Origin: Pirellula sp. | GTDB taxonomy: Bacteria > Planctomycetota > Planctomycetia > Pirellulales > PNKZ01 | Direction: 5' to 3' | DNA length: 64,000 bases | Assembly (NCBI GenBank): GCA_013822735.1 | Contig: PNKZ01000005.1 | Coordinates: forward strand, 62,001 to 126,000 | In this document: piece by piece, positions 1-64,000 of the stretch | Numbering within the stretch: the stretch's first letter is position 1 | Layout: each line of letters begins with the position of its first letter | Position numbers and translations under genes: made by a program | Notes under the pieces: model-generated | What the model was told of the DNA's origin: nothing | The model's database searches: none | Seen by the model: only the letters and a program-made list of their open reading frames with translations

Positions 1-2049
<2,049 letters not shown>

Positions 2050-2068
2050 TTACTTTCGGTGATGATTG

Positions 2069-2146
2069 ATGTTCGGGGTTTAGGGTTCTCGGTTCAGGGT
2101 TATTCTTCTGCAACCCCGAACTCTGAACCTGTAACCCTAAACCAAA
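2069..2146. repeat. Inverted 'gggttctcggttcagggtt' repeat between DUF721 gene and gyrB
   Basis: The gap between the DUF721 gene and gyrB is filled by two roughly complementary arms (about 2072-2104 and 2110-2144) built from variants of GGTTCGGGGTTTAGGGTT. A related single arm recurs at about 31264-31308, upstream of the acetamidase gene, so this is a dispersed intergenic repeat. Function unknown. Confidence 0.6.
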
Positions 2147-2151
2147 GCCGT

Positions 2152-2451
2152 TCAACGAACGGCGCCGATCCGGCAGCGGACGTCGTGGATTTTTTCTTCC
2201 GGAAGAAGATCCGCGAGCCGTGCCACGATTTGTTCTTTCTGAAACTGCAATTCTTGGGCGACCATGGAATTAGCCGCCGTGACTTCTAAAACTCCTCGCT
2301 TAATCGCTCCGACGCGCGTTTGCTTGCCGAGCGATTCTCCCGCCGCTTCTCGCCACGCTTCTTCACAGGTGTCGCTGCTGCGAACACGGGCATAACCGCG
2401 ACGAGCATGCAACTCGGTGAGAATGTCGGCAAGTTTGCGCGGGTCGAACAT
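2152..2451 (-). CDS. DUF721 / DciA-like protein
   Basis: A 99-residue protein of the DUF721 family, which includes DciA, the ancestral loader of the replicative helicase DnaB in most bacteria. The start is ATG 2451 (MFDPRKLADIL), 8 bases after the dnaN stop. The N-terminal helix (DILTELHARRG), the central WREAAG(E)SLGKQTRVGAIKRGVLEV segment (a KH-like fold in the family) and a hydrophobic C-terminus (IVARLADLLP) are visible. It lies between dnaN and gyrB, the usual place of DUF721 genes, although recF, often found there as well, is absent. A longer frame reaching back into dnaN is a shadow. The role in helicase loading is taken from the family; nothing here tests it. Confidence 0.8.
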   Translation of the reverse strand: MFDPRKLADILTELHARRGYARVRSSDTCEEAWREAAGESLGKQTRVGAIKRGVLEVTAANSMVAQELQFQKEQIVARLADLLPEEKIHDVRCRIGAVR

Positions 2452-2459
2452 GCTTCCCC

Positions 2460-3575
2460 TTACCGATCGCGGGCCAGCGGCATGATCACGTAGCTGTAGC
2501 CGTCGTCGGTGAGACAAACGGCGGCGCTCTCGCCGTCTTTCAATTCCAAGGTGAAGGTCTTCTCCGCATCGAGCACGCGGAAGAAGTCGCTCACGTAGCG
2601 CGGGTCTAAAGCAATGGTGATCGGCGGCCCATCGTAGGCGATGGGCAACTCGATGCGCGATTGACCGGTTTCGGCGCCGCGACCGGACAGCACGGCCTTG
2701 CCGTCGGCGAAGGTAAAGTCGACGCCGCGGCTTTCTTCGCTCGTGACGATCGCGGCTTGGCGGACCGCCGAATAGGCCTGACCGACCACGAGCGAAATCT
2801 TTTGCGTTCCTTCGCGGCGCGGGAAGACATCGCGCCACTTGGGGAAGCGTCCTTCCACGAGGCGGGAGTAGATCACGGCCCGAGGGGTGCGGACGAGAAT
2901 GTCGTTGGCACGCGCGGCGATCTGCACTTCGGCGTCGCCGTCGGTGATCGAGCGTTCGATGAGCTGCATGGCCCGCGTGGGGACGATGGTCATGGTCTCC
3001 GCTTGCTTATAGCCGTTCACGGCGTTGGCGGGGCCCTTCATCACGGCCAGGCGGCGCCCGTCGGTGCCGACCGCGGTGAGTTCGCCGTCGCGGAACTCCA
3101 GCAGCACGCCTCCGAGCGCGTAACGGCTACTTTCGTTGTCGGTCGCGAAGACGGTGCGGCGAATCAGCTCGCGGAGCAAGCGGGCCGGCACTTCGAGGTA
3201 GCCCCCCTCGCTGAATTGGGCGACCGTGGGGAACTCGTCGGGGTTTTCGGCGGGCAGGCGAAACTCGCTCCGCTCGCCGCGGACGATCGTGCCGCGACCG
3301 TCGGTTTCGATCTTGATGACCGGGTCGGCCGTTTCCCGCAAGATCGAACCGAAGCGCGCGACTTGCAGCAGTGCGCTGCCGGTGGCGTCGGCCGTGACGC
3401 CGGGAACGGTGAGCCGCATGCCCACTTCCAGATCGGTCGCCGTGAGCACGGCGCCGTCGTTGGTCACGTCGAGCTTCACGTTTTGCAGAATCGGCTTCGG
3501 GCTCCGGCTCGGCGCCACGGCGGCGGCTAGTTGAAACGCGGCCAGGAGTTTGTCGCGCTCGCAAGAAACTTTCAT
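2460..3575 (-). CDS. dnaN: DNA polymerase III beta sliding clamp
   Basis: Processivity clamp of the replicative polymerase; two copies form a ring around DNA. The 371-residue length and ATG start (MKVSCERDKLLAAFQLA) fit the family. Three repeated clamp domains of about 120 residues each can be traced, with family signatures such as the N-terminal ATDLEVGMRL, the central YALGGVLLEFRDGELTAVGTDGRRLAV, and the C-terminal end, where RYVSDFFRVLD is followed by YSYVIMPLARDR (normally YVVMPMRL). The gene follows dnaA by 408 bases and is followed after 8 bases by the DUF721 gene, so dnaN, the DUF721 gene and gyrB are probably cotranscribed. Confidence 0.96.
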   Translation of the reverse strand: MKVSCERDKLLAAFQLAAAVAPSRSPKPILQNVKLDVTNDGAVLTATDLEVGMRLTVPGVTADATGSALLQVARFGSILRETADPVIKIETDGRGTIVRGERSEFRLPAENPDEFPTVAQFSEGGYLEVPARLLRELIRRTVFATDNESSRYALGGVLLEFRDGELTAVGTDGRRLAVMKGPANAVNGYKQAETMTIVPTRAMQLIERSITDGDAEVQIAARANDILVRTPRAVIYSRLVEGRFPKWRDVFPRREGTQKISLVVGQAYSAVRQAAIVTSEESRGVDFTFADGKAVLSGRGAETGQSRIELPIAYDGPPITIALDPRYVSDFFRVLDAEKTFTLELKDGESAAVCLTDDGYSYVIMPLARDR

Positions 3576-3983
3576 GGATCCAATCCGTTCTCAGCGAGAA
3601 GTCCGAGCGAGAATCTCAAGATCGCAGGTCCGTCCTGCAAACATGTTTCGCTTAGGAGCTTCTTCTCTTCTGTTATGTATTTAAATAAGTAGTAGCAGTA
3701 GGAATACGGCGGCGCGAATCGTTCATGACCGGCTTCGTCGGCTCGCAACAACTGGTCCACGCGCGGGTTGCGCGTCGCGCACTCGCGTGGACAAATCGTC
3801 GCGCCGGCGTCAGTCGCGCGGTCGATGCGTTGTTGATGGTTGACGCATGTCGTCGGTGCGCCGCTCGCGGTGTTCGTGGTTGTTCATAAGTTGCTTCATC
3901 GTCGACAAGCGACCAACAGTTCATCCCCAAAAATCGCGCGGTGATCGGACGTCGCTTGGTTGAGATCGCTGTGTCGAATTTCG
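3576..3983. other. Possible oriC region between dnaA and dnaN
   Basis: This gene-free 408-base gap separates dnaN from the 3' end of dnaA. It holds the only AT-rich run of the neighbourhood (3671-3692, tgttatgtatttaaataagtag) and several near matches to the DnaA box TTATCCACA. On the minus strand TTATGAACA (3881-3889, 7/9) and the complement of cgtggacaa (3786-3794, 7/9) fit, and on the plus strand so does tcatcccca (3921-3929, 7/9). A perfect 9-bp inverted repeat (GTCCACGCG 3755-3763, CGCGTGGAC 3784-3792) places two box-like cores face to face. None is a perfect box, so the origin assignment rests mainly on position. The dnaN promoter should also lie here. Confidence 0.4.
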
Positions 3984-5198
3984 TTATCCGCGCGCGAGTC
4001 GTTCGCGCAAGGTCGCAATCGTGGCGCGGTGCGTCGGGTCTAATTCATCCGCCGCTTCGAGCTTGCGGCAGCTATGCAAAATGGTCGTATGATCGCGGCC
4101 GCCGAAGTACTCGCCGATTTCTTGGAGGCTCTTCTTCGTCAGCCGGCGGGCGAGAAACACGGCGGTGTCGCGCGCCGTCACGACGCTGCGCCGCCGCGAA
4201 CCGCTCTTCAAATCTGCGGCGCGCAAGCCGAAGTGCCGGGCCGTTTGTTCGACGATCTGTTTCAACGTCGGCCCTTCGCCGCCGCCGTGATTCGCCAGGA
4301 AGCGCCGTACGATCGCCAAATCGATCGTCGGGACTTCGCCGGGTCGGAGCGGGAACAAAGTTTTCGCGGCCTCGCGGCGCGCGTGGTCGAGCGCCTCGGC
4401 TTCGAGCGAAGCCAGCGTGCCGCGCAGCTCGCGCACGGTCGTCTCACGATCGGCGGCGAGCAGGTCGAGCGCTTTCGGATCGATCGTGAGGCCGCGTGCC
4501 GTCGCTAGTTCGGCAAGTAGCGCACGCCGCGTCGCTTGCGAAGGCGAAGCCAGCGGAAATACGAAGCCCGCGGTCAAGCGGCCGATGAGTCCGGGGAGGA
4601 ACAGGTCGTAAGTTTGCGGCGGCGCGTCGAGCGTGAGCACCACGTAGGCGCCCCGTTGCTCCAGCGCGTCGAGCGTGTGCAGCAGTTCCCATTGCGCCGG
4701 CGATTTTGCCGCCAGCTTGCCGGCATCTTCGAGCACGAATAAATCGGCGGAGCGCACGCGGCTCTGAAACCCGTCGATGCGGTCGTGCTCGACCGCATCG
4801 GCATATTGTTCGGCAAACTCGCTGCCGCTCAGCGCCACGGCCGCGTACTCCGGCAGCCGGGCCGACCATTGTGCGAGCAACGTTTCGACAAGGTGCGTCT
4901 TCCCGGTGCCGGAAGGGCCGTGCAAGACGAGCAACCCGCCGCAAGCGCCCGCATCGATGTTCGCGCCGGCCGCGTCGCTTGCGTGCTCGATGGAGGAGAC
5001 CGCATCGTCGAGAAACTTCTCCACCGCGGCGAGCGGCAATCGGTTTTCTTCTCCCGCCACAAACCCGCGCAACGTCGCCGGGCGGCGACCTTCGCCGGTC
5101 GGCTTCGTACCGCCGTTTCCGCTTGCGCCGAAGCCTGCGGCGTGAGCGCCGTCAGTCGCGGCAAGGTGCGAAGAATCAGGTTGCGAGAGTTCGAACAC
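3984..5198 (-). CDS. dnaA: Chromosomal replication initiator DnaA, short form without domain I
   Basis: Initiator ATPase that binds oriC and melts it. The AAA+ core has a Walker A motif GPSGTGKTH, a Walker B-like FVLEDAG, and GLIGRLTAGFVFPL, which corresponds to the arginine-finger segment. The C-terminal DNA-binding domain has the hallmark GGRDHTTILHSCRK (about 45 residues before the end) preceded by RSVVTARDTAVFLARRLT. I start it at GTG 5198 (404 aa; VFELSQPDSS) because the codons upstream to a TTG at 5303 read like non-coding sequence; neither start has a good ribosome site. The roughly 60-residue stretch before the AAA+ core is Gly/Ala-rich and shows no domain I, the part that normally contacts DnaB and DiaA. 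Genes downstream on the strand are dnaN, the DUF721 gene and gyrB. Confidence 0.85.
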   Translation of the reverse strand: MFELSQPDSSHLAATDGAHAAGFGASGNGGTKPTGEGRRPATLRGFVAGEENRLPLAAVEKFLDDAVSSIEHASDAAGANIDAGACGGLLVLHGPSGTGKTHLVETLLAQWSARLPEYAAVALSGSEFAEQYADAVEHDRIDGFQSRVRSADLFVLEDAGKLAAKSPAQWELLHTLDALEQRGAYVVLTLDAPPQTYDLFLPGLIGRLTAGFVFPLASPSQATRRALLAELATARGLTIDPKALDLLAADRETTVRELRGTLASLEAEALDHARREAAKTLFPLRPGEVPTIDLAIVRRFLANHGGGEGPTLKQIVEQTARHFGLRAADLKSGSRRRSVVTARDTAVFLARRLTKKSLQEIGEYFGGRDHTTILHSCRKLEAADELDPTHRATIATLRERLARG

Positions 5199-5330
5199 GT
5201 CGATCCGTCTGGCTGAGGGCGCGAGGGCGGGCGCGATGAAAATGGGGGGCCGATCCGGGGCCGCTTGGCGAAACCAAGAGTATACCGAATTTCGGGGCGG
5301 CAATCGACCGGAACAGTTCGATTTTGCCCC

Positions 5331-6527
5331 CTATTTTCCGGCCTTCACACCCTGCCGTAAGGTCTGAAAAACACGCAAGATGCGCTCCGCCGCGAGGCAC
5401 ACCTCGGCGGCGCTCGTGGTGGCGCCGACGCTGAATCGGAGCGAGCTCGCCAAAGCATCGTCGGAACACCCCATCGCACGCAGCGTCGGCGACGGTTCGC
5501 TAGAGCCGCTGGCACAGGCCGAGCCGGTCGAACAGGCCACGCGCACTTGGTCGAGGGCCAAGAACATTGCTTGCCGATCGACGCCGACCAGCGCGATGTT
5601 GAGCGTTTGCGGCAACCGCGGCCCGCCGGAGCCGTGGGCAACAAACTCCGGCTGCGCCGTGCGGAGCCGGAGCTCGAGTTCGTCGCGCAGGTTCGCCAGC
5701 CGCGCCGTTCGCTCGTGGCGCTCGCGGTGCCACGCCTCAAGCGCCGCGCACATGCCGACCACCAACGCCGGCGACTCGGTCCCCGGCCGCAGGGCTTCTT
5801 GTTGAAAGCCGCCGAACAACAGCGGGGGCGGCGCGACGTCGCTGCGGAGCACGAGCGCGCCGATGCCGAGCGGACCATGGAACTTATGCGCGGCCAGCGT
5901 CATCGCGTCGACGCCGAGCTCACGAAAGTTGACGTCGATCTTGCCGATCGCTTGTACCGCGTCGGTGTGCATCAACGTGCCGCGCTCGCGGCATAGAGCC
6001 GCCAACTCCGCCACCGGCTGCAGAATGCCGGTTTCGCTATTGCCGAGCACCACGGAGACGAGCCGCGCGGGACGCTCAAGCATCGCGGCCAGCCGCGCCG
6101 GATCGATGCGACCATTCGGCTCGACCGGAATACGTTCGACCGTCTCCCCTTGCCGAGCGCAATAATCGGCGGGACCTTGCACGGAGGGGTGTTCGACGGC
6201 CGACATCAACAGTCGCGACGCCGTACGATCGCGCTTGTCGGAATTGTTACGGTCGTCGGCGAGGCCCAACGTGCGCACGGCCCAATTGTTCGCCTCGGTG
6301 CCGCCGCTAGTAAAGATCACGCGATCGGCCTGGATCGACGATTGTTCGAGCCCGAGCAGCACGCCGATTCTTTCGCGGGCGTCCTCCACCACGCGCCGTG
6401 CCGCACGGCCGAAGCCGTGTTGGCTGGCCGGGTTGCCGCAGACGTCGCGCGCCGTGCGATCCATGGCCGCGGCCACTTCGGGCAGCAGCGGCGTCGTGGC
6501 GGCGTGGTCGAGGTAGATCGGTTGCAT
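5331..6527 (-). CDS. Cysteine desulfurase, NifS/IscS family
   Basis: PLP enzyme that takes sulfur from L-cysteine for Fe-S clusters or tRNA thiolation. Starting at ATG 6527 (MQPIYLDHAATTP, the conserved start of the family) it has 398 residues, a normal length. The PLP lysine lies in TLAAHKFHGPLG, and the catalytic cysteine loop is STGSACASGSSEP, followed by TLRAMG. FTSGGTEANNWAV and DAVQAIGKIDV are further family motifs. The frame is open for another 69 codons upstream, but that part has no family character. No iscU, iscR or mnmA lies beside it, so the pathway is open. It ends 132 bases upstream of the dnaA start used here. Confidence 0.92.
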   Translation of the reverse strand: MQPIYLDHAATTPLLPEVAAAMDRTARDVCGNPASQHGFGRAARRVVEDARERIGVLLGLEQSSIQADRVIFTSGGTEANNWAVRTLGLADDRNNSDKRDRTASRLLMSAVEHPSVQGPADYCARQGETVERIPVEPNGRIDPARLAAMLERPARLVSVVLGNSETGILQPVAELAALCRERGTLMHTDAVQAIGKIDVNFRELGVDAMTLAAHKFHGPLGIGALVLRSDVAPPPLLFGGFQQEALRPGTESPALVVGMCAALEAWHRERHERTARLANLRDELELRLRTAQPEFVAHGSGGPRLPQTLNIALVGVDRQAMFLALDQVRVACSTGSACASGSSEPSPTLRAMGCSDDALASSLRFSVGATTSAAEVCLAAERILRVFQTLRQGVKAGK

Positions 6528-6754
6528 GCCGGCAATCGCAGCAGGGAGAAGTGTCGCGAATCGATCAATTATAGAGGAAAGGCGACGATTGCGCACGCCG
6601 TTCACGCCTGTCGCCGGCCAGCCCGGCGACTGACATTCCGCTGCCTGTGACCCGCTGGTATTCTCCGCCCCCGGCTTATGCCCTCCGCCGCGGGCCTTTC
6701 GCCGCTGGTTTCGTCGAACATCGTCGTCTGCCACAGATACAGAGTAGTGCCGTT

Positions 6755-7510
6755 ATGGAAGAAGCTCGGTATGTTCGTTTGCGGACGTCGGTGGTCGTGG
6801 TGAGCATGCTGGTCCTCCCTACCGCCGCCGTGTTTGGCGTGAAAATGCCCGCCGAGTCTCTCGCGTCCAAACGTTCGGAGCCCGCAAAGGGGGGCACGAG
6901 CCCGACGCCCCCCGCCGAGCAATTGGCGCGCAACGGCCAACCGGCCCGAACCTCGGGTCTGCTGCCCAAGTCTGGGGAAGAGTCCGCGTCGACCTCGCCC
7001 GCGCGCGAAGTGATGCAAGCCGGCGGTCACTTGGATTCGCCGGCGCCCCACGGCGGACCGGCGATCGCCACGGCCTCGGCGAACATCGATGTTCTCGGGT
7101 CCTCGACACCAGAATCGCTCGGCCCTTCATCACAATCGGCGTTGTCGTTCGGCTTGGACTCGGCCGCGCGCTCGTTGCCCACCGCCCCTCCCTCGCCGGG
7201 CGAAAGTTCCACACTGGCCAACGCCGAGATTTTGCATCCGGCCGCCTCTCCGCAGTCTGCCCCGACTTCAGGAGCAGGCCTCGAACAGTTCACGCAAATC
7301 CAGCAACGGCTGCGGGCGCTCGGCGCAACGCATTACGCGCTCGAAACTTGGGGTACCGACGGGCAACTCTATCGCTTCCAGTGCCGCATGGCTGCAGGGC
7401 ACACGGCCGACTATACGAGACAATTTGAAGCGACCGATACCGACGCCTTGCGGTCGATGCTGACGGTGCTCGAAGAAGTCGAGGCGTGGAAGGCTGGGCG
7501 GTTGCCGTAA
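6755..7510 (+). CDS. Secreted or membrane-anchored hypothetical protein with a small C-terminal domain
   Basis: A 251-residue protein starting at ATG 6755 (MEEARYVRLRT), divergent from the cysteine desulfurase. Residues 10-29 form one hydrophobic segment (VVVVSMLVLPTAAVFGV), a signal peptide or anchor. Residues 30-170 are low-complexity, rich in Ser, Pro, Ala and Gly. The last 75 residues (FTQIQQRLRALGATHY to VEAWKAGRLP) look like a compact mixed alpha/beta domain containing ETWGTDGQLYRFQCRM. I recall similar C-termini in other planctomycete hypothetical proteins, but can assign no function. Most of the chain is probably a flexible spacer holding this domain away from the membrane. Confidence 0.65.
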   Translation: MEEARYVRLRTSVVVVSMLVLPTAAVFGVKMPAESLASKRSEPAKGGTSPTPPAEQLARNGQPARTSGLLPKSGEESASTSPAREVMQAGGHLDSPAPHGGPAIATASANIDVLGSSTPESLGPSSQSALSFGLDSAARSLPTAPPSPGESSTLANAEILHPAASPQSAPTSGAGLEQFTQIQQRLRALGATHYALETWGTDGQLYRFQCRMAAGHTADYTRQFEATDTDALRSMLTVLEEVEAWKAGRLP

Positions 7511-7535
7511 CATAAAGCTATTAAATGCTTTATGT
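7510..7535. terminator. AT-rich hairpin at the stop codon of the preceding gene (possible terminator)
   Basis: ACATAAAGC (7510-7518) and GCTTTATGT (7527-7535) form a perfect 9-bp stem with an 8-base loop, beginning at the last base of the TAA stop codon. There is no clear T-run after it, so termination is uncertain. The rest of the gap to 7884 shows nothing I can interpret. Confidence 0.4.
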
Positions 7536-7884
7536 GCCGTGTGCTGCGTCGCAGGCCGCCCGTCGCAGCGTCGTGAGCGGTGCGGTTTCTCCCGGGTTCG
7601 CGACCACACGCCCTCATCCTGGGGCGGAAAAACGCCGATTCTCCGTCGGGTTGCTCTTGTCAGATTCCACGGCAATCCGCAAATTGCTGGCGAAGTCGGC
7701 TATTGTCCTCGCGCGAGGCTGCCGATGATTGGTGAAAATCCCCGCAGGGCCGAGGCTGCGAAGTCTCGAGGTTCTCGTGAGGCATGGCACGCTGCAGGGC
7801 GGATGGCGACCTAGTTCGTGCGGTATTGCGCTCCCTGGCGCGACGTCGCGCGGCAGGCTGACGCCGTGGCGTCCCGCGTTGCCC

Positions 7885-8901
7885 ATGCTGTTGAGAACCC
7901 CCTACCGGAGCGAGCATACCGGCCGAGAACAACCTGTCCACCGCGGACCCTTTGTGCGCGACGCGCGCATGGCGCGCGTGGAAGCGGTGTTGTTTTTGGC
8001 CGACGAGCCGCTGAATACCCGAAAAATTAGTCAGTTGGCTAACTTGGCGGATGGTACGGAAGCGCGTACATTAATCCGCCGATTGAATGATTTTTACGAT
8101 CGCCAAGGAACCGCATTCCGCGCGGAAGAAGCGGCCGGCGGCTTTCAGTTGCTCACGCGACGAAAGTTCTCCGGCTGGCTACGCAGGCTCGTGCGTACGC
8201 ACGTCGAGTCGCGACTTTCGACGTCGGCGCTGGAAACTTTGGCGGTTGCAGCCTATCGTCAGCCGGTCACGCGCGCCGAGATCGAAGGGATCCGGGGCGT
8301 GCAGTGCGACGAAATGTTACGACAGTTATTGGAACGCGATTTGGTTAAGATCGTCGGTCGCAGCGAAGAGCTGGGCCGGCCGTTCTTGTACGGGACGACG
8401 AAGCGCTTCTTGCGGTTCTTCGGCCTGCGGCACCTCGACGAGTTGCCGCGCGCCGCAGAATTGCGAGCCCGCCGCGACGGCGAACCCGACCGATCCGAAA
8501 CCCAACACGATACGAACCATTTGGATTTGAATCACGATTCGCAAGAGGAGTCTGAAGTGAGTATTGCACTGGAAACGGAATTGCAGCGGGAAGAAGACCT
8601 CAAGCGTCGTCGCTTGGGCCGTCTCGACGAAGTTCGCGCCGAAGATGAAGACGACGACTTCGAAGAAGAAGACGATGACGACGACGATGATGATGATGAC
8701 GACGAGGAAGAAGACGACGAAGACGACTTCGAAGACGATGATTTTGACGACGACTGGGAAGAAGTCGACGACGAAGAAGATGAAGACGAAGACGAGGACG
8801 ATGAAGACTGGGACGACGACGAGGAAGAAGAAGACGACGATGACGACGACGACGATTGGGATGAAGACGAAGAGGAAGAAGAGGAAGAAGAAGCCGAATA
8901 G
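7885..8901 (+). CDS. scpB: Segregation and condensation protein B with long acidic tail
   Basis: ScpB pairs as a dimer with ScpA on the SMC condensin and contains two winged-helix domains. The core starts at MARVEAVLFLADEPL (ATG 7969), with ANLADGTEARTLIRRLN and LAVAAYRQPVTRAEIEGIRGV, which matches the ScpB signature AIIAYRQPITRxEIExIRGV. I give ATG 7885 as start (338 aa), but 7969 (310 aa) is equally possible; no ribosome site decides. After the core (about residue 220) comes a linker and then a tail of roughly 90 residues made almost only of Asp and Glu. No scpA or smc is nearby. A clear intrinsic terminator follows. Confidence 0.85.
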   Translation: MLLRTPYRSEHTGREQPVHRGPFVRDARMARVEAVLFLADEPLNTRKISQLANLADGTEARTLIRRLNDFYDRQGTAFRAEEAAGGFQLLTRRKFSGWLRRLVRTHVESRLSTSALETLAVAAYRQPVTRAEIEGIRGVQCDEMLRQLLERDLVKIVGRSEELGRPFLYGTTKRFLRFFGLRHLDELPRAAELRARRDGEPDRSETQHDTNHLDLNHDSQEESEVSIALETELQREEDLKRRRLGRLDEVRAEDEDDDFEEEDDDDDDDDDDDEEEDDEDDFEDDDFDDDWEEVDDEEDEDEDEDDEDWDDDEEEEDDDDDDDDWDEDEEEEEEEEAE

Positions 8902-8946
8902 TTCTTCGCTCTAAAAATCGCAATCGTCGCGAATAAATATGCAATT

Positions 8947-8984
8947 GGGCCGCCAAGTGCCACAGCACTCGGCGGCCCTTTTTT
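8947..8984 (+). terminator. Intrinsic terminator after scpB
   Basis: GGGCCGCCAAGTGC (8947-8960) pairs with GCACTCGGCGGCCC (8965-8978) with one mismatch around the loop CACA, and is followed directly by TTTTTT (8979-8984). It ends the scpB transcript. Confidence 0.85.
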
Positions 8985-9003
8985 ATTAATGTTGTTCGCC
9001 TTA

Positions 9004-9060
9004 TTAGCCCCCGGTCGGCGACCGGGGGCGCCCTGCCGTCGCCGACGGCAGGCTAAATAG
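9004..9060. repeat. Double-hairpin GC repeat (family A) at a convergent junction
   Basis: TTAGC...GCTAA encloses two palindromes: one of the form GCCCCCGGTCG/CGACCGGGGGC (9007-9029) and one CCTGCCGTCG/CGACGGCAGG (9032-9052). It lies between the 3' ends of scpB and the enoyl-CoA hydratase gene. Related copies occur at 16114-16144, 21963-22023 and 58579-58638. Confidence 0.85.
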
Positions 9061-9104
9061 CGCTCGACGAATCTTCGCGGGTGCGCGCTGCCGTGCAATC
9101 CGCT

Positions 9105-9884
9105 TTACGGCCACTTCGGTTCGCGCTTTTCTAAGAACGCCGCCAGCCCTTCCCGGGCTTCTTCCGTCGTGCGGGCGGTCGCACTGGCCGCGGCTCCGGC
9201 GCCGAGCTGCACGAGCATCTGCTCGCCGATCGTTTCGTTCAACATCCGCTTGGTCTGCAGCAACGCGGGAGGCGCACACTTCGCACATTGCACGGCCAGC
9301 TCCGTTGCACGCGGCCAGAGTAGGTCCGGATTTACAAGCTCGTGAAAGAGCCCGACGCGGTACGCTTCGGCGGTGTCGATGGTTTGCGCGGAGAGCAGCA
9401 ACCGCGCCGCGTGGCCGCCGCCGACGCGGAACGTCAGGAGCGGCGCGACCAGCCCCGCCACGATGCCGCGCAAAGGCTCCGGCAAGCCGAATGTCGCCCC
9501 TTCGGCGGCGACGACGATGTCCGACGCCAACAAGAGCCCTGCACCGCCGGCGATCGCAGGCCCGTTCACTGCGGCGATGATCGGCTTGGGAAACCGAAGC
9601 ATGAATTCAACGAGGTCGCGATACGCCGCGGCGTCCCCTTGCCAGAGTTCATTCGCGTTCGGGAGCTTGCTCGTTTCGAGCATTTCGCCGAGATCCATCC
9701 CCGCGCAGAACACATTGCCCGCTCCGGTGAGCACGACGGCCCTGACCCGTTTTTCCAAGTGCAAATCTTCAAACGTCTGCTGCAATTCGGCCAACAACGC
9801 GCGATTGAGCGCGTTGCGCTTCTCCGGCCGATTGAGGATGACGGTCGCCGTGTGTTCGTGAATATGAAGGCGAAGAAGAGGCAT
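9105..9884 (-). CDS. Enoyl-CoA hydratase/isomerase family protein
   Basis: Crotonase-fold enzyme, 259 residues, ATG 9884. The oxyanion-hole segments are visible: FCAGMDLGEM near residue 60 and AVNGPAIAGGAGLLLASDIVVA near 105-125. GLPEPLRGIVAG holds the position where hydratases carry a catalytic Glu. It is the last gene of a minus-strand run: carboxyltransferase, AtuA homologue, AtuA-like small protein, then this gene. In the acyclic-terpene and leucine pathways this order of reactions is carboxylation of a 3-methyl-enoyl-CoA followed by hydration (AtuE or LiuC type), so a 3-methylglutaconyl-CoA-type hydratase is a reasonable inference. The exact substrate cannot be read from the sequence. 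Confidence 0.88.
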   Translation of the reverse strand: MPLLRLHIHEHTATVILNRPEKRNALNRALLAELQQTFEDLHLEKRVRAVVLTGAGNVFCAGMDLGEMLETSKLPNANELWQGDAAAYRDLVEFMLRFPKPIIAAVNGPAIAGGAGLLLASDIVVAAEGATFGLPEPLRGIVAGLVAPLLTFRVGGGHAARLLLSAQTIDTAEAYRVGLFHELVNPDLLWPRATELAVQCAKCAPPALLQTKRMLNETIGEQMLVQLGAGAAASATARTTEEAREGLAAFLEKREPKWP

Positions 9885-9968
9885 AGGGGTGAGGGGTCAG
9901 GGGCGAGGGGTGAGAAAAGTTTCTTGGTTAGCCGCGACGCGCAGCGGAGCGCGTATCGGCTGACTTAC

Positions 9969-10289
9969 TTACCGACTTACCGGCAGTTCCAGTTCCATTA
10001 GCGCCGTGCCGAGCAGTTTTCCTTGCGTGTCCGTTCGCAGCGAACGGCTCGCGCCGCCGTCGAGCACGTCATACAGCAAGAAGTTCAAGCCGTCGACGTG
10101 CGGCATTTCGAATCGCTCGACGCGCACGGCGCCGAGCCCTTGAAAGTACGCCGCCACGCGCTCGGCCGTCAGCTCGCGCACCAGCAATTCATAGCCGGCC
10201 CGATTGAGCGCGACGACGCCGATATTAGCATGGTTCCCCTTGTCGCCGCTGCGGGCCACGGCCACGTCGCTGAGTCGAATCATGTTCAT
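9969..10289 (-). CDS. AtuA-like ferredoxin-fold protein
   Basis: A 106-residue protein that begins at ATG 10289, whose ATGA overlaps the stop of the AtuA gene by four bases, so the two are translationally coupled. MNMIRLSDVAVARSGDKGNHANIGVVA is typical of the AtuA-like C-terminal domain (AtuA-like ferredoxin-fold family), which in some AtuA proteins is fused to the C-terminus. Here it is a separate chain, and it presumably forms a complex with the larger AtuA homologue. The biochemical role of the AtuA family is not established. A longer frame to 10358 is excluded by the overlap architecture. Confidence 0.85.
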   Translation of the reverse strand: MNMIRLSDVAVARSGDKGNHANIGVVALNRAGYELLVRELTAERVAAYFQGLGAVRVERFEMPHVDGLNFLLYDVLDGGASRSLRTDTQGKLLGTALMELELPVSR

Positions 10290-11650
10290 GCCCACTCCTT
10301 TGCCGTGTGTACCGTAGGGGTCGGCGTGAGGAACTTGCGCGGCACGAGCGTCGGCCAATACGCAAACACCGGCCGCACTTCGCCTCGGGCCTGCGTATAG
10401 CCGGCGAGTCCGGCCGGCCCGCTCGTCGCCAACGGGGCAAACTCGCGCGTGAACCGCTCGACCGCTTCGCGCCTTGGGTCGTGGACGGCCAAACGTAGAA
10501 AAACCTCATGCAGATCGGCCGGCGGCTTATGCAGACCGGGTACGCCGCTTCCGGCACCGAGCAATTCGACATGACTGCGGGAATACTCGAAGCCGGCATC
10601 GCGAAGCTTGGCCCAAATGATTCGGGCGCACTCATAGGCTTTTGCGACGCAATCGTGGCCGTAGACCAAGAGCCGGCCGTCGGCCATGAAACCGTCGCGA
10701 TAAGCGAGCGAAACTTTGAGCGTGTCGGGCGCAGCCGTTCCGTGCGCACCGTGGACGCGCACATGATCCGTCAAGTCGTCGTCGACATGCACGGTCGTGA
10801 AATCGCAATCGACGTCGGGCGTTAGATAGTGCCGCGGGTCGCCGATTTCGTAGAGCAATTGCGAGCGCACGGTATCGCGCGAGACCTTGCCGCCGGAGCC
10901 CTGCGGCTTCGTAATGGCCGTGGAGCCGTCTCCTTCGATTTCGGCGATGGGGTAGCCGACTTCCGCCAAATCGAGCGCGTGCCAGCCGTGAGAATAGCCG
11001 CCCGTGGCTTGCGCACCGCATTCGATGAGGTGCCCGGCGACCGAAGCGGCGGCGAGTTTGTTCCAATCGGTCCAGGACCAGCCGAACTCATGCACCGCCG
11101 GGCCGACCGTAAGCGAGGCATCGGCGACGCGGCCGGTGATCACGATGCGCGCCCCCTGCCCTAACGCTTCGGCGATGGGCTGCGCGCCGAGGTACGCATT
11201 GGCGCTGACGATCGGCTGCTGGAGATCGGCAAGGGGCCGGCCGTCGTCGAGATTCTCGAAGCGGCAGCCGGCTTGTTGAAGTTCGGCAAGTCGCGGCAGG
11301 AGATCGTCTCCTGAGACGACGCCGATCATCGTGTCGCCGAGGCCCGCTTCGGCCAAGATTTTCGCGGCGGCCTGGGCGCAACTCGTCGGATTCATACCGC
11401 CGGCGTTTGTGACGATCTTGAGCTGCGGTTGCGCTTTCAGCGCAGGTACCAAGCTTTTGAGCACCGACAAGAAATCATGGGCATAACCTGCCGATGGGTC
11501 CTTCTCGCGGAGCCGCGCGAGAATCGAAAGGGTGAGCTCGGCCAAGTACTCGAGCGTTAAATAGTCGAGCCGTGAGGTTTCGACGAGCCGGCGCGGTGCG
11601 TCGAGGTTGTCTCCCCAAAAGCCTGCGCCGTTGCCGATGCGAATGGTCAC
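10286..11650 (-). CDS. Acyclic terpene utilization AtuA family protein (DUF1446)
   Basis: A 454-residue DUF1446/AtuA protein starting at GTG 11650 (MTIRIGNGAGFWGDNLDAPRRL). The N-terminal RIGNGAGFWGD, the central KIVTNAGGMNP, the segment VITGRVADASLTVGPAVHEFGW and later ECGAQATGGYSHGW are conserved in the family. The family is essential for growth on citronellol and geraniol in Pseudomonas, but its reaction is unknown. It is found beside acyl-CoA carboxylases, as here: the carboxyltransferase ends 99 bases upstream, and the ferredoxin-fold partner overlaps the end of this gene. The gap upstream holds a short repeat of the type CCCCTCACCCC...GGGGCGAGGGG. Confidence 0.88.
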   Translation of the reverse strand: MTIRIGNGAGFWGDNLDAPRRLVETSRLDYLTLEYLAELTLSILARLREKDPSAGYAHDFLSVLKSLVPALKAQPQLKIVTNAGGMNPTSCAQAAAKILAEAGLGDTMIGVVSGDDLLPRLAELQQAGCRFENLDDGRPLADLQQPIVSANAYLGAQPIAEALGQGARIVITGRVADASLTVGPAVHEFGWSWTDWNKLAAASVAGHLIECGAQATGGYSHGWHALDLAEVGYPIAEIEGDGSTAITKPQGSGGKVSRDTVRSQLLYEIGDPRHYLTPDVDCDFTTVHVDDDLTDHVRVHGAHGTAAPDTLKVSLAYRDGFMADGRLLVYGHDCVAKAYECARIIWAKLRDAGFEYSRSHVELLGAGSGVPGLHKPPADLHEVFLRLAVHDPRREAVERFTREFAPLATSGPAGLAGYTQARGEVRPVFAYWPTLVPRKFLTPTPTVHTAKEWA

Positions 11651-11748
11651 GTGCCGATTACCTTAAAAAGCCCATTGCCCAAGAAGATTCTACCCCTCAC
11701 CCCCGACCCCTCTCCCACAAGGGGCGAGGGGAGCATACGGTTGCGACC

Positions 11749-13401
11749 TCACACTTGAAACACCCCGAGTCGATACGCTTCGGGTTCCGCGTGGCGCGTG
11801 ACGATTTCGAGCGCCGCGATCAGTTCCTCGCGGGTCGCCGCGGGGTCGATGATGCGGTCGACCCAGCCGCGGGCCGCGGCGTGGCGCGGGTCCGTGGCTT
11901 GCTCGTAGTCGGCCTTTACACGGTCGCGAATCTTCGCCAAGGCCTCGGCGTCGACCTTCTCTCCCTTACGCTCGAGCGCCGCCACGGTGACGTCGAGCAA
12001 CGTGTTCACGGCTTGCTCCCCTCCCATCACGGCGCAGCGTGCCGACGGCCAGGCGTAGATCAATCGCGGGTCGAACGCCTTGCCGCAGAGCGCGTAATTG
12101 CCCGCGCCGTACGAGCCGCCGATGAGGACGGTGAGCTTCGGCACGCGGCTATTGCTCACCGCGCTTACGAGCTTGGCACCGGCCTTGATGATGCCGGCAT
12201 GTTCGCTATCGCGGCCGACCATGAAGCCGTTGACGTCTTGCAGGAAAATCAGCGGTAAGAAGTCCTGATTGCAGTTCATCACGAACCGCGCGGCCTTCTC
12301 GGCGCTCTCGACATAAATGACGCCGCCGAACTGGATCGGACCCTCGGCGGGCTTTTCCGAATGATGCTGATTGGCGACGATGCCGACCGGAAAACCGCCG
12401 ATGCGGGCCGTGCCGCAGACGAGCGTCTTGCCGTACTCCGCCTTGTATTCGTCGAAACTCTCGCGGTCGACGACGCATTCCAAGACGCGGCGGATTTCAT
12501 AGTCGCGGCGCGCGGCGCCGACGAGGTTGTAGATTTCCGCGCCTGCCACGGCCGCGGGTTGCGCAGCGCGGCGGCTAAACGGGGCCGGCGGTTGCGGCAA
12601 GTCGGCGGCTCCCAACGCCGCCAAGCTGCGCAAACGTTTGATACAGGCGTCGTCGTCCGGTTCGCGGTAGTCGATCGTGCCGCTGATCTGGGCGTGCATT
12701 TGGGCGCCGCCGAGTTCTTCGCTGCTCACCACCTGCCCGATGGCGCTCTTCACAAGCGCCGGCCCGGCCAGATAGAGCCCGGAACCTTCGGTCATCAGCA
12801 GTTTGTCGCAAAGCACCGGCAAGTAGCCGCCGCCGGCGACGCAGTTGCCCATGATCGCGGCGGTCTGCCCGAGGCCTGCGGCCGAGATGACGGCGTTGTT
12901 CCGGAAGATCCGGCCGAAGTCATCTTCGTCGGGAAACACGTCTTCCTGCAGCGGCAAGAACACGCCGGCGGAGTCGACGAGATAAATCAGCGGCAGCCGG
13001 TTTTGAAACGCGATCCGCTGGGCGCGCAGCACCTTCTTAGCGGTGGCCGGGAAGAACGCGCCGGCTTTCACCGTGGCGTCGTTGGCGATGATCAGATGTC
13101 GGCGACCGGCGACGAGGCCCACCCCGCAAACGACGCCGGCCCCGGGCGCTCCGCCGTATTCGGCATACATGTTCCAAGCCGACCATTGGCCGAACTCAAG
13201 CAGCTCCGCGCCCGGGTCGAGCAACTTCGCGATCCGCTCCCGGGCCGTGAGTCGCCCCTTCTTGTGTTGCCGGGCGATGGCTTCATTGCCGCCGCCGAGC
13301 GCGATTTGGTCGGCTTCGGCGACGAGCGCCTGCCAGAGCTGCGACAGGTTTGAGGAGCCGGCGTTCGGCGGAGCGGAATTCTTGGAGGTCGGGCTGTTCA
13401 T
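11749..13401 (-). CDS. Acyl-CoA carboxylase carboxyltransferase subunit (MCC-beta/AtuC-like)
   Basis: Biotin-dependent carboxyltransferase beta subunit. ATG 13401 (MNSPTSKNS) gives 550 residues; the frame runs 5 codons further to a GTG. Both crotonase-like halves are present: ARQHKKGRLTARERIAKLLDPG, IANDATVKAGAFFPATAKKVLRAQ and YLVDSAGVFLPLQEDVFPDEDDFGRIFRNNA in the N-terminal half; FLQDVNGFMVGRDSEHAGIIKAGAKLV and GGSYGAGNYALCGKAFDPR in the C-terminal half. These fit methylcrotonyl-CoA or geranyl-CoA carboxylase better than propionyl-CoA carboxylase. The biotin-carrying alpha subunit is not in the window, so it must be encoded elsewhere. It is the first gene of the operon with AtuA and enoyl-CoA hydratase. 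Confidence 0.9.
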   Translation of the reverse strand: MNSPTSKNSAPPNAGSSNLSQLWQALVAEADQIALGGGNEAIARQHKKGRLTARERIAKLLDPGAELLEFGQWSAWNMYAEYGGAPGAGVVCGVGLVAGRRHLIIANDATVKAGAFFPATAKKVLRAQRIAFQNRLPLIYLVDSAGVFLPLQEDVFPDEDDFGRIFRNNAVISAAGLGQTAAIMGNCVAGGGYLPVLCDKLLMTEGSGLYLAGPALVKSAIGQVVSSEELGGAQMHAQISGTIDYREPDDDACIKRLRSLAALGAADLPQPPAPFSRRAAQPAAVAGAEIYNLVGAARRDYEIRRVLECVVDRESFDEYKAEYGKTLVCGTARIGGFPVGIVANQHHSEKPAEGPIQFGGVIYVESAEKAARFVMNCNQDFLPLIFLQDVNGFMVGRDSEHAGIIKAGAKLVSAVSNSRVPKLTVLIGGSYGAGNYALCGKAFDPRLIYAWPSARCAVMGGEQAVNTLLDVTVAALERKGEKVDAEALAKIRDRVKADYEQATDPRHAAARGWVDRIIDPAATREELIAALEIVTRHAEPEAYRLGVFQV

Positions 13402-13554
13402 AAGCGGCCGGATCACCGTCGGGCGTGGGCGTCGAAAGGGAGTCGCCGCGCGTGCGATTGCGTGGCGACTTGGGAATCATAGTCGCCGCGGGGCGATCTT
13501 CCCAACGAGGTTTTCGCCGGCGGCCCTCGGCGGATTGCAAGCGCGCCGGCAACT

Positions 13555-13698
13555 AAGTGTCCCGCCTTCGAGGTGGCGGAGGCTCGGCGGCAACATGCCT
13601 GTAGCGCTTGTTGCGGAAACGCAACATCGTTTCCCTAACGCACGGCTGCCGAGCTCCTCCGCACTTCCCGTAAAACGCCGCAAATTACGGGGTTTTGC
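13555..13698. ncRNA. Candidate structured RNA or leader upstream of the sigma factor gene
   Basis: The 13402-13795 gap is gene-free and unusually foldable. CCGCC-TTCG-AGGTGGCGG (about 13562-13579) is a small UUCG hairpin. An outer stem pairs 13575-13591 with 13643-13662 (GCGGAGG/CCTCCGC and CTCGGC/GCCGAG), and inside it TGTTGCG-GAAA-CGCAACA (13609-13626) is a perfect 7-bp stem capped by a GNRA tetraloop. CCCGTAA (13668-13674) and TTACGGG (13686-13692) form a last hairpin followed by GTTTT, terminator-like. It matches neither SRP RNA, 6S RNA, RNase P nor any riboswitch I can recognise. The strand is uncertain; plus is favoured by the terminal hairpin. Confidence 0.35.
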
Positions 13699-13795
13699 GT
13701 TGATTCGTCAGCCGCGGAGGGGAGTTCGGCACCACGCGTGCTTTTAAGGGATCGCACCTAAGTCGTTGCCCTCAGTCGTTAGAAGGAGTTGTCCC

Positions 13796-15499
13796 TTGCG
13801 AAAGTCGACGAACAAGCTCGCCGCCTCGATTCAAAAGGCCGCCGCCCCGGAGAAGAATCCGAGCCTTGCGAAGTCGACGGACAAGTCGGCCACGACCAAG
13901 AACGGCACGGCGAAAGCCGCGTCCGGCAAGAACGGCCACGCCAAGAAGCCGTCGATCGCCGTGGATGACTTCTTTGCCGACGACTCCGAAACGGTTCGCG
14001 CACTGCCGGGCGACGAAGAGCTGCCCGCCACCGCCGAACTCGTCAACGAAGACGTGGAAGACGAATCGGAACCGGCCGATGCCTACGGCGACGGCATGGA
14101 CGACAATATCGACGATCCGGTCCGCATCTACCTGATGCAGATGGGCGAAATCCCGTTGCTCAACCGTGTGGAAGAAGTCGACTCGGCAAAGAAGATCGAG
14201 CGTGCCCGGACGTTATATCGCCGGAGCCTGTTGGCCAACGACTTCATTCTCGAAGGGGCCGTGCTGCTGCTGAAGAAGGTTCAAAAGGGAGAACTCCGGC
14301 TCGATCGGACGATCGACGTCTCGGTGACCGACGCCGCGGTGAAGAAGCAAGTGCTGGCCTTGCTCGGCCCGAACCTGCAAACCCTCGCGCACCTGCTCAA
14401 GCGCAATCGCCGCGACTTCTACCTCGCCCTCAGCAAGAAGCAGCCGATGAAAGAACGCAAGTTGGCGTGGCATCGGCTGGTCGTGCGGCGTTATAAGGCC
14501 GTGCGGTTGGTGGAAGAATTGAATCTTCGCACGCAACGCTTGAAGCCGCTCTTGGACAAACTCACGGAGATCGACGCCCGCATGACGGTCCTCCGTCAGC
14601 AACTGGCCGACACCCGCGCCGGAATGGACGTCGGCAGCAGCGTCGACGAAATCCGCGGCGAGCTGCACCAGCTGATGCGGATGACCTACGAAAGCCCGAC
14701 GACCTTGCGAGCCCGGATGGTTCGCACGGAGCGTCACCAATACGCCTACGACGCCGCGAAGCGGCAACTTTCGGCCGGCAACCTGCGGTTGGTCGTGTCG
14801 ATTGCGAAGCGCTACCGTAACCGAGGCCTGAGCTTCTTGGACCTGATCCAAGAAGGCAACACCGGCCTGATGCGAGCGGTCGACAAGTTCGAACACGCCC
14901 GGGGCTACAAGTTCTCGACGTATGCTACCTGGTGGATTCGCCAAGCCATCACCCGTGCCTTGGCCGACCAGAGCCGCACGATCCGCCTGCCGGTACACAT
15001 GATCGAGACGATGGGGAAGGTCCGCGCCATCAGCCGCGACTTCATCCAACGCCTGGGCCGCGAGCCGAGCGTGGAAGAAACGGCCATTGCCTGCAACCTG
15101 TCGCTCGAAGAAGCTCGCATCGTCATGAAGATGACGCGGCAGCCCCTCTCGCTCGACCAACCGGTCGGCGACCACGACGACAGCTTCTTCGGCGAGTTTG
15201 TGCAAGACCACCGGGAAGTCGACCCGCTCCACGAAATGACCCAGCAAATGCTCAAGAGTCGGGTTGACGAAGCGCTGCAAGAACTGAACTATCGGGAACG
15301 CGAGATCATCCGCCTCCGCTACGGCCTGGCCGACGGCTATGCCTACACGCTCGAAGAAGTCGGCAAGATCTTCTGCGTCACCCGCGAACGGGTCCGCCAG
15401 ATCGAAGCCAAGGCCGTCCGTAAGCTGCAGCACCCGGTGCGGGCCCGCATGCTCGAAGGCTTTATCGACGTGGGCCAAAGCTTCATCGAAACGGTGTAA
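13796..15499 (+). CDS. rpoD: Primary RNA polymerase sigma factor (RpoD/SigA)
   Basis: Sigma-70 family housekeeping factor, 567 residues. I choose TTG 13796 because AGAAGGAG (13781-13788) lies 7 bases upstream. Residues 1-75 are Lys/Ala/Ser-rich, then acidic (a region 1.1-like part). Region 1.2 is [22 protein letters not shown]. An insert of about 190 residues separates it from region 2 (the non-conserved region). Region 2 has [22 protein letters not shown], then [20 protein letters not shown] and [20 protein letters not shown]. Region 3.2 has [18 protein letters not shown]. Region 4.2 has [21 protein letters not shown]. Full regions 2-4 and the conserved helix residues point to the primary factor rather than an alternative one. 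Confidence 0.93.
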
Positions 15500-15551
15500 T
15501 GCAGAAGACTGGAGACCGAAGACGGAAGTGAGCGGAGTACACAAAGTCTTC

Positions 15552-15581
15552 ATTTAGCCCCGGAGCTTGTCTCCGGGAGCT
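15552..15581. repeat. 'ttagccccggagcttg...ctccgggagc' repeat (family B)
   Basis: TTAGCCCCGGAG followed by CTCCGGGAGC forms a short hairpin between the sigma factor and DoxX genes. Near-identical copies lie at 17261-17288 and 31309-31338. All three are in gaps between genes read in the same direction. Confidence 0.75.
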
Positions 15582-15705
15582 CCCGCTCCGCTCGATTTCG
15601 ACATTGATCTGATTCGGCTGCTTCCCGATAATCCCGTCGCGCCGCCGCGGCTTCGTCCGCGGCGTGTCGCGAAGAGTTCGATTCATGTCGCATTGGGAGC
15701 GTGCC

Positions 15706-16083
15706 ATGGCTGTGAAGGTTGCTTACTGGATTACCACGGCGTTGATCGCCCTGGCTTACAGCGCCGGCGGATTCTTCGATATTAAGCAGCCGGAAGAGAT
15801 GATGCAGCAGATGGCGAGCTTCGGCTACCCGTCGTACTTCTTCACGATGCTCGGCATTTGGAAACTCGGCGCGGTGGTCACGCTACTTGCTCCGGGCTTG
15901 CCGCGGCTCAAGGAATGGGCGTACGCCGGCATTCTCATCAACCTCATCGGCGCATCGGTGGCGCACGCGGTCCGTCACGACCCGATCGGCAACATCATCA
16001 CGCCGCTCGTGCTGCTGGCGATCATGCTGACGTCGTGGGCCCTTCGCCCCGCCTCACGCAAGCTGCCGGGACCTTGGTTGTAA
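15706..16083 (+). CDS. DoxX-like family membrane protein
   Basis: A 125-residue integral membrane protein. ATG 15706 (MAVKVAYWITT) is chosen because GGGAG (15695-15699) is 6 bases upstream; two earlier in-frame starts (GTG 15664, ATG 15685) lack this. Four hydrophobic segments are visible: VAYWITTALIALAYSAGGFF, YFFTMLGIWKLGAVVTLLAP, EWAYAGILINLIGASVAHAV and IITPLVLLAIMLTSWALRP. GIWKLGAV and the fold match the DoxX-like family (PF13564). Family members have been linked to quinone and redox processes, but the role here is unknown. A family A palindrome follows its 3' end. Confidence 0.85.
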   Translation: MAVKVAYWITTALIALAYSAGGFFDIKQPEEMMQQMASFGYPSYFFTMLGIWKLGAVVTLLAPGLPRLKEWAYAGILINLIGASVAHAVRHDPIGNIITPLVLLAIMLTSWALRPASRKLPGPWL

Positions 16084-16113
16084 TGCTGCGATGACGCCGA
16101 CGTGACAATAGTT

Positions 16114-16144
16114 GGCCCCCGGTCGGCGACCGGGGGCTAAATAG
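16114..16144. repeat. Family A GC palindrome at a convergent junction
   Basis: GCCCCCGGTCG/CGACCGGGGGC followed by TAAATAG, a single-hairpin version of the 9004-9060 element, between the 3' ends of the DoxX-like and esterase genes. It is followed by a run of CACTCGTCACTCATCACTCGCCAC (16157-16182), related to repeats at 33694-33722 and 48622-48712. Confidence 0.8.
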
Positions 16145-16186
16145 CGTCGAGCCGCTCGTCACTCGTCACTCATCACTCGCCACGAC

Positions 16187-17233
16187 TTACGGCGTAATCG
16201 CGGTCGTTTCGATCTCTGCCTTCTGGTCGCGCAGGTACAGGTCCCAAAACTTCTGGATCCGCCCGGCGAGTTCCGGGCCGATCGGAATGCCGTGCCCGGC
16301 GTTGGTCACCGGCACCAAGTAGTGCGTCGCGCCGGCCTTCTTCAACGCCGCTTCAAGCTTTTCGGCGTTCGTGAAGTTGACGCGCATGTCTTTCGTGCCG
16401 TGCACAGTCATGATCGGTACCGCTTTGCTCGACACCCAAGTGAGCGGCGACGCTTGCTTCACGGCGTCGGCCTTTTCCGTGAGCGATCCGCCGACCAGGC
16501 CTGCCACTGCCGGATCGTCGACCTTCGCCGCGTCGCCTTGCATGAGCGGCGCAGCCATATCGCTCGGGCCGCAGAAATTGACGACGCACGTCACCTCGCT
16601 CGATTGGGCCGTGTCTTGGCCGACGTCTCCTTCGAGTTCCTTATTGCCCGCCGTGAGGCCTAGCATCGTCACCAAGTGCCCGCCGGCCGAGCCGCCCGTG
16701 GCGCCGATGCGGTCCGGGTCGATGTTTAGCTCCTTGGCGTGGGCCCGAATCCAGCGGATGGCCGCTTTGCAATCGTATATTTGGTTCGGCCATTTCACTT
16801 CGCTCGACATGCGATAGCCGACCGAGATCGCCGCATAGTTGCCCCCGGCCGCTAGTTGCGAGGCCGGCGCCATGTAGCCCTTCCGATCGCCGCCGCTCCA
16901 ACCGCCGCCGTGGATAAACACCACGACAGGCAACGGCTTCTTCGTGTCGGCGTTCTTCGGCAGGTAGATATCCAACTGTTGCCGCGGGTTGTCGTTGCCC
17001 GCATACGGCACGTCGAGCCGAACATCGACCTTGTCGGCGATGCGCTTGAGGAACTGCTCGCGCTGCGCGGCTTGTTCGGCGGGTGTCGGCTTCGCAGGAG
17101 CAGCCTTCTTCGCGGCGGGGGCTTCCTTGGCAGGCGCCGCCGCCTGCGCGAGCAACGAGGTCGGGCACAACACCAAGGCAAGCGCCAACGACGCACACGT
17201 GGCGACGACGAATCGGGCAAACGACGTTTTCAT
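16187..17233 (-). CDS. Secreted alpha/beta-hydrolase esterase
   Basis: A 348-residue exported hydrolase of the BD-FAE / carboxylesterase type. ATG 17233 gives a clear signal peptide (MKTSFARFVVATCASLALALVL... ending ..LLAQAAA). An Ala/Lys/Pro linker follows, then the catalytic domain: oxyanion motif VVVFIHGGGWSGGD near residue 113, nucleophile elbow GATGGSAGGHLV, acid in VHGTKDMRV and catalytic His in VTNAGHGIP. SVGYRMSSEVKWPNQIYDCKAAIRWIRAH is characteristic of planctomycete and Bacteroidota secreted esterases that remove acetyl or feruloyl groups from polysaccharides. The substrate is not readable. Other polymer-degrading genes (GH63, sulfatase, PL6) lie within 16 kb. Confidence 0.88.
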   Translation of the reverse strand: MKTSFARFVVATCASLALALVLCPTSLLAQAAAPAKEAPAAKKAAPAKPTPAEQAAQREQFLKRIADKVDVRLDVPYAGNDNPRQQLDIYLPKNADTKKPLPVVVFIHGGGWSGGDRKGYMAPASQLAAGGNYAAISVGYRMSSEVKWPNQIYDCKAAIRWIRAHAKELNIDPDRIGATGGSAGGHLVTMLGLTAGNKELEGDVGQDTAQSSEVTCVVNFCGPSDMAAPLMQGDAAKVDDPAVAGLVGGSLTEKADAVKQASPLTWVSSKAVPIMTVHGTKDMRVNFTNAEKLEAALKKAGATHYLVPVTNAGHGIPIGPELAGRIQKFWDLYLRDQKAEIETTAITP

Positions 17234-17260
17234 TTCAAGTATCCGGATCAATGTGTAAGC

Positions 17261-17288
17261 ATTTAGCCCCGGAGCTGCCTCCGGGAGG
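17261..17288. repeat. Family B hairpin repeat
   Basis: ATTTAGCCCCGGAGCTGCCTCCGGGAGG, matching the copies at 15552-15581 and 31309-31338, lies just upstream of the esterase start codon. Confidence 0.75.
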
Positions 17289-17369
17289 TGAATCGAACGG
17301 CGAAATCCCCAGCATCATCCAACCCCCTCGAGTTGCACGCAAGGAAATTCTCGGCCGGACACATCGGCC

Positions 17370-17792
17370 TTACGGCTCGACGCTCGCCTTCTTCGCCCCA
17401 GTCGTCAACATATTCGCGTCTCGGGCCAGCAGCCACTGGCCGTTCTGTTTGGTAAAGATCGTCAGCGTGTGACCGGCGCGGACGATAGGCGGAGCGTTGC
17501 CCGGCGGGGTGACCGTCACTTGGAGTTTGCTCCAGAGAAACGCCCAGTCGCCGTGCACTTGAATTTCCTGAATCTCGCTTTCGCCGTCGATTTGCGGCGC
17601 GGGCACATCAGGCGCAGCCGGCGGCGGCAGGGCTGCCGCGAATGCCGCTTTGCCGAACATCGGTTCTCGCCCGGCGATCAGGAACACCACGTCGTCGGTC
17701 ATTAGGCTCAGCACGGTCGCCGTGTCGCCGCGCTTGGTCGCTTCCATCCACGTCGTCACGAGTTGGCGAATCGCTTGTTCGTCGCTGGTCAT
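17370..17792 (-). CDS. SnoaL-like / SgcJ family protein (DUF4440)
   Basis: A 140-residue NTF2-fold protein starting at ATG 17792 (MTSDEQAIRQLVTTWMEATKRGD). TVLSLMTDDVVFLIAGREPMFGKAAFAAAL and the C-terminal LTIFTKQNGQWLLARDANML are typical of the SgcJ/EcaC and DUF4440 families. Such proteins are soluble dimers with a cone-shaped pocket; many are annotated as ketosteroid-isomerase-like without a proven reaction. No catalytic residues can be named here. It is divergent from the CxxCH protein gene (118 bases apart), and the longer upstream reading frame runs antisense into that gene and is a shadow. Confidence 0.8.
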   Translation of the reverse strand: MTSDEQAIRQLVTTWMEATKRGDTATVLSLMTDDVVFLIAGREPMFGKAAFAAALPPPAAPDVPAPQIDGESEIQEIQVHGDWAFLWSKLQVTVTPPGNAPPIVRAGHTLTIFTKQNGQWLLARDANMLTTGAKKASVEP

Positions 17793-17910
17793 CCGGCGCG
17801 GCTCCTGAAGCGGGCAAGGGAAAGGTTCGGTGGGCCAGTTTACCATTCGGGGAAATCGCGATGCTAGAATGAGGCCGTCACTCGACAGAGCTTGGCGGAG
17901 CGGTAACACC

Positions 17911-19020
17911 ATGAAAGCGTTGGCGATTTGTTTGACGATGCTCTGGCTCGCCGTGCCGGGCTCGGCCGCGGCCGCGGAGCCGTCGGCGCCGGCGAAGACG
18001 TCGTCCTCTCCAGAGCAGCCGCCGGTGGTCGCTGCGGAAACCGCCGTGCGCCGCGGGCTCGAGCGCATGCGGCGGGCCGGCACCAGTTGGCAAGCGAATG
18101 AAACTTGCTTCGCGTGCCATCATCACACGTTGCCCCTACTCGCTTGCCGCGAGAGCCGGCGGGCCGGCTTTCCCCTCGACAAGGCGTGGGCCAAATCGCT
18201 GGCCGATCATGCCCACGCCTATTTCGCCGGACGCGCCGACGATATGGACGAAGGAGTACACGTGCCGGGAGGAGCCGCAAGCGTGGGCTACGGCCTCTGG
18301 GCCTTGAGCCTCGACGACCGGCCGGCCGACGACGTGACCACGGCGATGGTGACTTACCTGCTGAAAGTCCAAGGTTCGGCACGGTTGAAAGATCGGGAGC
18401 CGTCGGATCTTACGAAGCTCAACGACGGGCGCTGGCTCGCCTCGTGTCGCCGAGCGCCGATGCAAGCCTCGATGGTCGGCGATACCGTGCTCGTGCTGAT
18501 CGGCCTGGAGCGCTATGCTACGCCGGAGCAAAAGCCGCAACTTGCAAAAGCGCGAGCGGCGGCGGAGCGGTGGCTGAGTAGCGTGCCGTTGGAAACACAG
18601 CAAGATCGGCTTTGGCGGCTATGGGGCCTGCACGTGCTCGGCGGCGACGGTGAGACGCTCCGTGCGGTGCGCGCCGAAATCCTCGCGGCCCAGCGCGACG
18701 ACGGCGGTTGGGCCGAGACTCTGGAGCGCGCGAGCGATGCCTATTCGACCGGGCAGACCCTCTTCATGCTCTGCCGTACCGGCCGGGACGAACGTGATCG
18801 GGCGAGCGGCCCGGCACTGGAACGTGCCGCCGCATACCTCTTGCGAACCCAACATGCCGACGGCTCGTGGCTGTTTGAAAGCCACGTGAAGCCGGTGCAG
18901 CCGTACTTTGATAACGGCGATCCCCACGGCAAGAATCAGTTTATTTCGACGGCCGCCACGGCCTGGGCGACCGCCGGCCTGGCGCAAATGCTGCCGGCGC
19001 ACGAGCCGGCGCCGAAGTAG
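17911..19020 (+). CDS. Exported CxxCH protein with terpene-cyclase-like (alpha/alpha-barrel) repeats
   Basis: A 369-residue exported protein, ATG 17911, preceded by GGCGGAG. The signal peptide is MKALAICLTMLWLAVPGSAAAAE. Close to the mature N-terminus comes ANETCFACHHHTL, a single haem-attachment-type CxxCH motif. The rest resembles the prenyltransferase/squalene-hopene cyclase repeat fold: GYGLWALSL, LLKVQGS, EILAAQRDDGGWAE and AAYLLRTQHADGSWLFESH (QW-like repeats), ending FISTAATAWATAGLAQML. No cyclase DXDD motif is seen. This may be a periplasmic cytochrome-like protein of the planctomycete type; its partner is unknown. A role in terpene cyclisation is unlikely. Confidence 0.75.
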   Translation: MKALAICLTMLWLAVPGSAAAAEPSAPAKTSSSPEQPPVVAAETAVRRGLERMRRAGTSWQANETCFACHHHTLPLLACRESRRAGFPLDKAWAKSLADHAHAYFAGRADDMDEGVHVPGGAASVGYGLWALSLDDRPADDVTTAMVTYLLKVQGSARLKDREPSDLTKLNDGRWLASCRRAPMQASMVGDTVLVLIGLERYATPEQKPQLAKARAAAERWLSSVPLETQQDRLWRLWGLHVLGGDGETLRAVRAEILAAQRDDGGWAETLERASDAYSTGQTLFMLCRTGRDERDRASGPALERAAAYLLRTQHADGSWLFESHVKPVQPYFDNGDPHGKNQFISTAATAWATAGLAQMLPAHEPAPK

Positions 19021-19188
19021 CGCATTCATACTGCGGTACCTCGGGAAGGGAGCGGCGAAAAACGCACGGATGAGCGTCGTCGGGCGCGCCCCTATTGCCC
19101 GCTGCCGCCGCTTTTCTTTCGCTCGGGCGAGTGCTCCAATATTGTGCGGCACGATCGCGCGCCCAAGACATCGAGTAGGACGGCAACC

Positions 19189-21942
19189 ATGAACACCGAA
19201 AAACTGCGTCTCGAAGAATGCCGCGACGGGCTGGCTCCTTGGAAAAAATGGGGCCCGTATCTCAGCGAGCGTCAGTGGGGCACCGTTCGCGAGGACTACA
19301 GCGAAGGTGGGGACGCCTGGAACTACTTCACGCACGATCAGGCCCGTTCGCGCGCCTATCGCTGGGGGGAAGACGGCCTGGCCGGCATCTCCGACGATCA
19401 GCAGCGCCTCTGTTTTGCCCTCGCGCTTTGGAACGGCAAAGACCCGATTCTCAAAGAGCGCCTCTTCGGGCTCACCAATAGCGAGAGCAATCACGGCGAG
19501 GATGTGAAGGAGTATTACTTCTACCTCGACAGCACGCCGACCCACTCGTACATGAAGTACCTCTACAAGTATCCGCAGGGGGCCTATCCCTACGACGATC
19601 TTGTAAACACCAGCAAGCTGCGTACCCGCGATGAGATGGAGTACGAGCTACTTGATACGGGCATCTTCCACGACGACCGCTACTTCGACGTGTTCGTCGA
19701 ATACGCCAAGCAATCGCCCGAGGATCTGCTCATTCAAATTACGATTCACAACCGGGGGCCGGAGCAAGCCGAGTTGCACGTGCTGCCGACGCTCTGGTTT
19801 CGCAACGAATGGTCGTGGCACGACGACGTCGCGCGCCCGTCGCTGCGGCAAGTCGCGGGGGCAGGCAAGCGCGACGCTGTGAAAGCAAGCGATACCGCGC
19901 TCGGCGAGCGCTACCTCTATTGCGATCGCGACGTGCCGCTGCTTTTCACCGAGAACGAAACCAACGCCGAGCGGCTGTTCGGCGCAGCGAATCGCACGCC
20001 CTATGTGAAGGACGGCTTCCACAACTACCTGGTGCACGGGCAGACGGCGGCCGTGAACCCGGCGCAATGCGGCACGAAAGCGGCGCCGCACTATCACGTG
20101 CGCGTCGCTGCGGGGGAAAGCGAAACGATTCGCCTGCGATTGACGAATACCGCCCTCGCTGACGGCGACGGCAAGGCCGGCGACCCATGCGGCAAGCGGT
20201 TCGACGAAGCCTTCGCCCAGCGCCGGCGCGAGGCCGATGAGTTCTATGCCGAGCTCATTCCCGGCAAGCTCGATGCGGATCAGGCCAATGTGATGCGGCA
20301 GGCCTTGGCGGGCATGCTCTGGAGCAAACAGTACTACCACTACGACGTGGACCAATGGCTCGAAGAGCGCGGCAGCGATCCCTTCAAACCGACCCGGAAG
20401 CAAGCGCCGCGCAACGAACATTGGCATCACATGTTCAACGGCGACGTGATTTCGATGCCGGACAAGTGGGAGTATCCCTGGTATGCCGTGTGGGATTTGG
20501 CGTTTCACGTGTTGTCGCTCACGCTCGTCGACCCCGACTTCGGCAAGCAGCAATTGAAGATGATGCTGCGCGAGCGCTACATGCATCCCAACGGCCAGAT
20601 TCCCGCCTATGAATGGAACTTCGGCGACGTCAATCCGCCGGTACATGCTTGGTCGACCATCTTCACCTACCGCTTGGACAAAGGTCTGAAAAGCAAGGGA
20701 GACGAAGAGTGGCTCAAGAGCTGCTTTCAAAAGCTGCTGCTCAATTTCACCTGGTGGGTGAATCGGAAAGACCGCGCGGGCCGCAACGTCTTCGAAGGGG
20801 GCTTCCTGGGCCTCGACAACATCGGCGTGTTTGATCGGAGCGCGCCGCTGCCGACCGGCGGCTACTTGGAGCAAGCCGACGGCACCGCCTGGATGGCCCT
20901 CTATTGCCAGAACATGCTCGAGATCTCCGCCGAACTGGTGAGCAGCGATCCCGAGTACATCGACATGGCTTTGAAGTTCGCCGAGCACTTTCTCTGGATC
21001 GCCTCGTCGATGTCGCATCTCGGCGGCGAAGGAGGCATGTGGGACGAGGAAGACGGCTTCTTCTACGACGTGCTTCGGCTCCCCGACGGCAGTGCGCAAC
21101 GGCTCAAGGTGCGCTCCATGGTCGGGCTGTTGCCGCTATGTGCCACGACCTGCTTCGACGGCCAACATCTGGCCAGGAATCAGGAATATCGCGATCGCTT
21201 CCACCGCTTTATCAACACGCGCCCGGAACTCTGTAGCGCGATTCACAATCCCATGAAGCCGGGCCGCAACGGCCGACTCCTTGGGGCGATTCTCGATGAA
21301 ACACGGCTGCGCCGCGTGCTGGCGAAGATGCTCGATGAAAACGAATTCCTCGGCGACCACGGCATTCGTTCCCTCTCGCGCTACCATGCCGAGCATCCCT
21401 ATTCGATCGAAGCCGGCGGGCAGGAGTATCGCGTTTCGTATCTCCCGGCCGAATCCGACACTGGCATGTTCGGCGGCAACTCCAATTGGCGCGGGCCGAT
21501 TTGGATGCCGGTCAACGCTCTGATTGTCCGCGCTCTCTTGCAATACTATTCCTACTACGGCGACGAATTTAAGGTCGAGTGCCCGACCGGCTCCGGGACG
21601 TTTATGACCTTATTTCAAGTGGCGGAAGAAATCAGCCGCCGATTGGCGAGCATCTTCCTCAAAGACGAAGCCGGCCGACGTCCCGTATATGGCGGCAGCG
21701 AGAAGTTTCAGACCGATCCGGAGTGGCGCGACTACGTATCGTTCTACGAATACTTCCACGGCGACAACGGCGCGGGCCTGGGAGCGAGCCATCAAACCGG
21801 CTGGACAGGCATCGTCGCCCGACTGATGCATTTGTTCGCGACGGTGACGCCGGAAGCCCTGCTCGCCGGCGGCAAGAATGCGTACTTCGAGCAGAACGCG
21901 GCGGCGCTCGCCGCGGCGGGCGGCGCGACGAGCGCTCGGTAG
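19189..21942 (+). CDS. GH63-family glucosidase (MGH1-type)
   Basis: A 917-residue glycoside hydrolase starting at ATG 19189 (MNTEKLRLEECRDGLAPWKKWGPYLSERQWGTVREDYS), with TAGGA upstream. This start matches bacterial GH63 proteins. The N-terminal beta-rich half has EYYFYLDSTPTHSYMKYLYKYPQ. The (alpha/alpha)6 catalytic domain includes HHMFNGDVISMPDKWEYPWYAVWDL, AYEWNFGDVNPPVHAW, GGFLGLDNIGVFDRS, GGEGGMWDEEDGFFYDVL and, near the end, GGNSNWRGPIWMPVNAL and ASHQTGWTGIVARLM. There is no signal peptide, so it probably works in the cytoplasm, perhaps on alpha-glucosides such as glucosylglycerate- or mannosylglycerate-type compounds; the substrate is an inference only. Confidence 0.9.
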   Translation: MNTEKLRLEECRDGLAPWKKWGPYLSERQWGTVREDYSEGGDAWNYFTHDQARSRAYRWGEDGLAGISDDQQRLCFALALWNGKDPILKERLFGLTNSESNHGEDVKEYYFYLDSTPTHSYMKYLYKYPQGAYPYDDLVNTSKLRTRDEMEYELLDTGIFHDDRYFDVFVEYAKQSPEDLLIQITIHNRGPEQAELHVLPTLWFRNEWSWHDDVARPSLRQVAGAGKRDAVKASDTALGERYLYCDRDVPLLFTENETNAERLFGAANRTPYVKDGFHNYLVHGQTAAVNPAQCGTKAAPHYHVRVAAGESETIRLRLTNTALADGDGKAGDPCGKRFDEAFAQRRREADEFYAELIPGKLDADQANVMRQALAGMLWSKQYYHYDVDQWLEERGSDPFKPTRKQAPRNEHWHHMFNGDVISMPDKWEYPWYAVWDLAFHVLSLTLVDPDFGKQQLKMMLRERYMHPNGQIPAYEWNFGDVNPPVHAWSTIFTYRLDKGLKSKGDEEWLKSCFQKLLLNFTWWVNRKDRAGRNVFEGGFLGLDNIGVFDRSAPLPTGGYLEQADGTAWMALYCQNMLEISAELVSSDPEYIDMALKFAEHFLWIASSMSHLGGEGGMWDEEDGFFYDVLRLPDGSAQRLKVRSMVGLLPLCATTCFDGQHLARNQEYRDRFHRFINTRPELCSAIHNPMKPGRNGRLLGAILDETRLRRVLAKMLDENEFLGDHGIRSLSRYHAEHPYSIEAGGQEYRVSYLPAESDTGMFGGNSNWRGPIWMPVNALIVRALLQYYSYYGDEFKVECPTGSGTFMTLFQVAEEISRRLASIFLKDEAGRRPVYGGSEKFQTDPEWRDYVSFYEYFHGDNGAGLGASHQTGWTGIVARLMHLFATVTPEALLAGGKNAYFEQNAAALAAAGGATSAR

Positions 21943-21962
21943 GTGATTCTAGCTTGATTCTG

Positions 21963-22023
21963 CTATTTAGCCCGCCGTCGGCGACGGCGGGCCGCCCCCG
22001 GTCGCCGACCGGGGGCTAACTAG
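21963..22023. repeat. Double-hairpin GC repeat (family A) at a convergent junction
   Basis: CTATTTAGCC, a CCGCCGTCGGCGACGGCGG palindrome, a CCCCCGGTCGCCGACCGGGGG palindrome and GGCTAACTAG. It is the same two-hairpin design as 9004-9060 with the hairpins in opposite order, and fills the gap between the 3' ends of the GH63 and sulfatase genes. Confidence 0.85.
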
Positions 22024-22027
22024 CGCG

Positions 22028-24664
22028 TCACTTACACGCGTACGTCTTGCTGTGCTTCGTCGACGGCACCGTGATCGTGTAGCTCTTGCCGTCGGCCGCC
22101 ACGCTGAGCTTGATGAAACTCCCTTGGCATTCCTTGTCGTGGTTGGCGATAAACTCGTCCGGCACGTTGTGGCTCGTGCCGTCTTCGCGCAACGTCTTGT
22201 GCATCTGGTACACCGCCTTGATCGACGGCGTTTCCTGCAGCGTCGCAAACATCAGCGGCATGTTTCCCTTGGTGACGCCATTGTTGACGATCGCCACATG
22301 CGGCTCGATGGAACGAACGAGCGCCGGGTGGTTGCTGACGTCGAGCCCGTGATGCGAAGCTTGGAACACGTCGACGGTGCCGACGCGGTTCTTCGGGCAG
22401 ACCAAGTCGAACTCTCGATTGCGCGTGAGGTCGCCCGTATCGAGGAAATCGAAGTCGCCGAACTTTAAGAGCGTGACGATGCTGTTGGCGTTGTCGGTGT
22501 TGTCGACCGGGGCCGCATCGTTCTTGGCGCAGCACTCGTGCGCCGGGCCCCCTTCGTCGATGAATTTCTGCCGCGCGGCGAGGCATTGTAGCGAGAGCTT
22601 GGGGCCGAGCGATTCCTCAAGCGGCAAATAATTACCGGGAGAAATCTGTTTGCGTGCATCTGTCTTGAAGGCCGTATACTCGGCGTCCGGCTTTTCGCGC
22701 TGCTCGTCCCAGGTCGCGTTGTCCCACACCGTGCCGATGGGGAGCGATCCGGCAAGTTGCGCCGCCCCGCCAAAGTGGTCGCGATGATAGTGCGTCGTGA
22801 TCAAATGGTCGATCTTTTTGAGCCCGGCCTCCTTCGTGGCGACCGCGAAGATGCGGTCGGGATCGCGCCGGCCGGGATTGCCGGAATCGATCAGCACCGA
22901 CTCGCCGACCGGCGTGACAATCAGCGTGGCCGCGCCCCCTTCGACGTCGATCCAGTAGATATCGAGCGAATGGGGAACATCAAGTCCATTGAATACGCCT
23001 GGAGCTGCTAATCCGACGGTCGGTTTCTTCTCGTCTTTCGATTCTTTAGTATCCGCTACGAGTCGAAACTTTGTTGGACTCCGGTCGCTAACGCTCCCGG
23101 CTCGCTTCGCGCGCTTGGCGGCTTGCTCCGCCTTGGTCACCGGCAGCTTGTCCGCGAACTTCGCATCCGTCCGCTTCAGTTCTTCGATCGCCGCTGCGCG
23201 CAGCGTCCGCAGGCGGTCGGCTTGCACCGGATCGCCGGCGAGGTTGTGCAATTCTTCCGGATCGGCCTCGAGGTCGTACAGTTCTTCGGTCTCTTCTTTC
23301 ACGAAGTTGCGAATGTATTTGTACTTTCCTTGTCGCAGGAGCGCGTACCACGGTACCTCGCTCGCCGCCGTGAGGCGCTCGTCGGTCGGAATCACGTCGG
23401 TCTCCGCGCCGTAACTCCGCGCCGTGTGCGTCATTAAAGTCGGCGAGACCCATTTCTCGGACGTCGGATCTTTCAAGAGCGGGCGAATGTCCCGGCCGTG
23501 CGTCTTCCAAGGCACCGTCACGCTTGCTTCGCGGCAAAATAGATCGACCAAGTCCGGCGCGTTGATCGGATGTTTGCAGACCGCCCCTTCCGGAATGACG
23601 CCCGGCCGGCTGATGATCATCGGCGACGAAACCGTGGCGTCGTACGGCGCCACCTTCTGATTGAACCCGTGCTCGCCGAGGCCGTAGCCCTGGTCGGCGG
23701 TGTAAACAACGAGCGTGTTCGCCAATTGGCCCGACTCTTCCAGCGCCTTGAGCACCCGGCCGACCCCTTCATCGAGCGCCATGTTGCACTCATTCACTTG
23801 CTGAATCCAGGCGTCGTACGCTTTGCCGGCTTCAGCCGAGTCGAAATTACCGGCCTTCTTCGCTTTCTTCATCTGTGCGGGCCGACCGTCGGGGCCGATC
23901 ATCCACGAGGCGGTCTTCGCCAAATACTTCGGTTTCTCCGGCCAAGGACCGACGATATCCGCAGGCACCGGCGCTTGGTTCCCCTTCAGCGCACCTTTGT
24001 GCCGCGGGGCGGGCGTCGTCGGCCCATGCACGGCGCCGTAGCAGAGCCAGAGGTACCAAGGTTTGTTCGGGTCGCGATTCTCTCCCTTGATATACTCTTC
24101 GGCCCACTTCGTGTAGTTGTCGGTCGAGTAGCCTTTCACTTCCTTGTCGACGCCGTTGAACGTGAGCGTCTGGTTCACGTAGTAGTTGCCCGCGTTCTCC
24201 GGATGGCCGGGCCGATTCCAAACGATCTGATAATCCCAATCGCGGCCGAAGCCGGTGTCGGTGCCGGTGTGCCACTTGCCGATCTGTGCCGTGTGGTAGC
24301 CGGCCTTGCGAAACTCGGCGGGAATGAAAGGGCATTGGGCCGGATCGTACTTGCTGCCGGGGTACTGCCCTTCCATGGTCATCGACTGCACGGCGTGTTG
24401 CAGCTTGCCGGTGAGCAGCGAGGCCCGCGACGGCATGCACCATGCGCCGAGATACGATCGCTCGAATCGCACGCCGCGCGAGGCGAGCCGATCGATATTC
24501 GGCGTCTTCACCCACTCCGGCGAACTGCCGTAGCAGCTGATCGTCTTATACGACTGATCGTCGGCGTAGATAAACAAGATGTTCGGCCGCTTGGCATCTT
24601 CCGCAGCAGCGGCCGGCGCCACGAGCGCGCAGGCGAACACAATCGACAAGGCAAGGCGACGCAT
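22028..24664 (-). CDS. Sulfatase fused to a ComEC-like metallo-beta-lactamase domain
   Basis: One continuous 878-residue frame from ATG 24664. Residues 1-24 are a signal peptide (MRRLALSIVFACALVAPAAAAE). Residues 28-500 are a type I sulfatase: NILFIYADDQ binds the metal, and CMPSRASLLTG is the C-x-P-S-R motif whose Cys becomes formylglycine; DQGYGLGEHG and DLEADPEELHNLA are also typical. Around residue 520-529 a repeat-encoded linker (RAGSVSDRS) leads to a metallo-beta-lactamase fold (about 560-878): DIYWIDVEGGAATLIVTP, LIDSGNPG, TTHYHRDHFGG, LDTGDLT and ASHHGLDVSNHP. The second domain resembles secreted MBL-fold hydrolases that planctomycetes normally encode as separate genes, and it has no signal peptide of its own. 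A sequencing error is possible but unnecessary, since both halves are intact. Confidence 0.85.
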   Translation of the reverse strand: MRRLALSIVFACALVAPAAAAEDAKRPNILFIYADDQSYKTISCYGSSPEWVKTPNIDRLASRGVRFERSYLGAWCMPSRASLLTGKLQHAVQSMTMEGQYPGSKYDPAQCPFIPAEFRKAGYHTAQIGKWHTGTDTGFGRDWDYQIVWNRPGHPENAGNYYVNQTLTFNGVDKEVKGYSTDNYTKWAEEYIKGENRDPNKPWYLWLCYGAVHGPTTPAPRHKGALKGNQAPVPADIVGPWPEKPKYLAKTASWMIGPDGRPAQMKKAKKAGNFDSAEAGKAYDAWIQQVNECNMALDEGVGRVLKALEESGQLANTLVVYTADQGYGLGEHGFNQKVAPYDATVSSPMIISRPGVIPEGAVCKHPINAPDLVDLFCREASVTVPWKTHGRDIRPLLKDPTSEKWVSPTLMTHTARSYGAETDVIPTDERLTAASEVPWYALLRQGKYKYIRNFVKEETEELYDLEADPEELHNLAGDPVQADRLRTLRAAAIEELKRTDAKFADKLPVTKAEQAAKRAKRAGSVSDRSPTKFRLVADTKESKDEKKPTVGLAAPGVFNGLDVPHSLDIYWIDVEGGAATLIVTPVGESVLIDSGNPGRRDPDRIFAVATKEAGLKKIDHLITTHYHRDHFGGAAQLAGSLPIGTVWDNATWDEQREKPDAEYTAFKTDARKQISPGNYLPLEESLGPKLSLQCLAARQKFIDEGGPAHECCAKNDAAPVDNTDNANSIVTLLKFGDFDFLDTGDLTRNREFDLVCPKNRVGTVDVFQASHHGLDVSNHPALVRSIEPHVAIVNNGVTKGNMPLMFATLQETPSIKAVYQMHKTLREDGTSHNVPDEFIANHDKECQGSFIKLSVAADGKSYTITVPSTKHSKTYACK
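23077..23106 (-). repeat. In-frame 30-bp repeat encoding RAGSVSDRS (copy 1)
   Basis: A 30-base block, differing at one position from 33730-33759, lies in the linker of the sulfatase-MBL fusion. Both copies are read in the same frame and give RAGSVSDRS. Confidence 0.85.
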
Positions 24665-24782
24665 AACGGGCAAACTCCCAGGGGGCGACGAGCGTGAATA
24701 GGTGCGGCCGGCGCTACTTTAAGCCGCCGCGCCGCCCCCACGCAAGCATTTGCGGGAACGCCGATATGTGCCGCATGTTTTC

Positions 24783-25017
24783 TGTAGGGAACGCCCTCCG
24801 TGGCGTTCCATCTGGGGCGAGCGTCGAGCCGTCAGGCCGACGTGTCTGCGGAATGATCAATGACCAAGCACCAAATTCCAAACAAATATAAACGACCGAA
24901 TGACCCGATCGCGCCACAGCGCACATTGGAATTTCGGTCATTGGTCCTTGTTTGGAATTTGGTGCTTGGTGCTCGGAATTTTCGCCGAACGGAACGCCAC
25001 GGCGGACGTTCCCTACA
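24783..25017. repeat. Nested inverted repeats (families C and D) between sulfatase and nrdB
   Basis: The 366-base gap 24665-25030 contains an outer pair, 24783-24809 (tgtagggaacgccctccgtg...) and its inverted copy 24991-25017, and an inner pair, 24864-24886 (ccaagcaccaaattccaaac...) and its inverted copy 24948-24969. The outer element recurs at 29215-29291 and the inner one at 29726-29748 and 30244-30266. No gene is visible inside. Confidence 0.8.
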
Positions 25018-25030
25018 GCACGCGCCGTCC

Positions 25031-26086
25031 TCAGTCCCAGCTCAGTGCCCCGCCGCTCTGATACTCCGTTACCCGGGTCTCGAAGAAGTTCTTCTCCTTC
25101 TTCAAGTCGATCGTCTCACTCATCCACGGGAACGGGTTCGGGGCGTTGTAGCGAGCCGAAAGTCCGATACGTTCCAGCCGCCGGTCGGCCACGTGCCGCA
25201 CGTAATCGCGGAAGTGATCGGCGTTCAGGCCGAGCACGCCGCGCGGCAAGCAATCTTCGGCGTAGGCGATCTCGCGCTCCACCGCTTCGTCGACCAGCCC
25301 GACGATCCGCTCGCGCAGTTCCGGCGTCCAAATCTCCGGATTCTCGGCAAGGATTCCGTTGATCAGGTCGACGCCGAAGTTCAGGTGCGTGCTCTCGTCG
25401 CGCAAGATGTATTGGAACTGTTCGCCGACGCCGGTCATCCGGTTCTGCCGATGGAAGCCGAGCATCATCGCGAAACCGGAATAGAAGAAGATGCCTTCCA
25501 TGATCACGTAGTAGCCGACCAAGTTCTCGACGAACTTTTGTTTGCCCGCGAACGTATCGGTGCGGAAGTCGGGATCCATCAGGGCTTCGGTGAGCCGCAT
25601 CGTGAAACCGTCTTTGTCGTGAATCGTGTTCACCGTGCGATGCATCGAAAACACTTCATGCCCGTCGAGGCCCAGGCTCTCGACGATGTAATGGAACGCG
25701 TGCGTGTGGATTGCCTCTTCAAAGGCCTGCCGCAAGAGATACTGCCGGCATTCCGGATTGGTCACGTGCTTAAAGACGCCGAGCACCAAATTGTTGCCGA
25801 CCAAACTTTCGGCCGTGCTGAAGAAGCCCAGGTTGCGCAAGACGATCGTCCGCTCGTCGGGCGACAAACCGTCGGGCTTCTTCCAAAGGGCGATATCGCG
25901 ATCCATCGGTACCTCTTGCGGCAGCCAGTGATTGCGACAGCCATTCAAGTAGTGCTCCCAGGCCCAATGATACTTGAGCGGCATCAACTGGTTGACGGCC
26001 ACGAGATCGGCGTTGAGCAACCGCTTCTCCGGCTGTCCGACCGACGGAGACAAAGCTTCCAGCGAAGTTTCAGCGACAAAAGACAT
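25031..26086 (-). CDS. nrdB: Class I ribonucleotide reductase small subunit, class Ic-like (Phe at radical Tyr)
   Basis: Metal-cofactor subunit that generates the radical for NrdA. ATG 26086 ([12 protein letters not shown]) gives 351 residues. The ferritin-like ligand motifs are EEAIHTHAF (E124, H127), [19 protein letters not shown] with a ligand Glu in the MEG segment, and [13 protein letters not shown]. In Escherichia coli NrdB the radical tyrosine is seven residues after the ligand Glu of ETIH; here that position is F131. Phe at this site is the hallmark of class Ic proteins such as the Chlamydia trachomatis R2, which use an Mn(IV)/Fe(III) cofactor instead of a tyrosyl radical. Downstream of nrdA and separated from it by a repeat-filled 181-base gap, it is probably cotranscribed with it. 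Confidence 0.93.
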
Positions 26087-26118
26087 GAGGAGTCTCGGAG
26101 TTATGAGTTGAGTGTTAT

Positions 26119-26261
26119 GAACCCTTCTCCCACTGGGAGAAGGTGGCCGTAAGGCCGGATGAGGGTGACGTTGCATGACGTTGGATCATCCAACTTCCTG
26201 CCGCGTCACCCTCACCCGCCGCGACTTGCGTCGCGTCGACCTCTCCCGGTGGGAGAGGTGT
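26119..26261. repeat. Composite REP-like element (family E) between nrdA and nrdB
   Basis: CTTCTCCCACTGGGAGAAGG starts the element and CCTCTCCCGGTGGGAGAGG ends it; between them lie GGATGAGGGTGACG and its partner CGTCACCCTCACCC. A second copy with the same order is at 32706-32843. It fills most of the nrdA-nrdB gap. Confidence 0.75.
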
Positions 26262-26267
26262 TGCGGA

Positions 26268-29150
26268 CTACTGACACGCTTCGCACGAACCGTCCGTCGG
26301 GCAGGCCGCGCCTTCGACGACCGCTTCTTCCACGGCGCCGCGGTTCACCACCACGTCGGCCGAAGCGCTGCGCGATTTCATCCAGCGCGGCTGAATGCCC
26401 CGGCCGTTGACGTCGAGGGTCGACTTCTCGATGCCCCCCGCCCCGCGGCTGCGCAGGTAGTACGTCGTCTTCAGCCCTTGGTTCCAAGCCGCTAGGTACA
26501 TTTCGCTCAGCTGCCGGCCGCTTGGTTCGGCGATGTACAGGTTCAGCGATTGCGATTGGTCGATCCACTTCTGACGCCGCGCAGCCGCCGCAATCAGCCA
26601 CTGCGGTTCAATCTCGAAGGCCGTGCGATAGAGTTGCTTCAGGTCGTCGGGAATCCGTTCGACTTGCTGCACGCTCCCGTCGAAATACTTCAGGTCGTTC
26701 ACCATGGTCTCGTCCCACAGCCCGCGCTGCTTCAAGTCGTCGACCAAGTACGGGTTGATCACCGTGAACTCCCCCGACAGGTTCGACTTCACAAACAGGT
26801 TCTGGTAAGTCGGCTCGATCGATTGCCCGACGCCGCAGATGTTGGAGATCGTCGCGGTCGGCGCGATCGCTAAGCAGTTCGAGTTGCGCATGCCGATCGT
26901 CTGTACGCGTTCGCGGAGCGCGTTCCAGTCGAATGAAGAGTTCCGCGGCACGTCGACCCGCTTCGTCCGCACGGCGTCGAGCTCGAGCAAGCTGTCGAGC
27001 GGCAGAATCCCCTTGCTCCACAGGCTTCCCTGAAACGTCGGATAGCGCCCGCGTTCGGCGGCCAGCTCCGTCGAGGCCTGAATCGCGAAATAGCCGACCG
27101 CTTCCGAAGTCCGATCCGCGATTTCGACCGCTTTGTTCGACGCGTACGGCAGCCGCAGCTTATAGAGCAGGTCCTGAAAGCCCATGATTCCCAGGCCGAC
27201 CGGACGATGCCGCAGGTTCGAGCGTCGCGCCTGCGGCACGCCGTAATAGTTGATGTCGATCACGTTATCGAGCATCCGCATCGCGGTCGTCACCGTCGTA
27301 CGGAGCAAGCCGTTATCAAACTGCCCGTTGATCACGTGTTCGGCCAAGTTCACGCTGCCCAGATTGCAAACGGCAATCTCATCGTCCGACGTGTTGAGCG
27401 TGATCTCCGTGCACAAGTTGCTGCTATGCACGACGCCGACATGCCGCTGCGGCGAGCGAATGTTGCAGGCGTCCTTGAAGGTGATCCAAGGATGCCCTGT
27501 TTCAAAAAGCATCGTCAGCATCTTCCGCCAGAGCCCGAGCGCCTGCACGCGCTTGTGCACCTTCATCTCGCCCCGGGCCGCCTTCGCTTCGTACGCTTCA
27601 TACTTCGTGCGGAACTCTTGCCCGTAGAGATCATGCAACTCCGGCGCTTCGTCCGGCGAAAACAATGTCCACTCGGCATCGGCTTCCACGCGCTCCAGAA
27701 ACAAATCGGGAATCCAATTCGCCGTGTGCATGTCGTGCGTTCGCCGGCGATCGTCCCCCGTGTTCTTGCGGAGGTCCAAAAACTCTTCGATGTCGAGATG
27801 CCAAGTTTCCAAGTAACCGCAAACGGCCCCCTTGCGCTTGCCTCCTTGGTTCACGGCCACGGCCGTATCGTTGGCCACCTTCAAAAACGGCACGATCCCT
27901 TGGCTCTTGCCGTTCGTTCCCTTGATGTGGGCTCCCATGGCCCGGACGCGCGTCCAATCGTTCCCCAAGCCGCCGGCGTACTTCGAGAGAAGCGCGTTGT
28001 CGCGCAGCGCCGAGTAGATGCCGTCGAGCCGGTCCGGCACCGTCGTCAGATAGCAGCTCGAAAGTTGCGGGCGGAGCGTGCCGGCGTTGAAGAGCGTCGG
28101 CGTGCTGCTCATGAACCGCATGCTGCTGAGCAACTTGTAGAACTCGATCGCATGCCGTTCCCGATCGATTTCGCCGATGGCCAAGCCCATCGCCACGCGC
28201 ATGTAAAACGCCTGCGGCAATTCAAACCGCCGATCGTCCGCATGCAGGAAATACCGGTCGTAGAGCGTCTGCAGGCCGAGGTACGTAAACCGCAGGTCGC
28301 CGACCGCGTCGAGGGCCCTGCCGAGTTGCTCCAGGTCGAACTCCGCCAAGCGCGGGTCGAGCAACTCGCGCTCGATGCCGTAGCGGATGTAGGCCGCGAA
28401 GTAGTCGGGATACAGCTCCGTCATTTCATCGAAGGTCGCTTCGGTCTTCGCGACGTCGAGCACCGTCAGCGCTTCGTGTCGCAACCCGTCGAGCAGCAAA
28501 CGAGCCGCGACGAACGAATAGTTCGGCTCGCGCTCCACATGCGTCCGTGCCGCCATGACCAAGGCTCGCGCAACGTCGGCTTCCGGTACGCCGTCGTAGA
28601 GCGTGCGCCCGAGCTCGTGCAACACGCTCTCCGGCTGCACGTCGACGAGGTTGCGGCATGCTTCCCGCACGACGGTCTGCAACCGATTCCAATCGAGCGA
28701 GCGTCGCGAACCGTCGGCCGTGGTAACTTCCAAAATCGGAAAGGCCGGCAGCGCGGGATCGCTCGAACGTTGTTGCGACCGCTGCTCGCGGTAGAGCACG
28801 TAAGCGCGCGCCGTCTTATGTTCGCCGGCCCGCATCAGCGCGAGCTCGACCTGATCTTGAATGTCTTCGATGTGAATCGTGGCGGGCTGCGGGCGGCGCT
28901 CGAGCGCGTCGACCACTTGCCGCGTGAGACGTTCGACCGTTTCGCGAATCCGGGCCGAATGTTCCGAAGCGCTTCCTTCGACGGCGAAGAATGCCTTGGT
29001 CATGGCGAGCGAAATCTTTTGAGCGTCGAACGAGGCGAGCCGGCCGTTGCGACGAATGACGCGCAAAGCGGCATCGTCCGACGGCAGATCGTTTTGAGAA
29101 TTGTCCAAATCGCGCGGGGAAAGAAGCGTGGTCGACAAGTGTACCTCCAT
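26268..29150 (-). CDS. nrdA: Class I ribonucleotide reductase large subunit
   Basis: Catalytic subunit reducing NDPs to dNDPs. From ATG 29150 it has 960 residues. An alternative TTG start at 29138 would put GGAGGT (29148-29143) 4 bases upstream and deserves attention. Residues 30-125 are an ATP-cone (IRRNGRLASFDAQKISLAMTKAF ... HKTARAYVLYREQR), and a second cone-like stretch follows (ADGSRRSLDWNRLQTVVREAC). Catalytic parts are visible: LSSCYLTT, NLCTEITLNT (Asn, Cys, Glu), EIAVCNLGSVNLAEH, the radical-path pair KTTYYLRSRG and the C-terminal redox pair CPTDGSCEAC. A cobalamin riboswitch lies about 290 bases upstream, so expression should fall when vitamin B12 is plentiful. Confidence 0.95.
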   Translation of the reverse strand: MEVHLSTTLLSPRDLDNSQNDLPSDDAALRVIRRNGRLASFDAQKISLAMTKAFFAVEGSASEHSARIRETVERLTRQVVDALERRPQPATIHIEDIQDQVELALMRAGEHKTARAYVLYREQRSQQRSSDPALPAFPILEVTTADGSRRSLDWNRLQTVVREACRNLVDVQPESVLHELGRTLYDGVPEADVARALVMAARTHVEREPNYSFVAARLLLDGLRHEALTVLDVAKTEATFDEMTELYPDYFAAYIRYGIERELLDPRLAEFDLEQLGRALDAVGDLRFTYLGLQTLYDRYFLHADDRRFELPQAFYMRVAMGLAIGEIDRERHAIEFYKLLSSMRFMSSTPTLFNAGTLRPQLSSCYLTTVPDRLDGIYSALRDNALLSKYAGGLGNDWTRVRAMGAHIKGTNGKSQGIVPFLKVANDTAVAVNQGGKRKGAVCGYLETWHLDIEEFLDLRKNTGDDRRRTHDMHTANWIPDLFLERVEADAEWTLFSPDEAPELHDLYGQEFRTKYEAYEAKAARGEMKVHKRVQALGLWRKMLTMLFETGHPWITFKDACNIRSPQRHVGVVHSSNLCTEITLNTSDDEIAVCNLGSVNLAEHVINGQFDNGLLRTTVTTAMRMLDNVIDINYYGVPQARRSNLRHRPVGLGIMGFQDLLYKLRLPYASNKAVEIADRTSEAVGYFAIQASTELAAERGRYPTFQGSLWSKGILPLDSLLELDAVRTKRVDVPRNSSFDWNALRERVQTIGMRNSNCLAIAPTATISNICGVGQSIEPTYQNLFVKSNLSGEFTVINPYLVDDLKQRGLWDETMVNDLKYFDGSVQQVERIPDDLKQLYRTAFEIEPQWLIAAAARRQKWIDQSQSLNLYIAEPSGRQLSEMYLAAWNQGLKTTYYLRSRGAGGIEKSTLDVNGRGIQPRWMKSRSASADVVVNRGAVEEAVVEGAACPTDGSCEACQ

Positions 29151-29214
29151 GCGTGCGCGCAGAGACCGGCCGGCCGCGGGATGCCCGTCAACATGGTCCT
29201 GTCGAATCAAAGAC

Positions 29215-29291
29215 TGTAGGGAACGCCCTCTGTGGCGTTCCGCTGATCAACCATCGACGCGAACGGAACGCCACGGAGGGCGTTCCCTACA
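29215..29291. repeat. Long hairpin (family C inverted pair) in the nrdA leader
   Basis: 29215-29241 and 29265-29291 are inverted copies of a 27-base element (tgtagggaacgccctctgtg...), separated by 23 bases. Transcribed with nrdA, it would form a stem of about 27 bp between the riboswitch and the start codon. Confidence 0.8.
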
Positions 29292-29442
29292 GAGCTAAGT
29301 TAAGGGCGCAACAACAGACGCAATCCGTGCGCTTCGGCGATGAAAAGAAGAACGGTGACCGCCCGGCCCTAGCGACTTCAATGTCGCGCGGTCCGCTGCG
29401 GAGTCGAGCGTTTCGCCCTCGCAAAACGTTCGGCTAGGTCCG

Positions 29443-29641
29443 GTACTGGTAGGTCTTCTGACTCGCGAACTTATCGTGTCGCAGCCTTCTCACTCAGGGC
29501 GCCGCGTGGCCGCGGCGGCTAAGCAATGGCGGTAGAAAACAACACGATCGACGTTCGCATACAGCGGCGGGGCCGTCCCGGAATCGCACCGGGTTCCCTG
29601 TTTGCCGAGCCACAACATCTTGTGTCCTCGGCCACCAGTAC
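29443..29641 (-). promoter_or_regulatory. Cobalamin riboswitch upstream of nrdA
   Basis: Read on the minus strand, the aptamer is closed by P1 GTACTGGT (complement of 29634-29641) with ACCAGTAC (complement of 29443-29450), a perfect 8-bp pair. The conserved core reads AACAGGGAACCCGGTGCGAT, followed by TCCGGGACGGCCCCGCCGCT, and near the 3' end GAGTCAGAAGACCTACC; these are the signature segments of the adenosylcobalamin class. It precedes nrdA by about 290 bases on the same strand. Known cobalamin riboswitches on B12-independent isoenzymes (Streptomyces nrdAB, some metE genes) turn the gene off when B12 is present. Confidence 0.93.
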
Positions 29642-29725
29642 TACATGGGGCGGTATGCTAGCGGACCATGAGCGACTTGTCAAATGTTAGTCAAAGCTTG
29701 CGGAAACTCGCTTAAATTCCAAGGA

Positions 29726-29748
29726 CCAAGCACCAAATTCCAAACAAA
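29726..29748. repeat. Family D repeat, left flank of the SmpA-like gene
   Basis: A 23-base sequence starting CCAAGCACCAAATTCC; its exact inverted copy is at 30244-30266 and a direct copy at 24864-24886. Confidence 0.85.
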
Positions 29749-29839
29749 CTCAAATGATCAAACTGCTCCGCAGCGGGTATCGAAATCTCTTTCATCGATC
29801 ATTACTTCGGCAGCCCCGCGCGGGCCGCGAAGCTCGACT

Positions 29840-30160
29840 TCACCATACGAATGGCGGTTCATGGTAGCGCGCCTCAACCACTCTTCCCTCGTTAAACCGC
29901 ACACGAATTTCCAGTAGTTCCCATCCGATCCAATAGTCGTAGCGGTGAACCCACACATGTTCTTGAGTTCCGTCCGGCCATTTTGCTTCTGTGGTGCTCG
30001 GGTTTCCCAAGAGCGCTTCGACTTCCTGTTGAGTCATGCCGAAGTGAAGCCGCTGAAAATTTACAAAAGAAAATCGGCCAAACTGATAGTGTCGTTGCGC
30101 GCCAACAAGAATCAGTGCTGTAGTAATGCAAATTGCGATGACTAAAACGAATCGCTTCAT
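29840..30160 (-). CDS. Small SmpA/OmlA-like membrane-anchored protein
   Basis: A 106-residue protein, ATG 30160. The N-terminus (MKRFVLVIAICITTALILVGAQ) is a signal peptide or anchor without a lipobox. The remaining part has HFGMTQQEVEALLGNPSTTEA, the helix-turn signature of the SmpA/OmlA (BamE-like) fold, followed by beta-strand-like HVWVHRYDYWIGWELLEIRVRFNEGRVVEARY. The function is unknown; BamE identity is not implied. The gene is flanked by perfect 23-bp inverted repeats (29726-29748 and 30244-30266), and its base composition is clearly lower in GC than its neighbours, which suggests separate arrival. Confidence 0.7.
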   Translation of the reverse strand: MKRFVLVIAICITTALILVGAQRHYQFGRFSFVNFQRLHFGMTQQEVEALLGNPSTTEAKWPDGTQEHVWVHRYDYWIGWELLEIRVRFNEGRVVEARYHEPPFVW

Positions 30161-30243
30161 GTTTACTCTCTGGAAGCGCTTGAGAAGAGACGTTCAATTG
30201 GCGCCGTCTTGTGATTCCGTCATTCGCACATTGGGGCTTCGCA

Positions 30244-30266
30244 TTTGTTTGGAATTTGGTGCTTGG
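30244..30266. repeat. Family D repeat, right flank of the SmpA-like gene (inverted)
   Basis: Exact reverse complement of 29726-29748. Together they enclose 29749-30243, which holds just the one small gene. Confidence 0.85.
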
Positions 30267-30283
30267 CCCATTGGTCATTCCGC

Positions 30284-31258
30284 TCATGCGGACATGGGCT
30301 TGAGATACTTCTTCGGTAGCTCCGCGCCGGCCACGTAGCTGAGCTTGCCGATGCGGCACATTTGGTAGACGTTGATTCTAAATTCGGGGCAGACGCTCAC
30401 GAGGCAGTACGCGTCGGTGGCCGAGAAGCCGTAGTCGGCGACGAGCCAGTCGATGAGCTGCACCGTGGCGCGCTCGACGGCGTTTTCCAGCGGCCGATCG
30501 GCGTGGACCGTGATGATTGCGTCGGGCTTTTCGATGCGCACGCCCGGCACGCGTTGGTCGGGGATGACGTCGAGCTTGAGCCGCACGGTCGATTTCGTTT
30601 CGGCCGCAGTGCCGGTGAACTCCGTGTCTCCTTGCGAGGCGTGCACGTCGCCGAGATAGAACAGCGCCCCTTTGTGGTAGACGGGCAAGTAAATGCGATT
30701 GCCCGGCGCGAAGTCGCGGATATCGAGATTGCCGCCCCAGTCGCCCTGGCCATCGAGACTCGTGGCGACTTCGCGCTCCGGCGCGCACCCCAACGTGCCG
30801 ACGAACGGCGTGATCGGCCAATGCAATTGCCGGCCGAAGTGCAGCGTGCCGTCGGTCGTCGTGCCGCTCGGGCCCGGCGTGTGATGGAAAATGCGCGTGG
30901 TGTATTGTTGCGACAGCTCCGGATAGCGCGTGCTCTCGCCCAAAGGACCGCGACGCGGGCCCAACGCGCACCAGGAATAATCGTCGACCGTGATCGATTC
31001 GATCTCGACGACGAGCGTGTCTCCCTTCTTCGCCCCGTGCACAAAGACCGGCCCGCCGATGGGGTTGGCCAGCGGCGGCGACTGATCGAAGCCGGGCCGT
31101 TTGGCCGGAATCGCGTGATCGTCGGCTGTTTTGAAATAGCCGGTGCTGGCGTCGAACGTTTCGATTTCAAACGTTTCGTTCGGCGCTACGTGCAGGAGCG
31201 CCTCGTCTTGCCAATCGAAAGCGTATTTGCGAGCAGCGTCGCGATCTATGCGTTGCAT
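30284..31258 (-). CDS. Acetamidase/formamidase family protein
   Basis: A 324-residue member of the FmdA/AmdA family, which hydrolyses formamide or short amides to ammonia and the acid. ATG 31258. Family motifs: NPIGGPVFVHGAKKGDTLVVEI near residues 64-85, HHTPGPSGTTTDGTLHFGR, WGGNLDIRDFAPGNRIYLPVYHKGALFYLGDVHASQGDTE and the C-terminal DAYCLVSVCPEFRINVYQM. Length is shorter than the ~410 residues of Methylophilus formamidase but normal for many bacterial homologues. No amide transporter or urea gene is beside it. A family B repeat and a GGTTCAGGGTT-type repeat lie just upstream. Confidence 0.9.
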   Translation of the reverse strand: MQRIDRDAARKYAFDWQDEALLHVAPNETFEIETFDASTGYFKTADDHAIPAKRPGFDQSPPLANPIGGPVFVHGAKKGDTLVVEIESITVDDYSWCALGPRRGPLGESTRYPELSQQYTTRIFHHTPGPSGTTTDGTLHFGRQLHWPITPFVGTLGCAPEREVATSLDGQGDWGGNLDIRDFAPGNRIYLPVYHKGALFYLGDVHASQGDTEFTGTAAETKSTVRLKLDVIPDQRVPGVRIEKPDAIITVHADRPLENAVERATVQLIDWLVADYGFSATDAYCLVSVCPEFRINVYQMCRIGKLSYVAGAELPKKYLKPMSA

Positions 31259-31308
31259 GGAGATGGTTCGGGGTTGAGGGTTCTCAGTTCAGGGTTGCAA
31301 CTGCAACC

Positions 31309-31338
31309 CATTTAGCCCCGGAGCTTGCCTCCGGGAGC
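31309..31338. repeat. Family B hairpin repeat
   Basis: CATTTAGCCCCGGAGCTTGCCTCCGGGAGC between the acetamidase start and the PL6-like gene end; third copy of the 15552 element. Confidence 0.75.
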
Positions 31339-31361
31339 ATTCGGCGTATGAACCGCGTTCG

Positions 31362-32870
31362 TCACTTTTTCGCCGGCTTCAAAACTTCCGGTAGAAACTC
31401 ATCCCCCGGCCGCATCCATTCCGGGCCGGTCTCCGAAGGCAGTAGCGGCTTGCGATGTTTTGTTGCCGCTAGGACTTGTTCAGAAGTAAGTTCGTCGCGC
31501 GCGATAGGCGTCCAGCCGGGGGCGCCGGTGAAGCCCAAGGAGTTCGCTGCGTACCGATTTTTTTCTCCGGTGAGATTCAAGGGTTCCGTTCGCACGACAA
31601 GCACCGGTCGGTCGCCGGCCGCGACCCGATTCCCGACGAAGTTGCAATCGAGCGGCGGCAACGTCTGTTGTTTCTGATCTTCGTCGGCGTTGCCGATAAC
31701 GATCGATTCCTTGCAGTCGATGAAGTCGTTGTGGCGAATCTGCGCGCCGCGAACTTGAAAGTAGCCGTTCGCCGGCGAATCGACGAGCCCGTTCATCAAC
31801 GAGAGCGCCGCCCGCGTATCGTCGCCGGTCAGCCCGTAAAAGACATTTATAAACACGCTGTGATTCTCGCCGATCACGCGCACGCCGCCGATTTCTTTTT
31901 GTCCGTCGCCGAAGAAGTAGTTGGCGTAGACCGAGCAGCGGTTGCCGTGTCGCAACGTCAGTGCCCCGCCGCAGCCGACGAACATGTTTCCGCCGTAGCT
32001 GTTTCCGCACGACTTGTTGGAGATGATCTCGGCCTCGCCGCTACAGCGATAAAAGTAGTTGTCCGTACACGTGCAGTTCGCGGTAACGAGCGATGTCTTA
32101 CTGTCGCCGACGCGAATGATTTCCCCGCCGTTTTTACCGAGTCGCTCGCGCGCGCCGAAGAAGTTCTCCGAGATATAGTGTCCGCCCTGGGAGCCCGGTT
32201 CGTCGTCGAGCCAAACTACGAGTAACGTGCCGCCGCTACGTTTTCCCTCAAAGCGGCAGTTCATTACATAGTTATCGGTTCCGTATAGCGAAATCCACTT
32301 GCGCTCCCTGCCCGGCATATCGCCGAGAATGGCACAGTCTTCGAGATGGCACTTGTGCGCGAGATTCTTCGAGTCGAAACGAAACGAAATCACGTCGTCG
32401 ACGGCGGCCGAATCTTTCCATAGCAAGCCGCGGACCGTCGCGCTGTACCCGCTGATCCGCAGACGACTCGTCCCGGTGAGCACGACCTTGCCGGGTGTTT
32501 GCGCGCGTAGAGTGATGAACCAACCTCCTGCCTTGTGGCCGCGCATATGAAGATCGACATCGCGCCACTCGCCGTCGGCCATCACAATTTCGTCTCCCGC
32601 TTTAGCAGCCTTCACGGCGGCGTCGAACTCGGCGACGTCTTTGACCAGCGTTTCCTTGGCGGATGCGGGAGCGCAGAGTGTCGCGATGCACATGAAGGCG
32701 CAAGCAGAAACCCTTCTCCCCTTGCTGGAGAAGGTGCCCGCCGGGCGGATGAGGGGTAACGTCTCACAACGTTCGACGATCCAGCTCAGTGCCGCGCGAC
32801 CCTCACCTGCCCTGCGGGCATCCTCTCCCAGTGGGAGAGGAGTTGTTCGTGACGTCGATAGATCGCTCAT
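31362..32870 (-). CDS. Polysaccharide lyase family 6-like protein (alginate/chondroitinase B type)
   Basis: Right-handed beta-helix lyase. ATG 32870 overlaps the nagA stop (ATGA), giving 502 residues. The first about 55 residues are encoded by a REP-like repeat; then comes a signal-peptide-like stretch (ACAFMCIATLCAPASA) and the catalytic region. Family features are KAAKAGDEIVMADGEW, repeated N/D-rich turns (CHLEDCAILGDMPGRERKWISLYG, DNYVMNCRFEGK) and GGALTLRHGNRCSVYANYFFGDG. In chondroitinase B the Lys and Arg of the corresponding RHGN-type turn take part in catalysis; the ALTLRHGN segment is intact here. Translation may in fact begin at ATG 32693, inside the hydrophobic stretch, if the repeat is not translated. 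The substrate is probably a uronate-containing polysaccharide. Confidence 0.85.
   Translation of the reverse strand: MSDLSTSRTTPLPLGEDARRAGEGRAALSWIVERCETLPLIRPAGTFSSKGRRVSACAFMCIATLCAPASAKETLVKDVAEFDAAVKAAKAGDEIVMADGEWRDVDLHMRGHKAGGWFITLRAQTPGKVVLTGTSRLRISGYSATVRGLLWKDSAAVDDVISFRFDSKNLAHKCHLEDCAILGDMPGRERKWISLYGTDNYVMNCRFEGKRSGGTLLVVWLDDEPGSQGGHYISENFFGARERLGKNGGEIIRVGDSKTSLVTANCTCTDNYFYRCSGEAEIISNKSCGNSYGGNMFVGCGGALTLRHGNRCSVYANYFFGDGQKEIGGVRVIGENHSVFINVFYGLTGDDTRAALSLMNGLVDSPANGYFQVRGAQIRHNDFIDCKESIVIGNADEDQKQQTLPPLDCNFVGNRVAAGDRPVLVVRTEPLNLTGEKNRYAANSLGFTGAPGWTPIARDELTSEQVLAATKHRKPLLPSETGPEWMRPGDEFLPEVLKPAKK
32706..32843. repeat. Composite REP-like element (family E) inside the PL6-like reading frame
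   Basis: CTTCTCCCCTTGCTGGAGAAGG at one end and CCTCTCCCAGTGGGAGAGG at the other, with GGATGAGGGGTAACG and CGCGACCCTCACC between: the same plan as 26119-26261. It lies between the start codon and the signal peptide of the lyase gene and remains in frame. Confidence 0.75.
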
Positions 32871-34132
32871 AAAACAAATTCCCGTCCGTCGATAAACACG
32901 CGTTGCACTTGTAAGTCTTGGTCGAGCACGACAAGGTCGGCTCGTTTGCCGGGGGTGAGGCTGCCGAGCTGGTGATCCTGTCCGACGATCCGGGCCGGCG
33001 TTAGGCTCGCCATCCGCACGACTTCCCACAGCGGCCGGCCGGTCAGTTCGAGAAACGTGCGGATCATGTGGTCCATGCCGCGCACGCTCGAAGCGAGCGC
33101 CTTGCCGTCGGGCATCAGGCCCACTCCGTCGCGATGAATGAGCGGCTCGCCGCCGTCCAACGGGCCGATCATGTATTCTCCCTCGGGCATGTCGAGGGCC
33201 CGATTGCAATCGGTCACCAGCGCCAGCCGGTCGGGCCCTTTGATCTTCAGCGCCAGTTGCAACAGATCGGCCGAGAGATGCTTGCCGTCGGCGATCACTT
33301 CGGTCGTGAGCTCGTCGAAGTAGAGCGTCGCTTCGAGCAGTCCGCCCTGCATCGGGTAGGTTTGAAACTGCCTGAGTCGGGTCTTGTCGCTCATCGCGCA
33401 GTACAAGTGGTCGACGTGCCGCACGCCCCACGCCACGGCGTCGCGCATCTGCTCGAAGGTGCACCAGGAGTGACCGGCATTCAAGCGCACGCCGCGCCGC
33501 ACGCACGCCTCGGCGAACTCTGGCGCGCCCGGCAGCTCCGGCGCCACGGTCGCCGTGGCCAGCGCATCGGCGTAGTCGAGATACTCGGCGTACTCGCGCT
33601 CGATCGGCGGCCGAATCGCCCCGCCCGGATGCGCGCCGCGGGCCTCGTAGCGGAAGTACGGGCCGTAGAAGTGGGCACCCAACACGCGAGGAAGAAGTGG
33701 CGAGTGGTGAGTGGCGAGTGGGGAAGTAAGACTCCGGTCGCTCACGCTCCCGGCTCGCTCTGACCCCTTCATGAAGTCGCGCGTCAGTCGCAGCACTTCG
33801 ATGATCTGTTCATGCCGCGCCACGGTCGTCGTCGGCGTCAGGCTCGTCGTGCCGTGGCGGGCGTGGGCGCGCAACGCGGTGGCGTAGCTTTCCGGGGTGC
33901 CGTCCATGAAGTCGGCGCCGAGGCCGCCGTGGACATGAATGTCGATGAACCCGGGGACGATGAAGCCGTCGCCCGCATCGACGACGGTCGGCGTCGCGTC
34001 GTCGACGGTGGCGAAGGCCGAGCGGCGATCGACGGCGGCAATGCGTTCCTCGCGCACGAGCACGGCGCCGCGTTGCAACAGGTGGTCGGGCAGCACGACA
34101 TTGCCGGCGAAGAGCAGCGGCGGGCTCGGCAT
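32867..34132 (-). CDS. nagA: N-acetylglucosamine-6-phosphate deacetylase-like amidohydrolase
   Basis: Deacetylates GlcNAc-6-P in amino-sugar and peptidoglycan recycling. ATG 34132, 421 residues. The TIM-barrel amidohydrolase motifs are present: PGFIDIHVHGGLGADFMD near residue 60, RLNAGHSWCTFEQMRDAV, HVDHLYCAM and the catalytic Asp in LALVTDCNRALDMPEGEYMIG. The usual metal ligand Glu in HLEGP is replaced (AHFYGPYF, near residue 155). Residues about 122-146 (SERAGSVSDRSLTSPLATHHSP) are encoded by two dispersed repeats and have no counterpart in other NagA proteins. The gene is divergent from the GntR regulator across a strong operator and coupled to the PL6-like gene downstream. Confidence 0.85.
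   Translation of the reverse strand: MPSPPLLFAGNVVLPDHLLQRGAVLVREERIAAVDRRSAFATVDDATPTVVDAGDGFIVPGFIDIHVHGGLGADFMDGTPESYATALRAHARHGTTSLTPTTTVARHEQIIEVLRLTRDFMKGSERAGSVSDRSLTSPLATHHSPLLPRVLGAHFYGPYFRYEARGAHPGGAIRPPIEREYAEYLDYADALATATVAPELPGAPEFAEACVRRGVRLNAGHSWCTFEQMRDAVAWGVRHVDHLYCAMSDKTRLRQFQTYPMQGGLLEATLYFDELTTEVIADGKHLSADLLQLALKIKGPDRLALVTDCNRALDMPEGEYMIGPLDGGEPLIHRDGVGLMPDGKALASSVRGMDHMIRTFLELTGRPLWEVVRMASLTPARIVGQDHQLGSLTPGKRADLVVLDQDLQVQRVFIDGREFVL
33730..33759 (-). repeat. In-frame 30-bp repeat encoding RAGSVSDRS (copy 2)
   Basis: Matches 23077-23106 in 29 of 30 positions. It lies within nagA and is joined to a GAGTGGTGAGTGGCGAGTGG-type repeat (about 33694-33722) that encodes the following residues. 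Confidence 0.85.
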
Positions 34133-34218
34133 AGCGACGACCTAAGCGAAGGGGGCGGGACGCGACGACCGGCGGGGCGCGGCGATTATACGGTGTTTCG
34201 CGAGCCGAAACATAAGTC

Positions 34219-34246
34219 GATTGTAAATTGTTGACAATCTACAATC
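34219..34246. promoter_or_regulatory. GntR/FCD-type operator between nagA and gntR
   Basis: ATTGTTGACAAT (34227-34238) is a perfect ATTGT-N2-ACAAT palindrome, flanked by a second pair GATTGTA (34219-34225) and TACAATC (34240-34246). This matches the TTGT-N2-ACAA class recognised by FCD-type GntR proteins. It sits in the 165-base divergent gap, so it could control both nagA and the regulator gene. Confidence 0.75.
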
Positions 34247-34297
34247 GGCCAAGATACTGTGGCGGCACTGCCGGATTCTTTCTTTCGCGAGGTCCTC

Positions 34298-34906
34298 ATG
34301 TCGTCCCCCGTCGTCTATCGCACCATTCGCGAGCAGATCGTCGAGCAACTCCGCAACGAAGTGCTCTCGGGCGAGATCGCCGAAGGGGAATCGTTGCGCG
34401 AGCAGAAACTGGCGGCCCGGTTCGGCGTGAGCCGAGGCCCGATCCGCGATGCCCTGCTCCAGCTGACGCAAGAAGGTTTGCTCAGCGCCGAGCCGAACCG
34501 AGGGGTCCGCGTTTGCGGCGGGCCGAGCTTGGCGATTCAACCGCTCGTGGTCGAAACGCGCCGGCGGATCGAACGCTTCGCGCTGGAGACGATCTTCGAT
34601 CGAATTACGGCGGAAGACCAGCGCAGCCTCGACGAAGTGCTGGCCCGCTTCAAGACGGCGTGCGAACGGGGCGACATGAAGGAAGTGGTCGAGCGCGATT
34701 TGGCGCTGCACCGCTGGATCGTCGAGCGCGTCGGCGACGCCGATCTCACGGCGATGTGGCTGCAGGTGATCGTGCGGATGCGGCTGCGGTACACGCGTCA
34801 TAAGTCGCTCTTGGATTCGTACCGCGAGCATAAACGCATTGTCGACGCCGTGCGCAAGCGCGACCGCGCGGCGGCGCTCGCGGCGCTCGAGGCAAATATC
34901 GTGTAA
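34298..34906 (+). CDS. GntR family transcriptional regulator, FCD type
   Basis: A 202-residue regulator. ATG 34298 (MSSPVVYRTIREQIVEQLR) has GAGG 5 bases upstream. The N-terminal winged helix is clear: LRNEVLSGEIAEGESLREQKLAARFGVSRGPIRDALLQLTQEGLL. The rest is an all-helical FCD ligand domain: RRRIERFALETIF, then DLALHRWIVERVGDADL (the D-x-x-x-H metal-binding start) and YREHKRIVDAVRKRD with a second His. The conserved ligands suggest a metal and a small carboxylate or sugar-acid effector. The perfect palindrome upstream predicts autoregulation and control of divergent nagA and the PL6-like gene. Confidence 0.9.
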   Translation: MSSPVVYRTIREQIVEQLRNEVLSGEIAEGESLREQKLAARFGVSRGPIRDALLQLTQEGLLSAEPNRGVRVCGGPSLAIQPLVVETRRRIERFALETIFDRITAEDQRSLDEVLARFKTACERGDMKEVVERDLALHRWIVERVGDADLTAMWLQVIVRMRLRYTRHKSLLDSYREHKRIVDAVRKRDRAAALAALEANIV

Positions 34907-34977
34907 CGCTTGTGGAACTGTTCAAGACGTTGGTTAGCCGCGATGCGTAGCAGAACGCGTCTTCTCCTTGAGACTGA

Positions 34978-35018
34978 GATTGCAAAATGAGAATTGCAAA
35001 TTGCAAGTTGCAAATTGT
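34978..35018. repeat. 'gattgcaaaatgagaattgc' repeat (family F) at the start of the DUF1549 gene
   Basis: Matches 37975-38015 in 38 of the first 40 positions and 38443-38483 in the inverted sense. The start codon (34987) and the first codons of the DUF1549/DUF1553 gene are inside it. Confidence 0.9.
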
Positions 35019-37953
35019 GGGCGCCGCCGCGGTGCAGTTGCTTGTCGGCGTGTGGACGTTGGCGGACGCCGAAGAACCGGCGAAGGAACAGCCGCCGTCG
35101 GCCGCGGCCGCGAAAGTGCCCACGGCCGGTGAAGAGCTGTTCACAAGGACCGTCGGTCCCCTCTTGCGCGATAAATGTGCGCAATGCCATGGAGCGGCCG
35201 ACTTGCAAGAAGGAGGGCTGGACGTCACGAGCCGCGCCGCGCTTTTGCGCGGCGGCATGGGCGAGCGCAAGACGTTGGTGCCCCGCAAGCCGGAAGAGAG
35301 CTTGCTCTACATCGTGGCGACGCGCGAAGACCCTGACTTGGCAATGCCGCCGGATGAGAACGAGGCGCTGGCGAAAGACGAGATCGACGCGCTCCGCGCG
35401 TGGATCGCGGCCGGCGCCCCGTGGGTCGAGAGCGCGCCTGCGGCGGCCGCCGTGGTTGCCGCACCGTCGGCTTGGGACTTGTCGCACGCTTCCGACGGCG
35501 TGATGCTGCCGACGAGCGGCGGCTTGTCGCCGAGCTGGACCACCCGCAAATACGAGGCTGCCGACGTGTGGGCCTTTCTGCCGGTGCAGCGCTACGCGGT
35601 TCCCAAGCGCACCGATGCCGCCGGGAAACAGCTCCACCCGATCGATGCATTTCTCCGCGAGAAGCTGGCCGCGAAAGAGCTGGAGCCCGCTCCTCCCGCG
35701 CCGCCCGGCGAATGGCTGCGCCGGGCCTCGTTCGACTTGACCGGCCTGCCGCCGACGCCGAGCGAGGTGGCGGCGTTCGTCTCCCAGTCTGCGGCGAAAG
35801 AAGGAGAGACGAGGAGACAAGGAGAGGGGGAGAAAGAGCGAGCGGCGTACAACGAAGCCATCGACCGTCTGCTCGCCTCGCCGCACTATGGCGAACAAAT
35901 GGCGCGGCACTGGCTCGACGTCGCGCGCTACGCCGACACGAGCGGCTTTTCGAACGACTACGAACGGCCGCACGCGTGGCGGTATCGCGACTACGTGGTC
36001 CGCAGCTTCAACGCCGATAAGCCGTACGACCGGTTCGTGCTGGAGCAGATCGCGGGCGACGAGCTCGATGTCGACGATCCGGAGTTGCAGATCGCCGTCG
36101 GCTTCTTGCGGATGGGCCCTTGGGAACATACGGGCATGAGCGTGGCCGCCGAAACGCGGCAGGCGTTTCTCGACGATGTGACCAACTCCGTCGGCGTGAC
36201 GTTTCTCGGGCAAGGGCTGCGCTGCGCGCGGTGCCACGATCACAAGTTCGACCCGATCCCGACGCGCGACTACTACCGCATTCAGGCCTGTTTCGCGCCG
36301 ACGCAATTTATCGATCGGCCGGTGCCGTTTTTGGCCGGGGAGAATGTGAAGTCGCTGGAGCACACGAAGCCGCAGACCGAGGCACGGCTGGCGGATGCGC
36401 AAGCCAAGTTGGCGGAGTTTAAAGCCAAGAGCGATGCGGCAGTCGCCGCTTGGCTAAAAGAAAACGGATATGCCTCGCTCGACGATGCGCCGCCGAGCAA
36501 ACGGCCGCCGCAACGCTTCTATGGTTTGAGTCCGCAAGAGATGAGCCTATTCAAGGTCAATCAAAAGCGCGAAGCGTACTTTAAGTTGGAGATGCGCCGT
36601 TACACGCCTGAAGCGCTCACGGTATACGACGGACCGAACGTGCTCTTCGACATGCAAACCGGTCGGCCGCAAAATACGGGTATGAAGCAGCAGGGAGTGA
36701 AAAAGGGGGCGGCGAAGCAATCGCAGGAGACGACTGCGGGAAAGAAAGTGCCGGCCACGTTTACGGCAAATGTCGCCCAGCCGGTGTTCATTCTCGCGGG
36801 GGGCTCGTTGGCGTCGCCCGGCGATCGCGTGACGCCCGGCGTATTGAGCGCTTGCTTCCAATCGAGCGACGTGCATCAAGCGACGGCCTGGAACACGGTG
36901 CCGCAGGTGATGAACGGTCGCCGGCTGGCGCTGGCCCGGTGGATTGCGAGCGAGCAGAATCCGCTGACCGCGCGGGTGATGGTGAACCGGATTTGGCAGA
37001 TGCACTTCGGGCGAGGGCTCGTCGCCACGCCGAACAATTTCGGCAGGATGGGCTCGAAGCCGACGCATCCGGAGCTGCTCGATTACTTGGCGGTGTGGTT
37101 CATGGAGCACGATTGGTCGGTGAAGAAGCTGCATCGGCTGATCATGACGTCGGCCGCGTATCGACAGGCGAGCAGCCATCCGCAGTTTGCGAAGGTGAAC
37201 GAACTCGACGCCAAGAACGAGTTGCTGGCGTACTTCCCCGCGCGACGTTTGTCGGCCGAGGAACTGCGCGACACGATGCTCCTAGCGACGGGCGAGCTGA
37301 ACGCGACGGTCGGCGGCCCTCCCGTGTTTCCGGAGATCAATTGGGAAACGGCCTTGCAGCCGCGGCACATCATGGGCTCAGTCGCGCCGGTCTATCAGCC
37401 GTCGCAAACGCCCGCCGAGCGTCATCGCCGGACGCTGTATGCGTTTCAATGCCGCACGCTGGGTGACCCGATGCTCGAGGTGTTCAACCGCCCGACGAGC
37501 GATCTTTCGTGCGAGCGGCGCGATGCGACGACGGTCACCCCGCAAGTGTTCGCGCTCTTCAACGGCCAGTCGGCCCACGATCGAGCGTTGGCGCTCGCGG
37601 CCCGCCTCGGCAAGGAGCACAAACAATTCGACGCCAAACTCGACGCGGCTTACGCGCTGCTCTACGGCCGTTCGCCGACCGACGCCGAGCGCTCGGCGGC
37701 ACGCGAGCACATGACGAAGATGACCGAGCACCACAAGAAGCAATCGCCGCAGCCGACTGCCCCGCCGCAGGTCGTCCGTCGCGAGATGGTGGAAGAACTG
37801 ACGGGCGAGCCGGTCTTCTGGGAAGAAAAGCTCGACGGCATGGCGACGTTCGTGTCGGACCTGAAGCCGTGGCAAGTGGATGCGGAAACGAGGGCCTGGG
37901 GAGAGCTTTGCTTGGTGCTGTTGAACTCGAATGAATTTGTTTATGTACGGTGA
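34987..37953 (+). CDS. DUF1549/DUF1553 protein with planctomycete-type cytochrome domain
   Basis: A 988-residue exported protein of the planctomycete PSCyt1-PSCyt2-PSD1 type. A signal-like N-terminus (MRIANCKLQIVGAAAVQLLVGVWTLADAE) is followed by a cytochrome c-like domain with CAQCHG near residue 63 and LAMPPDE as distal part. DUF1549 (PSCyt2) includes WLRRASFDLTGLPPTPSEVAAF, HWLDVARYADTSGFSNDYERPHAWRYRDYV and RCARCHDHKFDPIPTRDYY, with a second CxxCH. DUF1553 (PSD1) includes RLALARWIASEQNPLTARVMVNRIWQMHFGRGLVATPNNFG and RRTLYAFQC, ending LCLVLLNSNEFVYVR. The function of these very abundant planctomycete proteins is unknown; most act with a DUF1501 partner, found here one gene further on. Confidence 0.9.
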   Translation: MRIANCKLQIVGAAAVQLLVGVWTLADAEEPAKEQPPSAAAAKVPTAGEELFTRTVGPLLRDKCAQCHGAADLQEGGLDVTSRAALLRGGMGERKTLVPRKPEESLLYIVATREDPDLAMPPDENEALAKDEIDALRAWIAAGAPWVESAPAAAAVVAAPSAWDLSHASDGVMLPTSGGLSPSWTTRKYEAADVWAFLPVQRYAVPKRTDAAGKQLHPIDAFLREKLAAKELEPAPPAPPGEWLRRASFDLTGLPPTPSEVAAFVSQSAAKEGETRRQGEGEKERAAYNEAIDRLLASPHYGEQMARHWLDVARYADTSGFSNDYERPHAWRYRDYVVRSFNADKPYDRFVLEQIAGDELDVDDPELQIAVGFLRMGPWEHTGMSVAAETRQAFLDDVTNSVGVTFLGQGLRCARCHDHKFDPIPTRDYYRIQACFAPTQFIDRPVPFLAGENVKSLEHTKPQTEARLADAQAKLAEFKAKSDAAVAAWLKENGYASLDDAPPSKRPPQRFYGLSPQEMSLFKVNQKREAYFKLEMRRYTPEALTVYDGPNVLFDMQTGRPQNTGMKQQGVKKGAAKQSQETTAGKKVPATFTANVAQPVFILAGGSLASPGDRVTPGVLSACFQSSDVHQATAWNTVPQVMNGRRLALARWIASEQNPLTARVMVNRIWQMHFGRGLVATPNNFGRMGSKPTHPELLDYLAVWFMEHDWSVKKLHRLIMTSAAYRQASSHPQFAKVNELDAKNELLAYFPARRLSAEELRDTMLLATGELNATVGGPPVFPEINWETALQPRHIMGSVAPVYQPSQTPAERHRRTLYAFQCRTLGDPMLEVFNRPTSDLSCERRDATTVTPQVFALFNGQSAHDRALALAARLGKEHKQFDAKLDAAYALLYGRSPTDAERSAAREHMTKMTEHHKKQSPQPTAPPQVVRREMVEELTGEPVFWEEKLDGMATFVSDLKPWQVDAETRAWGELCLVLLNSNEFVYVR

Positions 37954-37974
37954 CGTGGATCGTTCTCAGAAGGC

Positions 37975-38015
37975 GATTGCAAAATGAGAATTGCAAATCG
38001 CAAATTGCAAATTGG
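37975..38015. repeat. 41-bp inverted repeat, left end of the four-helix-bundle unit (family F)
   Basis: Begins GATTGCAAAATGAGAATTGC and ends GCAAATTGG. It agrees in 38 of 41 positions with the reverse complement of 38443-38483. Confidence 0.92.
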
Positions 38016-38030
38016 CCTGTCGGAGTCGTT

Positions 38031-38429
38031 ATGAGTAAAGGTGAGGAACGCCCAACGCCCGCCGACGAGCTTTCCGAGCGCATCTTAGATTGCGCGGCGC
38101 GTATTGGAAAACTTGTTGATGCGATACCGGATACACGCTTGGGTAGACATATCGCCGGGCAGATCGTGCGTTGCGGAACTTCGCCGGTGGCCAACTACGA
38201 AGAAGCCCGCAGCGCCGAAAGTCGCCGCGATTTTGTACACAAGCTCGGAATTTGTTTGAAGGAATTACGCGAATCTCGAGGTTGGATTCGCTTGCTGATC
38301 CGCACGGAGTCGTTGTCGATCAAGAAGCTGCAGCCTCTCCTTGATGAATGCGAGCAACTCATGAAGATTATCGGCCGCTCGATCGTTACCGCGAAACGCG
38401 CGGGACTAAAAGAAAAGCCCAATCGTTAG
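38031..38429 (+). CDS. Four-helix-bundle protein (S23 rRNA intervening-sequence type)
   Basis: A 132-residue all-helical protein. ATG 38031 (MSKGEERPTPADELSERILD) has CGGAG 6 bases upstream. The family signatures are visible: IPDTRLGRHIAGQIVRCGTSPVANYEEARSAESRRDFVHKLGICLKELRESRGWIRLLI and LLDECEQLMKIIGRSI. It belongs to the S23/IVP family, first seen inside 23S rRNA intervening sequences and structurally related to Avd of diversity-generating retroelements. Here it is not in rRNA: it interrupts the DUF1549 to DUF1501 gene pair and is enclosed by 41-bp inverted repeats 15 bases before the start and 13 bases after the stop. The molecular role is unknown; nucleic-acid binding is suggested for some relatives. 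Confidence 0.88.
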   Translation: MSKGEERPTPADELSERILDCAARIGKLVDAIPDTRLGRHIAGQIVRCGTSPVANYEEARSAESRRDFVHKLGICLKELRESRGWIRLLIRTESLSIKKLQPLLDECEQLMKIIGRSIVTAKRAGLKEKPNR

Positions 38430-38442
38430 CGTCCGGCTCCCT

Positions 38443-38483
38443 CCAATTTGCAATTTGCATTTTGCAATTCTCAATTTGCAATC
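38443..38483. repeat. 41-bp inverted repeat, right end of the four-helix-bundle unit (family F)
   Basis: Begins CCAATTTGCAATTTGC and ends TTTGCAATC. Inverted copy of 37975-38015 with three differences. Confidence 0.92.
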
Positions 38484-38505
38484 AACTCGTTCCCCAAGCA
38501 TCGCC

Positions 38506-39924
38506 ATGATTCCAACATCGCACAGTCCCGCGTTCAATCGTCGCCAACTCCTCTTCGGTCTCGGCGCCACGCTTGGCACGGCCGCTTTTAATAGCTTGCT
38601 GGCTGCAGAAAAGGCCGTACGTGCGGCCGGCCCGCTCGCGCCGAAGCCTGCGCACATGGAAGCGAAGGCCAAGCGTTGCATCTTCCTCTATATGGAAGGA
38701 GGCCCCAGCCATATCGATACGTTTGATCCCAAGCCGGCATTGTCGAAGCTGCACATGAAGGAGTTTGAGCGGCAGGATAAATTCGCGTCGGCGATGGCGA
38801 GCGGCAAGCGGTATTACGTCGAGAGCCCCTTCAAGTTTCGCCAGGTCGGCAAGGCCGGCTTGTCGATGTGTGAGCACTATGAACACTTAGCGTCGGTCGC
38901 CGACGAGCTCTGTATGTATCGCGGCTGTCAGGCCGAGAGCATCGACCATCCGACGGCCTGCTACCACATGAACACCGGCAATCGCTTCGCCGGCGATCCT
39001 GCGGTCGGCGCTTGGGTCACGTACGGTCTCGGCACGGAGAATCAGAACCTGCCGGCGTTCGTCGTCTTGAGCGAGGCGTCGTACCCGCAGGGTGGCGCGG
39101 CCAATTGGTCGAACGGCTTCCTGCCGGCCTTCTACCAAGGGACGACCCTCCGTTCGCACGGCTCGCCGATTCTTGATCTGTCGCCGCCGCCGCACGTGAC
39201 GCGCGACGTGCAACGGGCCAACCTCGACTTGCTCGCGAAGTTCAACGAGGCCGACCGTGCCCGACATCCGCATCACGACGAACTCGCCGCGCGCATGGAA
39301 TCGTACGAGCTGGCGTTTCGGATGCAGGCCGAAGTTCCCGGCGTCATCGACTTGAACCGCGAAGACGCGGCGACGCTCGAGCGCTACGGCGTGAACGAAC
39401 CGGCGACCGCCGACTTCGGACGGCGCTGCCTCTTGGCGCGCCGGCTGCTCGAGGCGGGCGTCCGGTTCGTGCAGGTCTACGCCGGCGGTTGGGACTCGCA
39501 CGACTACCTGGCCAAATCGCACGCCGCGCGCATCCGCTCGGTCGATAAGCCGATGGCCGCGCTCATCGCGGATCTGAAACAGCGCGGACTGCTGGACGAA
39601 ACCTTGGTCGTTTCGGCCGGCGAATTCGGCCGCTCGCCCGACAACGGCGTTCGCGGCGGGTCGAGCACCATCGGACGCGACCACAACGCCAAAGCGATGA
39701 CCGTGTGGCTAGCCGGCGGCGGCGTGAAGCGCGGCAGTGTCATTGGCGCGACCGACGAACTCGGCGCCGCGGCCGTCGAGGTGGTGAACCCGATCGCCAA
39801 CCTGCACGTGACGCTGCTGCATCTCTTGGGCCTGAACGACGACAAGCTCCGCTTCTTCCACGAAGGGCGGTTCAAGCAGATCTCGCAAACCGGCGGCCGG
39901 GTCATCAAAGAACTGCTGGCGTAA
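38506..39924 (+). CDS. DUF1501 domain protein
   Basis: A 472-residue exported protein. I start at ATG 38506 (MIPTSHSPAFNRRQLLFGLGATLG), because the upstream codons come from the repeat. The N-terminus carries an RR-type (Tat-like) signal, NRRQLLFGLGA. Sulfatase/alkaline-phosphatase-like fold motifs follow: CIFLYMEGGPSHIDTFDPKP, GCQAESIDHPTACYHMNTG, FVQVYAGGWDSHDYL and VVSAGEFGRSPDNG with GRDHNAKAMTVWLAGGGVKRG. DUF1501 genes nearly always follow a DUF1549/DUF1553 gene directly; here the four-helix-bundle unit sits between them. The pair probably works outside the cytoplasm, but substrate and reaction are unknown. Confidence 0.9.
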   Translation: MIPTSHSPAFNRRQLLFGLGATLGTAAFNSLLAAEKAVRAAGPLAPKPAHMEAKAKRCIFLYMEGGPSHIDTFDPKPALSKLHMKEFERQDKFASAMASGKRYYVESPFKFRQVGKAGLSMCEHYEHLASVADELCMYRGCQAESIDHPTACYHMNTGNRFAGDPAVGAWVTYGLGTENQNLPAFVVLSEASYPQGGAANWSNGFLPAFYQGTTLRSHGSPILDLSPPPHVTRDVQRANLDLLAKFNEADRARHPHHDELAARMESYELAFRMQAEVPGVIDLNREDAATLERYGVNEPATADFGRRCLLARRLLEAGVRFVQVYAGGWDSHDYLAKSHAARIRSVDKPMAALIADLKQRGLLDETLVVSAGEFGRSPDNGVRGGSSTIGRDHNAKAMTVWLAGGGVKRGSVIGATDELGAAAVEVVNPIANLHVTLLHLLGLNDDKLRFFHEGRFKQISQTGGRVIKELLA

Positions 39925-40092
39925 GGATGGCGGCTCGGTAAAACGACTGGAAAAGCGTGCCGGCAAACGCGGATCGGCCGGCTTGCTCGTAACATTTCTT
40001 TCCCCTTCGCGCTGAGGACGAACGAAGCGGCGACGCCCCCAAAGGGGGCCGGCGTCGGTAGTCGTTCGGCATCACTTTGCGAGGGTTTGGCG

Positions 40093-42057
40093 ATGTTCTC
40101 CGCGAGCACTCATTTCGTCCGCCGGTCGCTCGATTCCATCTTCTGGCAGGCCCTCTTCGCACTGCTCGTCCTCGCGACGATGTGCAAAGCGGAAGAAGCT
40201 TCGGAACCGCGCTATCCGTTTCCGGTCGAACCGCCGGCGATCCTCGCGAGGCCGGCCGTTAAGGAACTAGGACCCGCTCCGCAGCTTTCCGCCGAGGAGC
40301 GCCGGCTTCTCGAAAAAGCCTATACCCTGCGCGACGACGTCGCGGCGCGCGACACCGCCGACTACGATCGACTCGTCCTTGACCTCTTGTTCACCGGTTC
40401 GGGCGCATCGACGGCGGAAGAACTCGCCGATCTACGCCGGCAGTTCGACCGAGTCGTAACGTCTGCTCGCGCGGCGGTTGAAGGTCGCAAGCCGGACGCG
40501 CACGCGGGCGAAGTCTTGATGCAGTTTCTCCATGCCGATTTGCTCAAGGGGGGCTACGTCGCCGACCAATCGTCGTTGGTCGAAACCTTTCGCGCGCACA
40601 CTTACAACTGCGTCTCATCGTCCGCCGCGTACTACGCCGTGGGCCGCGCGCTCGGGATGAAATTTCGGGTGATCTGTATTCCCGGCAACAACTGGGTCGA
40701 CGGGCATGTCTGCCTCGATCTGATCGACGGCGACCGCACGTATCAACTCGAGCCGACCAATCCCGACGGCTTCGATTGGGAAACGAAGATCAATCGGCCG
40801 GGCGTCACGGTGGCGGGCTTCGGCTTGTCGCCCGACCGCAAAGAGGGCTACGCGACCGACGGTCTCGCCTTAGCGGCGTGCATCTATCGCAATCGCTCGG
40901 TGGCCGTAACGAAAGGAAACGCGAAGGGGGATGCCGCCGGCGATCGCGATTATGCCGCGGCCGCGAGCCTCGTGGTGCGGGCCCTGATGTGCGCGCCGTA
41001 CGATCCGTCGTCGATTCACAGCCTGCAGGCCGTGTATGTAAATTGGGGCCCCGCCGCTTCCGAGGCCGGCCGCTACGAAGAGGCCATCGCCGCGCTCGAG
41101 CAAGGGTTGGCCCTGACCAATCACCGCGACGTGCGCAACAATATGGCCGTGGTCGGCCTCCGCTGGATGCGCCATCTCACCACCACGAAGCAAGACGCCG
41201 CGGCGGAAGCCGCCGCGCGGCGCGTTGCGAAGCTGCTCCCCGACGACGCCGATTTTCAAGGGGCCGGCCTCTGGAAGCACGTGGCCGACGAAGCTTTCGA
41301 AGCCGACGACGGCGGACCCGTCGCGCTCGACCTCGTCCGACGGGCCCTGCAAGTGGCCGACCCGACGACGCACGTCGAGCTCCGCGAGTATCGCATCGCG
41401 CTCTTGCGCCGCTGGTCGCAATGGCATCTTCGCAAGGGAGACGTCGACGGCTCGCTGGCCGTGCTCCGGCGCGGGCTGGAGTTCGACGCCGCTTCGCCGG
41501 AGTTGGCCGAAGGAGTCGGCTACCATGTTTACGAAGCGCTATCGCTGGTCGACCCGGCCGGGGCGAAGCCGCAGGAGGCCGTGGCGCACTTTGAGAAAGT
41601 CGCGCAAACGTTTCCCGGCCTAGCCGCGGTCTCCGAACACGGCTTCGGGCACGCCCGTCGCTCGATTCGCGACCTCTGCGAGGCGGGCAAGTTCGCCGAA
41701 GCGCTCGCGAAGGTCGAGCAATATGCGCCGGTCGTCGCCGATGCGGCGCAGCGTCGTAGCATCGCCGCCGAAGCTTGGGATGCTTGGGGATCGCACCTCC
41801 GCGACGAAAAGAACTGGACCGCCGCCGTGGCGAAGTACGTCGAAGGTCTGCAAGCGCTCCCGGCCGACGACGAACTCCTGCGCGGCGCCACGATCACCGT
41901 CGATCGCTGGGCGGAGATCTTGATCGACGCTCAGAAATGGGACGACGCCATCGCCGCCTACGACCACGGGCTCAAATACTTCCCCGAGAACGGCCACCTG
42001 ACGCACAACCGCGAGTACTGCCTCGCGAAGAAGGCGGAAGCCGCGGCGGCGAAGTAG
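40093..42057 (+). CDS. Transglutaminase-like/TPR protein with membrane anchor
   Basis: A 654-residue protein; ATG 40093 with GCGAGGG 7 bases upstream. Residues about 18-32 (FWQALFALLVLATMC) form a signal or anchor. Residues 60-250 look like a transglutaminase-type cysteine-protease fold: FRAHTYNCVSSSAAYYAVGRALGMKFRVICI gives the Cys, NNWVDGHVCLDLIDGDRTYQLEPTNPDG gives the His and Asp. The rest (about 300-654) consists of helical repeats of TPR type: GRYEEAIAALEQGLALTNHRDVRNN, KNWTAAVAKYVEGLQALPADDELL and KWDDAIAAYDHGLKYFPEN. The combination is known in planctomycete and myxobacterial hypothetical proteins. The substrate is unknown; the repeats suggest assembly of a complex. Confidence 0.75.
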   Translation: MFSASTHFVRRSLDSIFWQALFALLVLATMCKAEEASEPRYPFPVEPPAILARPAVKELGPAPQLSAEERRLLEKAYTLRDDVAARDTADYDRLVLDLLFTGSGASTAEELADLRRQFDRVVTSARAAVEGRKPDAHAGEVLMQFLHADLLKGGYVADQSSLVETFRAHTYNCVSSSAAYYAVGRALGMKFRVICIPGNNWVDGHVCLDLIDGDRTYQLEPTNPDGFDWETKINRPGVTVAGFGLSPDRKEGYATDGLALAACIYRNRSVAVTKGNAKGDAAGDRDYAAAASLVVRALMCAPYDPSSIHSLQAVYVNWGPAASEAGRYEEAIAALEQGLALTNHRDVRNNMAVVGLRWMRHLTTTKQDAAAEAAARRVAKLLPDDADFQGAGLWKHVADEAFEADDGGPVALDLVRRALQVADPTTHVELREYRIALLRRWSQWHLRKGDVDGSLAVLRRGLEFDAASPELAEGVGYHVYEALSLVDPAGAKPQEAVAHFEKVAQTFPGLAAVSEHGFGHARRSIRDLCEAGKFAEALAKVEQYAPVVADAAQRRSIAAEAWDAWGSHLRDEKNWTAAVAKYVEGLQALPADDELLRGATITVDRWAEILIDAQKWDDAIAAYDHGLKYFPENGHLTHNREYCLAKKAEAAAAK

Positions 42058-42156
42058 TCGCGTTACCGCTGGTCGAAAGTCGCTCGAGTAATTGATGTGG
42101 ACGTATGTTCACGTGCCGCTAGAATACCGTAAATCCCACGGTTTGAGCGGCTTTCC

Positions 42157-43413
42157 ATGGACGTGCGGCAGAAACTTGCGATCCTCGCCGACGCGGCGAA
42201 GTACGACGCGTCGTGCGCCTCCAGCGGCTCGCGCACCAAGCGTGAGGGGGCGACGCTCGGCAGCACCGAAGGAATGGGAATCTGCCATAGCTATACGCCC
42301 GACGGCCGGTGCGTGTCGCTGCTCAAGATTCTCTTTACCAACTACTGCATCTACGACTGCAAGTTCTGCGTCAACCGCGTAACGAGCGACGTTCCTCGCG
42401 CCCGCTTCACGGTCGCCGAAGTTGTGAAGCTCACGCTGGAGTTCTACCGGCGCAACTACATCGAAGGGCTGTTTCTCAGCTCGGGCATTATTCAAACGCC
42501 CGACTACACGATGGAGCAGCTCGTCGCCGTGGCGCGGAGCTTGCGCACGGAGCACCGTTACGGCGGCTACATCCATTTGAAGACGATCCCCGGCTGCAGC
42601 GACAAACTTTTGGCCGAGGCCGGCCTGCACGCCGATCGACTTAGCGTCAACATCGAACTTCCCACGGCCGTCGACCTCGCGGCGCTCGCGCCCGAGAAGG
42701 AGCGGCCGGTCATCGAAAGCTCGATGGTCGAAATCCACGGCCGCATCGACGAACAGCGGGCCGATCGCAAGGCCGGCTTCCGCGCACCCGCCTTCGCGCC
42801 GGCGGGCCAGAGCACGCAAATGATCGTCGGCGCCACGCCGACGCCCGACCGGCAGATCCTCACCACGGCGAGCGAACTCTACGACGCGCACCGCCTGCGG
42901 CGCGTCTACTATTCGGCGTTCAGCCCCATTCCGCACGGCGACGGCCGCTTGCCTCCCGATCGGCCGCCGCTGGTGCGCGAGCACCGGCTGTATCAGGCCG
43001 ACTGGCTCTTGCGCTTCTACGGCTTCGAGGTCGACGAACTCGTCACGCCGACGCTGCCCAACCTCGATTTGGAAATCGATCCCAAGCTCGCTTGGGCCTT
43101 GCAGCATCGCGAGCAGTTTCCGGTCGACGTGAATCGCGCCCCGCGCGAACTACTGCTCCGTATCCCGGGCGTCGGCGTGCGAACGGTCGACCGCCTGCTC
43201 CGGCAGCGGCGCGTCCGCGCCTTGAGGGCCGCGGATCTGAAAAAACTACGCGTCGCCTGGAACCGCGCGCGGCATTTTCTTTGCACGGCCGACCACCAGC
43301 CGCGCGCTCGCGACCTCGAGAGCTTGGTCCTCCGCGAACGGCTCACGGCCACCGCGCCGCGGCAAATGCAATTGTTCGACGCCGCCCCATCGGCCCAAAG
43401 CGGCGAAGTCTGA
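42157..43413 (+). CDS. Putative DNA modification/repair radical SAM protein
   Basis: A 418-residue radical SAM enzyme (TIGR03916-type) starting at ATG 42157 (MDVRQKLAILADAAKYDASCASSGS). The [4Fe-4S] motif is the cysteine triplet in CIYDCKFC, preceded by ILFTNY. GLFLSSGIIQTPDYTMEQLV, LKTIPGC and GATPTPDRQILTTASELY are family features. The C-terminal part (VNRAPRELLLRIPGVGVRTVDRLLRQRR) is a helix-hairpin-helix DNA-binding domain. Its partner gene, 20 bases downstream, encodes TIGR03915 fused to UdgX; this two-gene set is conserved across bacteria and is thought to act in DNA repair, although the lesion handled is unknown. Confidence 0.92.
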   Translation: MDVRQKLAILADAAKYDASCASSGSRTKREGATLGSTEGMGICHSYTPDGRCVSLLKILFTNYCIYDCKFCVNRVTSDVPRARFTVAEVVKLTLEFYRRNYIEGLFLSSGIIQTPDYTMEQLVAVARSLRTEHRYGGYIHLKTIPGCSDKLLAEAGLHADRLSVNIELPTAVDLAALAPEKERPVIESSMVEIHGRIDEQRADRKAGFRAPAFAPAGQSTQMIVGATPTPDRQILTTASELYDAHRLRRVYYSAFSPIPHGDGRLPPDRPPLVREHRLYQADWLLRFYGFEVDELVTPTLPNLDLEIDPKLAWALQHREQFPVDVNRAPRELLLRIPGVGVRTVDRLLRQRRVRALRAADLKKLRVAWNRARHFLCTADHQPRARDLESLVLRERLTATAPRQMQLFDAAPSAQSGEV

Positions 43414-43433
43414 CTTCTCAGGACCACGATCTC

Positions 43434-44855
43434 ATGTTTTCAGCGGTCGTCGACAACTTTGACGCTTGGCGCAAGCAGGCCCGCGGCTTGCTCGCGGCGG
43501 AGCGCGCGCCGAGCGCCGTGCGGTTCGTTGCGGCCGAGGAGACGCAGCCCAGTCTGTTCGGCGACGAGGCTGCCGAAGCAGCCGACTCCGCGAAGATCAC
43601 GGAGCTGAATAGCCCGCCCCGTCGCGTACCGCCGGCCTTCTTAGACCTGGCCAAGCACGTCGCCTGCCATCGCACGCCCGGTCGTTGGAACGAGCTTTAT
43701 CGTTTGCTCTGGCGACTCACGCACGACGAGCCGCGTCTGCTCGAGGTGGCGACCGACGACGACGTCCATCTGCTGCGCACGAAAGAAAAACAAGTGACGC
43801 GCGACGTGCACAAGATGAAGGCGTTCGTTCGTTTTCGTCGCGTGGAAACGCCCGACGGCGAGCGTTACGTGGCGTGGCATCGGCCCGACCATCGCGTACT
43901 ACCGCTCGTCGCGCCGTTTTTCTCGCGGCGCTTTCGCGAAATGCATTGGACGGTCATGACCCCCGATGCGACGGCCGTGTGGGACGGCGAACAATTGCAC
44001 TACGGCCCGGGAGCGAACTCCGCGGCGGCGCCGCAAGGAGACGCGCTCGAAGAACTCTGGCGCACGTACTACGCCGGCATTTTCAATCCGGCCCGAATCA
44101 AGCTGAAGATGATGCGGCGCGAAATGCCGGTGCGGCATTGGGCCACGCTTCCGGAAACGACGATCATTCCGGAGCTTTTGGCCGCTGCACCGCGACGCGT
44201 CGAGGCAATGGTCCGCGCCGCGGCCGCGGCCGCTCCCGGCGCGGCGGCATACCTGCCCGAGGCCCGCGATTGGGCGAGCCTGGCGGCGGCGGCGGCCGGC
44301 TGCCGCGGTTGCGATTTACACGCGCGGGCCACGCAAACCGTGTTCGGCGTCGGCAATCCTCGCGCACGCATCGTGCTGGTCGGCGAACAGCCGGGCGACC
44401 AAGAAGATCGGGCCGGACGACCGTTTATCGGACCCGCCGGCGAAGTGCTCGACGGAGCGTTGCGACAGGCCGGCCTCGCGCGCGAGGAACTTTATCTCAC
44501 GAACGCCGTGAAGCATTTTCATTGGCAGCCGCAAGGGACGCGACGGTTGCACAAGAAGCCTCCGGCCCGAGCCGAAGCGGCTTGCCGACCCTGGCTGGCG
44601 GCGGAGCTCGACGCCGTCGGACCGAAGGCGATCGTCTGCTTGGGTGCCACGGCCGCGCAAGCGGTTCTCGGTCGCGATGCCGGCAAAGCGCGCGAGCGCG
44701 GCGTGTGGCAACGCTCGCGCTATTGCGAGCGGACCCTCGTCACCTGGCATCCGGCGGCAATCCTCCGCGCGCCCGATGCTCCGGCCGCGGCACGCATGCG
44801 CGCCGACCTCGTGCGCCATTTGCAAATGGCACAGGACGAAGCCGGCATTTCGTAG
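43434..44855 (+). CDS. TIGR03915-UdgX fusion, uracil-DNA binding/repair protein
   Basis: A 473-residue fusion; ATG 43434 with AGGA upstream, 20 bases after the radical SAM gene. Residues 1-260 are the TIGR03915/DUF4130 domain: LLRTKEKQVTRDVHKMKAFVRFR, PFFSRRFREMHWTVMTPD and LWRTYYAGIFNPARIKLKMMRREMPVRHW. Residues 285-473 are a UdgX-type uracil-DNA glycosylase: CRGCDLHARATQTVFGVG, GEQPGDQEDRAGRPFIGPAGEVLD and NAVKHFHWQP. The segment TRRLHKKPPARAE carries the loop whose His in mycobacterial UdgX bonds covalently to DNA after uracil excision (KRRIH there, TRRLH here). TWHPAAILRAP is the last catalytic motif. Both genes are probably cotranscribed. Confidence 0.92.
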   Translation: MFSAVVDNFDAWRKQARGLLAAERAPSAVRFVAAEETQPSLFGDEAAEAADSAKITELNSPPRRVPPAFLDLAKHVACHRTPGRWNELYRLLWRLTHDEPRLLEVATDDDVHLLRTKEKQVTRDVHKMKAFVRFRRVETPDGERYVAWHRPDHRVLPLVAPFFSRRFREMHWTVMTPDATAVWDGEQLHYGPGANSAAAPQGDALEELWRTYYAGIFNPARIKLKMMRREMPVRHWATLPETTIIPELLAAAPRRVEAMVRAAAAAAPGAAAYLPEARDWASLAAAAAGCRGCDLHARATQTVFGVGNPRARIVLVGEQPGDQEDRAGRPFIGPAGEVLDGALRQAGLAREELYLTNAVKHFHWQPQGTRRLHKKPPARAEAACRPWLAAELDAVGPKAIVCLGATAAQAVLGRDAGKARERGVWQRSRYCERTLVTWHPAAILRAPDAPAAARMRADLVRHLQMAQDEAGIS

Positions 44856-44986
44856 CAATGCGTCGGTGGATGATCGGGTGCCTGGCGCTGGAGCCGAAGG
44901 CGAAGCCCCAGTGGTTCGACGTTCCCGCGACCCAAATCTTTTGGAACTGGGGCATCTCTTTGGTTCTGCCCCAGCCGCCCGGCGCG

Positions 44987-45006
44987 CTTGTGAAACGTTT
45001 CACAAG
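44987..45006. promoter_or_regulatory. Perfect Rex-type operator upstream of the CBS-korAB operon
   Basis: CTTGTGAAACGTTTCACAAG is a perfect 20-bp palindrome that contains the Rex consensus TTGTGAANNNNTTCACAA without mismatch. Rex represses fermentation and redox genes and lets go when NADH/NAD+ is high. It lies 142 bases before the GTG of the first gene of the korAB operon. LacI-type repressors can bind TGAAACGTTTCA-like sites, so this is the alternative. A rex gene is not in the window. Confidence 0.75.
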
Positions 45007-45148
45007 CTGCTCCGCTCACGCGCCTATTTGGCGCGGCGGAATTTTCTTGCTCATCGTCGGCGTGCGGCAGTACGTTGAACGTGCTCGGTTGTCTTTCTGA
45101 CGGGAGCGCGGTCGTTCGACCATTTCTTGCTGCTACGGAGGTGCCGCC

Positions 45149-45610
45149 GTGGATGTGCGCGTCAAACTTGCTTTGGAATGCGTCGACGAGGCCGATCCGA
45201 TTCCGGCCCGATGCGTCGCTCCGCAGACCAGCCTGCGGGAAGCGTTCGCCGTGTTGGAAGAAAATCACGGCGGCGCGCTGGTGTGCCACGAGGGAATGCT
45301 CGTCGGCATCTTCACGGAGCGCGACGCGCTCCGCGCCTTGGCGCATGAGACGCCGCTGGAGACGCCGATCGGCACGCTGATGACGGTGTCGCCGGTCACC
45401 GCGCGCACCAGCACGTCGATCGCCGCGGCCGTGCGCAAGATGGCGGTCGGCGGTTATCGCCGGATGCCGATTCTCGACAACGACAATCGCCCGGTCGGCG
45501 TCGTGACGACCTCGGGACTCGTGCATTACCTCGTCGATCAGTTTGCCCGCACCATTTACAACCTGCCGCCGACGTCGACCGTCGCGGCGCCGGAACAGGA
45601 AGGAGCTTAA
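45149..45610 (+). CDS. CBS-domain pair protein
   Basis: A 153-residue protein starting at GTG 45149 (GGAGGT 45137-45142, 6 bases upstream). Two CBS motifs are visible: RCVAPQTSLREAFAVLEENHGGALVCHEGMLVGIFTERDALR (residues 20-65) and TVSPVTARTSTSIAAAVRKMAVGGYRRMPILDNDNRPVGVVTTSGLVHYL (80-130). Pairs of CBS repeats form a Bateman module that usually binds adenine nucleotides (ATP, AMP, SAM). It begins the run to korA, korB and a second CBS gene, so it probably senses energy state for the 2-oxoacid oxidoreductase; this is inference. Confidence 0.88.
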   Translation: MDVRVKLALECVDEADPIPARCVAPQTSLREAFAVLEENHGGALVCHEGMLVGIFTERDALRALAHETPLETPIGTLMTVSPVTARTSTSIAAAVRKMAVGGYRRMPILDNDNRPVGVVTTSGLVHYLVDQFARTIYNLPPTSTVAAPEQEGA

Positions 45611-45693
45611 CGGAGAAAATGCTGAATGCGGACTGCTGAATGCTGAAAGAAGAAGATCGCATCGCCCACCAAGATCTTTGAAAGCATGGTCCT

Positions 45694-47597
45694 ATGCCTA
45701 CCGCTACACCTTCGCCTGCCGGAGCATCTGAAACCGCTCGGCCTGTGCCGGTTACGGAGTTGTCCGACGCCACGGTTCGCTTTTGCGGCGACTCCGGCGA
45801 CGGGATGCAACTCGCCGGCACGCAGCTCACCAACACGTCGGCCTTGCTCGGCAACGACATCGCGACATTTCCCGATTTCCCCGCCGAGATTCGCGCGCCG
45901 CGCGGCACCAAGGCCGGCGTCTCCGGCTTTCAGGTCCACTTCGCGGGGAGCGACATTTACACGCCCGGCGATCAGGTCGACGCGCTCGTGGCGATGAACC
46001 CGGCCGCGCTGGCGACGAACCTGAGCGACCTCGTCCCCGCCGGCATTCTGATCGTCGATCGCGATGAATTCGAAGAGAAGAATCTCAAGCCGGCCGGCTA
46101 CGCGAAAAATCCGCTCGAAGACGGCTCGCTGGCGAAGTACCGGTTGTTTCCGATCGACATTACGCGGCTCACCCGGCAAGCGGTGGAAGACTTGGAGCTC
46201 GGCACGAAGGAGAGCGACCGCTGTCGCAACTTCTTCGCAATGGGGCTGATCTTCTGGCTCTACGAACGGCCGCTCGAGCCGACGCTCCGCTATATCGACG
46301 CGAAGTTTTCCAAGAAGCCGAAGGTGGCCGAAGCGAACCGCCGCGCGCTCAAAGCCGGCTACCACTACGGCGACACCACCGAGGCGTTCGCCGGGCGCTA
46401 CCATGTGTCGAAGGCCGCGATGCCGCCGGGCCGCTATCGCAACATCATGGGGAACGAAGCCCTGGCCTACGGGCTCATCGCCGCCGCGCAGCAGAGCGGG
46501 TGCGAGCTGTTTCTCTCGACCTATCCGATCACGCCGGCGAGCGACATTCTGCATGAGCTGGCGCGACATAAGAACTTCGGCGTGCGGACGTTTCAGGCCG
46601 AAGACGAGATCGCGGCGGTCACCGCAGCGCTCGGCGCTGCCTTTGGCGGGGCGATGGGGGTCACCAGCTCCAGCGGGCCCGGCATCGCGCTCAAGCAGGA
46701 GGGGATCGGCCTGGGCGTCATGACCGAGCTGCCGTTGATCGTGATCAACGTGCAGCGCGGCGGCCCCAGCACCGGGTTGCCCACGAAGACCGAACAGGCC
46801 GACTTGCTGCAAGTGCTCTTCGGTCGCAACGGCGAGTGCCCGGTGCCGATCGTGGCGGCGCGGAGTCCGGCCGATTGTTTCGACGCGGCGCAAGAAGCGT
46901 GGCGGCTGGCCGTGCGCTTCATGACCCCCGTGTTCCTGCTCTCCGACGGCTACATCGCCAACGGGAGCGAGCCGTGGTTAGTGCCCGACCCGACCAAGCT
47001 GCCGAAGATCGAAGTGAAGCATCCGCGCGCCGAGGATTACGGTGCGGCGGCCGACGGCCGCGTCTTCCAACCGTACGAGCGCGACCAGCGGCTGGCCCGA
47101 CCTTGGGCGCTGCCCGGCACCCCGGGACTCATGCACCGGATCGGCGGGTTGGAGAAGCAAGACGTCACCGGCAACGTCAATTACGAGCCGGCCAACCATG
47201 AGCACATGGTGCATCAACGGGCCAAGAAGATCGCCGGAATCGCGCAAGACATCCCGCCGCAAGCGATCGACGGCCCGGACTGCGGCGACTTGCTCGTGGT
47301 GAGTTGGGGCGGCACGTACGGGGCCTGCGCCACGGCCGTGCACCAAGCGCAAGCCGCCGGCCTTTCGGTGGCGCATGCCCATCTGCGGTACTTGAATCCG
47401 CTGCCGGCCAACCTCGGCGAATTGCTCGGGCGCTACAAGCAGGTGCTCGTGCCGGAATTGAATCTGGGGCAGCTGCGGCTGCTGTTGCGCGGCACGTTCT
47501 TAGTCGACGCGATCGGACTCAACAAAGTGCAAGGGCGTCCGTTCCACGTCGGTGAGATCGTACAAAAAATTCAAGAGGTCATCTTGGGAGGTGTGCG

Positions 47598-47601
<4 letters not shown>
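45694..47601 (+). CDS. korA: 2-oxoacid:ferredoxin oxidoreductase alpha (gamma-alpha fusion) subunit
   Basis: A 635-residue subunit, ATG 45694. Residues 25-215 are the gamma domain ([45 protein letters not shown]). Residues 240-620 are the alpha domain: [69 protein letters not shown] and [22 protein letters not shown], all typical of KorA/PorA. It oxidises 2-oxoglutarate or another 2-oxoacid to the acyl-CoA and reduces ferredoxin, using thiamine diphosphate bound mainly in KorB. The stop overlaps the korB start (ATGA). The substrate (2-oxoglutarate versus branched-chain) is not proven. Confidence 0.93.
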
Positions 47602-48614
<1,013 letters not shown>

Positions 48615-48621
48615 TGCAAGA

Positions 48622-48712
48622 AGTGGTGAGTGGCGAGTGATGGGTGGTGAGCAAAGTACAGCCGACGGCTAGTGCATGTTTCTCGCCACTCACCACTCAT
48701 CACTCGCCACCA
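48622..48712. repeat. 'gtggtgagtggcgagtg' inverted repeat
   Basis: About 48622-48653 (agtggtgagtggcgagtgat...) and 48678-48710 (ctcgccactcaccactcatc...) are roughly inverted copies that would form a long hairpin between korB and the second CBS gene. Related sequence occurs at 16157-16182 and inside nagA (33694-33722). Confidence 0.65.
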
Positions 48713-48753
48713 AAAATACACACATCGATACGACGATCTCGGGAGTTTCAGCC

Positions 48754-49275
48754 ATGACCAAATGTTGTTACTGCGGCAGCGTGAACCTGGAAGGGGCCGA
48801 CGTGTGCGAGCAATGTCTCGAACCGCTCGGCGAACAAAGTTTCGGGACGACCGACACGGAGATGCAGCGCTCGCTGCTGCACGATCGCGTGGTGCTGCTC
48901 TTGCCGCGCCGGCCGATCATCGTGACCCCGGGGCTGACGGTGCGCGAGGTGTTGCAAACGATGGTCGAGCGGACGATCGGCTGCGTCCTTGTGGTCGACG
49001 AAGGACAACTGATCGGCATCTTCACGGAGCGCGACGCGGTGACGCGGATCGGCGTCAACGCCGAACGGTTCGCCGACCGGCCGATCTTCGAATTCATGAC
49101 GCCGACGCCGGAGTCGGTCGAAGCCGATGCGCAGATTGCGTTCGCGCTCCAAAAAATGGACGTCGGCGGCTATCGCCACCTGCCGGTGATGTCGGCAGGC
49201 CGGATCGTCGGCGTGATCTCGATCCGCGATATCTTGCAGTACTTGGCGCGGCACTTGGAAGTGGTGGAGTATTAG
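48754..49275 (+). CDS. Zinc-ribbon plus CBS-domain pair protein
   Basis: A 173-residue protein, ATG 48754 with CGGGAG 8 bases upstream. The N-terminal MTKCCYCGSVNLEGADVCEQC is a four-cysteine zinc ribbon. Two CBS repeats follow: PIIVTPGLTVREVLQTMVERTIGCVLVVDEGQLIGIFTERDAVTRIG and TPESVEADAQIAFALQKMDVGGYRHLPVMSAGRIVGVISIRDILQYLARHL. It closely resembles the CBS protein encoded before korA (GIFTERDA and KMxVGGYR are shared), so the two may be paralogues. Placed directly after korB, it completes a CBS-korA-korB-CBS set. Confidence 0.88.
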   Translation: MTKCCYCGSVNLEGADVCEQCLEPLGEQSFGTTDTEMQRSLLHDRVVLLLPRRPIIVTPGLTVREVLQTMVERTIGCVLVVDEGQLIGIFTERDAVTRIGVNAERFADRPIFEFMTPTPESVEADAQIAFALQKMDVGGYRHLPVMSAGRIVGVISIRDILQYLARHLEVVEY

Positions 49276-49296
49276 TCGACTGCTTCGCGTCGGCGG

Positions 49297-50349
49297 CTAC
49301 TTCGTTCCTTCGAGCACGCCGCAGTGGATGGCTGTCGGCGTGTGGGCGCCGGGGGTTAAGCCGGCGTCTGCGAGCATCGCGCGGTACTCGGCCTGGCTGT
49401 AGGCGCGCCCTTCGGTGAGCGTGAAGAGTGCGGCCGAGTAGAGGGCGATCGGCAACGGGCCGTCGAGCGCGTCGTTCAGGAAGACGTCGTGGATCCAGAG
49501 CTTGCCGCCCGGTCGCAAAGCCGCCGCCGCGCGACGCACGAGCGTGCGGCACTCCGGCAGGTCCCAGTCGTGCAGGATGTTCGAGAGCAGCACCAGATCG
49601 CAACCGATCGGCAACGGATCGACGAACATATCGCCGGGGGACAGCTGCACGCGGTCCGTCACGCCGTATTCCGCCGCCATTTCCGCAGCCACCTTCAAGA
49701 CCTCGGGCCGATCGAACACCACGGCCTGCAACTCGGAGCTCTGCTGCACGAGCGCGATGGAGTAAATGCCGGTGCCGCCGCCGAGGTCCAAGAGCGTTCG
49801 CGCGCCGGCGGTCGACAAGTTCGCGGCGAGCGCCGGTGCGACGTTCTTCGCGCGGCCGGCGAGCGCGACCGTTAAGTGCCGGGCCTGCGCTTCGTGCTCC
49901 ATCGCCGACGGCGTCCCTTCGCGATAGATGAACGCCGCGCCGTCGTCGCTCTTGTCGCTAGTTCCCCAAGGGCGATTGGTTCGCAATCGCTCGACCATGC
50001 CGACGACGCCGGGACTTTCGGCCGCGAGACCGACGTAGTCGCCGACATAGAACGCCCCGCCGGCGAGGAGATGTTCGCGCGCGAGATCGGTCAGCGCAAA
50101 TCGCTGCGCCGCGTCAACCGCCAACAGCCCCATGGCCCGGAGTGCGGTGGTGAGCACGGTCGCCGGCCGCGCGGCCAGCCCCAGTGCGCCGGCCAGCGCA
50201 TCGAACGCCAGCGGCCCGGCCGCCAACGTATCAAAGACCCGCAAGTGCGCAACGGCCGCGGTGAGCAGCTCGGTGCCGTAGGCGCCGCGGAAGTGTTCGA
50301 AGATCGGCGTCGGATCGACGGCGGAGAGTTCGAGAGCGCTGCGGGTCAC
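49297..50349 (-). CDS. SAM-dependent O-methyltransferase (acetylserotonin/hydroxyindole type)
   Basis: A 350-residue methyltransferase starting at GTG 50349, which overlaps the stop of the upstream zincin gene (GTGA). The N-terminal half is a winged-helix dimerisation domain (TELLTAAVAHLRVFDTLAAGPLAFDALAGALGL) and the C-terminal half the Rossmann domain: LLDLGGGTGIYSIALVQ binds SAM, then VVFDRPEVLKVA, LSPGDMFVDPLPIGCDLVLLSNILHDW and LRPGGKLWIHDVFL. SNILHDW holds the position of the catalytic His in this class of O-methyltransferases. The substrate is unknown. No polyketide or isoprenoid cluster is beside it. Confidence 0.88.
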   Translation of the reverse strand: MTRSALELSAVDPTPIFEHFRGAYGTELLTAAVAHLRVFDTLAAGPLAFDALAGALGLAARPATVLTTALRAMGLLAVDAAQRFALTDLAREHLLAGGAFYVGDYVGLAAESPGVVGMVERLRTNRPWGTSDKSDDGAAFIYREGTPSAMEHEAQARHLTVALAGRAKNVAPALAANLSTAGARTLLDLGGGTGIYSIALVQQSSELQAVVFDRPEVLKVAAEMAAEYGVTDRVQLSPGDMFVDPLPIGCDLVLLSNILHDWDLPECRTLVRRAAAALRPGGKLWIHDVFLNDALDGPLPIALYSAALFTLTEGRAYSQAEYRAMLADAGLTPGAHTPTAIHCGVLEGTK

Positions 50350-51173
50350 GGCAGTTTGCCCCAGGTCTTTTCGAGGATGGCGTGAGCTCGCGGATCGTGC
50401 TGCATGAGTTCGCCGCGGACGAAGGGATAGAAGTCGTTCGTACCGAAGTAGGCTTCCGAGAGTTCGGCGAAGTATTCCATCGGCGTCGTGAGGGCGTAGT
50501 GCTTCGTCTTGTGGCCGTGGATGTGGAGCACGTCGTCGTAGGTGCCGCCGGCTTTGGCCGCTTCGTAGGCGGCGCGGATTTCTTTGTCGTCGAAGCCGAG
50601 AACTTGGTCGTGGTAGGCGTGAGCCAACTCGTGCAACACGCACCAGGGCTGCGTCCGTTGATGGCGCAGGCCGACGAAGCGTTCGGCGCTTGGAATGTGG
50701 AAGCACTTCTCCAAGTCGACGGCGTAGCCGTTGGTGCGCAACCATTCGGCGCTCGGGTGATATTGCATGCTCGTGAGCCGGCCATGGTCGAGATCGACGA
50801 CGATGTTCACGCGACGGAGCCGCTCGAGTTGTTGCTGCGGCGCGAGCTCGGAGATTTCATAGAGCTTGTCGCGGAGCAAGCGCTCGGCGCGCCGGCCGAG
50901 TTCGCCGGCGGGGCCTGTGAGGAGGCGCTTGTCGACCCGCACGCGCCAACCTTCGATGGTCTTCTCTTCGCGCTCGATCGTTGGGGGCGTGTCGGGCGCT
51001 TGTTTCTTCTTCGGCTCAGCCTTCTTGGTCTCTTTCTCGGCGGGCTTTTCCTGGACGGCCTTTTCGGCAACCGGCGGCTTCGGCGATTCGGTCGGGCCGT
51101 CGGCGGCCGCGGAAATGCTCGCCAGGCTGATGCACGTCAGGATCCACATTCCAAAAGGGGCGAGCGTGCGCAT
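50346..51173 (-). CDS. Secreted zinc metallopeptidase-like protein
   Basis: A 275-residue exported protein; ATG 51173, with AGGAG 9 bases upstream. The signal peptide is MRTLAPFGMWILTCISLASISAAA. A Lys/Glu/Pro linker (residues 25-75) leads to a domain with WCVLHELAHAYHDQVLG, an HExxH zincin motif with a third potential ligand in PMEYFAELSEAYFG. MQYHPSAEWLRTNGY and TNDFYPFVRGELMQHDP are typical of a planctomycete and verrucomicrobial family of uncharacterised zincins. Substrate unknown. The overlap with the methyltransferase gene suggests cotranscription; a longer frame upstream runs into the small membrane protein and is rejected. Confidence 0.82.
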   Translation of the reverse strand: MRTLAPFGMWILTCISLASISAAADGPTESPKPPVAEKAVQEKPAEKETKKAEPKKKQAPDTPPTIEREEKTIEGWRVRVDKRLLTGPAGELGRRAERLLRDKLYEISELAPQQQLERLRRVNIVVDLDHGRLTSMQYHPSAEWLRTNGYAVDLEKCFHIPSAERFVGLRHQRTQPWCVLHELAHAYHDQVLGFDDKEIRAAYEAAKAGGTYDDVLHIHGHKTKHYALTTPMEYFAELSEAYFGTNDFYPFVRGELMQHDPRAHAILEKTWGKLP

Positions 51174-51258
51174 CGGCGGAGTCTCCTGGGGGGCGGGTCG
51201 GGCTTCGGCGCTCTCTACTTCGGCTCTGTCTACTTGGGCTCTGTCGCTTGGGCCCGGC

Positions 51259-51474
51259 TTACGTTTGATCGGCTTCCGCGTCGTCGTGCTCGCGCTGGAG
51301 CCGGCGGCTTCGGCTGCGGAGCATGACGAGCCAGAAACCAAGGAACGCGACGGTACATCCCAGCACCATCAGCGGCCGGCGAACGTCGTGGTTGAAGTAG
51401 TAGGCGCCCACGGCGTGGAACGTTCCCCAAGCCAGCACGCCGAGAATAATCAGCACGATCAGACGTACGTTCAT
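51259..51474 (-). CDS. Small two-helix membrane protein
   Basis: A 71-residue protein, ATG 51474 (MNVRLIVLIILGVLAWGTFH). Two hydrophobic segments (residues 4-24 and 34-52) are joined by a short loop (YYFNHDVRRP), and the tail is charged (RSRSRRLQREHDDAEADQT). No family recognised. It lies 85 bases upstream of the zincin gene on the same strand, so it may belong to that transcript. The coding nature is supported only by the plausible two-helix shape and conserved-looking start. Confidence 0.55.
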   Translation of the reverse strand: MNVRLIVLIILGVLAWGTFHAVGAYYFNHDVRRPLMVLGCTVAFLGFWLVMLRSRSRRLQREHDDAEADQT

Positions 51475-51781
51475 GCCGGCAATGTTTCGCTGGGAGCGGC
51501 GGCGGGCGGGGAAACGGCCGCGAACTCATGTGTCGCAGGGCCGGCGGACGCTTGTATCGTAGTCGAACCCGAGCGAACGAAAACGGGGGCGGTTGCGAAA
51601 AGTCCCCCCGGAGCGGGCTGCTTCGTCCGGCCGCCGGCCGGAAAAACCCCGTTCGTCGGGGCGATTGTCGGGAATGGTTCGGAGCCCGACTGCGTCTAGA
51701 ATGGTAGAATAGCGATACTCCCGCCCCTATGGCGGGCGTCACATCTTCCACCCCGATACTTCAACACCGGGTAGCTACGGC

Positions 51782-54700
51782 ATGGCGAGCGGCGCCCGCA
51801 AGTCTCCCTCGGCGACGATCGATCCGGCCCGCAGCGGTACGCACCGCGCGGTGGGCCGCGTCATTGAGTATCAGCAATACATCGACGGCCAGCTCAGCAA
51901 GACGCGGGCGCGCGTGAAGTGGGTCGACTTTTGGACGAGTCTGGTCCTGCTCGGCATCGGCGTCTTGGGCTACTTGCTCACGGCCGCGCTGATCGACCAC
52001 TGGATCATTCCCGGCGGCTTGGGTTTCTTCGGTCGGCTGTTGCTGCTTGTCGGGCTCTTGGTCGGCATCGGCGCGCACTTGGCGTTGAACTTCTTTCCGC
52101 ACGTGCTGCGCCGCGTGAATCCGGTGTACGCCGCGGCGGCCATCGAGCGCGGCCAGCCGATGAAGAACACGCTCGTCAACTTTCTGCTGCTGCGTCGACG
52201 GCCGGAGGAAGTACCGGAAGCAATGCTCGAAGCGATGAAGGAGCAAGCGGCGGTGCGGCTCTCCGGCGTGCCGGGGGATGCGCCGGTCGATCGTACGGCG
52301 CTCATTCGCTGGGGCTATGTTTTGATCGTCGTGCTCGTGGCCGCGGTGGGCTATTCTTTGGCGGGGCCGAAGGATGCGCTGCGCTCGATGGGGCGCGTAA
52401 TGGCGCCCTGGGCCGACCTCACGGCGCCGACGCGCGTGAGCATCGTCGAGCTGACGCCGGGCGACGTGGATAAACGCCGCGACGACGTCGTGGAGATCAA
52501 CCTCCGCACGCGCGGCATGCGCGCCGCCGACGTTGCCACCGTGTTCTACTCGCCGAGCGGGCTGCCGGAAGACGACATTGCCGTGCCGCTCGCGTCGGAC
52601 GACCAAATGCATTGGAAGGCCGTGCTGCCGGCCGGCGGCACCGGTCTACAACAAGATATCTTCTACTATGTACAAGTCGGCGATAGCCAGTCGCCGCGGC
52701 ATCGCGTGCGCGTGTTGGCGACGCCGGTAATCTCCGTGGCTTCGGTTCGCTATGAGTATCCGGCGTACACCGGCCTGCCGCCGCGCACGGTCGAAGGCCA
52801 AGGGGACCTCAAGGCTCTCGAAGGCACGCGCGTCGTGCTCACGGCCGATGCCAATCAGCCGATCGGCTCGGCGTACGTGGCGTTTGATCAGGCCCGCAAT
52901 AAAGATGTGGAACTCGCGCCCGATGCGAGCAAGCGCAAGGCGATCGGCAGCTTCAATCTGGGCCTGACGAAAGACCGGACGAAGCCGCTGCATGCGAGTT
53001 ACGTGCTCCGCTTCACGAACATCGACGGCCAAGAGAATCCGAAGCCGATCGAGCATCGCATCGAGGTCATGGCCGATCAGCCGCCGGAGTTGAAGGTCGC
53101 GGAACCGACGAGCCCGCCCGAGAAGGAATTGCAAGTCGCGCTCGGCGATGCGCTGCGGATTACGTTCGCGGCGCAAGACGTTGATTTCCAATTGGCGAAG
53201 TTGTCGGTCGTGTTCGAGCGGTACGGCGCGGAGTTTCGCGAAGAACAATTGCTCGTGGAGCCGCGCTATGAGCCGTTCTCCAATACGTTCGTCTTCGAGC
53301 CGGGCCGCTACGGCTTAAAGCCGGGGGACAAGCTCAACTTCCGCGGTCGTGCGAAAGACAACCGCACGCCGGAGCCGAACGTTGTGGAATCGGCCCGGTA
53401 TACGATCGTCGTCGCCGGCGGCGCGGCCGATCCGAATCAGCAACAGCCGCTACCGCCGCAGCAAGGAAATCCGCAAGATCAGCCGAAGCAGCAGCCCAAT
53501 CCGAACGAGCAAGGGCAAGGTCGCCCGCCGGAGCGCGGCGCCCCGAATCCTGATCAGCCGCCCCCTAATGGCCAACCGCAGCCCGGCGACCAGCCCCAAA
53601 ACAACCAGCCCCAAAACAACCAGCCGCAAATCGACCCCGGCAAGCAGAACCCGAACCAGCAGCCGAAGGCCGGCGAACAGCAACCCGGTCAGCCGCAGCC
53701 GGGCCAAGACGGCCGGCCGCAGGACCCGAGCGCGCCTCAGCAACAGCCGGGCATGCCGCAGAACGGCGATCCGTCGAAGGGGCGACCGCAAGACGGCCAG
53801 CCGCAGAATGGCGACCAACGCAGCGGTGATCAGCGCAGTGGTGATCGGCAAAGCGGCGACCAACGCAACGGCGCCGCCGGCGATCAAGCCTCGGCCGGCA
53901 AGCAGCAGGAAGAGAAGCCGATCGATCCGACGGTCGACCCCGGTCGCGCCTTCGAAGAGTTGCAAAAGCATTTCGACAAACAGGCCGGCGATAAGCAAAA
54001 CAAGGACGACGCCGGCAAACAGCACGAGCAACACGCCTCGGCCGGCGACAAACAACAGCAAGATCGCCGACAGCAAGATCAGCAACCCGGCGAACAGAAG
54101 CCCGGCGAGAAACCGGGCGACCAAAAATCCGGCGAGCAACAGCCCGGCGGCATGAATCAGCAGCCGAAGAACGAAGCCGGCAAACCCAACGGCGAGAAGC
54201 AGACGGGCGAACAACAGCCTGGTGAAAAGGCCGACGGCAACTCCGGCGGGTCGAAGCCGGACCAAGGCATGACCGACAAGCACGGTCGCGACCAAGAGCC
54301 GCAGGATCAGAAAGACGGTGCAGGCAAAAGGCCGGGCGAAAAGGAAGAGCCGGGGGAGACCGGTAGCGGCAAGCGCGGCGGCTCCGGCGGCCAAGAAGGG
54401 GGCGGCAAGACCGAAGGGAACCAAGGGTCCGAAAGCGGCGGCGGCGGACAGGGCACCAATCAACAGAAGCCGAGCGACGAGAAAAACGGTAGCGCCGGCG
54501 GCACGCCGGAAGCGATGCAAAAGCAAGACGGCGCACAAGGGGCCGGCGCCGAGCAACGCCAAGGGGACAACGACGGTCAGGGTCGCGAAGTGAGCCGCAA
54601 ACCAACCGACGGCGCCGGCGCAAAGCCCGGCGATGAAAAGCAAGCAAGCGGCGACAAGCCGGAGAACATGCAAGGCGCCCAACCGACCGACAAGCCGGCC

Positions 54701-55978
54701 TCGGGCGACCGTAGCGGCGACCCGAACGCTGCGCCTGCACCCGGCGGCAATCGCCCCGAGCAGAAGCCGCCGCAGCCGGGCGACCATCAGGAGAGCGGCG
54801 CGCAGAAGACGGAAGGGAATCCGGCGCCGAATCAGCAAGGGAAGCAAACCGAAAAAGGGGATTCCGGATCCACGGGCGGAGCCGCGCCCGAGCAAGGCAA
54901 GAAACCGCAACAGCAGCCGGGCGAACAAGCGCCGACCTCCGAAGGGGGCGCGAAGCCGTCGGCCAACGCCGAGCAACCTTCCGGCAATAAGAACCCCGGC
55001 GGCGCGAAAGGAAACTCATCGAACGAAGTTTCCCCCGAGCAACAAGGGTTGACGAAGCCGCGCGACAAGACCGGCAAGCCGTCGCAGGCCAATCAACAAG
55101 AGTCGTCGGAGAACAAGGAAGGCCAGTCTCCCAGCGGCAGCAAGAACGAATCCGATTCCCAAGGCGACACCAGCGGCGACCAATCCGGCCAGGGTGAGCA
55201 AGGGGGAGGCATGAAGTCGAACCAAAAGGGAACCGGTGCGGCCGGCTCCAACACCGCCGGCGATCAAGGGGCGGGCGCGGCCAACGAAGCCGGCGACGCC
55301 GCGACCGGCAACCAAGCCGGCGACAAGGTCCGCAGCCAAAAGCCGACCGGCGGCCAACCCTCCGGCGAGAAAGGGAACGGCTCCAATACGCAGTCGGGCG
55401 GTCAAAACCCCGGCGGCAAAAGTGACTCCGGCCAAACCGGCGGCAAGCCCGACGGCGATGCGTCGCCTCAGCAAAACCCGGCCAACGCACAAGATGCCAA
55501 CCGCCGCGGCAGTGCGAATCCCGGCGGCGGCGGCGGTCGGCCCGAGGACGACGCCCATCCGCAACCGCGCCAAGCGCCGGAGCCCGGCGGCGACGAAGCC
55601 AACCTCGACTACACCAAGAAGGTCACCGACCTGACGCTCGATCGACTGAAGAACGACCTCGAAAAGGGAACCGTCGATCCGGAGTTGCTCAAACGCTTCA
55701 GCTCCAAGGACGCGCTCGAACAGTTCGTTCGTCGCTGGGACGAAATGCGCAAGGCCGCCGCGCAGCAAGGTCCGCAAGGAGACGAAGCCCGCAAGCAATT
55801 TACCGACACGCTCAAAGGCCTGGGCCTGCGAGCGCGCACGACCGAGCAAGCCGGCGCTCGCACCGGCGACGACGACTCGCGCCAACTCCGCGGCGCCCGC
55901 CGCTCCGCCCCGCCGGCCAAGTTCGCCGACCAATACCGCGCCTACACGACCGGCATCGGGCAAGGGACGGAGAAGTAG
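51782..55978 (+). CDS. Giant DUF4175-like membrane protein with ~650-residue low-complexity middle
   Basis: A 1398-residue protein, ATG 51782. Residues 1-560 are like the DUF4175 family: two transmembrane helices (about 55-105: FWTSLVLLGIGVLGYLLTAA and FFGRLLLLVGLLVGIGAHLAL), another near 185, then beta-domains (RVSIVELTPGDV, SVRYEYPAYTGLPPRTVEGQGDL, and YVLRFTNIDGQENPKPIEHRI). Residues about 560-1280 are almost only Q, P, G, N, D, E, K, S and T in loose repeats such as QPGEQ and GDQRSGD. The C-terminal 110 residues (YTKKVTDLTLDRLKNDLEKGTVDPELLKRF) are conserved-looking helices. In other planctomycetes such genes accompany MoxR-ATPase/BatA operons; none is here. Its codon use shows no break at the edges of the low-complexity part. 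Confidence 0.75.
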   Translation: MASGARKSPSATIDPARSGTHRAVGRVIEYQQYIDGQLSKTRARVKWVDFWTSLVLLGIGVLGYLLTAALIDHWIIPGGLGFFGRLLLLVGLLVGIGAHLALNFFPHVLRRVNPVYAAAAIERGQPMKNTLVNFLLLRRRPEEVPEAMLEAMKEQAAVRLSGVPGDAPVDRTALIRWGYVLIVVLVAAVGYSLAGPKDALRSMGRVMAPWADLTAPTRVSIVELTPGDVDKRRDDVVEINLRTRGMRAADVATVFYSPSGLPEDDIAVPLASDDQMHWKAVLPAGGTGLQQDIFYYVQVGDSQSPRHRVRVLATPVISVASVRYEYPAYTGLPPRTVEGQGDLKALEGTRVVLTADANQPIGSAYVAFDQARNKDVELAPDASKRKAIGSFNLGLTKDRTKPLHASYVLRFTNIDGQENPKPIEHRIEVMADQPPELKVAEPTSPPEKELQVALGDALRITFAAQDVDFQLAKLSVVFERYGAEFREEQLLVEPRYEPFSNTFVFEPGRYGLKPGDKLNFRGRAKDNRTPEPNVVESARYTIVVAGGAADPNQQQPLPPQQGNPQDQPKQQPNPNEQGQGRPPERGAPNPDQPPPNGQPQPGDQPQNNQPQNNQPQIDPGKQNPNQQPKAGEQQPGQPQPGQDGRPQDPSAPQQQPGMPQNGDPSKGRPQDGQPQNGDQRSGDQRSGDRQSGDQRNGAAGDQASAGKQQEEKPIDPTVDPGRAFEELQKHFDKQAGDKQNKDDAGKQHEQHASAGDKQQQDRRQQDQQPGEQKPGEKPGDQKSGEQQPGGMNQQPKNEAGKPNGEKQTGEQQPGEKADGNSGGSKPDQGMTDKHGRDQEPQDQKDGAGKRPGEKEEPGETGSGKRGGSGGQEGGGKTEGNQGSESGGGGQGTNQQKPSDEKNGSAGGTPEAMQKQDGAQGAGAEQRQGDNDGQGREVSRKPTDGAGAKPGDEKQASGDKPENMQGAQPTDKPASGDRSGDPNAAPAPGGNRPEQKPPQPGDHQESGAQKTEGNPAPNQQGKQTEKGDSGSTGGAAPEQGKKPQQQPGEQAPTSEGGAKPSANAEQPSGNKNPGGAKGNSSNEVSPEQQGLTKPRDKTGKPSQANQQESSENKEGQSPSGSKNESDSQGDTSGDQSGQGEQGGGMKSNQKGTGAAGSNTAGDQGAGAANEAGDAATGNQAGDKVRSQKPTGGQPSGEKGNGSNTQSGGQNPGGKSDSGQTGGKPDGDASPQQNPANAQDANRRGSANPGGGGGRPEDDAHPQPRQAPEPGGDEANLDYTKKVTDLTLDRLKNDLEKGTVDPELLKRFSSKDALEQFVRRWDEMRKAAAQQGPQGDEARKQFTDTLKGLGLRARTTEQAGARTGDDDSRQLRGARRSAPPAKFADQYRAYTTGIGQGTEK

Positions 55979-55981
55979 AGA

Positions 55982-56755
55982 TTATTTCGCCAGGTAGTCT
56001 TGAGCGGTGAGCGGCAGCCCCAGGCCGCGCCACGTTTCCGGCAGCGGGGCCGTAATATCCAGCGGCGTGCCGGTCATCGGGTGGCGCAGTTGAATGCGTC
56101 GGGCATGCAGCGCGATCGGCCGCTCTCGTTCTTCCAGTTCCGGCGCGCCGAAGGTCGTCGTCGCGCCGTAGAACGCATCGCCGACGATCGCATGTCCGCG
56201 CGTGGCGGCCTGAATCCGAATCTGGTGCGTCCGGCCCGTTTCTAAGTCGACTTCGAGCCAGGAACCTTCGCGCACTGCTGCACCATCGCTGATCCCGCCG
56301 TCGGACGTCGCCGGCCTGCGCCAGGTGCCGAGCGTGCGATAGTTTAGCACCGCCTCGCGGCCGTCGGGATCATCCGGGCCGACCACTTCCGTACGCGGCT
56401 TGCCGTAGATCTTCTTCAACCGATCGGTCCACGTACCTTCCCCGGGCGCGACCGTTCCCTCGACGCAGGCCCAATAGGTCTTGCGCACTTCGCGGCGTTC
56501 GAACTGCGTCGACACCTTCCGCGCCGCCCGCACGTGCCGCGTGAAGAGAATCACTCCGGAGACCGGTCGATCGAGTCGCTGCGGTACGCCGAGGTAGACG
56601 TTTCCTTCCTTCCCCTCGCGGGCCCGCAACCAATCTTTCATCCGCGCTTCCAGGCTCGGAAACTCCGCCGGCGCCTGCGTCGCCAACCCCGCCGGTTTCC
56701 ACACGGCGAATAACGGCCCGTCGTCGAGCAAAAGTATCGGCGGTTCGGCGCTCAT
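55982..56755 (-). CDS. RluA-family pseudouridine synthase
   Basis: Isomerises uridine to pseudouridine in rRNA or tRNA. ATG 56755 gives 257 residues, without an S4 domain. The catalytic Asp lies in PQRLDRPVSGVILF (usually HRLDxxTSG), and other motifs are FAVWKPAGLATQAP, RKVSTQFERREVRKTYWACVEG and DLETGRTHQIRIQAATRGHAIVGD. Its end lies 3 bases from the end of the giant DUF4175-like gene, with the two genes convergent. The target site cannot be read. Confidence 0.9.
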   Translation of the reverse strand: MSAEPPILLLDDGPLFAVWKPAGLATQAPAEFPSLEARMKDWLRAREGKEGNVYLGVPQRLDRPVSGVILFTRHVRAARKVSTQFERREVRKTYWACVEGTVAPGEGTWTDRLKKIYGKPRTEVVGPDDPDGREAVLNYRTLGTWRRPATSDGGISDGAAVREGSWLEVDLETGRTHQIRIQAATRGHAIVGDAFYGATTTFGAPELEERERPIALHARRIQLRHPMTGTPLDITAPLPETWRGLGLPLTAQDYLAK

Positions 56756-56970
56756 TCGGCACTTAGCTCTAGGACGAAACCACGCGAACGCGTCGGGGGC
56801 GAAACTTCCACGTCACCTAACTGCTTGCCGCGAAATAGCTTTCGAGACTGGAGGAAAGAGGGGGGATAGGAATTCCGGCCCCCATTTCCATTAGGTCTGA
56901 CACACGTCTGTCAGTCCCTGCGGCTAGGTTTCGGCAGTCGATTCTTCAACCCTAGCCGAAGAGCCTAGCC

Positions 56971-57666
56971 ATGGAAATAGCCCCTCCCTCTGCTGCCGCC
57001 CCCATTTCCGCCCCCCTACTCCGTTTGGCCGTCGTCGATGATGAGAACCTCATTCGCGACGGGCTCGTCTGCCTGTTTCGCAAATCGCCCGGAGTGGAAA
57101 TCGTCGCTCAGGCAGGTACGTCTGCCGCCGCGGTCGAAGCGCTCCAGGGCGGGCCGGTCGACGTCGCCTTGCTCGACGTTTGCGTCGGTCAGTCCGATTC
57201 TTGGGAAGGGGTCGGCGCTTGGCAGCAGGCCCTGCCGGACATTCGCATCGTCGTGCTCGACGATCTCGTGCGCGACGCCCATCTGCGCCGCGTCCTTCGG
57301 CTCGGACTACACGGCTATGCCTCGAAGCGCGATTCGTTCGTCGAGTTGCTCGAAATCGTCCGCGCCGCCGGCCGCGGCGAACAGATGTTCTCGCGCTTAG
57401 CGCGCGAGCGACTCGTCGCCACGCCGCTCGGTTGGCAACTGCGCGCCGCGCCCGACGTCCCCGGTCTGCATCTGCTCACCGTTCGCGAAACCGAGGTGCT
57501 CGCCTGTTTGGCCCAAGGTTGCACGTCGCGGGCCTGTTCCGAGCTCTTGAAAATTAGCCCGAGTACCGTTGACAACCACAAAGCCAAGATCATGAAGAAA
57601 CTGAAATTACATCGCATGGTCGACTTGGCGAAGTTTGCCATTCGCGAAGGTTTGGTGCCGCACTGA
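56971..57666 (+). CDS. Response regulator, NarL/FixJ type
   Basis: A 231-residue two-domain regulator, ATG 56971. The receiver has DDENLIRDGL at the acidic pocket, a phosphorylation Asp in VDVALLDVCVG, and the conserved Lys in YASKRDS. The position of the usual Ser/Thr is occupied by Asp in IVVLDDLV, which is atypical. The LuxR-type DNA-binding helix-turn-helix is LTVRETEVLACLAQGCTSRACSELLKISPSTVDNHKAKIMKKL. No histidine kinase lies next to it. Upstream, CTGACA-N6-TGTCAG (56897-56914) is an inverted repeat, and CGGCTAGG/CCTAGCCG arms lie at about 56930 and 56951; both could be regulatory. Confidence 0.88.
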   Translation: MEIAPPSAAAPISAPLLRLAVVDDENLIRDGLVCLFRKSPGVEIVAQAGTSAAAVEALQGGPVDVALLDVCVGQSDSWEGVGAWQQALPDIRIVVLDDLVRDAHLRRVLRLGLHGYASKRDSFVELLEIVRAAGRGEQMFSRLARERLVATPLGWQLRAAPDVPGLHLLTVRETEVLACLAQGCTSRACSELLKISPSTVDNHKAKIMKKLKLHRMVDLAKFAIREGLVPH

Positions 57667-57685
57667 GTTCTGGAGATCTCAATCG

Positions 57686-57716
57686 GTGCCACTGCCGGGC
57701 AAGCCGGCAGTGGCAC
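57686..57716. repeat. GTGCCACTGCCGG hairpin after the response regulator
   Basis: GTGCCACTGCCGG (57686-57698), loop GCAAG, CCGGCAGTGGCAC (57704-57716): a perfect 13-bp stem starting 20 bases after the stop. No T-run follows. I know very similar sequences as a widespread dispersed repeat in planctomycete genomes. Confidence 0.8.
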
Positions 57717-57778
57717 ACGGGAGAGACCGTTACTAGACTCAACGTGGAGACGTTCACCAGAATCCTACCGCGTGCGCC

Positions 57779-58564
57779 ATGACCTCACCGCAATCCACCG
57801 AGCGCTTCTCCGATCGCGTGGCCGACTACGTTCGCTACCGCCCCGGCTACCCGGCGGAAACGCTCGATGTGCTGCGCGACGCCGTCGGTCTCACGTCCGA
57901 GAGCGTCGTGGCCGATATCGGCTCCGGCACCGGCATCTCGACGGAATTGCTTTTGCGCAGCGGTGCGGAAGTGTACGGCGTCGAACCGAACGACCCAATG
58001 CGCGCCGCGGCCGAAGCGCAGCTCTCGGCGAACCCGAGGTTCCATTCCGTGCGCGGGACGGCGGAGGCGACGACGCTCGCCGACGGATCGGTCGACATCG
58101 TAGCGGCGGCGCAGGCCTTTCATTGGTTCGACCGCGACCGCACCCGCTCGGAGTTCGCTCGTATTCTTCGTTCCGCCGGCTACGTCGTGCTGCTTTGGAA
58201 TTCGCGGCATGTCGACACCACGCCGCTCTTGCGCGGTTACGAAGCCCTGCTGCAGCAATACGCGACCGACTACAACGCTGTGAACCACCAGAACATCGAC
58301 GCCGCAGCCGTGGCTCGCTTCTACGCGCCGGGCACGTGCACGCGCATCGTCTTGCCGAATTCGCAAAGTTTCGATTTCGCCGGCCTCCGCGGGCGGTTGC
58401 TTTCGTCATCGTATGCGCCTGCGGCAGGCGACCCGCGTCACGAACCGATGCTCGCCGCGCTTCGGCAACTCTTCGACGACCACGCCGCCGCCGGTGCTTC
58501 GGGCGAGAAGCTCGCGCGGTTCGACTACGACACGGAAATCTACTACGGCCGACTGGATTCGTAG
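57779..58564 (+). CDS. Class I SAM-dependent methyltransferase
   Basis: A 261-residue protein, ATG 57779 (MTSPQSTERFSDRVADYVRYRPGYPAETLDVL). The SAM-binding motif is VVADIGSGTGISTELLL, followed by VYGVEPNDPMRAAAEAQL, GTAEATTLADGSVDIVAAAQAFHWFD and LRSAGYVVLLWNSR. This is the Methyltransf_11 type related to trans-aconitate or ubiquinone methyltransferases. YRPGYP at the N-terminus is typical of the subgroup, but the substrate is not known. It follows the response regulator by about 110 bases. A family A palindrome separates it from the ABC permease gene. Confidence 0.88.
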   Translation: MTSPQSTERFSDRVADYVRYRPGYPAETLDVLRDAVGLTSESVVADIGSGTGISTELLLRSGAEVYGVEPNDPMRAAAEAQLSANPRFHSVRGTAEATTLADGSVDIVAAAQAFHWFDRDRTRSEFARILRSAGYVVLLWNSRHVDTTPLLRGYEALLQQYATDYNAVNHQNIDAAAVARFYAPGTCTRIVLPNSQSFDFAGLRGRLLSSSYAPAAGDPRHEPMLAALRQLFDDHAAAGASGEKLARFDYDTEIYYGRLDS

Positions 58565-58578
58565 TCATACGCTACCGA

Positions 58579-58638
58579 CTATTTAGCCCCCGGTCGGCGA
58601 CCGGGGGGCCGACCCGCCGTCGCCGACGGCGGGCTAAA
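58579..58638. repeat. Double-hairpin GC repeat (family A) at a convergent junction
   Basis: CTATTTAGCC, a CCCCCGGTCGGCGACCGGGGG palindrome, CCGACC, a CGCCGTCGCCGACGGCG palindrome and GGGCTAAA, between the 3' ends of the methyltransferase and permease genes. Confidence 0.85.
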
Positions 58639-58651
58639 CAACGCGGCGCTT

Positions 58652-60049
58652 CTAGCGCAGCGAATTCAGAATCTTTAGTCGTATCGCTTTCAGGGCGGGG
58701 AGCAAGCCGCCGACGATTCCCATCGACAGGGCCAGCAGCATCGCGCTGTAAATAGTCGCGGCGTCGACCGTAAGCCGAAGTACGACGAACTTACCGCCCC
58801 CTTGGCCCCCGACGATGCTGTTGGCCGTGGTTCCGTCGGACAATGAGCCGAGCGCGCAACCGATGGCGCCGCCGATGAGCGCGATCATGATCGATTCCAA
58901 TAAGAACGAGACCAGCACTTGCCACCGGGTAAAGCCGAGCAGTCGCAGCACGCCGATATCGCGGGTACGCTGGCTAATGGCGGCGAACATCGTGTTCATT
59001 ACGCCGAACACGCCGCCGACGGCGAAGAACGCCGTAAGAAACACGATCGCGACGAGAAATTGTTTGTTCGTTTCGTTCAAGCTCTTGTAGTAATCGGTCT
59101 CCAGCGTCGCGTTCACCGCGGCCTTCTTATAGTCGTTGTTGAGGAACTCTTTCAGTTTGCGCGCTTCGTCTTCGCCCCCCGTGAGTGCGACGAGCGAAGA
59201 GTACGTTTCCTTGCCGAACATCGGCCCCACCAGCGAGCGCTTGGCCCATACCTCGGAATCGAAGGTCAAGCCTTCCGAACGCATGACGCCGGTGATCACC
59301 CAGGTGCGATTGCCGAGTTCAAACGTATCGCCGACGTCGAGCCTCGGCTTTGTGCGAGGGTCTTCGCCGCGATCGCGGGCCATCTGCTTGGCGATGCCTT
59401 CTCCCATGACGACTTCGATCGCCAAAGGTTCGTTCGCCGTCGCCGCCGCACCTGCTCGAGGCTTCGCGGCGCTTACGCCCGCTTCCGAGAACCAACGTCC
59501 CCCTTCGAAGAGCTCCAGTTTGTGAACACGGGCGCTCAGCAGCGGGTCGTCGAGACAGCGCACCTGCAAGAATCGACGACTCGGCGGCTTTGCGGGAGGC
59601 GCCAGCCCGTAAAGATTTCGAAACGAAGGCTCTTCCGCCGCGCGCGGCGGCAGCGGCTGCGTAAGAATGAGATACGTTTCACGGCTCAAGAGCGGCCGAT
59701 CCCCTTCGCGCAGAATGCCGCTCTGGTTCTCGATGTCGCCGACGTCGGAGTAACCGAGATTGCTGAAACTTTCGTCCGTCGAACCTTCCGACATCACAAT
59801 CAAATTGCCGGGCCTGCCGCTGCCGAGCGTCAGGACGTACATGCCGTTGACGAAAGCCAGCATCACGACCAGCAGGCCGGTCACCATGGCGAAGGCGGCC
59901 AGCGTGAGCACCGTCGCTCGCCAGCGCACGAGCAAGTTGTAAAGGTTATACGAGAGCGGGATACGACCTGAGAGCAACAACAGGGCCACGAGCCCGCAGC
60001 CGAAGAGCGGAGCGCGAATGGCGTCGAGTTGTAACGAGGAAGGAAGCAT
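58652..60049 (-). CDS. ABC transporter permease, FtsX/MacB type (second)
   Basis: A 465-residue membrane protein, ATG 60049. The predicted order is one or two N-terminal helices (LFGCGLVALLLLSG; TVLTLAAFAMVTGLLVVMLAFV), a large periplasmic MacB-like domain (residues about 75-330) with GLTFDSEVWAKRSLVGPMFG, and three C-terminal helices (VAIVFLTAFFAVGGVFGVMN, LESIMIALIGGAIGCALGSL, AMLLALSMGIVGGLLPALKA). TRDIGVLRLLGFTRWQVLVSFLLES is the conserved coupling loop of FtsX-type permeases. It is the third gene of an operon with the ATPase and the first permease (gaps of 7 and 6 bases). Substrate not readable; efflux or lipoprotein release is likely. Confidence 0.88.
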   Translation of the reverse strand: MLPSSLQLDAIRAPLFGCGLVALLLLSGRIPLSYNLYNLLVRWRATVLTLAAFAMVTGLLVVMLAFVNGMYVLTLGSGRPGNLIVMSEGSTDESFSNLGYSDVGDIENQSGILREGDRPLLSRETYLILTQPLPPRAAEEPSFRNLYGLAPPAKPPSRRFLQVRCLDDPLLSARVHKLELFEGGRWFSEAGVSAAKPRAGAAATANEPLAIEVVMGEGIAKQMARDRGEDPRTKPRLDVGDTFELGNRTWVITGVMRSEGLTFDSEVWAKRSLVGPMFGKETYSSLVALTGGEDEARKLKEFLNNDYKKAAVNATLETDYYKSLNETNKQFLVAIVFLTAFFAVGGVFGVMNTMFAAISQRTRDIGVLRLLGFTRWQVLVSFLLESIMIALIGGAIGCALGSLSDGTTANSIVGGQGGGKFVVLRLTVDAATIYSAMLLALSMGIVGGLLPALKAIRLKILNSLR

Positions 60050-60055
60050 GTTTCG

Positions 60056-61306
60056 TCAGGCGACCTTGGCGAACACGTCGGAAACTTTCACGCTTCGGGC
60101 AGTCCACGCGGGCAGGAAGCTGCCGGCCAGCGCCGTGCCCACGCCCATCAGCGGCCCCCACCAAAGCGCAGCCTGCGGAATGTAGAACTTGCTAAAGAAG
60201 GCAATCTGAATATTGATGCCGCCGAAGTAGTCGTTGGTGATGAAGTACGTGAGGGCGGCGCTGGCGAATCCTGCGAGCGTGCCGACGAGCAACGACTCGA
60301 CCAGCACGAGCCCCAACAATTGGTTCGGCCGAAAGCCCAGCACCTTCATCACGGCAAATTCCATTTGTCGCTCGCGCACGCTAATGCCGATGGCGTTGGA
60401 GATCACCAGCGCCAACGTGGCGATGATCGCCGGCGCCAGCAGAAAGCGCATGCCGAAGATGATGTCGCGAAACGATTCGAGAAACGCCCCCACGCCCGAG
60501 GCCAGTGTTTCGATCTTCACCGCGGGGTTGCTGAATGAGGGAGAGTTGAGAATCTGGTCCGAAGCCCGTTGGTAGCCGGCCATATCGGGCACGCGTAGCC
60601 AAACGATATTCACGGGGTTCGCCGCCAGCGGGTGAGGCGTACCGTTATGCTCGCGCTTGTACGAGTCCAAAGCGCTGAGCAAGTATTCGATATTGATCGC
60701 GGAACTCTTGTTGTAACGGCTGTCCGGAAAGAGTCCGACGATCTCCACTTCGAGATTGATGTCTTTGTAGTTGAAGCCGTAGAGCACCATGCGCTCGCCG
60801 ACGCGCTTATTGAGGTTTGCCAAGAGTTCGCGGCCGACGATGATGCCGCGCCGGTTCTGTTTGAGCTTTTCGACCGTGGCGGCGAACTCCGCTTTCGGCT
60901 CCCCTTGCATTTCGTCGAGCTCGTCCATCATGGTGAGCAGCTTCTCCGGCTCCATGCAGAACGCGAAGACGCTGTTTTCGCGAGTGCGGTTCTTCGGGTC
61001 GATCGTGCCGCCGTAGAAGGCCCAAGTCATCGAATCGAGAGGACGAAAGTCGTCGGGCTCCGTAGCGCCGGCTTCGCTGAGCCCGCGCACGTAGGAGTAG
61101 GGCATCTGGCTCGGCGCGCGCCAGCGTTCCGTGATGATCGCCTTGAGATTGTTGCTCTTCTCGGCGGTTTGCTTATCGAGGAAGTCGAGAATCGACCAGA
61201 CCAGCGTGACCACGGCGACCAGCACCATGGTGCCGAGCACGGTCAGCGTGGTGCGCAACGGATTGCGCCCAAGATTCTGCAGCACGAGCAACGCGAATTT
61301 CCACAT
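60056..61306 (-). CDS. ABC transporter permease, FtsX/MacB type (first)
   Basis: A 416-residue permease, ATG 61306 ([40 protein letters not shown]). One N-terminal helix, a periplasmic domain from about residue 45 to 270 ([64 protein letters not shown]), and three C-terminal helices with the coupling region [45 protein letters not shown]. It is followed by the second permease after 6 bases. Two different permeases suggest a heterodimeric exporter similar to LolCE. Confidence 0.88.
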
Positions 61307-61313
61307 CGTCGCT

Positions 61314-62015
61314 CTATACCTCGGCTCGTGTTTCGTTCACGAGACGACCTTTGTCGAGATGCAGTACGCGATCGGCGCGCGAGGCGGCTCGTGGGTCGTG
61401 CGTCACCATGATGATCGTCTTGCCGAGACTCGTGCGCAGCTCTTGCAGAAGGTCGAGGATCTCTTCGGCGCTCTTGGCGTCGAGGTCTCCCGTCGGTTCG
61501 TCGGCGACGATCAATGTCGGGTCGGTGACGATGGCCCGAGCGATGCCGACACGTTGCTGCTGACCGCCGGAGAGTTGCCCCGGCTTATGATGAATGCGAT
61601 CTGCGAGGCCGACGATCTCCAGCGCCGTGAGCACCTGCCGCTTCCGCTCGGCGGCCGAGAGGGGGAGCAGCAACAGCGGCAGCTCGACGTTGCGATAGGC
61701 GCTCAACACCGACATCAGGTGATAAAACTGAAACACGAATCCGACGCTGCGCGTGCGCCAGCGCGCGAGCTGCGCTTCGCTCATGCGGGAGATTTCTTGA
61801 TCGCCGACCCAAATCTCCCCTTCGCTCGGCGAATCGAGCCCGGCGATGAGATTGAGCAGCGTGGTTTTTCCGGAACCGCTGGGCCCCATCAGGCCGAGAA
61901 ACTGCGCCGCCGGCACCTCGAGCGACAGGTTTTGCAATACGTCGACGCGCTCGCTGCCGCGCGTAAAGAACTTGTGGATGCCGGAGACGCGAACGAGTGC
62001 GGAGTCGGCGGGCAT
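61314..62015 (-). CDS. ABC transporter ATP-binding protein (LolD/MacB type)
   Basis: A 233-residue ATPase, ATG 62015. Walker [17 protein letters not shown] near residue 40, Q-loop in [24 protein letters not shown], signature [15 protein letters not shown], Walker [13 protein letters not shown] and the H-loop in [23 protein letters not shown]. This belongs to the group that powers FtsX-type permeases by mechanotransmission. It is the first gene of the three-gene operon. Confidence 0.94.
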
Positions 62016-62132
62016 GAAAACTCAAACCGCACGGTAGGCGGGCGAAACGGGGGGCGGGCGGAAATGGAGCAGTCGGGCAAAACAGAGTCTTGGTTCGCGA
62101 TGCAAAGCACGGGCCAAGCGTCGCTGCGATTA

Positions 62133-63215
62133 TTACACGCCGGCCGGCTTGCGGCGAGTACGCGGCTGCTTTTCCTCAGCGGCCGGTCGCACGCCATGTT
62201 CCTCGAGATGCTCGCGCACGTGCCGCGCGATCGCTTCGGCAAACACCGGCGGCACGGCATTGCCGATCTGCACGGCGATCCGAATCTTCGTGCCGCACCA
62301 GAGGAAGTCGTCGGGAAACGTTTGCAGTCGGGCCGCTTCCCAATGCGTGATCGGCCGATGTTCCGAGGGATGCAGAAACCGCCCCTTCTCCGGCTTGTAG
62401 AACTCGCAGCGAATCGTGCACCGTGCCGGCTCGTCCCAATGCAGCCGGCCGAAAAGGTCGGTTCCCCCCTCGGTCTTGCGGAGCCAGCAATCGGGCGTGA
62501 GCTCCGGAGCCAGGCGTTGCAAATCGAACCGATTGCCGCCGGGCGGAATGAGTTTGTAGCGTTGCAAAGAAACGTCCGTCGGCGTGCGCGCAATGTGCAA
62601 GTCGGGCCCGGTGGCGGGCTGGGCCGTGAGTTCGCGTAGCTTCGGCTTGAGCGGAATGCCGCGCAGTGCTTGTCGTACCGTTTGCCGCGGGCCGCACGGC
62701 TCCGGCAACTCGATCGGTCCCAAACGCGAGCCGATGATGATGGCCCGACGCCGATTTTGCGGCACGCCGTAGTTGCTCGCCAAGAGCACGCCGGCAGCCG
62801 TGTGAAAGCCGAGTTGCTTAGCACGCCGCAAGATCGCCTGCCCTTCCGGCGCGGTGATCAGGTTGCGGACGTTCTCGACCACGAACACCTGGCACCCGGT
62901 CGATTCGACGGCGTCCATGTAGAACCGCCAGAGCGAACGCCGCGGATCATTGGCTTTGTTGCCCGTGAGGTTCGAGAAACCTTGGCAGGGAGGGCCGCCG
63001 ATGACGACTTCGGCCTTCACGCCGAGTCCGCCGCGATCAACGATCGTCGCGATATCTTCCGCCAACACGTGCGGACCAAAGTTCGCGGCGTACGTGGCCG
63101 CAAAATCACGCTCTTTCTCAACGGCCAAGACCGGCCGAAATCCGGACCGCGTGAAACCAAGCGTCATGCCGCCGGCGCCGGAAAATAAGTCGACAAGCGT
63201 AAACGGCCGAGACAT
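62133..63215 (-). CDS. C5 cytosine DNA methyltransferase, solitary
   Basis: A 360-residue m5C methyltransferase. ATG 63215 (MSRPFTLVDLFSGAGGMTLGF) has AAAGGA about 7 bases upstream; a 57-codon extension upstream is rejected. Motif I is VDLFSGAGG, motif IV is GGPPCQGFS with the catalytic Cys, motif VI is VVENV, motif VIII is QNRRRAII, and motifs IX and X are RPITHWEAARLQTFPDDF and QIGNAVPP. No restriction endonuclease or specificity gene lies beside it, so it is an orphan enzyme here, perhaps used for epigenetic regulation or as a remnant of a restriction system. Recognition site unknown. Confidence 0.93.
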   Translation of the reverse strand: MSRPFTLVDLFSGAGGMTLGFTRSGFRPVLAVEKERDFAATYAANFGPHVLAEDIATIVDRGGLGVKAEVVIGGPPCQGFSNLTGNKANDPRRSLWRFYMDAVESTGCQVFVVENVRNLITAPEGQAILRRAKQLGFHTAAGVLLASNYGVPQNRRRAIIIGSRLGPIELPEPCGPRQTVRQALRGIPLKPKLRELTAQPATGPDLHIARTPTDVSLQRYKLIPPGGNRFDLQRLAPELTPDCWLRKTEGGTDLFGRLHWDEPARCTIRCEFYKPEKGRFLHPSEHRPITHWEAARLQTFPDDFLWCGTKIRIAVQIGNAVPPVFAEAIARHVREHLEEHGVRPAAEEKQPRTRRKPAGV

Positions 63216-63384
63216 GCGAATCCTTTCGTGGGGCCCGAGAGCCTCATCAGTATAGCCGGCAGGCCGCTTGAGCGCCAACGGAATCGAATCGAAGCCGGTA
63301 CGATGGCCGTCGCACGCGGCTGTGCTAGAATCGGCACCTTGAATTCGATTACGACACTCGAACTTACTTGTCTTAGGCAGGCCC

Positions 63385-64000
63385 ATGACTTACACCTACG
63401 CCGACGTCGCCAAGATGCTCGATCATTCGTTGCTCAATCCGACGATGACGACGGCCGATTTCGAGGCCGGCTGCCGGTTGGCCGTCGCCTACGATTGCGC
63501 GAGCGTCTGCATTCAGCCGTATTACCTGAAGCGCTGCGCCGAACTGCTCGCCGGTTCGACGGTCGTGCCGAGCACGGTCATCGGCTTCCCGCACGGCGGG
63601 CACACCACGGCGATCAAGGTGGCCGAAGCGAAGCAAGCGCTGGCCGACGGCGGGCGCGAGCTCGACATGGTCTGCAATATCAGCCAGGTCTTGAGCGGCG
63701 CGTGGGACTACGTGCGGCGCGACATTCAAGAGATCGTCGCCTGCACGCATGCCGCCGGAGCGAAACTGAAAGTGATCTTTGAGAACTGCTACCTGAAGGA
63801 CGAACAGAAGATTCGCCTCTGCGAGATCTGCGGCGAGCTCGGCGTCGATTGGGTGAAAACATCGACCGGTTACGGCACCGGCGGAGCGACCCTCGACGAC
63901 CTGCGTCTGATGCGCAAGCATGCACCCGCGAAGACGCAGGTGAAAGCGGCCGGCGGCGTGCGCGACTTGGACACCTTGCTGCAAGTCCGCGACATCGGCG
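63385..64000 (+). CDS. deoC: Deoxyribose-phosphate aldolase (3' end outside window)
   Basis: Cleaves 2-deoxyribose-5-phosphate to glyceraldehyde-3-phosphate and acetaldehyde. ATG 63385 (MTYTYADVAKMLDHSLLNPTMT) after AGGCAGG. The visible 205 residues include ASVCIQPYYLKRCAELL, VIGFPHGGHTTAIKVAEAKQALADGGRELDMVCN, LKVIFENCYLKDEQKI and VKTSTGYGTGGATLDDLRLM, where the Lys of VKTSTGYG forms the Schiff base. VKAAGGVRDLDT follows before the edge. Only about 40 C-terminal residues are missing. It is divergent from the cytosine methyltransferase gene, with a 169-base gap. Confidence 0.93.
   Translation, partial: MTYTYADVAKMLDHSLLNPTMTTADFEAGCRLAVAYDCASVCIQPYYLKRCAELLAGSTVVPSTVIGFPHGGHTTAIKVAEAKQALADGGRELDMVCNISQVLSGAWDYVRRDIQEIVACTHAAGAKLKVIFENCYLKDEQKIRLCEICGELGVDWVKTSTGYGTGGATLDDLRLMRKHAPAKTQVKAAGGVRDLDTLLQVRDIG

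Follow-up and report, generated by a model that had tools for sequence, protein, structure and literature searches.

An S23-Type Four-Helix-Bundle Gene Enclosed by Heptad Inverted Repeats: A Candidate Minimal Mobile Element Outside rRNA

Introduction

The closest described systems to the unit analysed here are the intervening sequences (IVS) of 23S rRNA that encode S23 proteins, such as that of Coxiella burnetii, which carry a terminal inverted repeat (a 28-bp stem in Coxiella; PMC4990558). IVS are seated in the tips of rRNA helices, occur sporadically, and have been suspected of being selfish or mobile (PMC4990558). A second system is formed by the REP/REPIN repeats, which persist where the cognate RAYT gene has been lost (PMC3686654). 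Heptamer repeats (STRR) have also long been known. The GGGAATC arrays of Xanthomonas form 70–75 convergent inverted pairs, and for heptamers no general association with known proteins or mobile elements was found (PMC4692102); an unidentified repeat-binding protein has been proposed for them (PMC4679880).

The S23 family is likewise known. Our search of the open-access literature found no publication linking S23 genes with heptamer repeats; most subscription journals lay outside its scope, so an earlier description is possible. Here, we describe an S23 gene within long heptad inverted repeats and compare it with S23 loci from other phyla.

Results

A single S23 gene enclosed by 41-bp heptad arms

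The window, by which we mean the whole 64-kb stretch (64,000 nucleotides) of Pirellula sp. DNA analysed here, contains the following features around the unit of interest (G numbers denote genomes).

37975..38015, plus strand: left arm, 41 bp of GCAAATT-type heptad iterations; 38/41 against the right arm; 7-bp self-match 0.71
38031..38429, plus strand: S23-type four-helix-bundle gene, 132 aa; PF05635 and TIGR02436; four-helix model; dN/dS 0.06 against G005
38443..38483, minus strand: right arm, an inverted copy of the left arm
37975..38483, no strand: whole unit, proposed mobile element, 509 bp; G004 and G003 lack it between these genes, G005 has it
34978..35018, plus strand: solitary arm, 38/41; overlaps the start of the DUF1549 ORF
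34987..37953, plus strand: DUF1549/DUF1553 (PSCyt2/PSD1) gene, left neighbour; PF07583, PF07587
38506..39924, plus strand: DUF1501 gene, right neighbour; PF07394, 2.6e-144; start codon chosen by us

The preliminary description of this DNA had reported 41-bp inverted arms, a lone ORF between them, a solitary third copy of the repeat, no transposase, and a DUF1549/DUF1553-DUF1501 pair split by the unit, and our analysis bore it out on each count. The left arm and the reverse-complemented right arm agree at 38 of 41 positions, and the two form the top-scoring inverted pair in the 64 kb (seed-based scan, spacing ≤700 bp). Both are imperfect iterations of the 7-bp unit GCAAATT, and they pair with each other in the predicted RNA fold of the unit (z −5.7). 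Of the 427 bases separating the arms, all but 15 and 13 at the two ends belong to the S23 ORF, and no other gene is present; neither a reverse transcriptase nor template/variable repeats were found there, and an Rfam scan of the window detected no rRNA. The solitary arm agrees with the two arms of the unit at 38/41 and 37/41 positions and includes the ATG start codon (34987) of the DUF1549 ORF, and no other stretch of the window matches the 41-bp arm at more than 27 positions.

Other hairpins lie elsewhere in the window. Those at 24782–25018 are nested, with an outer CTGTAGGGAACGCCCTCCGTGGCGTTCC, which is also found alone at 29214–29292, and an inner heptad hairpin, ACCAAGCACCAAATTCCAA, at 24863–24885/24948–24970. 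ACCAAGC-type arms like those at 24782–25018 recur 495 bp apart at 29723–30269, where they surround a BamE-like ORF (29840–30160, minus strand, 106 aa) instead of an S23 gene; heptad arms around another ORF count against the reading of S23 units as mobile elements given below. A further short hairpin, with a loop of 37 and arms of 7-bp periodicity (GTGGCGAGTGATGGGTGGTGAG), occupies 48630–48710, and a cobalamin riboswitch (Rfam RF00174, 88 bits) lies at 29431–29654 on the minus strand.

The enclosed gene encodes an ordinary S23 family member

Nothing sets the window gene apart from other S23 family members: its product matches PF05635 with an E-value of 2.3e-14 (53.9 bits, curated cut-off 33.8) and TIGR02436, "four helix bundle protein," with 2.1e-22 (79.4 bits, cut-off 24). 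The AlphaFold model has four helices (pLDDT 93) and resembles 2RLD (target TM 0.83–0.91) and 2GSC (0.85–0.86). The similarity to Avd (4DWL, 8UB7; Foldseek probability 1.00, target TM 0.80–0.84) is weaker by E-value (0.04), and sequence identity between S23 and Avd is 17–18%. The kinship with Avd proposed earlier is supported by this shared fold, together with a sub-threshold match of a paralogue to the bAvd profile.

The dN/dS ratio of the window gene against its G005 counterpart is 0.06, with dS near saturation, and by this measure the protein is under purifying selection. Stop codons occur in several S23 relatives, which fits an element that degenerates once it has inserted.

Inverted heptad repeats surround S23 genes across phyla

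We collected 80 loci of S23 relatives from Planctomycetota, Chloroflexota, Verrucomicrobiota, Acidobacteriota, Bacteroidota, Cyanobacteriota, Nitrospinota, and other groups, and scored 79 of them by the best alignment of their left 200 bp with their right 200 bp, the latter reverse-complemented. As shown by these scores, 87% of the 79 loci have a flanking inverted repeat of at least 30, and 75% one of at least 34. Random windows of the same loci reached 30 in 0.4% and 34 in none (n = 238), and other ORFs in these loci did so in 1.0% and 0.6%, respectively (n = 492). These two controls ruled out chance flanking, and the enclosure frequency, whose measurement had been proposed as a check, is far above chance. 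The second, canonical PF05635 class likewise carries arms in 21 of 25 cases.

The arms are periodic. Among 106 units chosen for having arms, mean self-match was 0.68 at lags 7 and 14 and 0.18–0.37 at other lags; the best lag was 7 in 89 units and 8 in 14. In most loci the purine-rich strand is that of the left arm, but this fails in cyanobacteria and was dropped as a universal rule.

Arm sequence correlates with S23 protein sequence

Close relatives share the arm type of the window unit. Where arms were readable over their full length, GCAAATT or GCAAAAT arms flank the S23 genes of G005 (87% identity to the window protein), G060 (70%), G147 (65%), G178 (61%), and G079 (59%), and shorter arms of the same kind flank that of G078 (58%), where a contig end cuts the locus; relatives less than 45% identical have other repeat units. 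The more alike two proteins are, the more alike are the k-mers of their arms (106 loci; Mantel rho 0.43, p≤0.001, with none of 1,000 permutations above 0.19), although co-inheritance of gene and arms as a single cassette would also yield such a correlation, which shows linkage and is compatible with specificity. Dispersed repeats point the same way: GAAGGATGAAGGATGA occurs up to 721 times per genome (the maximum being that of Herpetosiphon giganteus) and is more frequent in genomes with GGATGA in S23 flanks (Mann-Whitney p = 7e-4), a test blurred by the several S23 genes that a genome often has. The Nostoc STRR unit GGGGATT is identical to the heptad in the arms of the Planktothrix S23 unit.

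The data as a whole strongly suggest that the hairpin is bound by its own S23 protein, which would drive the spreading. The earlier proposal of S23 as a candidate trans-acting factor gains from the co-specificity of protein and repeat and from purifying selection.

Gene-less hairpins are dispersed in the host genome

We searched the host genome (G000; 6.88-Mb assembly, 38 contigs) with a 15-mer of the window repeat, allowing at most one mismatch, and found 86 matches (44 and 42 on the two strands), compared to none for the reversed 15-mer. The matches group into about 33 units, mostly hairpins of ~90–120 bp with the ends GATTGCAA...TTGCAATC and a loop of ~25–40 bases; some arms are solitary. 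Among the host units examined, only the window unit has a gene between its arms, and neither a transposase in a unit nor a transposase-bearing parent with the same ends was found; S23 was the only gene between ATTGCAA arms. Neighbouring matches on opposite strands are always ordered left arm, then right arm (27∶0 in the host and 12∶0 in G005). Many of the hairpins lie close behind genes. Seven of 29 sit within another inverted repeat (score of at least 24), compared to 1.5% of genomic windows, and the outer repeats are also short-unit arrays, for example TTCACCACGGAGGCACGGAGAACACGGAG or AGTAGCT. We found no target-site duplications around the host hairpins, and no Rfam family matches them. A separate Rfam assignment in the host genome is an Acido-Lenti-1 sRNA (RF01687) at L151 11844–11889 (minus strand).

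The preliminary description had proposed asking whether the repeat clusters in genomes that encode this S23 subfamily, and within the family it does: the two genomes with a window-type S23 gene, the host and its sister genome G005, whose S23 unit is orthologous, have 86 and 68 matches, and five relatives without one have 4, 1, 0, 0, and 0. Farther away the picture is mixed: G122, G128, G103, G151, and G194 have many ATTGCAA repeats, and a close S23 gene of the window subfamily was not found in them. Their repeats could have outlived a lost cognate gene, by analogy with REPINs; incomplete assemblies or a faulty model could also be the cause. Conversely, G147 has the S23 gene unit, and dispersed copies were not found there, and in the repeat-rich genomes G060 and G178 the loci examined are one-armed arrays instead of close hairpins.

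Empty sites in planctomycetes and on cyanobacterial plasmids

The DUF1549 stop and DUF1501 start lie close together, with no unit between them, in G004 (same genus) and G003 (same family), and in G005 the unit sits beside the same DUF1549-type gene with arms that match at 40/40 positions. As these empty sites are in diverged relatives, the exact ends of the window unit are putative. A gene-less hairpin of the host genome is missing from G005 between conserved flanks, the missing stretch being wider than the hairpin. The second S23 gene of the host (L164 2557–2916) is of the other class and has AGGGGTC arms; it also lies between DUF1549 and DUF1501, and its right arm extends into the DUF1501 N-terminus.

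Empty sites, which had been named as a check on mobility, were thus found at the DUF1549-DUF1501 pair and, with far higher flank identity, on cyanobacterial plasmids. Plasmid C of Trichormus variabilis ATCC 29413 carries a 428-bp S23 unit that is lacking from the corresponding site of six other plasmids (from Tolypothrix, Microchaete, Aulosira, and Nostoc) with flanks that are 97.5–97.9% identical. When two empty sites were aligned base by base, GTAAT was present once in the empty version (AAAGTTAAAAAGTAATTAAC) and on both sides of the filled one. Nostoc C052 plasmid pC052_D carries a 417-bp S23 unit that is missing from pC052_B, pC052_A, and pNsp_b of ATCC 53789, and Nostoc TCL26-01 has a 575-bp S23 unit between cas2 and cas1 that Nostoc UHCC 0870 lacks. 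The 5-bp GTAAT duplication is clear at the Trichormus site only, with a possible TTCT at another; one case resembles a replacement of ~240 bp more than a simple insertion, and two comparisons of lower identity gave no clean junction. A decayed S23 remnant, consisting of a left arm and gene start, lies on pC052_E of Nostoc C052 (L384 1230–1400), where Trichormus plasmid C has its complete unit. With many empty relatives, and with related S23 DNA (78–82%) at different sites, we infer that the direction was insertion rather than loss.

Some plasmid S23 genes lie within defence-type operons, in the orders DUF1156-S23-Swt1-HEPN, DrmD-S23-PglX, and cas2-S23-cas1 (L365–L369, L372, L373); for cas2-S23-cas1, at least, an empty counterpart exists. 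Our search for phage carriage of S23 units gave only two weak matches, and no S23 gene was found on Xanthomonas plasmids. Xcc0516 (PDB 2GSC), an S23-fold protein of solved structure, comes from Xanthomonas campestris, in which inverted GGGAATC heptad pairs abound (PMC4692102).

Discussion

Genome comparison shows S23 units to be enclosed by inverted arms, iterated, and specific to their subfamily; at intergenic sites that otherwise match, a unit is either there in full or wholly missing. The absence of whole units, arms included, from such sites argues for mobility of an element that resembles the 23S rRNA IVS but lies outside rRNA. We therefore favor, as the likely explanation with its mechanism included, a minimal mobile element of 509 bp, in which a long heptad inverted repeat carries an S23 gene in its loop.

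Avd is pentameric, and S23, which is likely a pentamer of the Avd kind, would recognize its own family's heptad hairpin, in the form of either RNA or single-stranded DNA. It would then bring the hairpin to a host activity, such as the replication fork, recombination, or a reverse transcriptase acting in trans, and this activity would copy the hairpin into a new site. Gene-less hairpins may represent non-autonomous copies that use S23 in trans, as REPINs use RAYT, and the 23S rRNA IVS would be a unit of the same kind caught in the tip of an rRNA helix. The nested host hairpins, together with the rRNA helix tips that IVS occupy (PMC4990558), point to hairpin loops as favored targets, yet visible nesting affects only 7/29 host hairpins. 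Against the model, S23 has no known catalytic residue or nuclease that would perform the copying step.

An unrelated enzyme, namely a Y1/RAYT transposase, another IS, or a reverse transcriptase, could instead move the hairpins in trans, with S23 as cargo or as an accessory chaperone. We consider this unlikely, although it would account for a unit that encodes no nuclease; the 5-bp direct repeat at one insertion resembles ordinary transposition, and Avd, which shares the S23 fold, assists a reverse transcriptase (PDB 8UB7 and others). Y1 transposase genes are present in 7/7 family genomes, yet these genomes include ones with and without the repeat, and paired ATTGCAA arms were found near Y1 genes in 0/11 loci examined, on which count RAYT in trans was rejected. 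S23 as simple cargo is disfavored because it would not explain why the arm sequence tracks the S23 protein.

It is improbable that S23 serves the cell as a regulator that binds RNA or DNA and controls itself through the hairpin around its gene, with the other heptad arrays as regulatory targets spread by slippage and selection. Purifying selection on S23 and the position of many hairpins close behind genes would suit such a role, and regulatory roles have been proposed for TAACTGA heptamers (PMC4679880), but whole units are present or absent at nearly identical sites, and the patchy distribution, decayed copies, and nesting in other hairpins are typical of mobile elements. That an S23 gene landed by chance between the arms of a pre-existing repeat is barely credible, even with the same arms lacking a gene at about 30 places and another heptad pair enclosing a non-S23 ORF, since 87% of S23 genes are enclosed over many phyla, each subfamily with its own unit, and S23 units come and go together with their arms.

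The reading of S23 units as mobile elements has observations against it as well: repeat-bearing genomes without a cognate S23 gene, the lack of dispersed copies in G147, the one-armed arrays of G060 and G178, the BamE-like ORF between heptad arms, a target duplication that is clear at one site only, and the plasmid case that resembles a replacement. For its widest form, in which S23 units are phylum-spanning, nuclease-less mobile elements whose pentameric S23 specifically recognizes a hairpin of 7-bp iterations and co-opts host replication, recombination, or reverse transcription to spread it, frequently into loops of further hairpins, which are the source of many STRR heptamers, and of which the rRNA IVS are a special case, we see the chances as even. 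S23 cassettes are probably a source of many unexplained 7-base repeats across bacterial genomes.

Two old puzzles, the suspected mobility of S23-encoding IVS and the dispersed heptamer repeats without a known source, appear to be one system. Its natural protein-repeat pairs, each of one subfamily and one heptad, could make a recognition code readable, and it presents a mobile element whose movement needs explaining without a resident transposase. "Four helix bundle protein," a frequent annotation without an assigned function, probably designates an element-borne protein. Caution is warranted for S23 genes inside defence or transfer operons, which may be insertions and not components.

Comparison with Known Systems

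S23 units resemble MITEs in being short and multicopy, with inverted repeats and apparently non-autonomous copies, but no transposase-bearing parent was found, and the gene-bearing copy holds S23 only. The protein has the same four-helix-bundle fold as Avd of diversity-generating retroelements; Avd, however, works with a reverse transcriptase in its own cassette, and the S23 unit holds none. The arms are tandem, imperfect 7-bp units that are dispersed like the STRR heptamers of cyanobacteria, Xanthomonas, and Beggiatoaceae, which as described (PMC4692102, PMC4679880) have no link to a known protein or mobile element.

The best functional analogy is the RAYT/REPIN system. As in REP/REPIN-RAYT (PMC3686654), a gene is flanked by inverted repeats that it putatively mobilises, gene-less doublets occur, gene and repeat are paired as cognates, and the repeats may outlive the gene. 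The REP-like trait of multicopy inverted doublets cognate to the gene is present here, with exceptions in G060, G178, and the repeat-bearing genomes without a close S23 gene. Unlike RAYT, the S23 unit encodes a four-helix bundle and no Y1/HUH nuclease, and its arms are 7-bp iterations and not GTAG-tagged palindromes.

The rRNA IVS differ in location, as the window and plasmid units lie between protein genes and fail the defining placement in 23S rRNA; such units have, in addition, heptad-array arms (a feature of this type), dispersed gene-less copies, and precise empty sites. The window unit lacks the transposase of IS, MITE, and RAYT systems and shares the core of the rRNA IVS: a unit of ~430 bp with an S23 ORF in the loop, a terminal inverted repeat, a sporadic distribution, and suspected mobility.
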